NCBI GenBank assembly: GCA_031271405.1
Contig: JAISVT010000063.1
Location: 1-54,925, forward strand
DNA length: 54,925 bases
Reading direction: 5' to 3'
From: Candidatus Endomicrobium macrotermitis
Lineage (GTDB): Bacteria; Elusimicrobiota; Endomicrobiia; Endomicrobiales; Endomicrobiaceae
The notes under the pieces were generated by a model. That model was not told where the DNA came from, made no database searches, and saw only the letters and a list, made by a program, of their open reading frames with translations. The number at the start of each line of letters is the position of its first letter. The stretch's first letter is position 1. The position numbers and the translations under genes are program-made. Positions 1 through 54,925 of this stretch are shown here, one piece after another.

Positions 1-1080
1 GGGCTTTTTTCGATGCCCGTCGGTAAAATAGCCGAAATACACGTTTCAAGCGGCACAACGGGAAACCCCGTGGTTTCCGGTTATTCCAAAGAAGATATAG
101 ACCTTTGGGGCGAAGCCGCCGCGCGTTCGATAGCGTGCGCCGGCGGAAAACCCGGCGACATCATACAGATAGCTTACGGGTACGGCCTTTTTACGGGTGG
201 TCTCGGCCTTCATTACGGGGCTTTGAAAATCGGCGCGGCTATTATGCCGATGTCTTCGGGACAAACAAAACGCCAGATAAAACTTATGAACGATTTTAAG
301 CCCAAAATTTTGGCCTGTACGCCGAGTTTTGCATTGTATATGGGCGAAGAAGCGCACGCTATGGGATTTAAACCCGAAGATATTTCGTGGGAAATCGGGA
401 TATTCGGCGCGGAACCCTGGACAATCGCGCTTCGCGACGAAATAGACAAATCTTTGGGTATGCTTGCCACCGATATTTACGGCCTTTCGGAAATCACGGG
501 GCCGGGAGTGGCGCAGGAATGTCATTTAAGAGACGGGCTGCATATGTGGTCGGACGTTTTTTACCCCGAAGTAATCGACCCCGTGACAAATGAACCCGTC
601 AAGGAAGGGGAAGTCGGAGAACTTGTGATAACAACGCTTACAAGAACCGGAATGCCGCTGCTGAGGTACCGCACAAGAGATCTTGTCTCCATAAATAACG
701 AACGCTGTCCGTGCGGGAGGACTGCTCCGAGAATTTCGAAAATAAAAGGCAGGACGGACGATATGATAATAGTGCGCGGGATAAACGTTTTCCCCACGCA
801 GATAGAATATGCGCTGCTTCAGATCGAAGAATCGCTGCCGAATTATCAGATTGTCGTGGACAGAGCCGCGCACGGTTTGGATACCATAGAAGTTCAGGTA
901 GAAATAGACCAGAAGTTTTTCTCGGACGACATAGATAAACTCGAAGCCGTAAAAAATAAAATCAAAAAGAGCATTGAAAATACCATTTTAGTCGGAGTGA
1001 CCGTAAAACTTGTCGAACCGAAAACGATTGCAAGAAGCGAAGGCAAAGCCAAAAGGGTAATCGATAACAGGAAGATTTAA
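1..1080 (+). CDS. paaK: Phenylacetate-CoA ligase, C-terminal part (cut by window start)
   Basis: ATP-dependent CoA ligase of the adenylate-forming superfamily, which activates aryl acids such as phenylacetate to the CoA thioester in the cytoplasm. The frame is open from base 1 and reads GLFSMPVGKIAEIHVSSGTTG, so the Met at base 13 is internal and the gene starts upstream of the window. The P-loop SSGTTGNP is near the visible start. The adenylate-binding stretch YGLSEITGPGVA lies about halfway, followed by LRYRTRDL and the C-terminal lid domain. About 360 residues are visible of the roughly 430 usual for PaaK. An ACT-domain protein follows after a small gene. In anaerobes this pairing often sits with indolepyruvate ferredoxin oxidoreductase and salvages aryl acids, but no ior genes are visible here. 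The family is clear; the exact acid is inferred. Confidence 0.9.
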   Translation, partial: GLFSMPVGKIAEIHVSSGTTGNPVVSGYSKEDIDLWGEAAARSIACAGGKPGDIIQIAYGYGLFTGGLGLHYGALKIGAAIMPMSSGQTKRQIKLMNDFKPKILACTPSFALYMGEEAHAMGFKPEDISWEIGIFGAEPWTIALRDEIDKSLGMLATDIYGLSEITGPGVAQECHLRDGLHMWSDVFYPEVIDPVTNEPVKEGEVGELVITTLTRTGMPLLRYRTRDLVSINNERCPCGRTAPRISKIKGRTDDMIIVRGINVFPTQIEYALLQIEESLPNYQIVVDRAAHGLDTIEVQVEIDQKFFSDDIDKLEAVKNKIKKSIENTILVGVTVKLVEPKTIARSEGKAKRVIDNRKI

Positions 1081-1098
1081 TTCGGAAAGGAGACTGAA

Positions 1099-1308
1099 AT
1101 GTCACTATTTGAAAAAATCAAATCGTTATTTTGCGGCTCCGGAAAATGCGCAGGCAAAAAGAAAGAAGAGCCGAAAGAAAAAGATACGCTTTCGGAAACC
1201 GATCTGGACGGGGACAGCAGCGTTCAGCAATTTGAAGACGACGGCGCGGAAATCGAAGGCGCCGACGCCGTTGCGGAAGAAATTACGGAAAGGCCGATGA
1301 AAGAATAA
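1099..1308 (+). CDS. Small acidic protein of unknown function
   Basis: A 69-residue protein with a good ribosome binding site (AAAGGAG, about 7 bases before ATG). It starts 18 bases after paaK, so it is probably co-transcribed. The N-terminus is amphipathic (MSLFEKIKSLF) with two cysteines (C12 and C17). A lysine-rich stretch KKKEEPKEK follows, then a long acidic tail rich in D and E. I recognise no family. The same reading frame stays open for about 79 codons after the TAA stop, so this may be the front part of an interrupted gene. Confidence 0.55.
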   Translation: MSLFEKIKSLFCGSGKCAGKKKEEPKEKDTLSETDLDGDSSVQQFEDDGAEIEGADAVAEEITERPMKE

Positions 1309-1577
1309 CCGGGAAAAGCTCCTGCCGTTGGCGCACTTACATATCAAAACTATTCGGCATTGCCTGAATCCGGTGATTTTAAGAATTCTGCCGTTCGTAC
1401 GGATAAACCTTTTGCGGCTCTGCGGCTTGTTGTTTTAGCAATTGCCGTTTCGATTTTTACGGAAACGGATTACGGCTTTAAGCTTGGAGATTTGGAAAAA
1501 TTCGGCGAAACGGCAAAAGCGGTTTTTTCCGGTAACGGACAATAAAAAACGTCAAACAACATAAACGGAGGAATAAA
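1309..1577 (+). other. Gap with an in-frame open stretch after the 69-residue gene
   Basis: The frame of the preceding small gene continues without a stop from 1309 to 1545. It includes a hydrophobic helix-like segment AALRLVVLAIAVSIF. A TTG at 1360 could start a 61-residue protein, but no good ribosome binding site precedes it. It could be a decayed C-terminal half separated by one TAA, or chance. Bases 1546-1577 carry the GGAGG ribosome binding site of the next gene. Confidence 0.3.
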
Positions 1578-2012
1578 ATGAAAATCACGCAGGTGTCGGT
1601 GTTTATAGAAAATACGAAAGGCAGGCTTGCGAATCTATGCGATTTGCTGGGTAAAAACGATATAGACATCAAAGCGCTTACGCTTGCCGAAAGCAGCGAC
1701 TTCGGGATAGTGAGGTTTATTGTAGAAGACGCGGATAGAACTTTGGGAATCGTTAAAGACAGCGGCTATATAGCTTCGATCGCGCATATTGTCGCCGTAG
1801 AGGTAAGCGATACTCCGGGCGGTCTTGCCGCGGTTTTGAAAGTTCTTTCGGATAACGATACGGACATAAAATATATGTACGGTTTTGTCGAGAAAGCGTC
1901 TGATAAAGCTCTGATGGTTTTTAAGTTTGCCGACATAGATAAAGCCATAGGCATTTTGCAGAATAACAAAGTCCCGATAGTTTCGAAAGAGACGATTTTT
2001 AAGGACAAATAA
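1578..2012 (+). CDS. Tandem ACT-domain protein
   Basis: A 144-residue cytoplasmic protein built from two ACT domains, about residues 1-70 and 70-140. The first reads QVSVFIENTKGRLANLCDLL and the second begins AVEVSDTPGGLAAVLKVL, each with the Gly-x-Leu turn that binds amino-acid ligands in this fold. It starts at an ATG with a strong GGAGG site eight bases upstream. Stand-alone double ACT proteins of this size commonly accompany phenylacetate-CoA ligase genes in anaerobes, and are thought to sense aromatic amino acids or their derivatives. Neighbourhood and length fit that group. The ligand is not known. Confidence 0.85.
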   Translation: MKITQVSVFIENTKGRLANLCDLLGKNDIDIKALTLAESSDFGIVRFIVEDADRTLGIVKDSGYIASIAHIVAVEVSDTPGGLAAVLKVLSDNDTDIKYMYGFVEKASDKALMVFKFADIDKAIGILQNNKVPIVSKETIFKDK

Positions 2013-2067
2013 CAATTAAAAACATGACGCAGCGGCAGTTTTTGCTTATTGCTAACCGGAGGTTTAA

Positions 2068-2436
2068 ATGTATAAAGATAAAAAAATCGCGGTCATAGGC
2101 GTAAACGGCGACCCCGGCAAATACGGGTTTAAAATATTTAACTCTCTGCTTGAAGCGAGGTTTGACGTTTTTGCCGTAGGCATAAGAGGCGGAACAGCCG
2201 CAGGGCATACAATTTATAAAACTTTAAAAGATTTACCCGCAAAGCCGGATGTGATAGTTACGGTTGTCCCTCCGGTAGGCACCGATAAAGTTGTCGGCGA
2301 CGCCATAGCTTTAGGAATAAAAGAAGTCTGGATGCAGCCCGGTTCGCGTTCGCCGGAAGCCGTTGAAAAAGCGAAAGCCGCGGGAATGAAAGTAACGGAT
2401 TACGGATGTTTTATGGTGGCAAACGGTATTTGGTAA
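2068..2436 (+). CDS. CoA-binding (Rossmann-fold) protein
   Basis: A 122-residue single-domain protein of the CoA_binding_2 type, related to the N-terminal CoA-binding domain of acyl-CoA/succinyl-CoA synthetases. The nucleotide-binding strand and loop VIGVNGDPGKYGFKI are near the start. Later come the conserved VVPP, EVWMQPGSRSPEAVEKA and DYGCFMV motifs. Start ATG has a GGAGG site. Its place 55 bases after the ACT gene suggests one operon with the CoA-ligase genes. The precise role of stand-alone CoA-binding proteins of this family is unresolved. Confidence 0.82.
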   Translation: MYKDKKIAVIGVNGDPGKYGFKIFNSLLEARFDVFAVGIRGGTAAGHTIYKTLKDLPAKPDVIVTVVPPVGTDKVVGDAIALGIKEVWMQPGSRSPEAVEKAKAAGMKVTDYGCFMVANGIW

Positions 2437-2588
2437 AGGATAATCCGCAAAACGATAAGAAATTTTTTATGCGTACCTCAGATATTCTTATGAAAAGCCC
2501 GGAGAACTTAAAAAAAGCCGGGTACGATTATGCGGCAGGGGCGTTGCCGGGTTAGGAATGTGCCGAAGGGCGGGGTTACGGGGGCTGA

Positions 2589-3239
2589 ATGAAAATTGAA
2601 AGATTTAAAGCCGTATTGTTCGATATGGACGGCGTGATAGTCGACACTATGCCTTATCATTTTATTTCGTGGTTTGAAATTTTAAAACGCTACGGCGTGC
2701 GGGTTTCGCCTATGACGGTTTTTGAAATGGAAGGAGCGAAGTGGGGCGCGGTAATAGAGTTTGCCTATAAGCAGGCCGGAAAAAAATTAACCGCAGGACT
2801 TGCCGACAAAATCCGTTTTGAAAGGGAAACAATTTTTAATAAGTATTTTAACAGGTATGTTTTTGAAGGCATTCCGGAGTTTATAAAGAGTTTAAAAAAG
2901 CAGAGCATTTTGACGGGGCTTGTAAGCGGCTCGTCTTTGGAAGAAGCAAAAAGGTTTCTGCCGAAAAGCATATACGGTTTGTTCGACGTTATTGTAACGG
3001 GCGATATGGTAAAACACTCGAAGCCCTATCCCGATCCGTACCTTACCGCGGCAAAAGAGCTGGGCATTTCCGCGAAGGAATGCCTGGTTATAGAAAATGC
3101 GCCTTACGGCATAAAAGCGGCGAAAGCGGCGAAAATGCATTGTCTGGCGGTAGCGACCAGTCTGCATAAAGATAAACTTAAAAAAGCAGACCGGGTTTTT
3201 GAAACGCACATGGAGCTGTACGGGTATTTGAAGCACTAA
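2589..3239 (+). CDS. HAD-superfamily hydrolase, beta-phosphoglucomutase/sugar-phosphatase type
   Basis: A 216-residue HAD subfamily IA enzyme. Motif I is FDMDGVIVDT, with the nucleophile and acid/base Asp pair. Motif II is in GLVSGSS, motif III is the Lys of KHSKPYPDPYL, and motif IV is the acidic ENAPYGIKAAKAA region. The cap domain (about residues 15-85) is alpha-helical, as in beta-phosphoglucomutase and small sugar phosphatases. The gene is followed 13 bases later by a sugar/H+ symporter, so it probably acts on a phosphorylated sugar taken up by that transporter. The ribosome binding site is weak. Mutase versus phosphatase cannot be decided from the sequence. Confidence 0.82.
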   Translation: MKIERFKAVLFDMDGVIVDTMPYHFISWFEILKRYGVRVSPMTVFEMEGAKWGAVIEFAYKQAGKKLTAGLADKIRFERETIFNKYFNRYVFEGIPEFIKSLKKQSILTGLVSGSSLEEAKRFLPKSIYGLFDVIVTGDMVKHSKPYPDPYLTAAKELGISAKECLVIENAPYGIKAAKAAKMHCLAVATSLHKDKLKKADRVFETHMELYGYLKH

Positions 3240-3252
3240 AAACGGAGGGAGT

Positions 3253-4602
3253 ATGAAAAAAGTCAGCAGAGGGTATGTGTACTTTTTCGGCGCATTGGGC
3301 GGTTTGCTGTTCGGCTACGATACCGGCGTAATTTCCGGCGCTATACTTTTTATCAAAGCGGACATGGCATTGACGGCGTGGCAGGACGGTATGGTCGTAA
3401 GCGCTATATTGCTTGGCGCGATAATCGGCGCCGCGGTCATAAGTTCTCTCTCGGACAAGTTCGGGCGCAGGAAAATGGTGCTGCTTGCCGCTTTCATATT
3501 TGCTTTAGGCGCCGTTTTGTCGGCTGTCGCGGGCAACCCTGCGGTTTTGATAATTTCAAGAATAATTTTGGGACTTGCGGTAGGCGGCGCGTCCGCTTTG
3601 GTGCCTTTGTATCTTGCCGAAATGGCGCCAGCAAAATCCAGAGGGACTCTGTCGACGTTAAACCAGCTGATGATTACGATAGGAATTTTATCGGCATATA
3701 TCGTTAACCTCATTTTTGCCGACTCTGCGTACGGATGGAGAATAATGCTCGGATTTGCGGCTATCCCCGCTGTAATTTTATTTGTCGGAACTTTATACCT
3801 GCCCGAAAGCCCCAGATGGCTGATTTGCAAAGGTGATGAAAATGAAGGCGCGGAAATATTAAGAGCATTAAGGAGCCACGGCGCGGAACAGGAAATTTCA
3901 GACATAAAAGACGCCTGCGCAAAAGAAAGCGGCGGTTATAAGGAACTGATGGAGGCATGGATACGCCCTGCTTTGATTATCGGCATAGGGCTTGCCATGC
4001 TTCAGCAGTTTATAGGCTGCAATACCGTTATTTATTATGCGCCGACGATATTTTCGGCTATAGGTCTCGGTAATTCCTCGGCGATACTGAGTACGGTCGG
4101 CATCGGCGTTTTAAACGTTTTGGTAACGGTATTGGCATTGTTCGTTATGGACAAAATAGACCGTAAAAAAATGCTTATTATAGGAAGCGCGGGAATGGCG
4201 GTGTCTTTGACCGTTTTGGGAACCATGAGCAGATTTATAGACTCGGCTTCGGCAGACGTACATGTAATGGCGTACATTACTTTGACGGCGATATGCGTGT
4301 ATATTTTCTTTTTCGCGCTTACATGGGGGCCTGTTATGTGGATTATGATAGGCGAAGTTTTCCCGCTGAAAGTGCGCGGATTGGGCGTAGGAGTATCGAG
4401 CGTTGCAAACTGGACTGCAAATTTGCTTGTAGCTTTGACTTTCCCGTTTTTTCTGGAAAAAATCGGATATTCGCTGTTTTTGGTTTTTGCAGTAATAGCG
4501 GTATTTTCAATAATATTTGTGAAATTTAAAGTTTTTGAAACCAGAAGAAGGTCTTTGGAAGAAATAGAAGCAGTCTTGTATAATAAAGCGAAAAAGGCTT
4601 AG
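3253..4602 (+). CDS. Sugar/proton symporter (MFS, sugar-porter family)
   Basis: A 449-residue inner-membrane transporter of the XylE/GalP/AraE family with about 12 hydrophobic segments. Family signatures are visible: GGLLFGYDTGVISGA in TM1, DKFGRRKM in loop 2-3, PESPRWL after TM6, the QQFIGCN stretch in TM7 and DKIDRKKM in loop 8-9. Length matches the family. The start has a GGAGGG site. It lies directly behind a HAD sugar phosphatase/mutase gene, which supports a small sugar-uptake operon. The sugar itself (hexose or pentose) cannot be told from sequence. Confidence 0.92.
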   Translation: MKKVSRGYVYFFGALGGLLFGYDTGVISGAILFIKADMALTAWQDGMVVSAILLGAIIGAAVISSLSDKFGRRKMVLLAAFIFALGAVLSAVAGNPAVLIISRIILGLAVGGASALVPLYLAEMAPAKSRGTLSTLNQLMITIGILSAYIVNLIFADSAYGWRIMLGFAAIPAVILFVGTLYLPESPRWLICKGDENEGAEILRALRSHGAEQEISDIKDACAKESGGYKELMEAWIRPALIIGIGLAMLQQFIGCNTVIYYAPTIFSAIGLGNSSAILSTVGIGVLNVLVTVLALFVMDKIDRKKMLIIGSAGMAVSLTVLGTMSRFIDSASADVHVMAYITLTAICVYIFFFALTWGPVMWIMIGEVFPLKVRGLGVGVSSVANWTANLLVALTFPFFLEKIGYSLFLVFAVIAVFSIIFVKFKVFETRRRSLEEIEAVLYNKAKKA

Positions 4603-4824
4603 AACGGCAAGGCCTCTTCGCGTATAGATGCATAGCAACGGCAAGGGTAACAATGCCGCCTGTTGTCATTCCCGAAATTCGTAATCGGGAATCCACGGTT
4701 GCTGAAAATGGTTTTTATTCCTTGCGCCGTTTAGCAGCTTGGGAACAGCGGGGCCGCTTCGCGGTGAGGATTGGAAGTTCAGCAGCTTTTGTCTGTGATT
4801 TTAAAATGAGCGGGAGAATAAAAT
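4603..4824 (+). repeat. Intergenic region with a GTCATTCCCG-type palindrome
   Basis: The gap after the sugar transporter holds a short palindromic repeat at about 4665-4705 (ATTCCCGA ... TCGGGAAT, followed by CCACGGTTGCTGAA). A near copy is at 31913-31956 and a diverged one at 46801. A second GC-rich stretch around 4741-4775 looks repeat-like. The last bases carry the GGGAG ribosome site of the next gene. No gene is seen. Confidence 0.6.
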
Positions 4825-5667
4825 ATGGAAAAATATTTGAAAGTTTGTTTATCCGTTGCGGTTTGTTTCTGTTTATTTGCAGCGCCGGTATTTGCCCGTG
4901 ATTCCGGTGAACAGAAAGCAAAAGAAATTCTTACAAAATCTATAGCGGCGCCGCAGCAGGCTTTTTCGGACGCTAAAACCATTTACGTTAAAAGCGTTCA
5001 AATGGCAAATCTGTCCTTTAAAAAAATGCCCGCCGCGCCGGGGGCAAGCGGAGTACCCGCCGATATTATCGATGATAAAACCGAGCAGGAATATTGGAAA
5101 GAAGGAAACAAGTACAGAATCTCTACATATAAAAAAAATGCGGAAACGCATTGTATTTTTGACGGCAAAACTCTTACGACTTTGTCGAATACGGCTCCGA
5201 AAAAGCAAGAAGAAATTACGGAAAAAGAAGCTAAAGCGTTTGAGATTGCAAATACCATACAAAATGACCAAAGAGCTATTAACCCGATGCTTACATATGA
5301 ATTTCTCGGTACCGAAAAAACAGGCGGGTATGATTGCAATGTCGTTCAGACGGCAATTGTAACCAAAGACGCTAAAACCGGCAAGAAAAAGGAAGATTGG
5401 AAAACGCGTTATTTTATCGACGAAAAGACCGATGTTGCCGTTGTTATTAAAGCCGAAATCACGGGACTCGGCGACAGTATAAACGAAGTCAAAAAAATAG
5501 AAAAAATCGACGGAAAATTTGTTCCGGTTCTTATCGAAAGCACTATGGGAAATATGGGAAAAACCGTAATAACTTACGAAGAAGTAAAAGTAAATCAACC
5601 TATCGGGCAGGAAATTTTTGACGAGTCGAAAGTCTTGGCGAAACCGGGCAAAAAACAAGGAAAATAA
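4825..5667 (+). CDS. Exported LolA-like outer-membrane lipoprotein-sorting protein
   Basis: A 280-residue protein with a clear signal peptide (KVCLSVAVCFCLFAAPVFA, cleavage near residue 24), so periplasmic. The mature part has the alternating beta-strand pattern of the LolA/LolB/DUF4412-like fold. It includes EQEYWKEGNKYRISTY, THCIFDGKTL, and a C-terminal KTVITYEEVKVNQPI that resembles the closing strand of that family. It is longer than classic LolA (about 200 residues), closer to the LolA-related proteins that carry lipids or lipoproteins. ATG is preceded by GGGAG. The cargo is unknown. Confidence 0.6.
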   Translation: MEKYLKVCLSVAVCFCLFAAPVFARDSGEQKAKEILTKSIAAPQQAFSDAKTIYVKSVQMANLSFKKMPAAPGASGVPADIIDDKTEQEYWKEGNKYRISTYKKNAETHCIFDGKTLTTLSNTAPKKQEEITEKEAKAFEIANTIQNDQRAINPMLTYEFLGTEKTGGYDCNVVQTAIVTKDAKTGKKKEDWKTRYFIDEKTDVAVVIKAEITGLGDSINEVKKIEKIDGKFVPVLIESTMGNMGKTVITYEEVKVNQPIGQEIFDESKVLAKPGKKQGK

Positions 5668-5671
5668 ATAC

Positions 5672-5809
5672 GGAATTATCCCATTATGAGCATTAGTAAA
5701 GTCCGTCATCCTGCGCGTAGCCGCAGGATCTATAAATAACGGCTTTTCTATAGACCCTGCGGGAGACTTCGTCTCCGCAGGGTGACAACTGCCTGTCGGG
5801 GGATAATTC
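5672..5809. repeat. MITE-like palindromic element, copy 1 (138 bp)
   Basis: It begins GGAATTATCCC and ends GGGGATAATTC, an 11-base terminal inverted repeat. A shorter copy at 31962-32045 shares both ends and the flanking core (ATTAGTAAAGTCCG and GACAACTGCCTGTC). This copy carries about 54 extra bases made of GCAGGATC/GCAGGGT-type stems. It lies immediately behind the LolA-like gene, and carries no coding capacity. Confidence 0.75.
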
Positions 5810-5883
5810 AGAATAAATATAAACGCCGGGCGTAAAATCAAATAAATAATTGAAAAATCAATAAGTTTTTATATTTATAAAAA

Positions 5884-5897
5884 GTTTCACGTGAAAC
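5884..5897. promoter_or_regulatory. parS: parS site 1
   Basis: A perfect 14-base palindrome GTTTCACGTGAAAC, followed by A, matching the widely conserved ParB-binding centromere consensus TGTTTCACGTGAAACA at 15 of 16 bases. ParB nucleates here and spreads; parA and parB lie 1.8-4.2 kb away. An identical site is at 7565. Confidence 0.93.
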
Positions 5898-5906
5898 AAA
5901 ACAGCA

Positions 5907-5988
5907 GAAGATTAGATGCATTGATGCACGGAAGCCGAGAGAGTAAAAGCCGTTGCTATGCGTCCAAGCGTCTGTGCATCTGATCTTC
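5907..5988. repeat. Stem-loop repeat next to parS site 1
   Basis: Inverted arms GAAGATTAGATGCA (5907-5920) and TGCATCTGATCTTC (5975-5988) pair at 13 of 14 positions. The unit sits between parS and the start codon of the radical SAM gene. A related unit lies at 7589-7656 behind the second parS, with shared blocks AGAAGATTAGA, TGCGTCC, CATCT and CTTCCG.AACG.AGTT. Confidence 0.6.
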
Positions 5989-6004
5989 CGAACGAAGTTT
6001 TTGC

Positions 6005-7381
6005 ATGAATAGAATTTTATTAATAAATCCCCCTGTTTACGATTTTGCCGCATTTGACCTTTGGTCTGCACCCCTCGGGCTTTTATATTTGGCATCCATA
6101 CTTAAACATCAGAATTGCGAAGCCGATATTCTTGACTATATGGACAGATACGGCAGCGCTTACTCTCTCTCTTATCGCGGAGAGGGTGAGGCGGAGTCCC
6201 GGGCGAGGGCTTTGTCTTTATACGGATGCGGTCATTACATCAAACAAAAAGCAGAAACTCCCGAAGTTTTAAAACATATCCCCCGCAACTATTCCCGTTA
6301 CGGCTTGCCTAAAGAACTTGCCGTTAATTATTTAAGAGGGCTTTGTCCCCCGGATTTGATAATTGTTACTTCCGTGATGACATATTGGTATCCGGGAGTT
6401 TTTGAAGCCATACAAACCGTCAAAGAAATTTTTCCGGATACCCCTGTTGTTTTAGGCGGCGCATATGCGACTCTTTGTCATGAGCATGCGCAAAAAAGCG
6501 GCGCGGATTACGTTTTACAAGGCGGTTTTGAAAATTTAAAAGCGATTTTTAAAGCGAAAAACGCGAGAATTGCGATTCCTTGCACTTTTTCGGACTATCC
6601 CATACCTTACTACCCCCCAAATCAAAATAGAGGCTATGCGGTTTTGAGGATTTCCGCGGGCTGTCCGTTCAAATGCAGTTATTGCGCGCAGGATATTTTG
6701 TCCGGAGGGAAATTTGTTTCCAAACCGGCAGAGAATGTTTTTAAAGAAATCAAAGATTTCGCGGACAGGGGAATTAAGAATATAGTTTTTTATGATGACG
6801 CGCTTTTGTATGACAGAGAAAGGCTTATCAAACCTTTATTAAGAAAAATAATAGAAAGTAATCTGAAAATAAATATTCATACGCCGAACGGTTTGCATTT
6901 AAGATATTTGGATCTAGAAACGGCAAGGCTTATGAAAAAGGCAAACTTTGTTATGCCCAGATTCAGCCTTGAAAGCGCGGACGCGCGCATACAAAAAGAG
7001 ACCGGCGCGAAAATTACAAATGAAGGTTTTGAAAATGCCGCTGCAATGCTTAAAGAAGCCGGATATAAAAAAGGGGAATATTTGATATACTTATTAATAG
7101 GTATGCCCGGGCAAGCTTTGGAAGATGCGGAAATGTCAATAAAGTATGTGCATAAATTCGGCGCGAAAGTTTCGCTGTCGGAATACTCGGTAATACCCGG
7201 CACAAAAGATTTTGAACGGCAATTACAAAATGCGAATTGCGAATTACGGTTGAACGGCAAGGACTTTGCAAACGAACCGCTGCTGCATAATAAATCCGTT
7301 TATCCCCTGTTTGACGTCAAAGACTGGAACGAGATCCGCCGTATAAAGAACCTTGCAAAAGAATTAAATAGTTTGTTATAA
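6005..7381 (+). CDS. B12-binding-domain radical SAM protein
   Basis: A 458-residue radical SAM enzyme. Residues 1-190 form a cobalamin-binding-like Rossmann domain (LINPPVYDF, PLGLLYLASILK, VLGGAYATLC). The radical SAM core follows, with the 4Fe-4S motif CPFKCSYC (Cys-x3-Cys-x2-Cys) and downstream KNIVFYDDALL and LIYLLIGMPGQ. Proteins of this layout methylate or rearrange unactivated carbons, but the substrate is unknown. About 15 residues around SYRGEGEAESRAR look like a translated palindromic repeat inserted in frame (6165-6222) before the family motif YGCGHYIKQ. The gene lies between the two parS sites. ATG has no strong ribosome binding site. Confidence 0.85.
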   Translation: MNRILLINPPVYDFAAFDLWSAPLGLLYLASILKHQNCEADILDYMDRYGSAYSLSYRGEGEAESRARALSLYGCGHYIKQKAETPEVLKHIPRNYSRYGLPKELAVNYLRGLCPPDLIIVTSVMTYWYPGVFEAIQTVKEIFPDTPVVLGGAYATLCHEHAQKSGADYVLQGGFENLKAIFKAKNARIAIPCTFSDYPIPYYPPNQNRGYAVLRISAGCPFKCSYCAQDILSGGKFVSKPAENVFKEIKDFADRGIKNIVFYDDALLYDRERLIKPLLRKIIESNLKINIHTPNGLHLRYLDLETARLMKKANFVMPRFSLESADARIQKETGAKITNEGFENAAAMLKEAGYKKGEYLIYLLIGMPGQALEDAEMSIKYVHKFGAKVSLSEYSVIPGTKDFERQLQNANCELRLNGKDFANEPLLHNKSVYPLFDVKDWNEIRRIKNLAKELNSLL

Positions 7382-7564
7382 TGTCGGTTCCGTTGTTTTA
7401 TGCGCTAAAATGCAGTGCTGCATTTTGGGGGAGCGCTGCGCCGGCTTCTCCGCTCATAGACGCGTTGATGCGGCGAACGGCAGCGGCAAAACCGGCGGTA
7501 TTTTTCTGCCGGGATTTATTGAAGAGACGTTATTCTTCTAATAGGTTTGCGTTAAAGGCTAAAA
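7382..7564 (+). repeat. Repeat-derived intergenic stretch before parS site 2
   Basis: The region from about 7428 to 7490 (GGGGGAGCGCTGCGCC ... AGACGCGTTGATGCGGCG) is closely matched by 41302-41369 upstream of the glycosyltransferase gene, so it is a dispersed repeat. A 64-codon open frame across it (from 7381) is therefore rejected as a gene. Confidence 0.6.
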
Positions 7565-7578
7565 GTTTCACGTGAAAC
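7565..7578. promoter_or_regulatory. parS: parS site 2
   Basis: The perfect palindrome GTTTCACGTGAAAC followed by A, identical to the site at 5884 and placed about 95 bases upstream of parA. It is likely used both for segregation and for ParB-linked control of the par operon. Confidence 0.93.
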
Positions 7579-7588
7579 AATAATATAA

Positions 7589-7656
7589 GAAGATTAGAAG
7601 CATAGTAAAAATGAAAGTTGTTATTGTGCGTCCGCGCATTCATACATCTAAGCTTC
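7589..7656. repeat. Stem-loop repeat next to parS site 2
   Basis: Arms GAAGATTAGAAGCA (7589-7602) and TACATCTAAGCTTC (7643-7656) pair at 11 of 14 positions. It is the second copy of the parS-linked unit at 5907-5988 and ends just before the parA ribosome site. Confidence 0.5.
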
Positions 7657-7671
7657 CGGAACGGAGTTATC

Positions 7672-8436
7672 ATGAGCAAAGTCATTGCAATTGCAAATCA
7701 AAAAGGCGGGGTAGGCAAAACCACCACGGCAATTAATCTGGCGGCAAGCCTGGCGCAGTTGGGTCAGGAGTGTCTGCTTATAGATATGGATCCGCAAAGC
7801 AATACCACAAGCGGTTTGGGTATAGACCAGCGCAATATAGAGAAAAACATATATAATGTACTGATAGATGAAATAGCTTTGGAAGATATACTTCATAATA
7901 CTGAAATTGACTGGCTCGACATTGCTCCCGCAACTGCCGATTTAAGCGGCGCGGAAGTCGATTTGGTAAATATGTCCGACAGAGAAAAAAAGCTGAAAAA
8001 CGCCTTGGAGAAATTCCACAAAGTATATAAATACATCATTATAGATTGTCCCCCGTCTTTAGGCCTTCTTACCATAAACTCTTTAGTGGCAGCCGATACG
8101 GTTATAATCCCTATGCAATGCGAATTTTTTGCTTTGCAGGGCTTAAGCCAGCTTTCAAAAACGATTTTCGCGCTTATGCAGGATTATAATTTAAGCCTTG
8201 ACGGCGTATTGTTTACGATGTTTAACTCGCAGACAAATCTTTCGCATCAGGTAGTTGAAGAAGTGAAGAAGTTTTTCGGCGATAAAGTTTACGATACAAA
8301 AATCCCCAGAACCATAAAACTTGCCGAAGCTCCCAGTTTCGGAAAACCGGTTTTATTATATGACCCGCACGGCAAAGGCACTCACGCATATATGGACTTC
8401 GCGAAAGAATTCCTCCAAAGGCAAAGCGCAGAGTAA
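7672..8436 (+). CDS. parA: Chromosome-partitioning ATPase ParA (Soj)
   Basis: A 254-residue deviant-Walker ATPase that binds DNA as an ATP dimer and moves ParB-parS complexes. The motif KGGVGKTTTAINLA is close to the N-terminus (IAIANQKGGVGKTT). DMDPQSNTTSGLG is the A' motif, and the Walker B stretch is YIIIDCPPSLG. The start is taken at 7672 (MSKVIAIANQ) because CGGAG lies just upstream and ParA/Soj proteins begin there; an upstream TTG would add 18 unrelated residues. It is the first gene of parA-membrane gene-parB. Chromosomal type, given its length and lack of an N-terminal DNA-binding extension. Confidence 0.96.
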   Translation: MSKVIAIANQKGGVGKTTTAINLAASLAQLGQECLLIDMDPQSNTTSGLGIDQRNIEKNIYNVLIDEIALEDILHNTEIDWLDIAPATADLSGAEVDLVNMSDREKKLKNALEKFHKVYKYIIIDCPPSLGLLTINSLVAADTVIIPMQCEFFALQGLSQLSKTIFALMQDYNLSLDGVLFTMFNSQTNLSHQVVEEVKKFFGDKVYDTKIPRTIKLAEAPSFGKPVLLYDPHGKGTHAYMDFAKEFLQRQSAE

Positions 8437-8454
8437 GAATACAGGACATATAAA

Positions 8455-9189
8455 ATGGAATTTTTCAACGAACAAATGTTATTTTCCGGAAAAGATACGG
8501 TTGAAATACCCTGCGCAAACAAAAGAGCTGTGGAGTTAGTGAGGTTTATAGCAGTATTTTTAGCTGCAGCACTGTTCGTTCCGGTAATAATTATTTTACC
8601 GGCTTTCCCGATAAAAGATTTAGCGGAGCATAGAAAAGGGCTGTTATTGATATTCGCGGCTGTCGGGGCAGTGTATATTTTCTTAACCAAATTAATAATA
8701 CTTTCATTGTACGGAAAAAATAAATTTATATTCGAATTCAATAATGAGGGTTTTATAGCTGGCGGCAAAGCAATTAAGTGGGCTGATATGCAGGCAATAT
8801 CTTACGGCGAGTATTCTTTGCGAAGAAGAAATGATTCTTATTATATCACGATTTATTACGAACAAATAGCAAAAGAAAAGATAACAAAAGATGTATTAAC
8901 AAAACCGGAAACCGGAAAAAGTGATGTCAAAGATAAGTTTTTTGCGGAAATAACCAAGGGTATTATTTTGAAAATGAATTCGGAAAAAGCCGCAAAACTT
9001 ATAGCGGATAAGTTTTATCAATATTACGGTACTTCGCAAGGACTTATGCTTAAAAAACAGCTGCCGGTGATTTCGTTTTTGAAAGGCTTCGATTACAAAA
9101 TAGAACAGATTTCCGGTAAAGGCGTTTTGCAAAAAGACACGGTTCAAAGCGAAGGCAGTTCGATTCAAATCCCAAATATGTTCAGATAA
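8455..9189 (+). CDS. Membrane protein encoded between parA and parB
   Basis: A 244-residue protein with two predicted transmembrane helices (FIAVFLAAALFVPVIIILPA and GLLLIFAAVGAVYIFLTKLI). A soluble part follows, starting with a PH-like strand pattern (FIFEFNNEGFIAGGKAIKWADM). It starts 18 bases after parA with AGGA upstream, and ends 30 bases before parB, so it should be co-transcribed with both. I do not recognise a named family. An unknown membrane gene between parA and parB is unusual. A role in tethering or sensing is only speculation. Confidence 0.75.
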   Translation: MEFFNEQMLFSGKDTVEIPCANKRAVELVRFIAVFLAAALFVPVIIILPAFPIKDLAEHRKGLLLIFAAVGAVYIFLTKLIILSLYGKNKFIFEFNNEGFIAGGKAIKWADMQAISYGEYSLRRRNDSYYITIYYEQIAKEKITKDVLTKPETGKSDVKDKFFAEITKGIILKMNSEKAAKLIADKFYQYYGTSQGLMLKKQLPVISFLKGFDYKIEQISGKGVLQKDTVQSEGSSIQIPNMFR

Positions 9190-9219
9190 AGCGGCAAATT
9201 CAATAACGGAGAAAATAAG

Positions 9220-10080
9220 ATGCAGAAAAAAGCTTTAGGCAGAGGACTCGAATCTTTAATACCGTCGCTTGCGGCAAATAAGGCGCCGGCAGGGGAAGCG
9301 GTTGTAACAATACCTTTAAATAAAATAAAACCCAACAGGTTTCAGCCCAGAAAAAATTTTGATAAAACAAAACTTCAGGAATTGGCAGACTCCATAAACC
9401 GCCACGGCCTTGCGCAGCCTATTTTGGTCGCGCCTTCCATTGCGCCCGGCGAGTATGAAATTATAGCAGGCGAACGCCGCTTCCGCGCTTCAAAACTTGC
9501 CGGCAAAAAAGATATAAAAGCCATAGTGCAGAAATCGGCAGACGATAAGCAGCGTTTTGACATAGCGTTAATAGAAAACCTGCAAAGGCAGGATCTGGAT
9601 ATTATAGAAGAAGCAAAGGCTTTTAAAAAGCTTATAGAAGAGTTCGGCCGCACGCATGACGAAGTAGCCGAAATAGTCGGCAAAGACAGAGCCGTAGTAT
9701 CCAATACGGTAAGGCTTTTAAATCTTCCGGAAGATATTCAGATTTTGATAACGGAAAACAAAATTTCCGCAGGCCACGGCAGAATGCTTGCCGGCATTGA
9801 AGACGAAGGCGAGCTCCGCGCTATTGTAGAACAAATTTTAAGCGATAAGCTGTCTGTAAGGGCAACTGAAAAAATAGTTTCTGACGTCAAAGTTAAAAAA
9901 GGGACAAAACCGCAAAAAAAACAGGAAATAGAGCTTATACATTTGCAGGAAGAAATTCAAAGGAAACTCGGCACAAAAGCGAATGTTTCCGGAACCAGCA
10001 AAAAAGGGAAAATAGAAATTTACTATTATTCTTTGGAAGATTTGGAACGCATAGCAAAAGAACTTAATTTTAAAATATAA
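9220..10080 (+). CDS. parB: Chromosome-partitioning protein ParB (Spo0J)
   Basis: A 286-residue parS-binding CTP switch protein. The N-terminus KKALGRGLESLIP is the usual ParA-stimulating tail. The CTP-binding domain has IKPNRFQPRKNFD and the GERRFRAS motif, followed by ALIENLQRQDLD. The helix-turn-helix is near EVAEIVGKDRAVVSNTVRLLNLP. The C-terminal dimerisation domain follows, with EEIQRKLGTKANV. Start ATG has GGAG upstream. Two consensus parS sites lie within 4 kb. This is a typical chromosomal parB. Confidence 0.96.
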   Translation: MQKKALGRGLESLIPSLAANKAPAGEAVVTIPLNKIKPNRFQPRKNFDKTKLQELADSINRHGLAQPILVAPSIAPGEYEIIAGERRFRASKLAGKKDIKAIVQKSADDKQRFDIALIENLQRQDLDIIEEAKAFKKLIEEFGRTHDEVAEIVGKDRAVVSNTVRLLNLPEDIQILITENKISAGHGRMLAGIEDEGELRAIVEQILSDKLSVRATEKIVSDVKVKKGTKPQKKQEIELIHLQEEIQRKLGTKANVSGTSKKGKIEIYYYSLEDLERIAKELNFKI

Positions 10081-10327
10081 AAATATGTTGATAAATAAGC
10101 ATTTAGTTTTTCTGAAAAAATTGCTCTTTCAAAAAATAGCAAAATATGTTTTAAAAAAATGATTGAAAAATCAACTGATAATTCAAAATGGCCAGGATTA
10201 TGTTAAGTAGAAACGCATAAAAACCGCGCTTGTGAATAAGCTGTTGATAACATTGACAATATAGAGTTGCTTTTTAGATATTTTTGTACGTTCTAAACGC
10301 CTATATTCTGCCGTAAAAGGAGTTTCA
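10081..10327. other. AT-rich gap behind parB, possible replication origin (oriC)
   Basis: A 247-base AT-rich gap with three DnaA-box-like 9-mers. TGTTGATAA (10086-10094), TGTGAATAA (10231-10239) and TGTTGATAA (10242-10250) each differ by one base from the reverse complement of TTATCCACA (TGTGGATAA). The last two are only two bases apart. Long A/T runs lie between. Chromosomal parAB with parS commonly sits close to oriC, which fits. A TTGACA at 10253-10258 may start a promoter for the next gene, with only a weak -10 near 10275. No dnaA or dnaN is visible in the window. Confidence 0.45.
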
Positions 10328-11332
10328 ATGTTAAAAAAACTGTTTATTTTACCGGTTTTGTTTGTTGTTTGCGCATCAGTGCGTATTAACGCTGAAATTG
10401 AGGTTGACGATCAGATCATCATAACGAAAAGCCGCATACAGGATAGAAAAATAATCATAACCGACAACCTCGGCAAAGACATAAACTACAGAATAAAAGG
10501 CATATGCTTTTCCCCGGATATCGACGGCGAAATTTTTTATGAAACATATCTCAAAGATATACCTCTTATAAGGGGCGCGGGCGCGAATTCTATAAAAACT
10601 TACAGGCCGCTCGGCGCGTATAATGCGCGCGGCGAATTTGATCATCAAAAAACCCGCGACATTCTAAATGCTTTTTTTAAAAACAAAATAACGGCAAGCG
10701 TCGGTTTTTCTTATGAAGATATGGCTGAAGGCGGGCTGATGGAGCAGTATCTCGCCGCTTTTGGAAATCATCCGGCAATATTAATGATAGTTCTCGGAAA
10801 CGAATATAATTATCATTACGGCGAATGGTTTACCAAAGAGGAGTGGCTCTCGCAGCTTAAATCCGCGGTCAAAAGGGCAAAGAGGCATATCCCGAACAAA
10901 ATAATAGCGGTTGCGCACGGCGAAATGCCGTCGAAACAAGAGTACAAAGAATATACCTCTGCCGGCGCGGATTTCATTATGATGAATATGTACAGGGGCT
11001 CGAATTTCGGTTTTTCCAAAGACAATTGGAATAAAATTTCAAAGCATATGCCCTGGGGAGTAAGCGAATTCGGCAGAAGTTCTTTGGACGCAGCCGGAAA
11101 AGACACTTCAAAGCTCCAGTCGTCCGAACTGCAAACTCTTATCCGCAGTATGGACCACGGATATTTGTTTACGCTTGTTGACGACCCCGCAAAAGGCGAT
11201 ATGGAAATTTCGCCGGTAATAGGCAGGGAAGACGCCATGGGCATTTACCATAAAGACGGAAAACCCAAAATAGCCGTGAAAACCGTAAAAACCGAATACG
11301 ATAAAATCCCCGGAGCGGTATATATAGATTGA
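10328..11332 (+). CDS. Exported clan-A glycoside-hydrolase-like protein
   Basis: A 334-residue protein with a signal peptide (MLKKLFILPVLFVVCASVRINA) and a TIM-barrel resembling GH2/GH5-type catalytic domains. GNHPAILMIVLGNEYN carries the probable acid/base Glu159 (Asn-Glu pair), and WGVSEFG carries the probable nucleophile Glu247. It is clearly homologous to residues about 780-1076 of the giant protein encoded downstream. Shared blocks are GNHPAILM, NxxRTYRP-like and IxGxxFSPDIxGE. The start has AAAGGAG. Likely substrate is a beta-linked glycan in the periplasm or at the surface, unknown. Catalytic assignments come from motif position only. Confidence 0.75.
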   Translation: MLKKLFILPVLFVVCASVRINAEIEVDDQIIITKSRIQDRKIIITDNLGKDINYRIKGICFSPDIDGEIFYETYLKDIPLIRGAGANSIKTYRPLGAYNARGEFDHQKTRDILNAFFKNKITASVGFSYEDMAEGGLMEQYLAAFGNHPAILMIVLGNEYNYHYGEWFTKEEWLSQLKSAVKRAKRHIPNKIIAVAHGEMPSKQEYKEYTSAGADFIMMNMYRGSNFGFSKDNWNKISKHMPWGVSEFGRSSLDAAGKDTSKLQSSELQTLIRSMDHGYLFTLVDDPAKGDMEISPVIGREDAMGIYHKDGKPKIAVKTVKTEYDKIPGAVYID

Positions 11333-11392
11333 AGATTTAAGAGCGGGAAGAACGGCGATTAAAAAACGCTGACAAACAGTCTGTTTTTTAAG

Positions 11393-11421
11393 TTGACAAA
11401 ATCCGTATGCTTAATTAGAAT
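11393..11421 (+). promoter_or_regulatory. Near-consensus promoter, leaderless arrangement
   Basis: TTGACA (11393-11398), 17-base spacer, TAGAAT (11416-11421). Transcription should begin about seven bases downstream, at the ATG of 11428, giving an mRNA with no leader. Confidence 0.75.
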
Positions 11422-11427
11422 ATGTAC

Positions 11428-11910
11428 ATGACTAGAAAAGCGGTAATTTTAATCTTTATGCTGGCGTTGTTTGTGTCGGACATTTCTCTTGCGGCGGTAG
11501 AATTTAAAAATATAAATCTGCCCGGCAAAAGCAATGTTTCCTCCGGCTTTGACAGCAAAATTTTATTCGTTCAGGATTACGGCGAAATATTTTCCGATAT
11601 TTGTGTGTCTTTAAGCGGCGGTCTGGCAGGGGCGGAGGTCTTATCTGAAACGTTTAAATTTATGTTTTTTTCCCAAGGACAAACGGTTCATTTTATAGAT
11701 TCGGATATAATTAACTGGTATGCAAAATACGGGGTTCCTTTTCTTGCCGCGCGGTCGGATGCCGATAAAAATTCAGTTTTAGCGCGAATGCCTATGGGGT
11801 TCGGTTTTTTGATATTTTCTTTTATGCTGGCATATCTGGGATTGTTGCGTCTGTTTAGCGGTATAGTTACAATAAAATATATAATAAAAAAGCCCGGTTT
11901 TGCGTATTAG
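11428..11910 (+). CDS. Small membrane/exported protein of unknown function
   Basis: A 160-residue protein. An N-terminal signal or anchor (KAVILIFMLALFVSDISLA) is followed by about 95 soluble residues and a C-terminal transmembrane helix (GFGFLIFSFMLAYLGLLRLFS). The start is placed at the ATG of 11428 because the promoter -10 ends at 11421; the ATG at 11422 would lie before the expected transcription start. No ribosome binding site precedes either. The stop codon sits in the loop of a rho-independent terminator. No family recognised. It lies between the two glycosidase-like genes, which suggests but does not prove a shared role. Confidence 0.6.
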   Translation: MTRKAVILIFMLALFVSDISLAAVEFKNINLPGKSNVSSGFDSKILFVQDYGEIFSDICVSLSGGLAGAEVLSETFKFMFFSQGQTVHFIDSDIINWYAKYGVPFLAARSDADKNSVLARMPMGFGFLIFSFMLAYLGLLRLFSGIVTIKYIIKKPGFAY

Positions 11911-11928
11911 CGCAAGCCGGGTTTTTTT
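11891..11928 (+). terminator. Rho-independent terminator overlapping the end of the 11428 gene
   Basis: Stem AGCCCGGTTTTGCG / CGCAAGCCGGGT, with loop TATTAG containing the TAG stop, followed by seven T. The next gene starts only about 15 bases further on. Confidence 0.85.
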
Positions 11929-11943
11929 ATTAAGGGGAAAGAC

Positions 11944-14900
11944 ATGAATTTAAAAAAAGCGATTTCGATTTTTACCGCAGCGTCTTTTATTTTTACTCTT
12001 TGCGGGCAAGCATTTGCCGCTTCGCCGCAGTCCGCTTCAGATGTTGGCGTTGAAAAAGTCAATATAGAAAGGATTGTTCTGTTTTCTGATAAATTCGGGA
12101 CAGTGACTCAAGTTCAAAATTACGGCAGCCCGCAGGTTATAGTGAATATTCAGGATTTACACAGCCATCCGCAGGTGCAAAAGAATATAGCGGCAATTAT
12201 TGAAAAACTGGACAGTAAATATAGCATAAAAGAGGTCTATCTTGAAGGCGGCAGCGGGAAAATAAATGTTTCATGGCTTAAAAACCTGTATGATATAAAC
12301 AAAGGCTTGATAGAGCAAATGCTCGAAAACGGAACTCTCAGCGGTACTGAATATTTTTCGGTTTTAAACGGGAAAGATAATATTTTCGGACTCGAAAATA
12401 AGGAAATCCACCGCAAGAATATAGAAAGGCTCGGAAACATTTACGAAAACGAAGCAAAGTATGCGCAAAAACTTGGGAAAATAGAAAACGAGATAAGCTA
12501 TCTTTTTAATAAGTTCACTGGAAGCGACAATAAAAAGTTTGCGGCCTTAACCGCAAAATATCGCTCAGGGAAAATCGACACGGCAAAATATTATGCGCAC
12601 ATGCTTTCCGCCGCAGAAGAGATTAACTCAAACCCTGCCGGGTACGGAAATGTTTTTACGATAAACGCTGCGGATTTTTCCGAGATACGTAAAATCGACG
12701 CGATAGAAAAATTATCCAAAAAACTCAACATAAAAAAGGTAAATGCCGAACTTTCGGCATATTTATCGCAGCTGAAAGAAAAAACGGATTTTTCCGAATA
12801 TAAAACCATACTTGAAAATACCGATAGATTTCAGGATATCGGTATGGCCGCAAAATACATAAGCGCATACGGCGTGGACGGCAAAAAAATGCCCCAGCTG
12901 GAAGCTTTTGTTTATTTAAACGAACTTAATACGAATGTCAATCCCGTAGACCTTTACGAGCAGGAACAGTCTCTGCGTGAAAAAATAACGTCCGCTTTTT
13001 CCGTTAACAAACAGGAAAGCGAAATATCTTTCCTGAAGGATTTTTATCACTATTTTGAAAATTATTTTACAAACAGCCTTACCGCCGCAGATCAGGAATA
13101 TTTTTCGGAAAAGTTTAATGTTTTCGCCCGGATTTACGGCAAATACGCAGCGGTCGACCATATCAAAGAGATGGAAAAAGAAATCTCGTTTTTTGATTCG
13201 TACTATTCGGCAAACAATAAAAGAAATGAAATTTTTATCAAAAACATAGAAAAAAACTCAAAACTTGTTTCCGGAAAAGAAAATTCATCAAAATCCGCAT
13301 CCGAGACGCTTGACAAAGCGTCTGAGGTCATAGTCGTAGTTACCGGAGGCTATCACAGCCGCGGGATAAATGAAATTTTGGACGGAAAAAAAATAAGCCG
13401 CGTGACAATAACCCCTAGAGTTTCCGGCGGCATAGAAAATGCGCTTGTAAATTACAGACAGATTATAGTAGAGCAAAGCAGATTTTTTAAAGAAGCGCTT
13501 GCATTCGCGATTGCTTCACAAATGCCGGCATTGGGCCAGTTTACGATTATCATGAGGACAGCAAACGAGCTTTTGAAAAAGGCTGAGTTCAGTGAAGAAA
13601 ATATAAACATTTTAAGACAGGAACTTGAAAAAATTACCGGAGAAAAAATTGAAACGGCCGGTATAGGCACGGATAACATTTTAATGAAGTTTTCTTCCGG
13701 TTATGAAATGTCCGTTTACAACTATAACGATGCAATGCAGATAAATCCGATGCCCGCTTCTGCCGATCTGAGTTTGAGAGCATCGGACTTTATCGAGACT
13801 TTTGCCGGAAAAGCGTTTAATTTATCGTCACTTGCGAACATTCTGAACGAAGACACCTATGAATTCTGGAAAAAAATTTTTTACGCCGCGACTTTTAACG
13901 GAAAAATATCTTACTCCGACGGTTTTTATCCCGCAGTTGAAAATTTAATGTCCGCGCGCGGTTATGACAAATATTCCGAAATCGACGGGTTTCCGGTAGA
14001 GCAGTTGGCCAGAACCCCGGAAGCATTTCAAATGGCGGTAATAAGAAAACAAATTGAGGCTGATGCGGATCCGGCGGTAAAAGCCGCGCAGAAGCGGTCT
14101 TCCGAAGGATTTGAGAAATTTAAAAAGATTGCAACAAAAACGATAATGGGCGTGCTGCTCGGGGTAAGCCTGCTTTCCTTGGCAGCCTGCGGAGACACTT
14201 CTAAAGTCGAAGAACCTGTAGTCCCCGTATATACGATTGAAACGAGGCAGGAGCAGGAACCTTCCGACGTTCTTTCCATACAAAAAGCCGAGATTGTCGA
14301 TAGGAAGCTTGTGGTTACAAACCAAAACGGGCAAAGAGTTCAATATATAGGAAAAGGCATAGCGTGGGGGCCGGATATCCAAGGAGAGACCTTTTACGAT
14401 AATTATGTGCAGGATATTTCTTTGATGCAGTCTCTAGGGGTTAATTGCGTAAGGACTTACCGTCCGGTCGGAGAATTTAACGGCATTAATATGGATGTTG
14501 ACAAAACAAAGGAAATGCTCGATGCCTTTCAAAGAGCTGGGATACAATTGGTTATCGGGTTTTCCGAAAGAGATATGCGAAATACCGTGATGAAACAGTA
14601 CTTGGCGGAGTTTGGTAATCATCCGGCAATACTTATGTATATGTTCGGTAACGAACAAAATATGTATTACGATCTTTTTGAGTATCCAGATGAAATGGAA
14701 TGGCATAAAATTGTCAGAGAAGCTCTTCCGGTCGCGAGAGAACGCACCGACAGACCTATAGGAGTAGTCTTGGGAGATTATTATAATCTTAAAGACGAGG
14801 CAAAATGGTATGAAGCCATGGGTTTAGACGTAATTCTTCTCAATGCTTACAGAGACGGTTCTACCGTGGAGATAGAAAATGAAGTTCTTGAAGTGACAGA

Positions 14901-17900
14901 ACGCGTTCTTGTGGGCATCGGAGAAACAGGATTAGGGTCCGTCGGTCCGAAAGAAGAAGATTGGTCTCAAAAACAAGCTGAAATAATAGGGGAAGTAATT
15001 GACGAAATACAGAGCAGCAGCAAATTCGGATTTGTTTTTATGCTAAGGGACGATCCGTATAAAAGAGGCGCTTGGGATGCCGGCAAAGAAAGTTCATTCG
15101 GCGTTATAAGCAATAATCCCGTTGAAAGAAAGCCGGCCGCGGGAGTTGTGGAAGAAAAATATTCGGAGATACCTGATTCTATTCCTTTGGATAATTCCGG
15201 CCTCAGTGTTTCTTTGCCGAAATCTCCGACGTCAAGTCCGAGTCTTAGCGCGATAGCGAGAAATATAATAGTCTCAATAATGACCTTTTTCATTATGTTG
15301 TCGTCCGCTGCGTGTTCTTCGGAAGCCGCCGTCAGCGAGCAGAGCGTCTTGCCGGATGAGAAGTCGTCTTACAGCCGACAGGAAACGGTTCCGTACGCAG
15401 ATCCATTTACCGGCGTTTTGGAAGAAAAAGCATCATCGCCGGTTGTCAGGCTTCAAAGCGCTGTCGGTACCATAGATACTTATATAAAATCAAGCCGCGG
15501 CAATAAAGGGATACTCAAATATGTCGATACGGATAATCTTATCGATGCTTACAGTTGGGTAGCGACTCCTCTTCCCAGTCTTGCCTCTTCTTCCTGGGGA
15601 ATATTCAACTATGCCGTAAATGCCGGCGCGTCCGTAAATCCTTTCGATATTTCTCGGCCCAAAACACTGCCTTCGGGCATTGACAATGCATATATCCGCG
15701 GAGTCGCCGATGAATTTTTACGGGGGAACCCGCTTCCCTCAAGTTTTTACGGGGACACAAGCATCATAACCGACCCTGCGCAAAAATTGATTGCCGAAGA
15801 AGGCGTAATAATTTACGATATGGCCGTTCTTATGAAGGCGCTGCTTTTATTTCCCGAAGAAAATAAAGATTTAATAGAAAGAATGTTTAATGCTTTGGAG
15901 CAACACAAAGACAGCAATACCTCTAATGCGGATTTTGTGTACGGTGCGGGAGACGAGAATCATTCGGTTATCCCTATCGGGCAGGGCTTTTATTGGAAAA
16001 CGCTGAACATAAAGGGCGGTGTGGTTAAAGATCAGTACCAGCCTATTACCGGAGAAAACGCGTGGCTTGCAAATGCTTATGTAAGCGCGGCACAAGCGTA
16101 TAAAGGCTCTGAGTTGGGAAACAGAATGTATCGGAGATCCGCAGAGTTAGCCAAGGCCGTTCTTGCTTTGCAGGCGGAAAACGGCGGTATAAGAATGGCT
16201 CCGGATGATGTAAAATCGCATTATTCCTATATGGGTACGGATTTTTATCAGACCCTCTCTTTTGAGAATAACGTTTCGGCATACTCTTTTTTAAAAAACC
16301 TTCATGATTCTACGGATGACAAAGAGCTTAAAGGGAAACTTGCCGACGCGCTGGTTAAACTGGAGAATTTTTTGTTTTCAATGTATGACGGACAAGCCGG
16401 ATATTTTCTCAGCGGCGTAAATTTAACCGATAATACGGTAAACAGAAAATTTGCCACAGACTGCCAAACTTGGATTATTTCCGTTTTCGGGGCAGAACGG
16501 TTTAATGAAATAATGAAAGAAAGATTCGGCATAGACAATGCGAGCGTTGAGTTGTTGTTAAGAACGCTCGAGTTGTCCGGTGTTGAAGAAAACGGACAAT
16601 ATATAGGGCTTGATTTTACAGAAAGGGCGGAATATGTGAGTTTCGAATGGACATTGGGCTGGATGCTTGCCGTAAAAGAAGCAGTTGCATATTCTCCGGC
16701 TCCTGCTGCAGCTGCCGAGGCAGAAACATCTCCTCAATTGCAAGAACAAGTTGCTGAAAATTCCTGGAGTATAAAAGTAAACAGGAACACCACCTACAGC
16801 GGAAGCAATTGGAAAACCGCTGTGTTTATTAAAGCGGCGGATAATTTGGAATCAGGCAGAAGTGTTGCGGGCGGCGATTCGGTGCGCATATATTTTGACA
16901 ATACGTCGCCGTTTAATAAAAATAACGATTTAAGATTGCTTGTGCGTATTGTGTTTGAAGGCGGCAAAACGGTGTACCTTTCAAACAGAGACGATGTTAT
17001 CGCAAGTAAAGCCGGGACTCTGAAAATGGACATCAAAGACGGTTATTTCGAATTTATTATTCCGGAAGGCGAAGGCGGAATAATATCCGAATTTGTCGTT
17101 GATTGCGGAGAAACCAGCTCTCAATACACTGAAGAGCGGCAGTTAAATCCCGATAATTCCGGAGACCCGCGGTTTAACGGTTTGGAGGTGACGGCTTCGG
17201 CTGCAGCCGCGCAAGATTCAACGCTTGAACTTCCGTCAACATCCGCATATCTTGATAAAAGAGGAATTAAAAGTGAAAAAGCGCGCGCAGAAATTGCCGC
17301 CAAAAGAGAAAGGCTTTTGACAATTTTGATGTCAAAAGAGAGATTTGTAATGATGCACTATACAAGAAAAGAGAGGGCGTTAATCGGAGAGTATTTAGAC
17401 GCTACAAGAGTTGTTTCCGATGAAAATAAGGAAATAATAACCGAACTTTTAAGAAATATTGAAATTTCCGAAGACGCTGCGGGGTCAATTAAAGCTTTTA
17501 ATATGGCCGTTTCAAAAATGGAAGACGTATCGGACAGAGATAAATCCGTAATATTCGACATTGCCGTAGACACGGCAAAAAGAGGCTATTTAAACTCACA
17601 AAGCGGATATTTTCTGGAAAGTTTTTACGGCAGAAAAGTTGCCGGAGAAATGAGAGACGCCGATATTCCGCCGTATCTGCACGAATTAATAAATGAATTC
17701 AAGAGACAGTCAAAAAGGCCTGGAATAATAAAAGCCGGTTCAAATGAGGAAGTTTTGAATATTCTCACGGGGACTTATGAAACAAGAATGCAAGGAATAA
17801 CAAATATAAAGGCGCAGACCCGCAAAGGTTTTATAATCGGCATTATAGGCGGTATAATCGGAACGGCCGTGTTGTTTCTGCTTGCGGCAGTTACCGACAG

Positions 17901-19845
17901 GGCTATCAATTTGGAGTGGTTTCATTATGATTACGCGCTGCCGGCAATTTTCCGCAGTTTTATTTTCAATCATACGTTTTTATGGGGCGGAATTCTTACG
18001 GTGATCACAGCCGTTGCTTCAATAGCTACGGCGTTTAAATATAATTTTGAAGCGCACGTTTTGCACAATGTTAAAAACAGCTTTGCAAAACTCGATATTG
18101 TAAGCAGTTTGCTTGCCGGCAGAAGCGGCACTCCTGCCGTTACCGCAAACGTAACTTTAATAACGACGCAGGATTTTCAAAAAAATGCCGCTGTTAAGCA
18201 AAAATTCGGGACAACTGCCGTAATAGGCGAGTCCGGTTTGAATATTTCCGTTTATGTGCGCGATACTAACAACATTTACGAACAAAAACCGACAGGACTG
18301 AAAACACAGAAGGGAGACAGAATAGCTTACCGTTACACTAAAGACGGCGGACTGGAGTTTTCGCCGTCGCTCGCAAGCGGAGCTACCGTACGCGAAATCT
18401 CGCGGGCTTTGCAGGAAAATCCGGATATGCTTATAGAACATATCAAAATTGCTCTTAAGGAGCAGGGTTTGCCTGCCCCGGAAAACCTAGAACTTAATAT
18501 TGTTGAAATACAGTCCGATAAACGCGATGCCCGTCCCGCAAAGGGGTTCGGACTGACGGACGGACGTTACGATACCGTTCTTGCCGAATATGAATCCGAC
18601 CAAAACGCGCCGTATTTTGAGTATAATCCGTACGGAAATCCGAAATTTAATTTGGGCGATACCGATTTAGGTAATTTTGATTTGACTGAAATCGACGATT
18701 ACAGAACCATAAAAGAAGCGCAGGGCTGGATGTTTGCGCAGAGGTATCTTGTGTTTTTGGATAAAATAAACAATGCCGCGGAATTTGAAGCGTATTTGAG
18801 AAACAATGTTATAGGAAAAGCGACAAACGGAAACATTATAATAAACGCTGAACTTGCGGCGGAGTTATTTTCTGCAAATAAGCTTGGCGCGGTGCTTTCC
18901 ATGTTAAGAAATGACGGCATAAGCGTTATGACAGAGGACGGAGCGGCGGAAAATATAACAAGTTTGTTTGACGGCATTTTTTACCGCGAAGAAGGAATTA
19001 TCAGAAGCGCTTTGGATTCTTCTTATGAAAAGCAAAAGGCCGTAAAACTCGATAACGGTGAGACATTTGAGCAGGATATAGAAAAAGCAAAAGGCAATGT
19101 TGTCATTTACGAAAGCGCTTACGAGCAGGCTTATAAAAATAGCCGCGACGGGTTTATGAAATATGCGGCCTCTTTATGGACTACGGCTGCAGGAATAATC
19201 AGGATTTCTTTAGGCGAACCCATAACGCCGGAAACTTCCGCCGAAACGGCAAGGAATTTCAACATAGAGAAAGTATTGAAAGCGTTTCCCGGAATTACGG
19301 TTGACGAAGTTAAAGAATTAAGCGTGGATTTTTATTCGGGAGAACGGCTGTATTCCGTGCTTAGAAATTCCAGATTCGGCGTAAATAATATGGCCGGCAG
19401 ATATTTGCAGGAAATAGAAAGAAGCCTTGATGAGCCGCAGCAGCGCATAGAAGCAATGAAAGGTTTTGCCGAAGGAATGTTCGAAAAACTTCTTGTCGCC
19501 GCCGAGCTAAATAAAAACGGCAAAACAAAAGGGTTTAACAATAAAAAAATCGAAAGATTTTTCGGCGAAACTCTTGCATACAGGTACGGACTTAAGCGTT
19601 ATTCCCCTGACGCGAATATAGATATTGACGAAATAATGAGAGATCTGAATTCGGCTAAACAGGGCGATTATTATGAGAAAATGCTTCAGATTGCCTCCAA
19701 AAAAGCAAACGCGTATCCTTTAGTGGCGGAAGCCATGTCCGAAATGATAATTCTTTACGGATATACGCCCGATATAGATTCGCAAGATATGACTCCTTCA
19801 TTGTCAGACTCAAGAATTTATTCTAAAATACTGTCAGCGGCATAA
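11944..19845 (+). CDS. Giant mosaic exported protein (2633 residues) with glycosidase domains and internal lipoboxes
   Basis: Signal peptide at residues 1-26 (FTLCGQAFAA). Residues about 40-490 resemble the TraB/ChaN-like domain seen at the start of giant Omnitrophota/Elusimicrobia proteins: QDLHSH (His73, His75), YLEGGSG (Glu101), VTGGYHSRG (His471). Residues 733-749 form a complete lipoprotein signal ending LAAC (Cys749). Residues 780-1076 are a clan-A glycosidase-like barrel with Glu904 (GNE) and Glu994 (GETG), homologous to the 10328 gene. Residues 1107-1124 form a second lipoprotein signal ending SSAAC (Cys1124). Residues about 1173-1583 look like an (alpha/alpha)6-barrel glycosidase-like domain. 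Residues about 1606-1736 are a beta-sandwich. Transmembrane helices lie near 1962-1985 and 2010-2031. The last 600 residues are unknown. Ribosome site AAGGGGA. The domain calls are by eye. Confidence 0.8.
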   Translation: MNLKKAISIFTAASFIFTLCGQAFAASPQSASDVGVEKVNIERIVLFSDKFGTVTQVQNYGSPQVIVNIQDLHSHPQVQKNIAAIIEKLDSKYSIKEVYLEGGSGKINVSWLKNLYDINKGLIEQMLENGTLSGTEYFSVLNGKDNIFGLENKEIHRKNIERLGNIYENEAKYAQKLGKIENEISYLFNKFTGSDNKKFAALTAKYRSGKIDTAKYYAHMLSAAEEINSNPAGYGNVFTINAADFSEIRKIDAIEKLSKKLNIKKVNAELSAYLSQLKEKTDFSEYKTILENTDRFQDIGMAAKYISAYGVDGKKMPQLEAFVYLNELNTNVNPVDLYEQEQSLREKITSAFSVNKQESEISFLKDFYHYFENYFTNSLTAADQEYFSEKFNVFARIYGKYAAVDHIKEMEKEISFFDSYYSANNKRNEIFIKNIEKNSKLVSGKENSSKSASETLDKASEVIVVVTGGYHSRGINEILDGKKISRVTITPRVSGGIENALVNYRQIIVEQSRFFKEALAFAIASQMPALGQFTIIMRTANELLKKAEFSEENINILRQELEKITGEKIETAGIGTDNILMKFSSGYEMSVYNYNDAMQINPMPASADLSLRASDFIETFAGKAFNLSSLANILNEDTYEFWKKIFYAATFNGKISYSDGFYPAVENLMSARGYDKYSEIDGFPVEQLARTPEAFQMAVIRKQIEADADPAVKAAQKRSSEGFEKFKKIATKTIMGVLLGVSLLSLAACGDTSKVEEPVVPVYTIETRQEQEPSDVLSIQKAEIVDRKLVVTNQNGQRVQYIGKGIAWGPDIQGETFYDNYVQDISLMQSLGVNCVRTYRPVGEFNGINMDVDKTKEMLDAFQRAGIQLVIGFSERDMRNTVMKQYLAEFGNHPAILMYMFGNEQNMYYDLFEYPDEMEWHKIVREALPVARERTDRPIGVVLGDYYNLKDEAKWYEAMGLDVILLNAYRDGSTVEIENEVLEVTERVLVGIGETGLGSVGPKEEDWSQKQAEIIGEVIDEIQSSSKFGFVFMLRDDPYKRGAWDAGKESSFGVISNNPVERKPAAGVVEEKYSEIPDSIPLDNSGLSVSLPKSPTSSPSLSAIARNIIVSIMTFFIMLSSAACSSEAAVSEQSVLPDEKSSYSRQETVPYADPFTGVLEEKASSPVVRLQSAVGTIDTYIKSSRGNKGILKYVDTDNLIDAYSWVATPLPSLASSSWGIFNYAVNAGASVNPFDISRPKTLPSGIDNAYIRGVADEFLRGNPLPSSFYGDTSIITDPAQKLIAEEGVIIYDMAVLMKALLLFPEENKDLIERMFNALEQHKDSNTSNADFVYGAGDENHSVIPIGQGFYWKTLNIKGGVVKDQYQPITGENAWLANAYVSAAQAYKGSELGNRMYRRSAELAKAVLALQAENGGIRMAPDDVKSHYSYMGTDFYQTLSFENNVSAYSFLKNLHDSTDDKELKGKLADALVKLENFLFSMYDGQAGYFLSGVNLTDNTVNRKFATDCQTWIISVFGAERFNEIMKERFGIDNASVELLLRTLELSGVEENGQYIGLDFTERAEYVSFEWTLGWMLAVKEAVAYSPAPAAAAEAETSPQLQEQVAENSWSIKVNRNTTYSGSNWKTAVFIKAADNLESGRSVAGGDSVRIYFDNTSPFNKNNDLRLLVRIVFEGGKTVYLSNRDDVIASKAGTLKMDIKDGYFEFIIPEGEGGIISEFVVDCGETSSQYTEERQLNPDNSGDPRFNGLEVTASAAAAQDSTLELPSTSAYLDKRGIKSEKARAEIAAKRERLLTILMSKERFVMMHYTRKERALIGEYLDATRVVSDENKEIITELLRNIEISEDAAGSIKAFNMAVSKMEDVSDRDKSVIFDIAVDTAKRGYLNSQSGYFLESFYGRKVAGEMRDADIPPYLHELINEFKRQSKRPGIIKAGSNEEVLNILTGTYETRMQGITNIKAQTRKGFIIGIIGGIIGTAVLFLLAAVTDRAINLEWFHYDYALPAIFRSFIFNHTFLWGGILTVITAVASIATAFKYNFEAHVLHNVKNSFAKLDIVSSLLAGRSGTPAVTANVTLITTQDFQKNAAVKQKFGTTAVIGESGLNISVYVRDTNNIYEQKPTGLKTQKGDRIAYRYTKDGGLEFSPSLASGATVREISRALQENPDMLIEHIKIALKEQGLPAPENLELNIVEIQSDKRDARPAKGFGLTDGRYDTVLAEYESDQNAPYFEYNPYGNPKFNLGDTDLGNFDLTEIDDYRTIKEAQGWMFAQRYLVFLDKINNAAEFEAYLRNNVIGKATNGNIIINAELAAELFSANKLGAVLSMLRNDGISVMTEDGAAENITSLFDGIFYREEGIIRSALDSSYEKQKAVKLDNGETFEQDIEKAKGNVVIYESAYEQAYKNSRDGFMKYAASLWTTAAGIIRISLGEPITPETSAETARNFNIEKVLKAFPGITVDEVKELSVDFYSGERLYSVLRNSRFGVNNMAGRYLQEIERSLDEPQQRIEAMKGFAEGMFEKLLVAAELNKNGKTKGFNNKKIERFFGETLAYRYGLKRYSPDANIDIDEIMRDLNSAKQGDYYEKMLQIASKKANAYPLVAEAMSEMIILYGYTPDIDSQDMTPSLSDSRIYSKILSAA

Positions 19846-19903
19846 AATTTGCCGAAGTCTTTTAATGAATGCGCCTGGCGCCGGAATAAATGAAGTAAAA
19901 ACC

Positions 19904-21190
19904 ATGAAACTTGAAATCAACGAAGAATTTAGGCAGGCTTACGATTTAATATCGAAAACGAACGATTGCGTTTTTGTCACCGGCAACGCCGGCACGGGCA
20001 AGACCGCGTTTTTGAAATATTACGTTTCGCGCGCGCAAAAAAAGACCGTGGTTCTTGCGCCTACCGGCGTTGCCGCGCTTAATGCCGGCGGCGAAACCGT
20101 CCACTCCTTTTTCAATTTTAAGCCGGATGTTACGCTTTCAAAAATAAAAAAGAAAAAACTCGGAGACAATTCGATATACAAAAAAGTCGAAACGGTAATT
20201 ATAGACGAAGCTTCCATGCTGCGCTGCGATCTGCTTGACTGCATAGACAAATTTTTAAGAATGAACAGAGACACCCACGCCGAACCTTTCGGCGGCGTCC
20301 AGATGGTTTTTATAGGCGACTTGTTTCAGCTCCCGCCGGTGGTAAAAAAAGACGAAACCCGCATTTTTAATTCGGTTTACAAATCCCCGTATTTTTTGAG
20401 CGCCCATTCTTTGGACGCCTGCATGCTTCATACCGTGGAACTTAAAAAAATATACCGCCAGACCGAAAGATATTTCGTGTCTTTGTTAAACAGCGTCCGA
20501 AACGGCAATGCGGGCGATGCCGAGCTTGCCATTCTGAATCAAAAAGCCGCTGCGCCGGCAGAAAAACGGGATTTGAAAAACAGGCAAAGCCTGCCCGTGT
20601 ATCTTACGACCACAAACAAAAAAGCCGCAGGGATAAATTATCAGTATCTTGAAAAATTAGAAAGCGATAAAGCCGCTTTTGTCGCCGAAACCGAAAACAT
20701 AGACGAAAATTTGAACGTTTTGCCCGCGGAATACGAGCTTGTGCTGAAAAAAGGCGCGCAGGTAATGATGGTAAACAACGACGCCAAAGGCCGGTGGGTA
20801 AACGGCAGCATAGGCGTCGTGGAAGACGTCCGCCGCGGGCTTAATTCGGACAAAGTTTTTATATGCGTGCGCTTTCCCGACGGCAGGGTAGAACAGGTAG
20901 AGCCTTACAAGTGGGAACTTTTCAAATATAAATGGAACGACGAACTTAAACAAATAGAAACCGAAAGCGCGGGTTTTTTCAAACAGTATCCCTTAAAATT
21001 GTCGTGGGCGGTCACGATACACAAAAGCCAGGGCAAAACTTTCGACAATGTCATTATAGATATGGAATACGGCGCTTTCGCGCCGGGACAATTGTACGTG
21101 GCTTTAAGCCGCTGCACCACTTTCGACGGAATATCCCTCTCTCGTCCCCTGACAAAAAGAGATATACTTTCCGCAAAGTTTAACTTTTGA
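19904..21190 (+). CDS. Pif1/RecD2-like superfamily 1 helicase
   Basis: A 428-residue ATP-dependent DNA helicase-like protein. Walker A is VTGNAGTGKTAFL, and Walker B is VIIDEASMLRCDLLD. A sensor motif FIGDLFQLPPVV follows, then motif V/VI at the C-terminus (WAVTIHKSQGKTFDNVIID and YVALSRCTTFDGISL). This is the Pif1 layout, with UvrD_C_2-type end and no long N-terminal extension. An alternative ATG at 19865 would add 13 residues that do not resemble the family, and neither start has a strong ribosome site. Role in replication or repair is inferred from family. Confidence 0.88.
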   Translation: MKLEINEEFRQAYDLISKTNDCVFVTGNAGTGKTAFLKYYVSRAQKKTVVLAPTGVAALNAGGETVHSFFNFKPDVTLSKIKKKKLGDNSIYKKVETVIIDEASMLRCDLLDCIDKFLRMNRDTHAEPFGGVQMVFIGDLFQLPPVVKKDETRIFNSVYKSPYFLSAHSLDACMLHTVELKKIYRQTERYFVSLLNSVRNGNAGDAELAILNQKAAAPAEKRDLKNRQSLPVYLTTTNKKAAGINYQYLEKLESDKAAFVAETENIDENLNVLPAEYELVLKKGAQVMMVNNDAKGRWVNGSIGVVEDVRRGLNSDKVFICVRFPDGRVEQVEPYKWELFKYKWNDELKQIETESAGFFKQYPLKLSWAVTIHKSQGKTFDNVIIDMEYGAFAPGQLYVALSRCTTFDGISLSRPLTKRDILSAKFNF

Positions 21191-21397
21191 GGAGGCAAGG
21201 CCTCTTTGCCCGTTATCCGGGAAAACTTTAGTCCGGGATTTGCCGTTGAGTCATTGCTGCCGTGTCGTCTCCGAGCGGCTTAATAGGGGAAAAGCAATGC
21301 CGTTTGTCGTTATCATAAGTTTCTCGCAGGATCGGTATATTTATAGTTTCTGCGGCGGCAAAGCCGCGCAGAATGACAATTCGGCTTGAGAGTCAAA
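21191..21397. repeat. Intergenic repeat region before bioD
   Basis: Bases about 21320-21383 contain a GC-rich stem (TCTGCGGCGGCAAAGCCGCGCAGA) ending in ATGACAATTC. This is the same style as the TCATTCTGC...GCAGAATGAC repeats at 38682 and 45143. No gene or convincing promoter is seen. Confidence 0.45.
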
Positions 21398-22063
21398 ATG
21401 AAAAAAGGAATTTTTATTACCGCTACGGATACGGAAGCGGGGAAAACTTATGTCAGCTGCAAAATCGCGGAGGCTTTAAAATCCGCCGGTATAAAATGCG
21501 GCGCGTTTAAGCCCGTTTCTACGGGAGACAGAAGCGACGCCGCAAAATTAATCGAATCCGCCGGCATAAACGAAAAGCCGGAAACGGTTACGCCGGTATT
21601 TTTTAAAAACCCGATGTCTCCTTACGGCGCGTCCCTGCTTGAGGGCAAAGCCCTTGACTTAAAAAAAATCGACAAAAGCTATAAATATTTTACGAAAAAG
21701 TACGAATTTACAATCGTCGAAGGCGTCGGCGGGCTGCTGGTACCCTTAAAAAAAGATTTTTTTGTAAACGATTTGATAAGAAGGCTTCGCATCCCCGTAC
21801 TTATTGTTGCAAGGTTCGGTTTAGGGACTATCAACCATACTCTTTTGACCGTAGATAAATTAAGAAGAGATAAGTCCGAAATAGCGGGAATAATATTGAG
21901 CGGTAAAAGAAACGTCAGGGATATTTCCGCCAAAAGCAATGCGGATATTATAAGAAAAACAACGAAGTTGCCCGTGCTGGAGCTTGGGTTTAACGGAAAG
22001 TTGAAAGTGACGGGTTCTGCCGTTTTGCGCTCTGATGCAAAACCGGACGGTATTTGTCTATAA
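21398..22063 (+). CDS. bioD: Dethiobiotin synthetase
   Basis: A 221-residue ATP-dependent carboxylase-like ligase that closes the ureido ring of biotin from 7,8-diaminopelargonate and CO2. The P-loop is TATDTEAGKTYVS near the N-terminus. FKPVSTGDRSDA is the substrate-binding stretch, and EGVGGLLVPL is the second conserved loop. The start ATG is at 21398; a TTG at 21386 would add four residues from the flanking repeat. bioA follows about 100 bases later. bioF and bioB are far away, in the polyene-like cluster, on the other strand. Confidence 0.93.
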   Translation: MKKGIFITATDTEAGKTYVSCKIAEALKSAGIKCGAFKPVSTGDRSDAAKLIESAGINEKPETVTPVFFKNPMSPYGASLLEGKALDLKKIDKSYKYFTKKYEFTIVEGVGGLLVPLKKDFFVNDLIRRLRIPVLIVARFGLGTINHTLLTVDKLRRDKSEIAGIILSGKRNVRDISAKSNADIIRKTTKLPVLELGFNGKLKVTGSAVLRSDAKPDGICL

Positions 22064-22166
22064 ATACTGCGTTGACAAAAGAATGACTGCCCGTGCAAAG
22101 TCCGGCCGATTGCGCGTCAAGTCCGCAATGACGCTGTACCATACTAAAGAGAACTTAGGAAATAAA

Positions 22167-23570
22167 ATGCATCTGAAATCAAAAAAGCAGCTGATAAAAA
22201 AAGACAAACAAAATATCTGGCATCCGTTTACTCAAATGGCGGACTGGCTCAATAACGATCCGTCCGAGCCGCTGGTCATCGATAAAGCCGAAGGCTCGTA
22301 TTTGTACGATGTTGACGGCAAAAAATATCTGGACGGCGTATCGTCTTTGTGGGTCACTCTTTTGGGTCACAGAAATCCTGAAATAGACAAAGCAATAAAA
22401 AAACAAATAGATAAAGTCGCACATACCACTTTTTTGGGGCTTACGCATAAACCGGCAATAGATTTGTCCGAAAAACTGTTAAAAATCCTGCCTGAAAACT
22501 TAACGAAAATTTTCTATTCGGATAACGGTTCCACCGCAGTTGAAGTTGCGCTGAAAATGGCGTATCAGTATTGGCAGTTTAAAGGTCAGAACCGAAGTTT
22601 CTTTTTGTCGCTGAAAAACGCCTATCACGGCGACACCATAGGCGCGGTATCCGTAGGCGGCACGGATTTGTTTCACGCAAAATTCAAGCCGCTCCTTTTT
22701 AAAAATTATTTCGCGCAGTCTCCTTACTGCTACCGCTGCCCTCACAGGAAGGGCAATGTCCCTTTTCCCGTAAAGGCGGACACGTTTAAAAAACATAGTG
22801 AAGTTATGGCTTGCAAAGGCCGGTGCATCAAAGAGGCCGAAGACATCTTGGCTAAACATCATAAAAATATAGCAGCCGCGGTAATAGAGCCGGTAAATCA
22901 GGCTGCCGCGGGAATGATTGTTATGCCTAAAGGTTACGTTAAAGAATACGCCGCCCTTTGCAAAAAGTACGGAGTGCTTTTGATTTGCGATGAAGTCGCT
23001 ACGGGCTTCGGCAGGACCGGCAAGATGTTTGCCGTAGAACACGACAACGTAAAACCCGATTTTATATGCCTTTCAAAAGGAATAACGGGCGGCTACCTTC
23101 CTTTGGCGGTTACCGCGGCGACAGATAAAATATACGATTCTTTTCTGGGAAAATACGAAGAATTTAAAACTTTTTTTCACGGGCACTCTTATACCGCAAA
23201 CCCTCTTGCCTGCGCCGCGGCAAACGCAACTCTCGATATATTAAAAAATGACAAAGTCATTCAAAAGCTGCAGCCAAAAATCGCTCATTTTCAAAAGGAG
23301 CTTTGCTCCCTTTCCGGACATCCGAAAATAGGAAACATAAGGCACAGCGGCGTTATGGCGGGCATAGAAATAGTAAAAGACAAAAAAACCGGCAAAGCTT
23401 TCGAGTATAAACTTAAAACCGGCGCAAAAATATGTACGGAGATGCGCAAAGACGGCATAATAATCCGCAACCTCGGCGACACGCTGGTAATTTTTCTGCA
23501 TCTTACGATGACAAACAAAGAAATATCCAAAATAACCGGATCGATAAAGAAACATCTGGACAATTTATAA
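22167..23570 (+). CDS. bioA: Adenosylmethionine-8-amino-7-oxononanoate aminotransferase
   Basis: A 467-residue PLP-dependent aminotransferase (class III) that makes 7,8-diaminopelargonate. The start is chosen at 22167 (MHLKSKKQL) because the family begins just before IWHPFTQM, and AGGA lies upstream; the open frame extends 44 codons further without resemblance. SDNGSTAVEVALKMA binds the PLP phosphate. ICDEVATGFGRTGKMFA contains the PLP-nitrogen Asp. The Schiff-base lysine is in CLSKGITGGYLPL. A Cys-rich stretch CYRCPHRKGN occurs in the middle. Together with bioD it forms a two-gene biotin operon. Confidence 0.95.
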   Translation: MHLKSKKQLIKKDKQNIWHPFTQMADWLNNDPSEPLVIDKAEGSYLYDVDGKKYLDGVSSLWVTLLGHRNPEIDKAIKKQIDKVAHTTFLGLTHKPAIDLSEKLLKILPENLTKIFYSDNGSTAVEVALKMAYQYWQFKGQNRSFFLSLKNAYHGDTIGAVSVGGTDLFHAKFKPLLFKNYFAQSPYCYRCPHRKGNVPFPVKADTFKKHSEVMACKGRCIKEAEDILAKHHKNIAAAVIEPVNQAAAGMIVMPKGYVKEYAALCKKYGVLLICDEVATGFGRTGKMFAVEHDNVKPDFICLSKGITGGYLPLAVTAATDKIYDSFLGKYEEFKTFFHGHSYTANPLACAAANATLDILKNDKVIQKLQPKIAHFQKELCSLSGHPKIGNIRHSGVMAGIEIVKDKKTGKAFEYKLKTGAKICTEMRKDGIIIRNLGDTLVIFLHLTMTNKEISKITGSIKKHLDNL

Positions 23571-23587
23571 TCTTCCGCAATTATCCT

Positions 23588-23614
23588 TTTACAGGCATTG
23601 CCAATGCGTATAAT
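23588..23614 (+). promoter_or_regulatory. Possible promoter for the efflux operon
   Basis: TTTACA (23588-23593), 15-base spacer, TATAAT (23609-23614), with a second TATAAT at 23617-23622. The spacer is short, so the exact -35 is uncertain. Confidence 0.35.
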
Positions 23615-23707
23615 GCTATAATTCGGTAATATTATTATGCGTTTTCAAAAAAGTAATGCCTTATGCCCGTCAGCAATAAAATTTGAAGGCAAGCCGTTAT
23701 ATAAACT

Positions 23708-24964
23708 ATGAAAAAAACACTTTTTACTTTATCGTTACTGTTCATTACGAGTTTGGCTTGCGCCGAAAAAATCAGCTGGGACGCGGTTGTCCGCCGGACA
23801 GTTGATACAAACCCGCTTATACAATCCGCAAAACTCAGGCTTGAAAACGCGAAACAATCGTATAACCGTTCTTTAAGCGGCTATATGCCGATAGTGTCTT
23901 TAAGGGGCAATGCCTCGCAGGGCTCAACGGACGATGATTTTGCAAGAAATTATTCCTACGGATTAAACGCAAGCCTTTCTCTTTTTTCCGGATTCAATAC
24001 TTATAACGACGTTAAACAAAGATCCGCCGAAGTCAAAACCGCGCAAGCGGCATATGACAGGATCGTTTCCGACGCGGCGTACGAAGCTGCAACGCAGTAC
24101 ATAAATCTTATGTGGGCTTACGAGACCGTAGAACTTTCCGAAAAGATCCTCGAAAGGCGCAAAGAAAATAAGGATATGATAAATCTTAAATACAATTCCG
24201 GCAATGTTGACGCCGGCTCTTTGAGAAGGGTCGAAGCCGACGTGGAACTTACGTCTTACGATTTAAGAAAAGCGCAAAGATACATTGAAACCGCGTCATC
24301 TGCCCTGTTAAAAGCCATAGGCAGAAAAGACGGCGGCGAAATTCTTGAAACGGACGAAAGGCTGAATCTTAGCGAAAGAGAAGTCGCGAAACCGTATTTT
24401 GCCGATATTATTTCAAAAACCCCCGAATATTTGACAGCCCAATATAATATAGAAATATCAAAAGCCCAGTCCGCCAAAGCGAAAAGCGCATGGTATCCGG
24501 ATATCAGCCTGTCGGGAAATTTGTCAAGAAGCGGCCGCGAGTGGGCGCCTGATATAGACGGCTGGGACGCGGGGCTTTCGGTGTCGTATCCTTTATTTAG
24601 CGGCGGAACAACAATCGCCGATACGAAAATCGCGTCAAACCAGCTGAAAATATCCGAAGAAAATTTTAAAAACCAGGTAAACCTTTTGGAAGCGTCGGCG
24701 GTATCGTATTTCAATAATTTGACCGATGCCGTAGAAAGCATATCCGTAAGGGAATATTATTTGTCGGCTGCCCGGCTTCAGGCCGAAATTTCGGCGAGAA
24801 AATATGTCAACGGTCTTTCGACATATCAGGAATGGTACCTTATAGAAAACGATTATATAAACGCGCAGAAAACGTTTTTGGACGTAAAAAGATCGGCGGC
24901 TCTCGAAAAGTCCCGCTGGCGCAATTTTACGGGCGAAGGGTTTGCGGAGACAATCGGTAATTAG
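23708..24964 (+). CDS. TolC-like outer-membrane efflux protein
   Basis: A 418-residue outer-membrane channel subunit with a signal peptide (TLFTLSLLFITSLACA). The two OEP repeats are visible: NPLIQSAKLRLENAKQSYNRSLSGYMP with SLFSGFNTYNDVKQR in the first, and SAKAKSAWYPDISLSGNLS with SYPLFSGGTTIADTK in the second. These alpha-helical hairpins form the periplasmic tunnel. It is first in an operon with a MacA-like adaptor and a MacB-like ABC transporter. No clear ribosome binding site. The type of exported compound is unknown. Confidence 0.92.
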   Translation: MKKTLFTLSLLFITSLACAEKISWDAVVRRTVDTNPLIQSAKLRLENAKQSYNRSLSGYMPIVSLRGNASQGSTDDDFARNYSYGLNASLSLFSGFNTYNDVKQRSAEVKTAQAAYDRIVSDAAYEAATQYINLMWAYETVELSEKILERRKENKDMINLKYNSGNVDAGSLRRVEADVELTSYDLRKAQRYIETASSALLKAIGRKDGGEILETDERLNLSEREVAKPYFADIISKTPEYLTAQYNIEISKAQSAKAKSAWYPDISLSGNLSRSGREWAPDIDGWDAGLSVSYPLFSGGTTIADTKIASNQLKISEENFKNQVNLLEASAVSYFNNLTDAVESISVREYYLSAARLQAEISARKYVNGLSTYQEWYLIENDYINAQKTFLDVKRSAALEKSRWRNFTGEGFAETIGN

Positions 24965-25035
24965 ATGACGGGAAGATAAGAGGACGCGATGTTAAGCAAC
25001 GGCAAAAACATCGAATCTTCCAAACAAGAGGAAAT

Positions 25036-25959
25036 ATGAAAAAACTATTTGTTATTTTCGGCGCATTGATAATAGCCGGCACGGCATGCTTTTTGATTTT
25101 CAAATCTCCGCGGCAGCAGATAGACAAAGAAGCGCAGTTAAAACAAAGAAACTTGAGCGTAGAGTTCAGGGAAACGGGAGCGGTAAGCCCGAGAAACAGG
25201 CTTGAAATCAAACCTCCTTTTGCCGGAAGAATAGAAGAAATACTCGTCAACGAAGGCGATACCGTCAAAAAAGGGCAGGTCATCGTTTGGATGAGTTCAA
25301 GCGAAAGAGCCGCGATGATAGACGCGGCGCGCTCAATGGGCGGCGAAGAATACCAAAGATGGACGGAAATATACAAGCCTACCCCTATAGTGGCGCCTAT
25401 GGACGGTTTTATAATTTTAAGGCAGAACGAACCCGGACAGACCATAACCGCGGCTGACGCCGTGCTTGTTATGGCTGACGATTTGATAATAGAATCGGAC
25501 ATAGACGAAACCGATTTAAGATATATCAAAACCGGCAATAAATTAAAAATGTATTTGGACGCGTATCCCGACGAAACGTTTGAAGGAGTCGTGGAACATA
25601 TAGCTTACGAGTCAACAATCATAAGCAACGTTACGGTGTATATGATAAAAATCCGCCCGTTAAAAAAACCTTCGGTTTTCAGGGCAGGTATGACCGCGAC
25701 AATAACGGTAACGTCCGGTTCAAAAGAAGGGGCGTGGTCAATCCCCAATAATTTTATAACCGACTCCAAGGGCAAAAAAACCGTTTTTGTGAAAAGCGCC
25801 AAAAACAACGGAAAAACCGTTGAAACAAAAGAAGTCGAAACCGGAATAACGGACGGCCGTTTCACGGAAATCGTTTCCGGACTTTCTCCCGAAGAAACGG
25901 CAGTAACGCTTACAGCCAAAGCCAAAGAAAAAGCCAAGTCGTTTATGAGCCGCAGGTAA
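25036..25959 (+). CDS. MacA-like periplasmic adaptor (membrane fusion protein) with short hairpin
   Basis: A 307-residue adaptor anchored by an N-terminal hydrophobic segment (LFVIFGALIIAGTACFLIF). The lipoyl halves are GRIEEILVNEGDTVKKGQVI and VAPMDGFIILRQNEPGQTI. The beta-barrel follows (LIIESDIDETDLRYIKTGN), then the membrane-proximal domain (FRAGMTATITV). Only about 30 residues (SSERAAMIDAARSMGG...) separate the lipoyl halves, so the long helical hairpin typical of MacA is nearly absent. Ribosome site AGAGGAAAT directly before ATG. It couples the MacB-like pump to the TolC-like channel. Confidence 0.85.
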   Translation: MKKLFVIFGALIIAGTACFLIFKSPRQQIDKEAQLKQRNLSVEFRETGAVSPRNRLEIKPPFAGRIEEILVNEGDTVKKGQVIVWMSSSERAAMIDAARSMGGEEYQRWTEIYKPTPIVAPMDGFIILRQNEPGQTITAADAVLVMADDLIIESDIDETDLRYIKTGNKLKMYLDAYPDETFEGVVEHIAYESTIISNVTVYMIKIRPLKKPSVFRAGMTATITVTSGSKEGAWSIPNNFITDSKGKKTVFVKSAKNNGKTVETKEVETGITDGRFTEIVSGLSPEETAVTLTAKAKEKAKSFMSRR

Positions 25960-25969
25960 GGGATCTATA

Positions 25970-26030
25970 CCCCTCGCCCTCTATTCGGGATAAAGCGCCC
26001 TCATAGTCCCTCTCCCGCAAGGGGCGAGGG
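25970..26030. repeat. CCCTCGCCC palindromic repeat, intergenic copy
   Basis: Inverted arms CCCTCGCCC (25971-25979) and GGGCGAGGG (26022-26030), with an internal CCCTCTCCCGCAAGGGG block. This is the same family as the repeat found in frame inside the ketosynthase gene (49950-50062) and, in diverged form, inside the radical SAM gene. Confidence 0.7.
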
Positions 26031-26095
26031 TAACAAAAGAAAAGTCATCGCTTTTCTCCAAGCAAGGCGATGACGGCAAAAAGGAAGCCTGCTTT

Positions 26096-28060
26096 ATGAA
26101 AGTCATAGAGCTTAAAGGGTTGAAAAAAACATATCATCTTGAAAAAATAGACGTGCCGGTATTGCACGGCATTGACCTTGAAATAAATCAAGGCGAGTTT
26201 GTCGCGATAATGGGGCATTCCGGAAGCGGGAAATCCACTTTGCTTAACATTTTGGGGCTTTTGGACAAATCCAGCGAGGGTTCATTTAAACTTGCCGGAA
26301 TAGAAGTTTCGAAATATACCGATAACGAGCTTGCGTCTTTAAGAAACCGTTATATCGGTTTTATTTTTCAGCAGTTCAACCTTTTGACAAAACTTACCGC
26401 GCTTGAAAACGTTTCTCTTCCGGTAATTTATTCCGGCTCTAAAGACGAAAAAAAACATGAAAACCCGAAGAAACTTTTAGAGCTTGTGGGGCTTAAAGAC
26501 AGGATGGATCACCGCCCGAACGAAATGTCCGGCGGACAGCAGCAGAGGGTGGCGATCGCCCGTTCGCTGATAAATAAGCCGCTTGTGATTTTCGCGGACG
26601 AACCCACGGGAAACCTCGATACAAAATCCACAAAAGAAATCATCAATATATTAAAAAAGTTAAACGAGTCCGGCATAACCATAGTAATGGTGACCCATGA
26701 GCCGGATCTTACGGCTTATGCCACAAGGACGATAACCGTTCAGGACGGCTTGATCGTTTCGGACCAATCCTCAAACGGTTTTAAAGAAAGCAAAAAGAAA
26801 AATAACGCCCAAAGTTTTACGCACAAAGCGTTTTCAATTTCAAGAATCAAAGATTATTTCATCCAGGCTTCAAGGTCTCTGGTAGGAAATAAAATGAGGT
26901 CTGTTCTTTCCATACTCGGCGTTATGATAGGCGTGGCAAGTTTGATTTCTATGCTTGCCGTCGGTACGGGCGCGCAAAAAGCGATTGAAGAACAGGTCGC
27001 GGGCCTGGGTTCAAACCTTTTAATGGTAAGGCCCGGTATGGCGCAGTCCGGCGGAATATCTGCCGAAACCGGTTCGAGAATGCGGCTTTACCATGAAGAT
27101 ATAGAAGATTTAAGAAGAAACGTTCCGGGTATTGCCGGCATAACGGGGTACGCAAACGGCAGAGTGCAGGTTGTGGCAGGCGGAAGAAATTATAATACCC
27201 GCATGGAAGGCGTTTCCGTGGACTATTCGCAAATGCGCAATTCCGTTCCTTCAAGCGGCCGTTTTTTTACCGAACTTGAAAACACTGAAAAAAAGAGAGT
27301 GGTGCTGCTGGGGAAAACCGTAGTAAAAGAAATTTTCGGAAGCGAAGATTTTAATCCGATAGGCGAATACGTAAAAATCAACAGAATAGATTTTCAGGTG
27401 ATAGGGATACTGCCCATAAAAGGTTCGAGCGGTTTCCGTGATGAAGACGACAAAGTAATAATGCCTTTGAATACCGCAATGTACAGGGTCGCCGGTATGG
27501 ATCATCTGGACAATATGGACATTCAGGTAAAAGAAGACGCGGATATGCAGGAAGTTTCCGAACGCATAACGCAGCGCCTTTTGTTTACGCACAGATTCGA
27601 CCCTTCGGACGTGAGTGCCGTAAGAGTGCGCAATATGGCCGAAATTCAGGAGACAATGTCTTCCATGGCCTCGGCATTTTCGCTGCTTCTGGGGGCTATA
27701 GCTTTTATAAGTTTGCTTGTCGGCGGAATAGGGATTATGAACATAATGTTCGTTTCCGTTTCCGAAAGGACAAAAGAAATCGGTTTGAGAAAAGCCATAG
27801 GCGCAAACAACGCCGACATTTTGTTTCAGTTTATAATAGAGTCCATAGTGGTATGCTGCGCGGGCGGCATTATGGGCATACTTTTCGGCGCGGGCGGCGC
27901 TATTGCGATAAGCAAAATAGCCGGCTGGACAACCTCGGTAACTCTTTTTTCAATAGTTTTGGCTTTCTGTTTCTCTGCTTTTACGGGTCTTATTTTCGGC
28001 GTATGGCCTGCCAGAAAAGCCTCTCTTTTAAACCCCATAGAAGCATTAAGGCACGACTGA
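26096..28060 (+). CDS. MacB-type ABC transporter (ATPase-permease fusion)
   Basis: A 654-residue inner-membrane mechanotransmission-type transporter. Residues about 1-225 are the ATPase: Walker A GHSGSGKST, Q-loop FIFQQFNLL, signature MSGGQQQRVAIARSL, Walker B VIFADEPTGNLD. One helix (SVLSILGVMIGVASLISMLAV) leads into the periplasmic MacB_PCD domain. Three further helices form the FtsX domain near the C-terminus (FSLLLGAIAFISLLVGGIGIMN). Ribosome site AAGGAAG. Third gene of the OEP-adaptor-MacB set. MacAB systems export macrolides, peptides, lipoproteins or siderophores, and the substrate here is not determinable. Confidence 0.95.
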   Translation: MKVIELKGLKKTYHLEKIDVPVLHGIDLEINQGEFVAIMGHSGSGKSTLLNILGLLDKSSEGSFKLAGIEVSKYTDNELASLRNRYIGFIFQQFNLLTKLTALENVSLPVIYSGSKDEKKHENPKKLLELVGLKDRMDHRPNEMSGGQQQRVAIARSLINKPLVIFADEPTGNLDTKSTKEIINILKKLNESGITIVMVTHEPDLTAYATRTITVQDGLIVSDQSSNGFKESKKKNNAQSFTHKAFSISRIKDYFIQASRSLVGNKMRSVLSILGVMIGVASLISMLAVGTGAQKAIEEQVAGLGSNLLMVRPGMAQSGGISAETGSRMRLYHEDIEDLRRNVPGIAGITGYANGRVQVVAGGRNYNTRMEGVSVDYSQMRNSVPSSGRFFTELENTEKKRVVLLGKTVVKEIFGSEDFNPIGEYVKINRIDFQVIGILPIKGSSGFRDEDDKVIMPLNTAMYRVAGMDHLDNMDIQVKEDADMQEVSERITQRLLFTHRFDPSDVSAVRVRNMAEIQETMSSMASAFSLLLGAIAFISLLVGGIGIMNIMFVSVSERTKEIGLRKAIGANNADILFQFIIESIVVCCAGGIMGILFGAGGAIAISKIAGWTTSVTLFSIVLAFCFSAFTGLIFGVWPARKASLLNPIEALRHD

Positions 28061-28065
28061 TAAAA

Positions 28066-28869
28066 ATGAAAATTTTAGCTTTAGCCTGTTTTTGCGTTGA
28101 CGTTTTTCCCGAAAGCGGCAAAATTTTGCCCGGCGGCAATGCTTTAAATCTTGCTGTCAACTGCAAACTTGCCGGGCACGAAGTTTTTGTTATGGGAAAT
28201 ATCGGCAAAGACAAATACGGCGAAATACTTAAAAATTCGATCGATAAATACAAACTTGACCGCTCAAAAATTTATGAAACGGAAGGGCAGACCGCAAACC
28301 ACGTCATACATATAGACGAACGCGGCGACAGATATTTCAAAGACGGCGCATGGACCGGCGGAGTTTGGGACAAATTTAAAGTAAGCGAAGCCGATAAAAT
28401 TTTTATGTCCGGTATGGATATTGTAGCAACCACCGTATTTGAGCCGGATTTTGAAAATATAGTGCAAGCAGGAAAAACCGCAAAAATTCTTGCCGCAGAT
28501 TTTCACGATGTCGAAATAAACCCTTTATACGAAAAATATTTTCCGGACATAGACTTATTTTTCATAAGCGGGAAAAACCGGGATTCGGCCGTATTTAGAA
28601 AATATTTAAAAACCCTTTCCGAAAAATATGAAACCGTTTTTACGGCAACGCTCGGCGAATACGGAAGCGTCGCATATAAAAACGGGAAAGAGTATATTTG
28701 CAAAGCCGCAGAAGTTGAAAAAGTAACAGATACCACAGGCTGCGGCGACAGTTATCAGGCAGGTTTCATAACCGAATACGCATCCTCAAAAAACATAGAA
28801 AAATCAATGCAAGCCGGCTCCCGGTTTGCCGCAAAAACCCTGTCCCATGTCGGCGGGTTTGAGATATAA
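28066..28869 (+). CDS. PfkB-family sugar kinase, fructoselysine-6-kinase-like
   Basis: A 267-residue ribokinase-fold kinase. The N-terminal sugar-binding signature is GKILPGGNALNLAVNCKLAG, and the C-terminal anion-hole/catalytic motif is DTTGCGDSYQAGF, whose Asp is the base. The compact length and GMDIV/FISGKN blocks recall FrlD-type fructosamine kinases, but this is a loose match. Start at 28066 (MKILALACF), five bases after the macB stop; a longer frame overlapping macB does not resemble the family. It could also be a ribokinase or another PfkB enzyme. Confidence 0.8.
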   Translation: MKILALACFCVDVFPESGKILPGGNALNLAVNCKLAGHEVFVMGNIGKDKYGEILKNSIDKYKLDRSKIYETEGQTANHVIHIDERGDRYFKDGAWTGGVWDKFKVSEADKIFMSGMDIVATTVFEPDFENIVQAGKTAKILAADFHDVEINPLYEKYFPDIDLFFISGKNRDSAVFRKYLKTLSEKYETVFTATLGEYGSVAYKNGKEYICKAAEVEKVTDTTGCGDSYQAGFITEYASSKNIEKSMQAGSRFAAKTLSHVGGFEI

Positions 28870-28874
28870 AATTG

Positions 28875-30374
28875 TTAAATATCTGCGTCACAATAGTTAT
28901 AAATAATATGTAATTCTTTTTTTGCCAATTGTGAAATTATAGAGTCATCAAAAGCGCAGAGCGCTATAATCTTATTCTGCTTATCGTGTAAATCTTCATC
29001 ATTACAAACAGGGTCGTTGTTTTCAAGTTTTATTCTTATAGGGTTAGTTAGAGAATATATGACAGGATATTTTTTTGTAAAAGATTCACCTTCTTTATCT
29101 TGAATGTTCTTTTTATTATCACATATAGATAGGGATAAATTATTTTTTAAGTAATATTTTTTTGTGCCTTCATCAAAATAATCGCTACTTTTATTGTTAC
29201 AATTACAAACCTCTCTTTTTAGAGAGCACTCTTTTATAGGGCAATTAATATCTTGGGAAAATATTTCATTCTTATCTGTCCATTTTTGCAAAGTACTTAT
29301 TTTATTTTTACTTTCTTTCCTATAAACAATATCATCTATTAATTTTTTAGTTTTACTTGAACAACTACTTTTATGTTGCATGATTGAAGTAAAAAAGTAA
29401 CTATCATCAAATTTTATAACCGCATCTAGGTTTTTTTCTGTCAAGAGCATTTTTTTAGCGGACTCATAATCAAAAACCAATTTTTTATTAACTAATTCGT
29501 CAAAAATAAATTTAGCAATAGAGTCAAAATATTGATAAGTACGATTGTATATGATTCTTAAATAATGATGATATCTTGCAAATAAAAAATCCTCTATCAC
29601 TGCCAGCGCTTTACCTTTTACGCATAAAATTTCTTGTTCAGTATTTGGAAATTTTACTACTTCAAAAGATTCGATTAAATATTCCATATCAAACATCCCA
29701 TAAATAAGACCTGCATTTTTTGAATCTCTGTTTAGGTAGTCCATTCTGTCGATGTCTAAATCAGAATGCATTATTTGATTAAAAAGAAGGGTTGGATGAT
29801 GTCCACAGACAATGCCGGCTATTTCTTCAATATCTTTGTCGTTATGCCTGCCAGATTCTTTTAAAATTTTTGTTATACCATTGTCGAAATCAGTGTTTTT
29901 TATTATTTCAGCACTTAATTCTTCATGAAGTGCCGAGTATTTTTTATGTTTTTCAACAGTAGCCGTTTGATCAACAGGATGTGTATTAGTATTGGTGGGT
30001 TTAAAAGAATCTTCTATTTTTAAATCCTCATTCTGTTTTTTATTATCTGAATAAACTTCCTCAATGGTGTGTGATAGAGGGAAGTGTCCAATGTCATGTA
30101 GCAAAGCCGCCAATCTTATCTTTATCTGATTACTTTCAGATATGTTCAAATGTCTTAAAAGCCTATCCGCGACTCCTAAAACACCAATTGAATGTGAAAA
30201 TCTAGTGTGGGTTGCTCCCGGAAATACATAATAAGCAAGACCAAGTTGTTTGATATTTCGTAGTCTTTGAAAATAAGGGGAGTTTATGATCGCGTATTCT
30301 GTTTCTGTGAGATGTATTATCCCTTGTAGGTCATCAAAAATTCTATGTTTGTATTGCAGTCTTTGAAGAGACAT
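28875..30374 (-). CDS. HD-domain phosphohydrolase (dNTPase/SAMHD1-like)
   Basis: A 499-residue metal-dependent phosphohydrolase. HD-fold motifs are GATHTRFSHSIG (His56, Arg58, His61), LLHDIGHFPLSH (His93, Asp94) and SDLDIDRMDYL (Asp209 region), as in dGTPase and SAMHD1-like proteins and Bacillus YwfO. An unusual cysteine cluster C-x4-C-x6-C-x-C (Cys378, 383, 390, 392) lies in the C-terminal half. The gene starts in TAATG overlap with the upstream YwgA-like gene, so the two are translationally coupled. Base composition is visibly more AT-rich than the neighbours, which suggests acquisition. Substrate could be dNTPs or another nucleotide. A defence role is inferred only. Confidence 0.85.
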   Translation of the reverse strand: MSLQRLQYKHRIFDDLQGIIHLTETEYAIINSPYFQRLRNIKQLGLAYYVFPGATHTRFSHSIGVLGVADRLLRHLNISESNQIKIRLAALLHDIGHFPLSHTIEEVYSDNKKQNEDLKIEDSFKPTNTNTHPVDQTATVEKHKKYSALHEELSAEIIKNTDFDNGITKILKESGRHNDKDIEEIAGIVCGHHPTLLFNQIMHSDLDIDRMDYLNRDSKNAGLIYGMFDMEYLIESFEVVKFPNTEQEILCVKGKALAVIEDFLFARYHHYLRIIYNRTYQYFDSIAKFIFDELVNKKLVFDYESAKKMLLTEKNLDAVIKFDDSYFFTSIMQHKSSCSSKTKKLIDDIVYRKESKNKISTLQKWTDKNEIFSQDINCPIKECSLKREVCNCNNKSSDYFDEGTKKYYLKNNLSLSICDNKKNIQDKEGESFTKKYPVIYSLTNPIRIKLENNDPVCNDEDLHDKQNKIIALCAFDDSIISQLAKKELHIIYNYCDADI

Positions 30375-30883
30375 TATTGTCCCTGATTACGAGGAACGAT
30401 ATTATCAACAACTTTACGTGCTTCGTCAACATGAACTGATAAGTGTCCTTTATTAGCTTCTATATATTTTTTACACTCATCTTCGTCAAAATATTTTTTG
30501 CTTGCCAAATAATGATAAGTAGCAACTAATTCTATCCAATCTACTTCATCCATGCTTGCAGGACGTACATCTAGTATATCGTCTTTGATTTGAGTAATCT
30601 TTTTTGTTATTTCTTCTTTAAGAGTGTAATCGGCAGATAAAGCATTTAAATTGCTAAAGTCTTCACTCATTAGAAATAAATCTTTAGTTAAATCTGGAGA
30701 GTATGGTCCATAAATGTATAAATTATATCTGTAAGAGAGAGGGAAAGAAGAAATTTCTTGTAGTAAATAAACAATTTTCTGAAATCTTTTTCTAGAGACA
30801 AAGTCTTCTCTAATGCCCTTTAGAAGTTCTTTTATTCCAAGAGCAGAAAATGACAAAAATAAAAAAAAATTTTTTTTATTCAT
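30374..30883 (-). CDS. YwgA-like protein, partner of the HD hydrolase
   Basis: A 169-residue protein with RKRFQKIVYLLQEISSF and YNLYIYGPYSPDL, which match the conserved core of Bacillus YwgA-type proteins (related in shape to Panacea/DUF4065 domains). B. subtilis has ywgA close to the HD gene ywfO, so the pairing is recurrent. The start is placed at 30883 (MNKKNFFLF): a strong promoter has its -10 at 30899-30894, so a frame extension up to 30922 would lie upstream of the transcript. No family function is established. It might sense or restrain the hydrolase. Confidence 0.7.
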   Translation of the reverse strand: MNKKNFFLFLSFSALGIKELLKGIREDFVSRKRFQKIVYLLQEISSFPLSYRYNLYIYGPYSPDLTKDLFLMSEDFSNLNALSADYTLKEEITKKITQIKDDILDVRPASMDEVDWIELVATYHYLASKKYFDEDECKKYIEANKGHLSVHVDEARKVVDNIVPRNQGQ

Positions 30884-30893
30884 GAACACAAAT

Positions 30894-30922
30894 ATAATAC
30901 CTTTTTGTATTTGGTAAGTCAA
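30894..30922 (-). promoter_or_regulatory. Promoter of the YwgA-HD module, nearly leaderless
   Basis: On the minus strand: TTGACT (30922-30917), 17-base spacer, TATTAT (30899-30894). Expected transcription start is near 30887, four bases before the ATG at 30883. No ribosome site is possible in so short a leader. Confidence 0.75.
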
Positions 30923-30965
30923 TTTTATGTAACATAAAATCTCTAATAATTATCGGTAAAATTGA

Positions 30966-31118
30966 TCAATCCTTATTCATTAGCTTAATTCTGTTTTTAA
31001 GCCTTTTAAAAATGGCTTTGTGTTCATAACGGACATCATTCTTTTTAGAAGCAATGTCAGCCTCATCAAGTTTAAAATCAATGTTCTGTGTTAAATCGGC
31101 ATATTTCCGTAAATTCAA
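30966..31118 (-). CDS. 50-residue ORF upstream of the HD module
   Basis: TTG start preceded by a strong AGGAG with five-base spacing, then a lysine-rich, helix-forming sequence (NLRKYADLTQNIDFKLDE... KAIFKRLKNRIKLMNKD). It stops 83 bases before the YwgA-like start codon and begins 34 bases after the ZIP transporter stop. It is AT-rich like the island below it. The frame is open for eight codons upstream of the TTG, so it might also be the tail of a decayed gene. No family recognised. Confidence 0.5.
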   Translation of the reverse strand: MNLRKYADLTQNIDFKLDEADIASKKNDVRYEHKAIFKRLKNRIKLMNKD

Positions 31119-31151
31119 AAGGTCTCCTGTGTAGTAACTACTTTAACCGTA

Positions 31152-31874
31152 TCAATGCTTAAAAAAATGTTCCACGGCAAGTATAACGGCGACCCCGACA
31201 AAAAGCATGAGAGGGGTGATTCTTGACTGGCTTTCGTGGGTTTCGGGGATCAAATCGGAAGCGGCAAGAAATATAAAGGAGCCTGCCGCCGCGGAAAGAA
31301 GCGCTCCTAATGCCGGCTGGGACACGTCTTTAAACAAAAGTATTCCGGCTATTGTTCCAAGCGGCGTAAACAAAGCGGTAAAAAGCGAAAATCCGAAAAT
31401 TTTATTTTTTGACGCTCCGGAATGAAGCAGTATTCCGGATATCGTTATCCCGTCAGGCAGTTTATGCAGTAAAACCGCAAATGCCGTAAGCATTCCTAGC
31501 CCCGCGTTTGCCTCAAAGCCCGCAGCTATAATCAAACCGTCTATAAGCGAATGAAAAGAAAGCCCAATTGTCGCGGGAACGTCTATTTTTTCATGCGTGC
31601 GGCATTCATCGCCGTGATTCGGATGAAACAAAATCACAAACTGTAAAAAAAACATTGCAAGAAAGCCCGCCAAAATATAAAAATGAGCGTGAGGGTTTCC
31701 CTCGAACCCTTCCGGTATAAGGTGGGTAAAAGCAATGGCAAGCATTACGCCTGCCGAAAAACTTATTATCAAAACGGAGTGTTTTTCGGCTTTTTTGTGA
31801 AACCACAAAACCAAAGCCGCCCCGAGCATTGCCGCAGCGGCGGCGATAAACGAATATGTTATTGTTGAAAGCAT
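31152..31874 (-). CDS. ZIP-family divalent metal transporter
   Basis: A 240-residue inner-membrane protein with about eight helices. The ZIP core is HSLIDGLIIAAGFE in TM4, with its metal-binding His and Asp, and LLHKLPDGITISG in TM5 (His-Lys-Leu-Pro-Asp/Glu type motif). FTHLIPEGFEG is in an early helix, and a His-rich loop HPNHGDECRTHEK occurs before TM4. Ribosome site AAAGGA. Likely imports Zn or another divalent cation. An ATGACC-17-TACAAT pair upstream could be a weak promoter whose -35 comes from a repeat. Confidence 0.92.
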   Translation of the reverse strand: MLSTITYSFIAAAAAMLGAALVLWFHKKAEKHSVLIISFSAGVMLAIAFTHLIPEGFEGNPHAHFYILAGFLAMFFLQFVILFHPNHGDECRTHEKIDVPATIGLSFHSLIDGLIIAAGFEANAGLGMLTAFAVLLHKLPDGITISGILLHSGASKNKIFGFSLFTALFTPLGTIAGILLFKDVSQPALGALLSAAAGSFIFLAASDLIPETHESQSRITPLMLFVGVAVILAVEHFFKH

Positions 31875-31960
31875 TTTGTTTTCCTTTGATTGTATTTATT
31901 GTGAACTTGCCGGTCATTCCCGATAGTTTTAGCCGGGAATCCATTTTTGCTGAAGAATAA
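31875..31960. repeat. GTCATTCCCG-type palindrome upstream of the ZIP gene
   Basis: Bases 31913-31956 read GTCATTCCCGA ... CGGGAATCCATTTTTGCTGAA, a near copy of the element at about 4665-4705. It directly abuts the MITE-like copy that begins at 31962. Confidence 0.65.
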
Positions 31961-31961
31961 C

Positions 31962-32045
31962 GGAATTATCCCGTTATGCGCATTAGTAAAGTCCGCCATC
32001 ATGCGCGTAGCCGCAGGGTGACAACTGCCTGTCAGGGGATAATTC
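31962..32045. repeat. MITE-like palindromic element, copy 2 (84 bp)
   Basis: Starts GGAATTATCCC and ends GGGGATAATTC, as copy 1 at 5672-5809, but lacks that copy's central 54 bases. The shared flanking cores are nearly identical. Bases 32046-32273 beyond it hold no gene that I can support. Confidence 0.75.
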
Positions 32046-32273
32046 AGAATATTTATTCCTGATGTCTTTTAAAGAGCAACTCGGATCTCCGACAGATACA
32101 TTCGGAAGAGTTTTTAGCCGTCGCCGTGCCGCCCTTAACGCGAGTCTATAAGCAGTCAATTTTGGGTGCTTTCTGCGTCCGTGCAAAAAGTAATCCGGAT
32201 GCATGGCGAAGCGTCTGCTGTGACCGAAATTTCAGCATTCCCTAAAATGCAATTTGGCGCCATAGCAAACAAA

Positions 32274-34145
32274 CTATATATCTTTAATCCACCCGCCGGC
32301 ATTGCCTTCCGCCGGCATTTGCCAATCGCCGCGCGGCGATAAAGAAACCGAGCCGGCTTTTACTCCGTCCGGAACGCAATTGCGTTTAAATTGGTTTGCA
32401 AAAAAACGTTTTATAAAAACAGTAAAAGTTCTTTTGATTTTTTCCCGCTTATATTTTCCGGAAAAAGCCTTTTCAGCCAGAAAAAGAATTTTTTCAGGGC
32501 AGAACCCGAAACGAACCGTATAATACAAAAAGAAATCGTGAAGTTCGTAAGGGCCGATGATATTTTCTGTTTTTTGTAAAATTTTGCCGTTTTTTGCAGG
32601 CAGTAATTCCGGACTTATTTCGGTATTTAAAATACCCGCTAATGCCTTTTTATATCCGGGGACTCTGTTCCCTTCGTAAGAAATGAGATGCTTTACAAGG
32701 GTTTTCGGGACCGTGCAGTTTACCGAATACATAGACATATGGTCGCCGTTATAAGTGTTCCACCCGAGCGCGATTTCGGAAAGGTCTCCGGTACCTGTTA
32801 CAAGCCCTTTTTCGGCATTGGCAATATCCATCAAAATCTGCGTCCGTTCGCGCGCCTGCGCGTTTTCATAAGCGGTATCTTTGACGCCTTTGTGGGATAT
32901 GTCTTTCAAATGGGCGTTTACCGCATCCGTTATAGGTATATTTCTAATACCAATGCCGAGAGCTTTTGACAAATATTCAACATTTTTCAACGTTTTTTTG
33001 CTTGTACCGAGCCCGGGCATTGTAACGGCGATAACGTCTTTTTTATCTTTTCCTAAAATCTCGTAACTTCTTAAAATGACCAAAAGCGCAAGGCAGGAAT
33101 CCAGACCGCCCGAAACGCCTATGACCGCGTTAAGGCCTGTAAATTTAAGCCTTGCAGCCAAAGCTTTTGACTGTATTTGAAGTATAAGTTCGGCTCTTTG
33201 GGAAATATCCTGAGGTATAAAAGGGTGAGATGAAAAAACTCTTACAAAATCAGCGCTTTTTTTTTTAGGGAAACATTGAAACGGTATAAAGCGGTAACCG
33301 CTTTCTTCGTTTTCAGAGTAAATAAAGTTTGTCCCGATGCGTTCTTTGCCGAGTTTTTCCGTGTCTATTTCACAAATCGTAAGCCCCGTTTCGTAAAGCC
33401 CGCTTTCGGATATGATTTCTCCGTTTTCGGCTATAATTCTGCGTCCTGAAAAAAGAGCGTCGCTTACGGATTCGCCTTTGCCCGCGGAAGCGTAAACATA
33501 GCCCGCGGCCAAACGGCCTGAGCAGGCTTTTATCAAAGTTTTTATGTAATCGCTTTTTCCCGCAAGTTCGGTTGAAGCGGCAAGGTTTACCATAATCGCC
33601 GCGCCTTCCTGCGCGTGGCGTATGGAAGGCGGAGCGGGCATAAACATATCTTCGCCGATTTCCGCGGCAACGGATATATCGGAATTTTCATCAGCGGTAA
33701 AAATTAAGTCGGTTCCGAACGGGACGTTTTGCCCTAAAATTTTTATATCGTCATATTCACCGGCGGTTTCTCCGGAAGAAAAACTGCCCGTAACCGCAGT
33801 TTTAGGGACAATGCCTAAAATTTTGCCTTTTTGAACGGCAATCGCGCAGGAAAAAAGCCTGCCCCTGTGCCGTACCGGCGTACCGATAAAAAACAAAAGT
33901 TCCGCTTTTTTTGAAAAATTAACGATTTTTTCTATTGCTTCAAGAGAGGATTTTTTTAAAGCCGAAGATAAAAACAGGTCTCCGCAGGTATAACCGGTTA
34001 CGCAAAGTTCGGGAAAAACCAAAACTTCAGCGCCCGCCGCGTCCGCTTTTTTAATAAGTTTTATGATTTCCGCAGCGTTTGCCGAGGGATTCGCAACAGT
34101 AATTTCAGGCACAGCCGCCGCAACTTTGACAAAACCGTGTTTCAT
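32274..34145 (-). CDS. nadE: NAD synthetase with a degenerate glutaminase domain
   Basis: A 623-residue protein with the two-domain layout of glutamine-dependent NAD synthetase, the last step of NAD formation. Residues about 1-270 are the nitrilase-type glutaminase: VFPELCVTGY (Glu46) and VPKTAVTG (Lys115). The third catalytic position reads AAEIGEDMFMPAPPS, giving Gly164 where the family has Cys (usual EICED.W.P.PPS). Residues about 340-600 are the synthetase, with P-loop GVSGGLDSCLA, TGTGDLSEIALGW and the conserved NTYNGDHM. The synthetase looks intact, so the enzyme may use free ammonia. Start ATG has CGGAG upstream. A single-base error could mimic this change. Confidence 0.9.
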   Translation of the reverse strand: MKHGFVKVAAAVPEITVANPSANAAEIIKLIKKADAAGAEVLVFPELCVTGYTCGDLFLSSALKKSSLEAIEKIVNFSKKAELLFFIGTPVRHRGRLFSCAIAVQKGKILGIVPKTAVTGSFSSGETAGEYDDIKILGQNVPFGTDLIFTADENSDISVAAEIGEDMFMPAPPSIRHAQEGAAIMVNLAASTELAGKSDYIKTLIKACSGRLAAGYVYASAGKGESVSDALFSGRRIIAENGEIISESGLYETGLTICEIDTEKLGKERIGTNFIYSENEESGYRFIPFQCFPKKKSADFVRVFSSHPFIPQDISQRAELILQIQSKALAARLKFTGLNAVIGVSGGLDSCLALLVILRSYEILGKDKKDVIAVTMPGLGTSKKTLKNVEYLSKALGIGIRNIPITDAVNAHLKDISHKGVKDTAYENAQARERTQILMDIANAEKGLVTGTGDLSEIALGWNTYNGDHMSMYSVNCTVPKTLVKHLISYEGNRVPGYKKALAGILNTEISPELLPAKNGKILQKTENIIGPYELHDFFLYYTVRFGFCPEKILFLAEKAFSGKYKREKIKRTFTVFIKRFFANQFKRNCVPDGVKAGSVSLSPRGDWQMPAEGNAGGWIKDI

Positions 34146-34180
34146 TATTTTGCGCTCCGAAAAGCATTTAATATTGCAAC

Positions 34181-34209
34181 ATTATACTTTTTTATGAAAT
34201 AAACAACAA
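34181..34209 (-). promoter_or_regulatory. Probable nadE promoter
   Basis: On the minus strand: TTGTTG (34209-34204), 17-base spacer, TATAAT (34186-34181). Start of transcription is expected near 34174, leaving a leader of about 30 bases with CGGAG before the ATG. Confidence 0.5.
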
Positions 34210-34268
34210 AAAACGCCGAGTAATTTAAATTCGAGCAGATGTTATTAAAATGCTTCATCAGCATGAGA

Positions 34269-35486
34269 TTATATAAGCAGCCAATCTAAAATATTTACCT
34301 GCTTTATGCCGTTATACGACGTTTGAGGGAAATAATCCATAGTGAGCAAATATTTCGGATTATGATCGGAAATCGCTTCAAGCGGTGCAAGTTCTCTTTG
34401 TAAAACGTTATTGTCCAATACGCTTTGCGCCACCTGATAATATTCCGTACCGTTTATGCCTTCGGCTACAAAATCAACTTCCGATGCGCCGACTTTTCCA
34501 ACGTAAACTTTATAACCGCGCCTTAACAATTCAAGATAAACTATGTTTTCAAGAATATGTCCTATATCACCTTCCCTGCCGAGAAGAAAATACCGCAGCC
34601 CGATGTCAGCAATATAATACTTTGCGTTAGTTTGAAGCAGCTGTTTCCCTTTAACATCGTATCTGTTAGCCTTATAAATTATATAACTGCTGCTTAAAGC
34701 GTCAATATAAGCGTCAACCTCTACCGGCTGTATAACTCTGCTTTCCGATTTTATTTTGTCGCTGATTTTTTTAATTGAAGTTTCACTGCCTATGTTGTCA
34801 AAAATAAATTTTATAAGGCTTTCAAGTTTTGACAAATCTTTTATTTTGTGGCGTTCGATAACGTCAAAATTAAGGATTCCCGCATATATGCCCTCAAGGA
34901 TAACTCGGATTTGCTCTACATTCCATGTTTCCGTTTTAGCATCATAAAACTGCAAAGTAAGCGGAAAAGAACTGTTATGAAGGTAATTTTCAAATTTCGT
35001 TTCTCTTGAAGCCTGAAACGGGTACGCGTCAGCATATTCTTTAAAAGACAGAGGCTGCATTTTTATTTCGACGGTTCGTCCTCTTAAAAGAGTAGCAAAT
35101 TCCCCTGAAAGCAAATTAGAGTTTGAACCTGTCAGGTATATGTCGGCTTCAGAATGCAAGCGCAAACTGTTAACCGCTTTTTGAAAATCTTTTACATTTT
35201 GTATTTCGTCAAGAAAAATATAAGTTTTTCCGTTTTTGCCTATTAACGAAGCTATATGGTCGTGCAAATTTTCCCAATTCAGCAAATGTCTGTATTTGGC
35301 ATCCTCTAAATTTATGCTTATTATTTGCTCTTCTTTGACTCCGTTTTCCAATAGATACTTTTGAAACAACATAAATAGTGTGGATTTTCCGCAACGGCGT
35401 ATACCTGTTATTATTTTTACAGGTTCCTTATCTTTCCATCCTATAAGCTGTTTAAGATATTCCGCTCTTTGTATTAAATTAATCAT
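34269..35486 (-). CDS. AAA-family ATPase with DUF4143 domain
   Basis: A 405-residue ATPase. Walker A is ITGIRRCGKSTLF, and Walker B is YIFLDEIQNVKDF. Sensor-like YLTGSNSNLLSGE and LLRGRTVEIKMQPLSFKEY follow, typical of the AAA_14/DUF4143 family. The C-terminal domain ends in a nuclease-like fold region (GYKVYVGKVGASEVDFVAEG), as often in this family. These ATPases are scattered in bacteria and archaea, are commonly laterally transferred, and have no settled function. AAAGGA lies 10 bases before ATG. Flanked by AT-rich sequence with an inverted repeat at 35543-35575. Confidence 0.88.
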   Translation of the reverse strand: MINLIQRAEYLKQLIGWKDKEPVKIITGIRRCGKSTLFMLFQKYLLENGVKEEQIISINLEDAKYRHLLNWENLHDHIASLIGKNGKTYIFLDEIQNVKDFQKAVNSLRLHSEADIYLTGSNSNLLSGEFATLLRGRTVEIKMQPLSFKEYADAYPFQASRETKFENYLHNSSFPLTLQFYDAKTETWNVEQIRVILEGIYAGILNFDVIERHKIKDLSKLESLIKFIFDNIGSETSIKKISDKIKSESRVIQPVEVDAYIDALSSSYIIYKANRYDVKGKQLLQTNAKYYIADIGLRYFLLGREGDIGHILENIVYLELLRRGYKVYVGKVGASEVDFVAEGINGTEYYQVAQSVLDNNVLQRELAPLEAISDHNPKYLLTMDYFPQTSYNGIKQVNILDWLLI

Positions 35487-35542
35487 TATTAAATATTCCT
35501 TTAAAGTTTTTTACAAATATACTATAAAATACTTGAAAAGTA

Positions 35543-35575
35543 AATAGTTTTATGTAAAAATCATATAAAACTATT
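35543..35575. repeat. Inverted repeat upstream of the AAA/DUF4143 gene
   Basis: Perfect 11-base arms AATAGTTTTAT (35543-35553) and ATAAAACTATT (35565-35575) with an 11-base gap. It lies about 60-90 bases upstream of the ATPase start in a strongly AT-rich stretch. It could be an operator or a hairpin. The rest of the gap 35487-35704 holds no gene. Confidence 0.4.
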
Positions 35576-35704
35576 AGAACCTTTAAAGTTTTAGTAAAAA
35601 ATACTTATAAACTATAAGAAGCTTGAGAAGTTTTTCGGGAACATGGAGAATCTTCAAGGATTTTTGCTGTCAATTCCTCGCTCCAAACTCCTTACTTGCA
35701 GCTA

Positions 35705-37462
35705 TCACCAGTCCGCTTTTTTGCCGAAGGACGTTACGGGGAGTTTGTCACCGAAAGTCAGGGGTTTCGGTATTTCGTGTACGGTAAATACGGTTTCCAT
35801 ATAATCGTGCAGGGATGCTCTGGCTTCCTTTTCGCTTACGCCTTTTTGAAGCACTATAAATGCTTTCAGCCTTTCCTGTCCCAAACGCACGATGGCGTCT
35901 TTTACCATCGAATGCTGCCTCAGTAATTTTTCGATTTTTGACGGGAAAACGTTTACTCCCGCAACCTGGACGGCTTTGTCTATGCGTCCGTCAACGGAAA
36001 AAACCCTGTCGCCTTTTAATTTCACTATGTCGGGCAGGTCTCTTTGCAGCGGGGTAGATTTTCTGGAAATGCTTTTTATCATCCTGTTTTCTTCTTTATA
36101 TGTCCAGCACGGAAGCAGGAAGAACGAAGAACCGGGATTTTCACGGAACCCTATGGCTCCGGTTTCCGAAGCGCCGTAAATTTCTATTACTCTTTGCGCG
36201 CCGTTTTTGTAAATGTTTTCCATTAATTCGTCCGGCATCGGAGCGGTAGAAGTCAAAACGGTAACGCCCGGCGGGAATTTGAAATCGAGCTGCATAAGAT
36301 ATTTCAAAAACAGCGGAAACGTAACAAGCAAATCGCCTTTTTTAAGGTTTTTATCCCATTGCAAAACGGGGGCCGGCGGATAAGACAGGACCGGCAAATT
36401 CAGGCGTTCCGGCATCTGAAGAGAGAAAATAAAACCGTACGAATGATGCGATAATACGGTGCTTATTACTCTTTCGATGTTTTCAAACAGAAAAGTAACG
36501 GCGCCGACTTCTTCTTTGACCATATCTCTCGTATGCACGCAATTTTGCGGAATGCCGGTGCTTCCGGAAGTTGAAAAAGTTATTTTGTTGTGTTTTTGCA
36601 TGGATTTGAAACATTCTTCGCCGGCGGTTTGCGCGTTCAGGTCTTTGCCGCCGTCTATGGAGCATAAAATTTTTATGCCGTCAAAAATTTTTTGTTTCTC
36701 GCCTTCGTCCGGAATTTGCATGAGTTCGGGAATGTTTTTTCTCTCAAAGACGGACATCGCGTCCCTTTTTCTTTCGGCAAGGGCGGCTTTTACAAAATCT
36801 TCCGCGATGCGCCGCGCGCCGTCTTTTGTCATAAGCTGTCCCGTTTTTACGGCAAGCTCGAAGGCGTAAAGGGACGGGTTAAAATCGTCGGGCTTTATAT
36901 TTTCAACGATAAGTTCGTCGGGAGTTTCTTCAAGCGTCAAAAGGAAAAAAGCCGCGCATTCTTTTTTTACGATTTCGTCTTCGTATTCTTTTGACATTAC
37001 GGGATGTTCTTCGTCTGCCGCGCCCAAAAGAACGTATTTGCATTTCCCGGACATAAGCCAGCTTTTTGCCGTAACTGCCGCCGAAGAGAAAGAACTTCCT
37101 CCCTGGCTTACCGTAAGGCACGGTCCGCGCATATTCAAAAGAACGGTTATAGAAGTTTCTATCGAATTGTGCACGGAATGCGAAAACGCCAGAGGCGACG
37201 CCAAAACATCTCCGCCGTCTATTATGCCGTCCATAAAATTGCAGGTTTGCTTTACGGAGCCTCTGCCCGTGGCGATGATCAAACCGATATCGTTTTTTTC
37301 TTCTTCTAAAGATATATCCGTATTGTAAAGGGTTTTTGCCGCCGCGCACAGGGCAAGCTTTGACAGGCCGTCTATTCTGCGCAGCCGCTTTATGTCGAAA
37401 AAATCGTTTACGCTTCTTGTATTGTCGGCAAAGCCCGAATTTTTGATAAATATTCTGTTCAT
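35705..37462 (-). CDS. Ketosynthase-like chain-length factor fused to AMP-dependent acyl ligase
   Basis: A 585-residue fusion. Residues 1 to about 200 are a ketosynthase-like N-terminal domain (PF13723 type) in which the active-site Cys position reads TVSQGGSS (Gly122), so it is catalytically dead, as in chain-length factors. Residues about 285-585 are an adenylate-forming ligase: P-loop FSTSGSTG (297-304), EIYGASETGAIG, and the catalytic Lys581 in LPVTSFGK. In aryl-polyene clusters these two functions are normally separate proteins. The start is at 37462, in ATGA overlap with the stop of the upstream ketosynthase; 15 further codons upstream are open but unlikely. Last gene of the cluster. 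Confidence 0.85.
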   Translation of the reverse strand: MNRIFIKNSGFADNTRSVNDFFDIKRLRRIDGLSKLALCAAAKTLYNTDISLEEEKNDIGLIIATGRGSVKQTCNFMDGIIDGGDVLASPLAFSHSVHNSIETSITVLLNMRGPCLTVSQGGSSFSSAAVTAKSWLMSGKCKYVLLGAADEEHPVMSKEYEDEIVKKECAAFFLLTLEETPDELIVENIKPDDFNPSLYAFELAVKTGQLMTKDGARRIAEDFVKAALAERKRDAMSVFERKNIPELMQIPDEGEKQKIFDGIKILCSIDGGKDLNAQTAGEECFKSMQKHNKITFSTSGSTGIPQNCVHTRDMVKEEVGAVTFLFENIERVISTVLSHHSYGFIFSLQMPERLNLPVLSYPPAPVLQWDKNLKKGDLLVTFPLFLKYLMQLDFKFPPGVTVLTSTAPMPDELMENIYKNGAQRVIEIYGASETGAIGFRENPGSSFFLLPCWTYKEENRMIKSISRKSTPLQRDLPDIVKLKGDRVFSVDGRIDKAVQVAGVNVFPSKIEKLLRQHSMVKDAIVRLGQERLKAFIVLQKGVSEKEARASLHDYMETVFTVHEIPKPLTFGDKLPVTSFGKKADW

Positions 37463-38655
37463 GCCGGATCGTACTCCCGTCCGGCCAAAACTAAAGCGGC
37501 ATTGCATCCGCCGAAACCCAGCGAATCCGAAACCGCGGCTTTGCCGCCCGTTATTTTAGTATCTTTCAAAACGGGTATAAGGTTTAATTTTTTGTCGGCG
37601 GTTTGAAAATTTTCCGCCGCGGGGATTTTTTGTTCGTTCAGGCAGATCAAAGTCAGGCACGCTTCTATCGCGCCTGCCGCGCCCAAAGCATGTCCCGTTT
37701 TGCTTTTCGTGGCGGTGACCGGAACGCCGTTTAATACTTCGTTCAGCGCCGCCGATTCCGCCGAATCGTTGTCTTCGGTTCCTGTCGCGTGGGCGTTTAC
37801 AAAAGCAATATCTCCGGTTTTCAGGCCGCTTTGGTTTAACGCAATTTCAACGGCTTTTTTCATTCCTTTGCCGCTTGGTTCGGGGCTTGTCTGATGGTAT
37901 CCGTCGCAGATATTTCCGTATCCTAAAACAAAACCCGCTTTTTTCGCATTGCGTCCGGCGGCAAATTCGGCGGATTCCATTATAAGAACGCCGGCGCCTT
38001 CGCCGAGATTAATTCCGTTTCTGTTTTCGTCAAAAGGCCTGGAGCGTTCTTTGCTTGCTATCATAAGTTTGATAAATCCCGTAAACGGTATAAGATTAAG
38101 TTCGTCCGTTCCGCCCGCGATAACTACGTCGCATATGGAATTTTCAATCCATTCCGCCGCTATTCCCGCCGCGTCCGTGCCGGCGGCGCAAGCCGTAACG
38201 ACAGTCTGCGATATGCCGTCAGCGGCGCCGAGATAATTCAAAACTTCTTTTGCTGCCGAATAATGAACGTATTTGTTAAAAGGGTCTAAAGAAGAAACGG
38301 TCTCTCCGGCGCGCCACTCTTTATAAAAATCGAAACAGTTAAAAGACGCGTCAACCGAAGTCCCTATTACGGCTCCGACTCTCGCGCCTTTTAAATCTTC
38401 CGGCCTTAAATCCGCATTTTTAAGCGCTTCGTCCAAAGCGGTTTTTAAAAACAGAAAACTATAGCTTTCCGTTTCGTCTTTTTGCGACAAAATTTTTTGA
38501 GAAACCTGAAAAACCGGATAATCGCCTGCAAAAGAACTCTCGAACCTGTCCAAAAATGAAATTTCGGAAACGGGTTTAAACAAGTTTTGTCTGATTTCGG
38601 AAATGTTGTCCCCTAAGGAGCAAACGCAGCCGAATCCTGTAATTTGTGTTTTCAT
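37459..38655 (-). CDS. Beta-ketoacyl-ACP synthase (FabF/ApeR-like)
   Basis: A 398-residue condensing enzyme with an intact Cys-His-His triad: TACAAGTD (Cys156), NAHATGTEDND (His289) and KSKTGHALGAAGA (His322). It should elongate an ACP-bound acyl or polyene chain with malonyl-ACP. Its stop overlaps the start of the chain-length-factor/ligase fusion (ATGA), so the two proteins are made together and could form a KS-CLF-like heterodimer. No strong ribosome site at its own ATG; a repeat lies upstream at 38682-38723. The second active ketosynthase of the cluster is at 49646. Confidence 0.92.
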   Translation of the reverse strand: MKTQITGFGCVCSLGDNISEIRQNLFKPVSEISFLDRFESSFAGDYPVFQVSQKILSQKDETESYSFLFLKTALDEALKNADLRPEDLKGARVGAVIGTSVDASFNCFDFYKEWRAGETVSSLDPFNKYVHYSAAKEVLNYLGAADGISQTVVTACAAGTDAAGIAAEWIENSICDVVIAGGTDELNLIPFTGFIKLMIASKERSRPFDENRNGINLGEGAGVLIMESAEFAAGRNAKKAGFVLGYGNICDGYHQTSPEPSGKGMKKAVEIALNQSGLKTGDIAFVNAHATGTEDNDSAESAALNEVLNGVPVTATKSKTGHALGAAGAIEACLTLICLNEQKIPAAENFQTADKKLNLIPVLKDTKITGGKAAVSDSLGFGGCNAALVLAGREYDPA

Positions 38656-38681
38656 AGGTTAATTTATTTTTGTTTTGTCAT

Positions 38682-38723
38682 TAATTTATAGATTCTGCAG
38701 CTTTGTGCAGAATGACGGCTGAC
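38682..38723. repeat. TCATT...GCAGAATGAC palindromic repeat
   Basis: GTCATTAATTTATAGATTCTGCAGCTTTGTGCAGAATGAC-type stem between the ACP and ketosynthase genes. A related copy is at 45143-45228. The stem is TTCTGCA / TGCAGAA. Confidence 0.6.
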
Positions 38724-38763
38724 TCGGATGCCGTTTTCAACGGAATGAGGGCAAAACCGAATA

Positions 38764-39021
38764 TCATTTTTTTCTGTTCGTTTCTATATACGCCCTTAAA
38801 GTTCCCAGCGTTTCAAAAACTTTTCTGCCTTCGTCCATGTTTTCTATTATTATATCGTAATTTTTACGCAAAATTATGACAAGCTCTATGGCGTCCAGGC
38901 TGTCCAGCCCCAGCCCGGAAAAAAGAGGGCTGTCTTCTTTCAGAGAAGCCAAATCTATCCCTTCCATGCTGAGATTTTCGCTCAAAACCTTTTTTACGTC
39001 GTCCAAAGATGTCGCTATCAT
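38764..39021 (-). CDS. Acyl carrier protein
   Basis: An 85-residue ACP. The phosphopantetheine attachment serine is Ser41 in LGLDSLDAIEL, with an acidic four-helix layout around it. The start ATG has AAAGGAG. It is the only carrier protein visible in the cluster, whereas typical aryl-polyene clusters encode two. It should carry the growing chain for the ketosynthases, reductases and dehydratase nearby. Confidence 0.93.
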   Translation of the reverse strand: MIATSLDDVKKVLSENLSMEGIDLASLKEDSPLFSGLGLDSLDAIELVIILRKNYDIIIENMDEGRKVFETLGTLRAYIETNRKK

Positions 39022-39105
39022 AATCGCTCCTTTTGGGACAGTTTAAAGTCAGGAGTGCGGAGTTAAAAAACAACAACTTCACTCTGTAAACTCCAAACTG
39101 CCGTT

Positions 39106-39996
39106 CTATTTCCACATATCGTAATAATTAAAAAACTGGTATGGGTACTCAAGCGTAAATTTTTGTAAAGATTGTACAAATTTTTCGGCTTCTTTTAAAT
39201 AATCGGCCGGCGTCCTGCCGCCGCGGTTTTGCGCGTAAAAAACGTCCGAAATAACGGAATCTATCCGCCCTTTGCCTTTATAAGGAAAAAATATTATCGC
39301 TATAGGCGTCTGCGTTTCGGCGGCAATCCTGTAAATTCCGAACGGAACGCCTATTTTGCCGCCTAAAAAATCCGCTTCGGCGGAATGCGCTTTATCGCCG
39401 AAAGTTCTGTCGCCCATTTGGCATACTATCGCCTTTTTTTGCAAAGCGGCGAATATTTCTATCGAGCCTCCGGCAAAACCGGCCGGATCGATAAATTTTA
39501 CCGGAGAATCTTTGCCGGACAATTCGTGCGCGTGCTTATCGACATCGTGGCGGCTTCTGCGGTAAATGACATACTTTTCTTCCGGCAAAAAATCAAAAGA
39601 CGACATCGCCGCCTGCCAGCACCCGCAATGCGCGGTCAATATTATAAGGCCTTTGCCTTTTGCAAGCAGATCCCGGCAAAGCCGTTTGTCCGCTTCGGAA
39701 GAAATTACTTCGCTTTCGCCTCTTATTCCCAAAATCGCCCTGTCGGTCAAAATTTTTCCGAAAGTAAGGTTCAGTTTATAAGTGTGAATTAAAAGTTTCA
39801 AAGAACCGGCTTCGGGAAAACGGCGTTTTAAATAAAAAGAAGCTTTATTTCTTACCGACGGAAGCAAAGTGTAAAAAATTACCACAAAATATAAAATAAA
39901 ATACGCCATGTATCTTCCGCCGTATTTTATGAAAAAGCCTAAAAGATTTTGGAAAAACGCGCTTCCCAGGCTTTTCCCCGTCCAGTTTTGAGACAT
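39106..39996 (-). CDS. LpxL/HtrB-type acyltransferase
   Basis: A 296-residue membrane-associated acyltransferase with an N-terminal hydrophobic helix (AYFILYFVVIFYTLL). The catalytic region reads ILTAHCGCWQAAM, with His123 and, where the family has Asp/Glu in H-x4-D/E, Gln128. Later blocks are YVIYRRSRHD and VCQMGDRTFG, with the substrate-binding GDR. Start chosen at 39996 (MSQNWTGK) because AAAGGAA lies directly upstream; an earlier Met would add 15 unlikely residues. In aryl-polyene clusters such an enzyme attaches the finished chain to a lipid or sugar anchor. Confidence 0.85.
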   Translation of the reverse strand: MSQNWTGKSLGSAFFQNLLGFFIKYGGRYMAYFILYFVVIFYTLLPSVRNKASFYLKRRFPEAGSLKLLIHTYKLNLTFGKILTDRAILGIRGESEVISSEADKRLCRDLLAKGKGLIILTAHCGCWQAAMSSFDFLPEEKYVIYRRSRHDVDKHAHELSGKDSPVKFIDPAGFAGGSIEIFAALQKKAIVCQMGDRTFGDKAHSAEADFLGGKIGVPFGIYRIAAETQTPIAIIFFPYKGKGRIDSVISDVFYAQNRGGRTPADYLKEAEKFVQSLQKFTLEYPYQFFNYYDMWK

Positions 39997-40095
39997 AAAA
40001 TTCCTTTGTCTGCAGGTGTGACAATCTTTTTGTCGCACCATACCGGTGAAAATCGGTATCCATTTTTATTTATTTGAAAAGGAATTACAAAATAA

Positions 40096-41259
40096 CTAAA
40101 GCAGTTTCCTCGCGCCGGCTCTCATGATTTTGCCTACAACGTAAACGATGCTTCCCACAAGCAGGGCAAAAACAGGGGCGACTATCAGAGAACCCAAAAC
40201 CCATTCCCAGACCCTTTGTAAAAACTGTACGCCTAAAATCTGCCAGCTTACTTCGGTGAGAAACCGCCCGTGCCTTAAAAAATAGCCCGTTTCTATGCAC
40301 ACAAAAGGTATAAAAGGGGGCATGGCAAGTTTATCGACGCTGAAAGCCACGGCTCTGTTCAAATTGAACCAGCCCACGCCGACCATTAAAATGAAAGTTC
40401 TTACTCCCGGCAGCGCAAGCGAGCCCCAGAAAGAACCCCACGCCGCGGAAAAAGCCAGCAGGAAAGGGTTGTCGTCCCTTTTTAACTGCTCGGCTAAAAC
40501 TTTGAAAGGATTCAGCGAAACGATATCGCCTTTTTCGTTCCTGGCGAATTTCCTGTGAGGCACCGGTATCATCGAACGTACCGTAAGATAGGTGTTTAAA
40601 ACTCCTATGCGGAAATTGTCTCTGACAAGTTTGAAATGCGAAACCCGCTCTTTTCGGTTTTCGGGATAATAAACGTCCACGTCAACTTCTTCTACGGGAA
40701 AACCCGCCCACAGCGCTTTTATTACGACTTCGACTTCAAACGCAAACCGCCTGCTGAAAATTTTATATTTTTCAAAAATCCCTACCGGATAAACCCTAAA
40801 CCCGCTTTGCATATCTATTATTGTCTGGCCGGTCTGCACTTTTGCCCAAAAACCCGAAAATTTGCGTCCGAACTTCGAAACCGCGGGAACGCCGGGATTC
40901 TCGAATTTTCTTCTGCCTATTACGACGGAATGCGGATGTTCCCGGGAATACTCCAGAAGTTTCGGGATATCCGAAGGAAAATGCTGCCCGTCGGCGTCTA
41001 TCGTAACGATATGCGTAAAACCGTTCGCTTTTGCGTAATATGCGGCCGAAAGGATCGCCGCGCCTTTGCCTTTGTTTTTGTCAAAACGGATGGTGTTTAT
41101 GGAGAAGTCTTTTAAAATATCGATTCCGCCGTCCGTGCTGCCGTCGTCAACTACTAAAATGTCTTTATAGTCCGGAAATAACGCACCGACGACTTCGCGG
41201 GCTGCGGCCGCGTGATTGTAAAGAGGAATGACGATTAAAGGCTTAAAGTTATTGCTCAT
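40096..41259 (-). CDS. Family 2 glycosyltransferase with C-terminal DUF2062 membrane domain
   Basis: A 387-residue protein. The GT2 domain is N-terminal, with LIVIPLYNHAA, ILVVDDGSTDGG and the DxD-type TIDADGQH. The second half is a DUF2062 membrane domain (PGVRTFILMVGVGWFNLNRA and a C-terminal helix). Aryl-polyene clusters contain a similar GT2. It probably adds a sugar to a lipid carrier at the cytoplasmic face of the inner membrane. Start at 41259 (MSNNFKP); the upstream open frame to 41388 is repeat sequence shared with 7428-7490. No clear ribosome site. Confidence 0.88.
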   Translation of the reverse strand: MSNNFKPLIVIPLYNHAAAAREVVGALFPDYKDILVVDDGSTDGGIDILKDFSINTIRFDKNKGKGAAILSAAYYAKANGFTHIVTIDADGQHFPSDIPKLLEYSREHPHSVVIGRRKFENPGVPAVSKFGRKFSGFWAKVQTGQTIIDMQSGFRVYPVGIFEKYKIFSRRFAFEVEVVIKALWAGFPVEEVDVDVYYPENRKERVSHFKLVRDNFRIGVLNTYLTVRSMIPVPHRKFARNEKGDIVSLNPFKVLAEQLKRDDNPFLLAFSAAWGSFWGSLALPGVRTFILMVGVGWFNLNRAVAFSVDKLAMPPFIPFVCIETGYFLRHGRFLTEVSWQILGVQFLQRVWEWVLGSLIVAPVFALLVGSIVYVVGKIMRAGARKLL

Positions 41260-41301
41260 TGTTTTATTGCAGGCGCTTTGCCCTGCGCCATAGCCGCTTT
41301 T

Positions 41302-41369
41302 CGGGGAGCGCTGCGCCTCCCGAAATTTCTCCGCTCGCAGACGCGTTAATGCGGCGCTGCAACGGCAAA
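41302..41369. repeat. GAGCGCTGCGCC dispersed repeat
   Basis: Nearly the same sequence as about 7428-7490 (GGGGAGCGCTGCGCC, TTCTCCGCTC, AGACGCGTTNATGCGGCG). It lies in the gap between the thioesterase and glycosyltransferase genes. The rest of that gap (41370-41513) has a CATACCGGTGAAAACCGGTATCC palindrome at about 41449, also seen near 40041. No gene is evident. Confidence 0.6.
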
Positions 41370-41513
41370 GACTATACAGCATACGCATGCAAGACGAATG
41401 TAAGATATTAAGTTCGGTTTTAACAGTTTTGCTTTTGCCTTATTTGTCATACCGGTGAAAACCGGTATCCGTTTTGTTTTTAATAAAGTCCCGGGGCAAT
41501 CCGAACCGGCAGT

Positions 41514-41978
41514 TTAAAAAATTTTGCCGTCCCGCCATTTATTGCATATTTCTTCGTAGAAATCCGGTTTGCTTACAAGGACGCCTTTGTTTTTGTCAAC
41601 CATAAGCTGTATGCTGTAGCCGGAAGCCATAAGTTCGTTGCTTTGCCCGTAAATGCGGAACTCGAAATCCAGCCTTGCGGCTTCGTTCCAGTAAAGTAAA
41701 ACTTCTATTTTATAGGTTTTTGCAAATTCCAAAGGTTTGAAATAATCGAAATGTATCTGCTTTAAAGGTATGGTAACGCCGTTATCGTAAAAATCCATAT
41801 AGCCTATATTGAACTTTCTGCCGAAAGCCAGGCGCCCCTCTTCAAAATATACGGCGTAATTTCCGTGCCAAACTATGTTCATAGGGTCAAGTTCGTTAAA
41901 ACGCACCGTAAATTCGCTTACGCAGCTTAAAGGTTTCGGGTCTCCAGGATCGGTTTTGAAGTACGATTTTTTTATCAT
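41514..41978 (-). CDS. Acyl-CoA/ACP thioesterase (4HBT hotdog family)
   Basis: A 154-residue single hotdog-fold thioesterase. The helix and catalytic loop read FNELDPMNIVWHGNYAVYFEEGRLAFGRKF, with the Asp and His-Gly-Asn-Tyr motif of 4-hydroxybenzoyl-CoA thioesterase relatives (ApeK-like). Ribosome site AAGGGA. It starts 17 bases after the dehydratase stop. In aryl-polyene clusters such thioesterases are thought to release or edit the acyl chain. Confidence 0.9.
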   Translation of the reverse strand: MIKKSYFKTDPGDPKPLSCVSEFTVRFNELDPMNIVWHGNYAVYFEEGRLAFGRKFNIGYMDFYDNGVTIPLKQIHFDYFKPLEFAKTYKIEVLLYWNEAARLDFEFRIYGQSNELMASGYSIQLMVDKNKGVLVSKPDFYEEICNKWRDGKIF

Positions 41979-41995
41979 TTTTCCCTTGTTTGAAA

Positions 41996-42337
41996 TTACG
42001 ATATGGCTATGGAAATTTGCGAATAAATTTCTTTATCGTTTTTTATCGTTATGTTGTAAAAACCGCCGCTTTCGGTTAAAACCGCGGCAATCGCGGCGTC
42101 CGGCAAAACCGGCTTTACAAACTTTACCTTTTTTACTTCTTTAAGAACCGCATCGTTTTTGTTTAAAAAATTTTTTACGCAAAACAAAGCTATTTCTATC
42201 TGGACTATTCCGGGAAGAACGGGATTATCCGGAAAGTGCCCCTGAAAAGCCGTAAAATCTTTGTCTATAAAAAACTCAAAAACGCCGCCGTTGCGGCTTT
42301 TGAAAGAATCGGCTATGCAGCCGTTTACGTTTTTCAT
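41996..42337 (-). CDS. FabZ/ApeI-like 3-hydroxyacyl-ACP dehydratase
   Basis: A 113-residue hotdog protein with the dehydratase motif FQGHFPDNPVLPGIVQIEIA, which supplies the catalytic His. The shortened C-terminal half fits small ApeI-like dehydratases. The start is at 42337, in ATGA overlap with the stop of the MMPL gene; five extra upstream codons are open but unlikely. It removes water from 3-hydroxyacyl-ACP to give trans double bonds, which are kept in polyene chains. Confidence 0.88.
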   Translation of the reverse strand: MKNVNGCIADSFKSRNGGVFEFFIDKDFTAFQGHFPDNPVLPGIVQIEIALFCVKNFLNKNDAVLKEVKKVKFVKPVLPDAAIAAVLTESGGFYNITIKNDKEIYSQISIAIS

Positions 42338-45060
42338 ATTTTCGTTGCCCACAATACCGGCTCGTTCTGATAAAAGAAGAACAGTTTCCCGCCGATATTT
42401 CTGATATTCTCGTTCGTTTCGTTTATGAACAATTCTTTGAAAAATTCCGCAAACCGTTCCACCGCGCTTTCGGGCATGCGCGGAATATGAAAATAAACGT
42501 CCGTCCCGCCGTCTTTTTTTATTTTCATATCCTGAATTTTAACGCCCAAATCGTTCATAATTATCGCCCTTACGCCGTCTTCTTCTTCAACTGCTATGGC
42601 TTTAAAGGGCAGGCTGTCCATATACGAGCCGTAAAACATTGAGGTTTTATTTCCTGAGGATGCCGAAAAACCGGGCTTCACGGCGTTATAACGTATGTCC
42701 CCGCCGGTTTTGGCGCATGCCGAAAACGATACGCTTACCGCTAAAACCAAAAATAAAATTTTAGCCGCAGTTCCGCTTTTGGAATTTCTCAAAAAAGCGG
42801 GGAGGATAAAAACGCTTACGAGTATTGCCGTTAAAATTCCTGTAAAAACCATAAATCCGATTATAAACAAAACTTTATGCTGCGCCGCCATAAGCGAACC
42901 GAAACCTATAAGCGTCGAAAGCGCCGCTATTGCCGCCGCTTTCAAGGGATGAAGTTTTGAGTCTCCTTTTATTTTATAAATTATAAATACCGCGTAGTCT
43001 ATGCCGAGCCCCATAAGAAGCGGTACCGCAAAAAGGCCGAACAAATTTACTTCTATTTTTAAAACCGCCGCGGCTGTGAAAAAGACGCATACGCCGCATA
43101 TTACCGGGACAAGGCTTAAAACCGCAAGTTCGGCGTTTTTTAAAAATAACGCCAAAACCGTAAAAGAACACAGCAAAAGAACAATCATTATTTTATAAAA
43201 ACTCGAGCTTACCCCGTTTATTATTTTTTCCTGAAGGGTATAGTTGGATATTGCCGAAGTTTCTATGTTTTGCGCGTTGACAACTTTGCCGCCTTTGGGC
43301 AAAATGTTTGTAAAAGCGTACCTGCCGTTTATTTCTATGACGGGGTTATAAAACCTTTCCAACCCGAAGGCTTCGCCTTCCTTGACAGTTCCGGCTTCTA
43401 AAAATTTATAAAAGTTATCGAAAACGCCCGGTTTAACGCCGTATTTTTTCGAAGCTTTTTCAACTTCTTTTTTTACCGCCGCGATTTTATCCGGCGTCCA
43501 AAACTTTTTCCACATTAAAACGTTTTGTTCTTTCGTTTTTTTGTCCGGAAAAAGCCGGTACAGCTTTAAAAGGCCTTTGTTTTCGCGCGAAATTATGCCG
43601 TTGTTTTCAAGAGCTTCTTCTTTCGTGTTTCCGAAAACGAACAAAAACTCGTTATTATTATACGCGTTTCCGGTGATTTGTTCAAATATTTCTTTGTCTT
43701 TTTCAAATTCGGCGGACACGGTGTTTAGCGAATCCAAAGAAATGTCGAATTTTACGTATTTGAAACAGATTGCCGCGGAAGCGAATATCAGCAATAAAAT
43801 GACGATCGCGGCAGACGGAGAAAGTTCGGTTCTCCGGATCGTTTCTCCGCCGTTTCGCTCTTTTTCGCTGCGGCGGTTTGCACGGCAGTCAAAAACCAGC
43901 GGAGCGATAAAAAAGGCCGTAAGAAAAGCCGCTGTCAGCCCGGCGGCGCAAAAAACCGCTACTTGCCGAAACACGCCTATGTCCGAAAGCAGTAAAAGCG
44001 AAAAAGTGAGAATTGAAGTCAGCGCGCTTACCGCGACGGGCTTGAATATTTTACGCATGGAATCAAAGCGGTCTTTTTCTTGTGAAACTTTCAAAGCAAA
44101 ATAAGCGTACACGCAATAATCTACCGAAAGCCCCATAAGCACCGCGCCGAAACCGACGGTAATTCCCGATATCCCGTTAAAAACGAAACTCGTTATTACC
44201 GCCGCGGCGGCTATAACGGCCGGCGGAGTAAAATAAATCAAAACGGCTTTGCCGTCCCTTAAAAAAACAAAAAATAAAACCGCCATTAAAATCAAAGATA
44301 TTGCCGAAATCTTTTTTATGTCGCGGACTATGAGTTCGTTATTTTCAAGGGCGTATCTGGGCGCGCCGGTAAAAAACGCGTTTACGTTTCCGGGAAGCGA
44401 ACTTTTGATTTCATCGAAAGCGGCTTTTAATTTTTTTGAAAAAGCCAAATCGAGCGCGTTTTTCGGATAATCGAATATAAGCAGTATTTTTTTGCCGTTA
44501 TCCGAAGATATAAAGCCGCCGTCCGCTTCAAAAGAGTTTGTAACATCGAGGTTTTTAAGCTCTTCCGCAAAAACCGTAAGCAGGCCGGGCGGATCGGCCG
44601 TTACAAAATCCCTGAAAAACATCCCTCCGGGAGAAAAAGCCCGGCTAAAATTCTCTTCGATATTTGAGGCGATAACCTTTTTATCGAGAAGAGCTTCGGT
44701 TTTCTTTTGCATGTCTTCGTTCCAGATATTCGGGGCAAAATGATAGTACGACAGCAAAAAATCTCCGCCGGCTTTCGGGGAGCGCAGGTTAAGTTCGGTA
44801 TTGTTTTCCAATGCCTGCGAAATCGTTTGGGCCGCGTTTGACGAAACGCCGCCGTCATTGCTTTCTACCACTACGAAAAGTTTGTTTGAAAGGGGAGAAT
44901 TTTGAAAAAGGGCAAGTTCCGTTTTCAGGCTGTCGGGCAGCATTTCGGAAACGTCTTCTTTGAACTTTGCTTTTGAAAATAAAACCGCGAAAACCGCCAG
45001 CGTTGCGCATACGGCGGCGAGATAAAGTTTTTTATGTCTGAAAATGAAAGAATAAAGCAT
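42334..45060 (-). CDS. MMPL/RND-superfamily exporter fused to a lipoprotein-like tail
   Basis: A 908-residue inner-membrane protein. Residues 1 to about 760 are the two-fold MMPL repeat. Each half has one helix, a periplasmic loop and five helices, with the GFGAVLMGLSVDYCVYAYFAL and LMGLGIDYAVFIIYK signatures. Residues about 765-782 then read KILFLVLAVSVSFSAC, a complete lipoprotein signal with Cys782, followed by a 126-residue soluble tail. In aryl-polyene clusters the MMPL exporter and a small DUF3261-type lipoprotein are separate, so this looks like a fusion. It probably moves the finished polyene lipid toward the outer membrane. Confidence 0.88.
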   Translation of the reverse strand: MLYSFIFRHKKLYLAAVCATLAVFAVLFSKAKFKEDVSEMLPDSLKTELALFQNSPLSNKLFVVVESNDGGVSSNAAQTISQALENNTELNLRSPKAGGDFLLSYYHFAPNIWNEDMQKKTEALLDKKVIASNIEENFSRAFSPGGMFFRDFVTADPPGLLTVFAEELKNLDVTNSFEADGGFISSDNGKKILLIFDYPKNALDLAFSKKLKAAFDEIKSSLPGNVNAFFTGAPRYALENNELIVRDIKKISAISLILMAVLFFVFLRDGKAVLIYFTPPAVIAAAAVITSFVFNGISGITVGFGAVLMGLSVDYCVYAYFALKVSQEKDRFDSMRKIFKPVAVSALTSILTFSLLLLSDIGVFRQVAVFCAAGLTAAFLTAFFIAPLVFDCRANRRSEKERNGGETIRRTELSPSAAIVILLLIFASAAICFKYVKFDISLDSLNTVSAEFEKDKEIFEQITGNAYNNNEFLFVFGNTKEEALENNGIISRENKGLLKLYRLFPDKKTKEQNVLMWKKFWTPDKIAAVKKEVEKASKKYGVKPGVFDNFYKFLEAGTVKEGEAFGLERFYNPVIEINGRYAFTNILPKGGKVVNAQNIETSAISNYTLQEKIINGVSSSFYKIMIVLLLCSFTVLALFLKNAELAVLSLVPVICGVCVFFTAAAVLKIEVNLFGLFAVPLLMGLGIDYAVFIIYKIKGDSKLHPLKAAAIAALSTLIGFGSLMAAQHKVLFIIGFMVFTGILTAILVSVFILPAFLRNSKSGTAAKILFLVLAVSVSFSACAKTGGDIRYNAVKPGFSASSGNKTSMFYGSYMDSLPFKAIAVEEEDGVRAIIMNDLGVKIQDMKIKKDGGTDVYFHIPRMPESAVERFAEFFKELFINETNENIRNIGGKLFFFYQNEPVLWATKI

Positions 45061-45327
45061 AGTTTGGGGAAACCTTTATGCTGTCATACCTTTGAAAGCT
45101 TGTCCCTGACGCGGCCGAAGCAACAGTATCCGATCCGGCCGTCATTCTGCATAAAGCTGCAGAATCTATAAATTATATAAACCCCGCGGCGGAGTTTATA
45201 CCGCGCGCAGCCGCACAGGGTGACAGATTATGTCAGAACAAAACGGATTCCGGCCGGGAGCCGCAACGGCAAACTTATATGCCGCCCGTCAATCGTACTT
45301 TGCCTTTTGCCGCCGCTTACCCTCTTG
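45061..45327. repeat. Repeat-rich gap between the oxidoreductase and MMPL genes
   Basis: Holds a TCATTCTGC...GCAGAATC stem at 45143-45168 and a GC-rich CCCCGCGGCGG...CCGCGCGCAGCCGC block to about 45230 ending GTGACAG. This resembles the elements at 5697-5792 and 38682. No gene is supported. The operon probably reads through it. Confidence 0.5.
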
Positions 45328-46770
45328 TCATCCCGCTTTCTTTTTGTCATCCGCGGCGTTCATTATTTTGTCCAGTAAAAAAGAGGACAAAAGCGCTCCC
45401 ATAAGCCCGGGCGCGACAACGGCCTGGCCGGTCAAAAACAATCCCGGTATTTTTGTCGCGGGCAAAACAGCAACGCGGCCGGCTTTGTGCATTATGCCGT
45501 AACCGCTGTAATAATTTACGTATTTTTTAAACGTTTTCGGTGTGGCCGCGTCGCAGAAAACGGCGTTGTCCGCAATTTCGGGGTATATTTCTTTAAGCCG
45601 TTTTTGTATGCCGGCTATTTTTGTGTTCTTCTTTTCAAGATATTTTTCCCGCGCAATATCCCACTCTTTTTTTTCTGCGTTTTCAAAAAGTACCACGCAG
45701 ACGGTCTGGGGATCCGTATCCGAAAAGTTTACGTACATCATCTTTTCTTCCCCTTCCGGATAAACTTCTTTAAAGTCGTCGCTTGCAAGAAAAGACGTGT
45801 TTGTGTGAGTATAGCGTTTCCCGTTTTCCAAAAGGCCGTACAAAACGAAAAATCCGGGCGTTTCTTCGAGAACGTTTATTCTTTCGATATGGTTTTTGCG
45901 GTATGCGCCGTCCGGCGCGATTTTTAAGAATTCTTTAGGGTGTACCGACGAAACGCACGTTTCGCAGACGATTTCGGAATTATCTGCGAAAATTATTTTT
46001 TTGTCTGAAGTTTTTTCGTCAAACTCTATTTTGACCGCTTTTTTGTCCGTAAACACGTCGATATTATTGTCTTTCAAAGCCTTTTTATAAAGGTTAACAA
46101 GGCTGCCCGCGCCGCCTTTGATTCTCCAGACGCTTTCAAACATAAGCCCGCTGCAGCTGCAATACAGGTAAAACGGGGTTTTTGACGGCGGCGTTCCGTA
46201 CAAAATCGTGGGGAAAGAAAGTATTGCTTTGATTTCGGGGTTTTTAAAATGTTTGTCTAAAACTTCCTGCAAAGTGCTGCCGTCGCCTGCCCAGGTCAAA
46301 AGATCTTTATACGGGTAATCTTTTTTGTGGAGATTCAAAAACGGCATTTCGTCTATAGTTTTTTGAACGTCCGCCAAAAAATCAGCTATGCCGGTTTTTT
46401 CGCCGGGAAACGTTTCTTCAAGCCTTTTTTGGAATTTTTGCCTTCCCGTGGGCATTTTAAAAACTTTGCCGCTTTTTAAAAGGCGTATTTCATCGCAGTT
46501 GTCTTCATCGCAAGGCTCTGCCGGCACGCTAAACCCCAGCTGTTTAAACAAAAACCCGCATATTTCGTTTTTGCCAAGGCCCGCCCCGTAATGAAACCCG
46601 CTTTCAAAATGAATTTTGCGCGAATTTACGGTTCTGTCAAAACCGGCTATAAGCGGCGCGATATGAGGGGCCTGCTCGGCGACGGCGACCTTTTTGCCTT
46701 TTTTTGCAATAAGCAAAGCCGAAGTCAAACCCGATATCCCGCTTCCTATAACCGCTGCGTCGTATTTCAT
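45328..46770 (-). CDS. CrtI-like FAD-dependent oxidoreductase
   Basis: A 480-residue phytoene-desaturase-like flavoprotein. The dinucleotide-binding motif is at the N-terminus (AAVIGSGISGLTSALLIAKKG). The C-terminal FAD motif is GLFLTGQAVVAPGLMGALLS. Proteins of this type occur in flexirubin and some aryl-polyene clusters, where they are thought to act on the unsaturated chain or headgroup. Saturation, desaturation and hydroxylation are all possible. Ribosome site AAAGGG. Same strand and order as the polyene genes. Confidence 0.85.
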   Translation of the reverse strand: MKYDAAVIGSGISGLTSALLIAKKGKKVAVAEQAPHIAPLIAGFDRTVNSRKIHFESGFHYGAGLGKNEICGFLFKQLGFSVPAEPCDEDNCDEIRLLKSGKVFKMPTGRQKFQKRLEETFPGEKTGIADFLADVQKTIDEMPFLNLHKKDYPYKDLLTWAGDGSTLQEVLDKHFKNPEIKAILSFPTILYGTPPSKTPFYLYCSCSGLMFESVWRIKGGAGSLVNLYKKALKDNNIDVFTDKKAVKIEFDEKTSDKKIIFADNSEIVCETCVSSVHPKEFLKIAPDGAYRKNHIERINVLEETPGFFVLYGLLENGKRYTHTNTSFLASDDFKEVYPEGEEKMMYVNFSDTDPQTVCVVLFENAEKKEWDIAREKYLEKKNTKIAGIQKRLKEIYPEIADNAVFCDAATPKTFKKYVNYYSGYGIMHKAGRVAVLPATKIPGLFLTGQAVVAPGLMGALLSSFLLDKIMNAADDKKKAG

Positions 46771-46800
46771 AAAAACCCTTTTTAATAACTTAAATAAGAT

Positions 46801-46872
46801 GTCATTTTCGAGTGTTTTAGCCGGGAATCCAAGTTAAAAAGGATCCCCGATAAAGGCCTTCGGGGATGTGAC
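46801..46872. repeat. Diverged GTCATT...CGGGAATCC repeat
   Basis: GTCATTTTCGAGTGTTTTAGCCGGGAATCC at 46801-46830, followed by a second stem ATCCCCGATAAAGGCCTTCGGGGAT and GTGAC. The spacing and ends match the GTCATTCCCG family at 4665 and 31913. Confidence 0.5.
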
Positions 46873-46915
46873 AAACAAAACAAAGATTCGTTAACTTCTA
46901 GCTTCAAACTGCCGT

Positions 46916-47644
46916 TTAAGCGCCTATCCCGCCGTCTATGTGGAAAACTTTTCCCGTAATATAGCCCGCTTTGTCCGAAGCCAGATACGAAACCATTTCC
47001 GCTGCGTCTTTAGGTTCTCCCACTCTGCCGAGAGGTATTGTTTTGATTATTTGTTCCATAGGCAAGCCTTCGAGTATTTCGGTGCCGATAAATCCCGGTG
47101 ACACGGCGTTCACCAAAATGTTTCTTTTTGCGACTTCCATAGCCAAAGATTTTGTCGCGCCTATAAGCCCCGCTTTTGCGGCCGAATAATTGCTTTGCCC
47201 GGGAACTCCGAAATGCGCCGCGGCCGACGATATGTTTATGATCCTGCCTTGCCGCGCCCTTATCATAAACGGCAAAACCTGTTTTGTAACGTTGAAAAAA
47301 CCGTCAAGCGTTACTGAAATTACGTCTTTCCATTCGCTTTCTTTCATCCACATCAAAAGCGTGTCCCTGCGAAATCCGGCATTGTTGACTACGGCAAACG
47401 GAACGTCTTTTTCCAGAAGCGGTGATAAGGCGGTTTCGGCTTCTTTATAATTTGCGACGTCAAACTTTAAAAGCAGGCATTGCCTGCCCGAATCTTCGAT
47501 TGCTTTTTTAACTTTTTGCGCTTCGGCATCGTTAGAACGGTAATTAAGCCATATGTCAAAACCGTCTCTTGCCAAAGTTTTGGCAATTTCCGCGCCTATT
47601 CCCCTGCTTGCTCCCGTAACCAACGCTATTTTATTTTTTTCCAT
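46916..47644 (-). CDS. 3-oxoacyl-ACP reductase (FabG/ApeQ-like)
   Basis: A 242-residue short-chain dehydrogenase. The cofactor motif TGASRGIGAEIA is at the N-terminus. NNAG, the catalytic Ser in INISSAAAHFG, and the Tyr-x3-Lys of NYSAAKAG follow. The C-terminal GYITGKVFHIDGG is the usual FabG ending. NADPH-dependent reduction of 3-oxoacyl-ACP is the expected activity. Second ketoreductase of the cluster is at 51000. Weak GGAG site 13 bases upstream. Confidence 0.93.
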   Translation of the reverse strand: MEKNKIALVTGASRGIGAEIAKTLARDGFDIWLNYRSNDAEAQKVKKAIEDSGRQCLLLKFDVANYKEAETALSPLLEKDVPFAVVNNAGFRRDTLLMWMKESEWKDVISVTLDGFFNVTKQVLPFMIRARQGRIINISSAAAHFGVPGQSNYSAAKAGLIGATKSLAMEVAKRNILVNAVSPGFIGTEILEGLPMEQIIKTIPLGRVGEPKDAAEMVSYLASDKAGYITGKVFHIDGGIGA

Positions 47645-47719
47645 TCAGGTTTCGTTTCTCCGTTATTTTTATGCTTCATAAATTCCCGCGTTAAGAAAAC
47701 GCCGGTTCATTATACCATT

Positions 47720-48880
47720 TTATACGCGGTACGATTTTATGATTTGCAGAAACTTTTCTATGCTGTCTTTATCGTGTCCCGCGGTCAGTGAAATCCTGAT
47801 TCTGGCCTGCCCTTCCGGTACGGTCGGCGGTTTGATTGCCGGCGCAAAAACAAAGTTTTCAAAAAGGTACTTTGAAAGTTTTTCGGTTTCTTCAAGGCTT
47901 CCGGTTATCACGGGGATAATCTGCGACCGGCTTCCGCCCGTTTTTAAACCGGCTTCGTTCAATTTTTCTCTAAGATATTTTGCATTATCTAAGAGCAAAG
48001 CCCTTTGGGCGTCCGATTTTTTTATTATTTCAAGCGCTTTTAAAACCGCGCCGGCTATAGCCGGGGAAATTGCCGTAGTATAAATGAAAGCCCTGCTTTT
48101 GTTCGTCAAATAATCGATTAGGCTCCGGCTGCCGCAGACGAAACCGCCCTGCGCCCCGAACGCTTTTGACAAAGTGCCTATCGTAATATCGATTTTGTCC
48201 GATACGTTCGCTTCTTCGGCAAGCCCGCGGCCTTCTTTACCGAAAACGCCGGTAGAATGAGCTTCGTCAACCATGCTTACGGCATCGTGTTTTCGGCAAA
48301 GAGCGGCAAAATCCGCTAAAGGGGCGAAATCGCCGTCCATTGAAAACACGGATTCGGTGACAGCGATTTTTAATTTATAGCCGCGCGCTCTTTTAAGAAC
48401 AGACTCGAAAGAATCCATATTGCAATGCTCATATACAAACACGCGCGCGCCCGAAAGTTTCGCGCCGTCCCACAAAGAAGCGTGGTTTAATTTGTCCATA
48501 ATCACGCATGCGTTTTCAATTGAGCCCAGCGCGCTTAATATGCCTGCATTTGTCTGATACCCGCTTGCAAGCACAAGCGAAGACCGTTTATTTTTAAAAG
48601 CGGCGAGCGCCGTTTCCAGCTGCGCGTGAATAGGCAGATTCCCGCCGACCAGGCGCGACGAAGCTCCGCCGAAACCGTATTTTTCGGCCGCTTCGGCAGC
48701 CGACTTATTGATTTCTCCGTTTCCGGACAGATCTAAATAATTATTGGAAGAAAAATTGATATATTCTTTGCCGTCAATAGTTATATTTGCCGCGGGGGCC
48801 GAAGCAATAAGGCGAAGTCTGCGCAATAAACCGGCATCTTTTATTTGCGATAATTTTTCCGACAAAATTTCGTCTAACAT
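47720..48880 (-). CDS. bioF: 8-amino-7-oxononanoate synthase
   Basis: A 386-residue alpha-oxoamine synthase (PLP). It joins pimeloyl-ACP/CoA and alanine. NFSSNNYLDLSG, GASSRLVGGNLPIH, VDEAHSTGVFG, the Schiff-base Lys in GTLSKAFGAQGGF, and the C-terminal PPTVPEGQARIRISLTAGH are all visible. The last motif favours BioF over 2-amino-3-ketobutyrate ligase or serine palmitoyltransferase. It starts one base after the DUF5672 gene stop, with AGAGG inside that gene, so it is firmly within the polyene-like operon. A cluster-specific acyl substrate cannot be excluded. Confidence 0.88.
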   Translation of the reverse strand: MLDEILSEKLSQIKDAGLLRRLRLIASAPAANITIDGKEYINFSSNNYLDLSGNGEINKSAAEAAEKYGFGGASSRLVGGNLPIHAQLETALAAFKNKRSSLVLASGYQTNAGILSALGSIENACVIMDKLNHASLWDGAKLSGARVFVYEHCNMDSFESVLKRARGYKLKIAVTESVFSMDGDFAPLADFAALCRKHDAVSMVDEAHSTGVFGKEGRGLAEEANVSDKIDITIGTLSKAFGAQGGFVCGSRSLIDYLTNKSRAFIYTTAISPAIAGAVLKALEIIKKSDAQRALLLDNAKYLREKLNEAGLKTGGSRSQIIPVITGSLEETEKLSKYLFENFVFAPAIKPPTVPEGQARIRISLTAGHDKDSIEKFLQIIKSYRV

Positions 48881-48881
48881 T

Positions 48882-49652
48882 TTAAAACCTCTGTATGCCG
48901 TGTTCCGTTTTTGCTTTAAATTTCTTTTTCATTGCCGATAAAACCCTCAAAGGCTTGTCCATTAAATAATATTTGAGGCAAAGCCTCCCGAAACGCTTAT
49001 TTGTAAAGTTGCTTCCGAAATAACCGTGAAACGCAAACGGGCGGATTCCTTTTATTTCTTCTATCGGCGCTTCGTGCGAAAAATATTTCGCGGTTTCCAA
49101 GGGGGCGAATTTCATTCCCGCGGACTCAAAAACATGCTTATTTTTAACGCAAATGAACAGGTCTTCGTTTGTCATATTTTTGTAAGGTTTAAAATCAAGC
49201 GGCGTAAAAGGCAGATCCAGTTTTGACGGAAGCTCCAAAAGGCGTTTGGAACGCATGGAAACTCCGTTGCCGACCCTGCAAATGTTTCCGTTTGCGTCTT
49301 TCAGAGAACGGTTTTTAGGCCACGGCGCGCCGATGTAATCGTAATTTAAAAATTCGTTTCGCCACATTTCGGGGTTAACGGCGAAACCGTCGTAATGCAC
49401 AAGCAGCACAAACTCCGTTTTGACGTATTTGTGAAGCCCGTAGATGATTTTATAATTGAAGCCGTCTATGTTTTTATTAAAAGAAGTATGCGCGTATCGG
49501 ATATTTCCGGGCAGATAAAAAGGTTTTTTATGGCTGATTAAAACCGCGTCCGCAAATTTTATATTTTGCATACTGTATTTCATAGCCCGAACGGTTTCGT
49601 AAATGTAAGTGCAGGCTAAAGCCGCGATGGTAACTTCGGGAAGGTTTAACAT
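48882..49652 (-). CDS. DUF5672-family protein, putative glycosyltransferase-like
   Basis: A 256-residue protein with the hallmarks of DUF5672: FVLLVHYDGFAVNPEMW, YDYIGAPWPKN, RVGNGVSMRS, TNEDLFICVKNK and PFAFHGYFGSNF. Members are found near polysaccharide genes, and the acidic Asp and His residues suggest a nucleotide-sugar transferase fold. It overlaps the upstream ketosynthase end by seven bases and abuts bioF. It may glycosylate the cluster product. No experimental function is known to me. Confidence 0.75.
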   Translation of the reverse strand: MLNLPEVTIAALACTYIYETVRAMKYSMQNIKFADAVLISHKKPFYLPGNIRYAHTSFNKNIDGFNYKIIYGLHKYVKTEFVLLVHYDGFAVNPEMWRNEFLNYDYIGAPWPKNRSLKDANGNICRVGNGVSMRSKRLLELPSKLDLPFTPLDFKPYKNMTNEDLFICVKNKHVFESAGMKFAPLETAKYFSHEAPIEEIKGIRPFAFHGYFGSNFTNKRFGRLCLKYYLMDKPLRVLSAMKKKFKAKTEHGIQRF

Positions 49653-50977
49653 AGCCCGCTTTTTTTAAAGCAGAGCGCCGCGCCGTGCCCGCCGAAACCG
49701 AAAGACAAAGACAGCGCCGAATTTATTGTCTGCGCCGAAGCGGCGTTTTTTACATAGTTGAGATTAAACGGAATGTCGGTTTCATTAAAATTCAGCGTAG
49801 GCGGCACAATATTATTTTTCAAGGCAAGTATGGAAAATATCGAGCCCACAATGCCCGAAACCCCAAGCATATGCCCGGTAGCGGCTTTTGTGGAAGAGAC
49901 TAAAGGCCGGGCGGAGAGCGGAGACTGAAGAGCGGAAATAACGGCAGACCCCTCGCCCTGACCCTCTCCTCGTTTCTCTTCGGAGCCCGGGCGCTCACAT
50001 CTCGCGCCCGCGCCGGACTCGTCCTCGTTATTCCTCGGACTGCCGCCCGCAAGGGGCGAGGGAATAACGGCGTTTTCGGCGCCATTGTCTTTATCTTCAC
50101 TCTTCAGTCTCAACTCTTCACTATGCCTTCCTATCGCTGCGCTTTCAAAATAATCGTTTAACTTAGTCCCCGTGCCGTGAGCGTGTATGTAATCCGGAAT
50201 TTCGCCGCCGGACGCTTTTCTTATAATGCCGCGCATGCCGTCCGGCGAAGATATGTTAACCATGTTGTCCGTATAAATCCCGAAGGATTTGCCCGCGAGT
50301 TCGCAATAAATTTTAGCGCCTCTTAAAACCGCTTTTTTCAAATCTTCAACTATTATAAATCCGGCTCCTTCTCCTATGGAAAAACCGTCTCTGTCTTTAT
50401 CGAACGGTTTATGCCCTTTTTTGGAAAGAACGCCCATATTTTTAAATGCCGCAATATATAAAGGATGTACGGACGTTTCCGATACGCCGCAAATGACGGC
50501 GTCGCAAATATCGTTTGTTATAAGTTCGCATCCTTTGATGATTGTAAGAGTTCCCGTAGCGCAGGCGGCTGAAACGCAGCTCGTTTGTCCTTCGATTTTA
50601 AATATGTTTTTAATCTGTTCGGGCAGGCTGTTGTCAAAGGTGAAGTTTTCCTGAAATAAGTCCGGCTTGCTTTCGCCGCACGATAAGCCTATGCGGTTTT
50701 TTTCATATCCGGAATTTATAAGCCCGGCATCTTTTATTGCTTCCTGTACTGCGATAAAAGCCATGGCAAGCCTGCGGAGATTTTCAGACATATCGAAGCC
50801 TTCCGCTCTTGCAATAAAAGCTTCGTTTTTTATTTCGTAGCGTACCGCGCTTTCGCCGCCGGTCAAACGCTGCCAGTTTTTCTGAACGCCAGAGCCGAGC
50901 GGCGAAACAAGCCCCAGTCCGGTAATGGCAAATTTTTTGATTTTATTTTGAAGCCTGCCGTTATTTTCACTTTCCAC
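49646..50977 (-). CDS. Beta-ketoacyl-ACP synthase with an in-frame repeat insertion
   Basis: A 443-residue condensing enzyme. The catalytic residues are intact: SAACATGTL (Cys139), HAHGTGTKLND (His267) and KAATGHMLG (His369). Between the second and third, residues about 285-356 form a low-complexity, charged insertion (IPSPLAGGSPRNNEDE, KRGEGQGEG). This is the translation of the palindromic repeats at 49921-50111, and related enzymes pass directly from AAIGR to RPLVSSTKAATG. It starts with GTG at 50977, itself in a GTGGAAAGTG repeat, with a GGAAAG-like site. Probably the starter or elongation ketosynthase of the cluster. Confidence 0.88.
   Translation of the reverse strand: MESENNGRLQNKIKKFAITGLGLVSPLGSGVQKNWQRLTGGESAVRYEIKNEAFIARAEGFDMSENLRRLAMAFIAVQEAIKDAGLINSGYEKNRIGLSCGESKPDLFQENFTFDNSLPEQIKNIFKIEGQTSCVSAACATGTLTIIKGCELITNDICDAVICGVSETSVHPLYIAAFKNMGVLSKKGHKPFDKDRDGFSIGEGAGFIIVEDLKKAVLRGAKIYCELAGKSFGIYTDNMVNISSPDGMRGIIRKASGGEIPDYIHAHGTGTKLNDYFESAAIGRHSEELRLKSEDKDNGAENAVIPSPLAGGSPRNNEDESGAGARCERPGSEEKRGEGQGEGSAVISALQSPLSARPLVSSTKAATGHMLGVSGIVGSIFSILALKNNIVPPTLNFNETDIPFNLNYVKNAASAQTINSALSLSFGFGGHGAALCFKKSGLC
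49921..50111. repeat. Nested palindromic repeat inserted in the ketosynthase gene
   Basis: Outer inverted arms GAGACTGAAGAG (49921-49932) and CTCTTCAGTCTC (50100-50111). Inside these is the direct repeat AATAACGGC (49937-49945 and 50063-50071), and inside that the inverted CCCTCGCCC / GGGCGAGGG (49950-49958, 50054-50062), the same family as 25970-26030. The reading frame is kept across the whole insertion. Confidence 0.8.
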
Positions 50978-50999
50978 TTTCCACTCTCAACTTTGCAAC

Positions 51000-51701
51000 T
51001 TAAATGATCCTGGAATCGACGTTAAATACCTGACCCGAAACCGTTTTCATGTGAGAAAGCATATAAATAAAATCCAAGAGTTCGTTTATATCGGTAGTAG
51101 TATTTAAAACGCTGTCCCGCTTTGCGTATTCCATATAGTCGTATCCGGCAGATTTGCCCATCTTAGTCAAATGAAAGCCGGGCAAAACGGCGTTTACCGT
51201 TACGCCGAAACGCCCGCCTTCCCTTGCGGCAGTTTTTGTTAAAGCGATGACTCCGGCTTTCGAGGCCGAATAGCTTGCCGCGCCGGCAAAAGACCTGTAC
51301 GCGGATATGGAAGCCAAGTTTATTATCGAACCGCAATGCTGTTTTGCCATAATGCGGAGAGCTTCTTTAAGTACATAAAACGTTCCGTTGAGGTTGGTTT
51401 GTATTACTTCGTTCCAGTTTTCGTCCTGCTCCCTGAAAATTATTTTGTTTTTGCTTATCGAAGCGTTATTTATCACGCAGGATATTTCCCCGAACTCGTT
51501 GTACGCGCTTTCGATAAACAGCTTCGCTTCGTCATGTTTCGATATGTCCGCGCGGAAAAATTTTGAATGCGGAATTTCATACTCGGGTTTATGTACTCTG
51601 TAGCAGCCGCAGACGTTCCAGTCGTTTTTAGAAAAATACAAAGCGAGCTCTTTTCCTATCCCGAGCGAAACTCCCGTTATTAAAACCGTTTTGTTGTTCA
51701 T
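51000..51701 (-). CDS. Short-chain dehydrogenase, FabG-like ketoreductase
   Basis: A 233-residue SDR with the cofactor motif TGVSLGIGKELA, NNAS, the Ser of NLASISAYRS, and Tyr-x3-Lys in SYSASKAG. Its C-terminus, SGQVFNVDSRII, differs from the FabG-type VDGG. Start at 51701 (MNNKTVLITG); upstream open codons to 51809 are mostly a GGATACCGG-type repeat. It lies between bioB and the ketosynthase, so it is likely the second ketoreductase of the polyene-like system. Confidence 0.88.
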   Translation of the reverse strand: MNNKTVLITGVSLGIGKELALYFSKNDWNVCGCYRVHKPEYEIPHSKFFRADISKHDEAKLFIESAYNEFGEISCVINNASISKNKIIFREQDENWNEVIQTNLNGTFYVLKEALRIMAKQHCGSIINLASISAYRSFAGAASYSASKAGVIALTKTAAREGGRFGVTVNAVLPGFHLTKMGKSAGYDYMEYAKRDSVLNTTTDINELLDFIYMLSHMKTVSGQVFNVDSRII

Positions 51702-51813
51702 TTTTGCCCCAGTATAATAAAATGGATACCGGCTTTCGCCGGCATAAGAGACGCAGCTTAAGTTATCAGGCCGGTAAAATCGGCAGTTGCCGTAAATCCG
51801 CGCATCCAAACTT

Positions 51814-52770
51814 CTAAACTTCGCCGCGAAGCGGCTCCAACCCCAAATCTTCGATCATCTTTAAATCGGTTTCCGTATCCCTGCCGCCGGTTGTAAGATA
51901 ACCGCCGCTCATTATCGCGTTTGCGCCCGCGGCAAAAATCATCGGCTGCAAATCTCTTAAATTTACTTCTCTGCCGCCGCAGATAACTATATCCTGCTTT
52001 TGCAGAATTATTCTAAATATAGCGATTATTTTTAAAATTTCAATAGCGCTTAAAGGCTTTGCCTTTTCCAATTCCGTGCCTTTTACCGGGATAAAAAAAT
52101 TCATAGGCACGCTTTCAACGTCAAGCTCTTTTAAAGTAAAGGCCAGATCGATCCTGTCGTTAAGAGTCTCGCCTATGCCGAACAGTCCGCCCGCGCATAT
52201 TTTAAACCCCGCGGCTTTTGCCCTTTTTATCGTATCTATGCGTTCATTATAAGTATGCGTAGAACAAATTTTCGGAAAGAATCCGCCTGAGGTTTCCAAA
52301 TTGTGATGAATTTTCTTTATTCCGGCTTCTTTGAGTTTTAAAAGAATTCCGTCGGACAATCTGCCTATCGAAACGCTTAATTTTTCAACATTCTTGTAAC
52401 TTTTAAACATTTCGCAAAGCGAACCGATCTCTTTTTCGTTTAAATAATTGCCGCTCGAAACTATGCCGAAACAGGCCGCGTTTTCCAAAGCTTTATCCGC
52501 TGACCGCGCTATCTTTGCGGGTTCGGCCAGAGGATAAACTTTAACTTCCGTTTTGTTGAAAGCCGACTGCGCGCAAAACTTGCAGTCTTCGCCGCATTGC
52601 CCCGATTTTGCGTTTATAATCGAACAAATTGAAACCTTGCCGCCTTTATATTTTTTGCGGATCTTTGTTGCCGCGTACAAAAGGTCTTCGATGTCGAAAT
52701 CAAAAAGCCGTAAAGCGCCTTCTTTCGTAATTTGTCCGCCGTTTATAATATCGGAAATTAATTTGTCCAC
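51814..52770 (-). CDS. bioB: Biotin synthase
   Basis: A 318-residue radical SAM enzyme that inserts sulfur into dethiobiotin. The 4Fe-4S motif is SGQCGEDCKFCAQS (Cys-x3-Cys-x2-Cys). The 2Fe-2S arginine/cysteine region and YLTTGGRD near the C-terminus are present. The start is taken as GTG at 52770: a promoter -10 ends seven bases upstream, so the transcript should begin at this codon. A TTG at 52806 lies inside a terminator hairpin and cannot be used. It is the first gene of the 15-gene run. bioA and bioD are 30 kb away on the other strand. Confidence 0.92.
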   Translation of the reverse strand: MDKLISDIINGGQITKEGALRLFDFDIEDLLYAATKIRKKYKGGKVSICSIINAKSGQCGEDCKFCAQSAFNKTEVKVYPLAEPAKIARSADKALENAACFGIVSSGNYLNEKEIGSLCEMFKSYKNVEKLSVSIGRLSDGILLKLKEAGIKKIHHNLETSGGFFPKICSTHTYNERIDTIKRAKAAGFKICAGGLFGIGETLNDRIDLAFTLKELDVESVPMNFFIPVKGTELEKAKPLSAIEILKIIAIFRIILQKQDIVICGGREVNLRDLQPMIFAAGANAIMSGGYLTTGGRDTETDLKMIEDLGLEPLRGEV

Positions 52771-52777
52771 GGGGAGT

Positions 52778-52806
52778 ATTTTAGCACTTATAAAAAACCC
52801 GGTCAA
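52778..52806 (-). promoter_or_regulatory. bioB/polyene operon promoter, leaderless arrangement
   Basis: On the minus strand: TTGACC (52806-52801), 17-base spacer, TAAAAT (52783-52778). Transcription should start about 52771-52770, at the GTG start codon of bioB. The -35 box lies inside the downstream arm of the terminator of the preceding gene. Confidence 0.7.
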
Positions 52807-52836
52807 CTTTGGGATTTGCGCAAAGTTGACCGGGTT
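52790..52836 (-). terminator. Rho-independent terminator of the homoserine dehydrogenase gene
   Basis: Perfect 16-base arms AACCCGGTCAACTTTG (52796-52811 on the plus strand) and CAAAGTTGACCGGGTT (52821-52836), with a nine-base loop. In minus-strand reading they are followed by six T. It is 34 bases beyond the stop codon. Confidence 0.9.
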
Positions 52837-52869
52837 TCATTTGTCAATCGTTGTTTATTAACCGCCTTT

Positions 52870-54153
52870 CTAAATCTCTATTTTGATTTTTACCGGTTTG
52901 GATTTTACTATGGATTTTGTCGCGTTGATCTGTTTCAGCGCTTTTTCTATGTTTTCGCGGTAAGTTTCGTGCGTGATGATTATGATGCTTGCGTAATCTC
53001 CGCCGCTTATGTCGGGCTGCGCAAGGCTTGCTATAGAAACTTTATAGTTGCCGAGTATCCCTGAAATTTTAGACAAAACGCCCGGTTTATCCGTTACGTT
53101 AAGCCTTATATAATACGAAGCCCTGCTTTTTCCCGCGGGAAGTATTTTGATTTTCTTTTTTCTGTCATAGACCACTTCCGGGACTATTCCGGCGGTATTT
53201 GTGACTATAAATTCCGAAAGGTTTATTATATCCGACACTACCGCGCTTGCCGCGGGGCCCTGCCCGGCGCCTTTCCCGTAAAATAAAACGTCGCCGGAAT
53301 CTTTGCCGGTGATCATAACCGCGTTATATTCGTTTTCAACGGTCGCGAAAGCATTGTCGTGTTTTACAAGGCAGGGCTGAACGGATAAGTCTATGCCGTT
53401 TTTAGTTTGCTGCGCCGAACCGATGAGCTTGATGTCGTATCCGAAATCCTGCGTTATCAAAACGTCTTCGCTATTCAAATCTGCGATCCCTTTTACGGCA
53501 ATGTCTTTTACTTTTACCCAGCCGCCCCATGCAAGGGAAGCCAAAATTGCAAGTTTGTTGGCCGTGTCTATTCCGTTGACGTCAAAAGCGGGGTCGGCTT
53601 CCGCAAAACCCGCAGCCTGCGCGCTTTTCAAAGCTTCTTCGTATGAAACTCCTTTTTTTGTCATTTCGCTTAAAATGAAATTCGTCGTGCCGTTCAATAT
53701 GCCTTTTACTTCAAGCACGTCTTCCGAAGCAAGCCCTTCGCTTAAACCCTGGACTACGGGAATGACGCCGCCGACGGAAGCCTCGTAATATACGGATTTC
53801 TGGCAGCTTTGCGCCGTCGTAAAAATCTGATCCCAGTATTTTGCCAAAACCGCTTTGTTGGCCGTGACAACATTTTTACCGGCTTTTAAAGATTCCAAAA
53901 TTATAGTTCTTGCCGGCTCGTATCCGCCGATAAGCTCTATTACCAAATCTATTTCCGGATCTTTTATGATGTCTCTGAAGTTTTTGACGTACAGTTCCGG
54001 CCTGTCTATGGGGTTTAAATCGCAAATGGATTTAATTTTTATGGGCTTGCCGACTTTGCGCAAAACTATCTTCTTGTTTTGCTCCAAAATTTTGACTACG
54101 CCCTTTCCGACAGTGCCGTACCCGATTAACCCGACATTGATGTATTTTTTTTC
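52870..54153 (-). CDS. hom: Homoserine dehydrogenase
   Basis: A 427-residue enzyme that reduces aspartate semialdehyde to homoserine for threonine and methionine synthesis. The N-terminal NAD(P) motif is VGLIGYGTVGKGVVKIL. NKAVLAKYWDQI and KGILNGTTNFILSEM follow, with the catalytic Lys in the middle domain. The C-terminal ACT domain (NVTDKPGVLSKISGILG) suggests feedback control by threonine. Start at 54153 (MEKKYINVG), with AAAGGAAAT upstream. An ATG at 54204 lies only two bases after the -10 box and would precede the transcript. Single-gene transcription unit, with its own promoter and terminator. Confidence 0.95.
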   Translation of the reverse strand, partial: EKKYINVGLIGYGTVGKGVVKILEQNKKIVLRKVGKPIKIKSICDLNPIDRPELYVKNFRDIIKDPEIDLVIELIGGYEPARTIILESLKAGKNVVTANKAVLAKYWDQIFTTAQSCQKSVYYEASVGGVIPVVQGLSEGLASEDVLEVKGILNGTTNFILSEMTKKGVSYEEALKSAQAAGFAEADPAFDVNGIDTANKLAILASLAWGGWVKVKDIAVKGIADLNSEDVLITQDFGYDIKLIGSAQQTKNGIDLSVQPCLVKHDNAFATVENEYNAVMITGKDSGDVLFYGKGAGQGPAASAVVSDIINLSEFIVTNTAGIVPEVVYDRKKKIKILPAGKSRASYYIRLNVTDKPGVLSKISGILGNYKVSIASLAQPDISGGDYASIIIITHETYRENIEKALKQINATKSIVKSKPVKIKIEI

Positions 54154-54206
54154 CATAAACCGTAATTTCCTTTGGAGCTTGGCTCCCTGACTTTTTATTG
54201 CCATAC

Positions 54207-54235
54207 ATTATACATCAAATAAAAGTTTATTTAAA
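54207..54235 (-). promoter_or_regulatory. Homoserine dehydrogenase promoter
   Basis: On the minus strand: TTTAAA (54235-54230), 17-base spacer, TATAAT (54212-54207). Start of transcription near 54200 leaves a leader of about 47 bases carrying AAAGGAAAT before the ATG at 54153. Confidence 0.6.
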
Positions 54236-54248
54236 ATCTTCCGAAGAC

Positions 54249-54282
54249 AAAAAGACGGCCGCTTTTTGGCCGCGGCCGTCTT
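54249..54282 (-). terminator. Rho-independent terminator of the last gene
   Basis: Arms AAGACGGCCGC (54252-54262) and GCGGCCGTCTT (54272-54282) with a nine-base loop; in minus-strand reading the stem is followed by TTTTTG. Confidence 0.85.
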
Positions 54283-54317
54283 CGGCGATAAATACCGGAT
54301 AAATTACCGTAAAACTT

Positions 54318-54925
54318 TTATTTTACCGCATTTGCTTTGGTTTTAACCGCCGCAGTTTTAACAACGGCTTTTTCTTTGGCGGAATATTTAACCGTCTTCG
54401 CCGAAGCGTTTATTTTGCCGGCAGCCGTGTCTTTTACTGCGGGTGTCTGAACATTTTGCGGTGAAAAGTCTTTTGTTATGGAAACCAAACCGTTTATCCA
54501 CTTTTGGGCAGACTTAATTTCTTTTGCGGTCATCGATCTGATTTTCGTATTAAGCATTGTCAAAGCGCTTCTTATTTGCGCGCGGTCAAAAGCTATTTCT
54601 TTTTTGCCGAGTATTTTAAGAATTTCCGTCTTGTTTAAAAATTCATGGATTATCCACAAGCGCGGATCGTCAAAAACGACATGCTCGGGCGGGACGTAAA
54701 TTTCTTCAAATCCCAATTTCTCTTTAATATTGAAATCCTTCCATGTATCGGCTTTGGAATACGCTTCAACCGCCTCTTTTTTAACTGTAAGCGTTATATG
54801 TTTAAGCGAAGGGGCGCCGTTTACGGTTTTATAGAGGCCTTTAAAAACGTCTTTGCCTAATTTCGGCGGCTTTATTGAATCTGATTCTATCATGAAAAGA
54901 TTGGCGCACCCTTCAAAAGCGCTGT
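54318..54925 (-). CDS. Probable lipoprotein of unknown function, 5' end cut by window edge
   Basis: The frame is open to the window end and reads AFEGCANLFMIESDS, so the ATG at 54893 is likely internal. GCANL next to the edge looks like the Cys of a lipobox, which would make this an exported lipoprotein. About 200 residues are visible. The middle is a mostly helical, charged domain (WIIHEFLNKTEILKILGKKEIAF, AQIRSALTMLNTKIRSM). The C-terminal 40 residues are a low-complexity Lys/Ala stretch (AKEKAVVKTAAVKTKANAVK). No family recognised. It is followed by a good terminator. Confidence 0.6.
   Translation of the reverse strand, partial: SAFEGCANLFMIESDSIKPPKLGKDVFKGLYKTVNGAPSLKHITLTVKKEAVEAYSKADTWKDFNIKEKLGFEEIYVPPEHVVFDDPRLWIIHEFLNKTEILKILGKKEIAFDRAQIRSALTMLNTKIRSMTAKEIKSAQKWINGLVSITKDFSPQNVQTPAVKDTAAGKINASAKTVKYSAKEKAVVKTAAVKTKANAVK

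Follow-up and report, generated by a model that had tools for sequence, protein, structure and literature searches.

Captured lipoprotein genes with retained internal signals in an Elusimicrobiota megaprotein, a candidate for a polyprotein processed by signal peptidase II

What becomes of a lipoprotein signal that lies hundreds of residues inside a protein chain? The question is raised by an open reading frame of Candidatus Endomicrobium macrotermitis (assembly GCA_031271405.1), which we analyzed within the 54,925 nucleotides of contig JAISVT010000063.1, referred to here as the window. The frame is uninterrupted through 2,633 codons (Table 1), and its architecture class recurs in independent assemblies. 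A preliminary description had read it as a signal peptide followed by two internal lipoprotein-type signals running to Cys749 (LAAC) and Cys1124 (SSAAC), and all three were recovered by hydropathy scan and inspection of the sequence. Both internal signals, LSP1 (KFKKIATKTIMGVLLGVSLLSLAAC) and LSP2 (IARNIIVSIMTFFIMLSSAAC), show a basic n-region, an uncharged hydrophobic core, and a lipobox cysteine, after which a polar tether begins. They share the n-region, core, lipobox cysteine, tether, and enzyme domain with ordinary Lgt/LspA lipoproteins but differ from these in position: neither lies at the N terminus of the precursor, and the signals are found 749 and 1,124 residues into the chain. In each of the eight genomes tested, the genes for LspA and Lgt are neighbors. 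The protein has six cysteines only, namely, one in the signal peptide, those of the two lipoboxes, C835, C1507, and C1721. No match was obtained when the whole chain was compared with Pfam. Beyond the features of the preliminary description, the chain has two further TM segments, a conserved N-terminal module A, and a C-terminal tag, and the window holds a second ORF with an internal lipobox (Table 1).

Table 1. Positions in the window of the 2,633-residue frame, its parts, and two related frames
Feature	Positions	Strand	Basis
Whole ORF, 2,633 aa: signal peptide, module A, LSP1, B, LSP2, C, D, E, C-terminal tag	11944..19845	+	
N-terminal signal peptide, aa 1-26 (..GQAFA/AS, cut at the slash)	11944..12021	+	Sequence
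Module A, aa 27-560, N-terminal module common to the giant family	12022..13623	+	Alignment; AF2 model
LSP1, internal lipoprotein-type signal, aa 725-749; Cys749 codon 14188-14190	14116..14190	+	Hydropathy scan, lipobox
Tether-like polar linker after Cys749, aa 750-784	14191..14295	+	Sequence
Module B, aa 785-1090, TIM-barrel glycoside-hydrolase-like	14296..15213	+	Weak Pfam GH2_C match, homologues, tree
LSP2, internal lipoprotein-type signal, aa 1104-1124; Cys1124 codon 15313-15315	15253..15315	+	Hydropathy scan, lipobox
Tether-like polar linker after Cys1124, aa 1125-1164	15316..15435	+	Sequence
Module C, circularly permuted piece, aa 1165-1242	15436..15669	+	Comparison with relatives
Module C core, aa 1243-1585, (alpha/alpha)6 toroid	15670..16698	+	Homologues, fold of G030 relative
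Region D, aa 1600-1730, possibly carbohydrate-binding	16741..17133	+	Inference
TM segment in region E, aa 1964-1981	17833..17886	+	Hydropathy scan
TM segment in region E, aa 2012-2031	17977..18036	+	Hydropathy scan
C-terminal tag SKILSAA, aa 2627-2633	19822..19842	+	Family-wide [IM]LxAA-like C terminus
Stand-alone module B paralogue, 334 aa, SPase-I type signal, a short way upstream	10328..11332	+	Homologues, tree
Second internal-lipobox ORF, MMPL transporter fused in frame to a lipoprotein (KILFLVLAVSVSFSAC); Cys782 codon 42715-42717	42334..45060	-	

The claim that a glycosidase-like module stands behind each internal signal held for both. Module B gave a weak Pfam match to Glyco_hydro_2_C (E = 4.5e-4, below the gathering score) and retains, as read from the sequence, GNE and GETG motifs that belong to an active site of the clan GH-A type; these features point to the TIM-barrel glycoside hydrolase type. 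Module C was assigned through its relative in genome G030. The predicted structure of this relative (pLDDT 85, pTM 0.88) matched AGE epimerases, GH76, and GH88/105 at E values of about 1e-6 and TM scores of 0.5 to 0.6, and it has the toroid fold of the (alpha/alpha)6 sugar-enzyme superfamily. Compared with this unpermuted form, module C of the 2,633-residue protein is circularly permuted: its first piece (residues 1165 to 1242) sits C-terminal of the core in G027, G030, G017, and G004. The alignment used for folding was made without the permuted pieces, which misalign. Region D had no family match in Pfam.

The host chain belongs to a family of megaproteins, characterized by a signal peptide, module A, a variable payload, cysteine depletion, and a C-terminal tag, that has not been described before. 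The occurrence of module A extends over Endomicrobiales and, at greater distance, to other Elusimicrobiota (61 of 285 genomes), with approximately 20 copies in the genome of the window and about 20 or more megaproteins of the family per genome. Nearly all copies start ORFs of 1,000 to 11,800 residues. The signal-peptide consensus KKxxxxxTxxCFxxS is conserved across 65 aligned rows, and the invariant residues of the module are D71, H73, Q79, E101, G102, E136, N424, R427, G468, G469, and H471; among them, D71, H73, E101, and GGxH471 may belong to an active site or a metal site. The 2,633-residue protein carries the signal peptide, a module A with H73, E101, and GGxH471, and the terminal [IM]LxAA-like tag. 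Structure prediction, which had been proposed for each segment, covered module A as well as the G030 relative of module C; module A folded confidently (AF2 model, pLDDT 89) and found no significant fold match. Pfam, a PDB sequence profile, and Foldseek placed it in no known family at a significant level; EreC and ChaN appeared only among insignificant matches (E = 1.0 to 3.4).

The tag was present in all 34 complete giants that were checked and in none of 114 other ORFs, so that it cannot be regarded as a common protein ending. When the window's own genome was scanned, giant-type frames were the only long frames that ended in it; in more distant families, where 9 of 14 further ends match, the tag has partly degenerated. 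It is similar to tmRNA tags or to the C termini recognized by PDZ-type proteases (Prc/Tsp). The giants are also 5.6-fold depleted in cysteine (0.23% versus 1.28%), which suggests an extracytoplasmic location and makes a retained lipobox cysteine notable.

The payloads include metabolic enzymes. In genome G003, a giant of 5,383 residues (G003:C18; L087 472-16623) with signal peptide and tag combines TIM, GAPDH, enolase, a phosphoglycerate-mutase-like domain, and class II aldolase and keeps active-site motifs of GAPDH (SCTTN) and enolase (SHRSGET); the same genome has a normal enolase gene elsewhere. A giant of 3,723 residues in the genome of the window (G000:C21; L061 704-11875), with only two cysteines, carries UDPGP-PGI-PGM and lies directly downstream of a normal pgi gene. 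PGI within long frames recurs in many Endomicrobiaceae genomes, and normal stand-alone enolase and PGI genes exist beside the payload copies. Capture of a neighboring gene was rejected as the general origin of payloads, since a flanking paralogue was found for 2 of approximately 18 giants (PGI and module B). Four other giants (L066, L091, L093, and L094) have TM regions with EExxxR-type motifs resembling CPBP intramembrane proteases; of these giants, L066 was compared with Pfam and gave no match. Many genomes of genus g8 (e.g., G259, G267, and G278), which is probably Endomicrobiellum, a genus of intracellular symbionts, either have no module A or have copies disrupted by stop codons. The giants thus seem to be tied to the free-living state.

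Comparison with relatives from termite guts (Endomicrobium and Endomicrobia MAGs) and from the rumen indicated where the internal signals came from. At the locus linked to parA-parB, the order A-signal-B-signal-C of the window protein corresponds to A-signal-B in G002, which is of the same genus as the genome of the window, and to A-signal-C in G015 and G027. Further orthologues, for which full synteny was not seen or is different, read A-signal-B (G023) or A-signal-C (G030, G017, and G004). The same junction after module A therefore leads into B in some relatives and into C in others. The preliminary description had proposed looking in related genomes for the modules as separate lipoprotein genes. 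Such genes were found for B, with a stand-alone lipoprotein in G001 (..GLFSC) and two such loci in G002 (..LTVSC and ..LSAAAC), and not for C, of which no stand-alone copy was found in 60 genomes searched. Stand-alone B also exists as an SPase-I secreted protein in the genome of the window, G003, G032, and G023. Moreover, a different giant with NDK and GNAT domains (G002:C5) contains a signal followed by B (..LSATAC), and in the tree the stand-alone lipoprotein G002:C40 (ILSAAAC) of the same genome is the sister of its B (support, 98/95). Giants have thus taken up lipoprotein genes along with their signals. With separate B lipoproteins in G001 and G002 and signal-plus-B units inside unrelated giants, the in-frame fusion of lipoprotein genes raised in the preliminary description, signals retained, is well supported by sequence comparison. 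The same comparison supports signal-plus-B and signal-plus-C as mobile cassettes.

The ends of the captured signals are informative. Ten junctions follow module A, the orthologous ones not being phylogenetically independent; eight carry a lipobox (LAAC, TSC, SSEC, IAAC, FSAC, TSAC, VSAC, and PISC), and the remaining two have an SPase-I end of the AxA type (HSLAGA and NIAIAQ). HSLAGA belongs to G017:C33 and NIAIAQ to a partial homologue in the same genome, while another G017 copy has PISC and then an acidic, proline-rich tether. A lipobox or AxA end is kept despite diverged linkers around it. Cleavability, and not mere hydrophobicity, has thus been kept, which suggests selection for cleavable signals. 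Among 267 internal TM-like segments of approximately 45 related giants, 12 sequence windows (10 distinct signals) held a lipobox. Only 1.5 were expected, and the maximum in 300 simulations run at the cysteine frequency of the giants (0.24%) was 5, so that lipoboxes are commoner than chance. All 10 distinct signals directly precede module B or C. Internal lipoboxes as a rule for the whole giant family were rejected, as they were found only with the B and C cassettes; because most giants are without one, internal lipobox processing is not the general way of the family.

The window also contains an MMPL transporter with an in-frame lipoprotein behind it. The two are fused in the genome of the window, G003, G023, G015, and G001 and encoded by two genes in G002, G004, and G017; the lipobox cysteine is kept in all eight genomes, fused or separate. 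The separate lipoprotein genes of these three close relatives have a signal equivalent to the one in the fusion. MMPL transporters have their C-terminal end in the cytoplasm, and the topology is therefore right for this internal signal. The ORF is part of a gene cluster that also encodes ketosynthases and a thioesterase and that we take to be aryl-polyene-like.

Our preferred reading, for which we see roughly even chances, is that the captured lipoproteins keep signals that LspA still cuts, so that one chain would yield several lipoproteins. According to this model, lipoprotein genes would have been captured, in frame and with their signals, into a megaprotein made of a signal peptide, module A, a variable payload, and the [IM]LxAA-like tag. 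The internal signals would still act as such: Lgt would lipidate Cys749 and Cys1124, and LspA would cut before both. A single translation product would then give an N-terminal module A part and two membrane-tethered, sugar-active lipoproteins, one being B, ending in the LSP2 membrane segment, and the other C-D-E. The B and C enzymes may act on gut polysaccharide outside the inner membrane. Processing is favored by the retained lipoboxes, the switch to SPase-I ends in two relatives, the tethers, the presence of LspA and Lgt, and the MMPL-lipoprotein fusion. Topology is a difficulty for it. As module A appears to reach the outside by means of its own signal and no TM segment intervenes, LSP1 would by default be oriented N-out/C-in, which is wrong for Lgt and LspA; LSP2 would then point in the right direction, yet B would be left in the cytoplasm. 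Two signals also speak against cutting by LspA, with Glu at -1 in G015 (SSEC) and Pro at -3 in G017:C246, both of which are unusual for this enzyme.

Alternatively, the captured signals may have stayed as uncleaved membrane anchors, so that the modules would alternate along a single unbroken chain with several spans. In length and hydrophobicity the segments suffice for crossing a membrane, and region E supplies two further TM segments. We nevertheless regard such anchoring as rather unlikely, as it leaves the retained lipobox cysteine or AxA end and the lipoprotein-type tethers unexplained and would make B (or C, in single-signal orthologues) cytoplasmic, although stand-alone B has export signals. 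It is more doubtful still that the signals are fusion relics that have no present role, with the chain crossing the translocon whole or the segments being tolerated. A fusion origin is clear, and the giant copy of B in G003:C2 has no signal in front; relics, however, would hardly persist in divergent orthologues in two cleavable forms or keep a lipobox cysteine in otherwise cysteine-poor chains.

The two remaining explanations concern how separate proteins, or a single frame, could come about otherwise. Translation might initiate internally just before each signal and give separate lipoproteins without cleavage, and G027 does have an ATG 24 codons before the cysteine. This is very improbable, as no convincing start codon with a Shine-Dalgarno sequence was found before any of the ten internal signals, two of which have no start codon whatever within the stretch scanned. 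An assembly or frameshift artefact uniting separate genes could be suspected in a draft genome of 64 contigs, but similar fusions are seen at this parAB-linked locus in assemblies made independently, and G001, a single-contig genome (1.6 Mb) of the same genus as the genome of the window, carries the MMPL fusion as well; we rejected this explanation on these grounds and give it next to no chance.

Processing by LspA may be one instance of something broader. It is conceivable, if on balance doubtful, that the exported precursor megaproteins of free-living Endomicrobiales constitute a family-wide bacterial polyprotein system, in which dedicated processing releases or displays the payload outside the cytoplasm. 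Module A would perhaps be an EreA/ChaN-type enzyme in such a system, the tag would mark the other end of the precursor, and entire sets of glycolytic enzymes as well as the lipoproteins with their internal signals would be part of the payload.

A known precedent is FbcH, the cytochrome b/c1 polyprotein of Bradyrhizobium and related bacteria, in which an internal signal peptide is cut and two mature proteins result. Like FbcH, the 2,633-residue protein is a single bacterial ORF with an internal signal, cleavage being established there and proposed here. FbcH differs in being cut by SPase I, in having an upstream partner that ends in the cytoplasm, so that the topology is right, and in consisting of two parts, whereas the protein described here is a megaprotein with lipoprotein modules and SPase II-type signals. 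A search of the available literature for internal lipoprotein signals or bacterial polyproteins found none. To our knowledge, no candidate for a bacterial polyprotein processed by SPase II would precede the proteins with persisting internal lipoprotein signals described here. Cutting by LspA inside a chain is simple to test, and the MMPL-lipoprotein fusion could be tested in a cultured relative such as E. proavitum.

As far as the available text of the two reports goes, Elusimicrobiota are among the bacterial phyla richest in proteins of more than 5,000 residues, no COG being assignable to their huge proteins (PMC11573180), and these, like the giant ORFs of Omnitrophota, are giants with TM segments (PMC11573180 and PMC10066038). 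For the published Elusimicrobiota proteins, the same text mentions no common N-terminal module, C-terminal tag, internal lipoprotein signal, or metabolic-enzyme payload (PMC11573180 and PMC10066038). With the family described here, the so far unexplained huge proteins of Elusimicrobiota acquire a shared anatomy of start module, end tag, and captured enzymes, and this anatomy makes their export, processing, and function testable.
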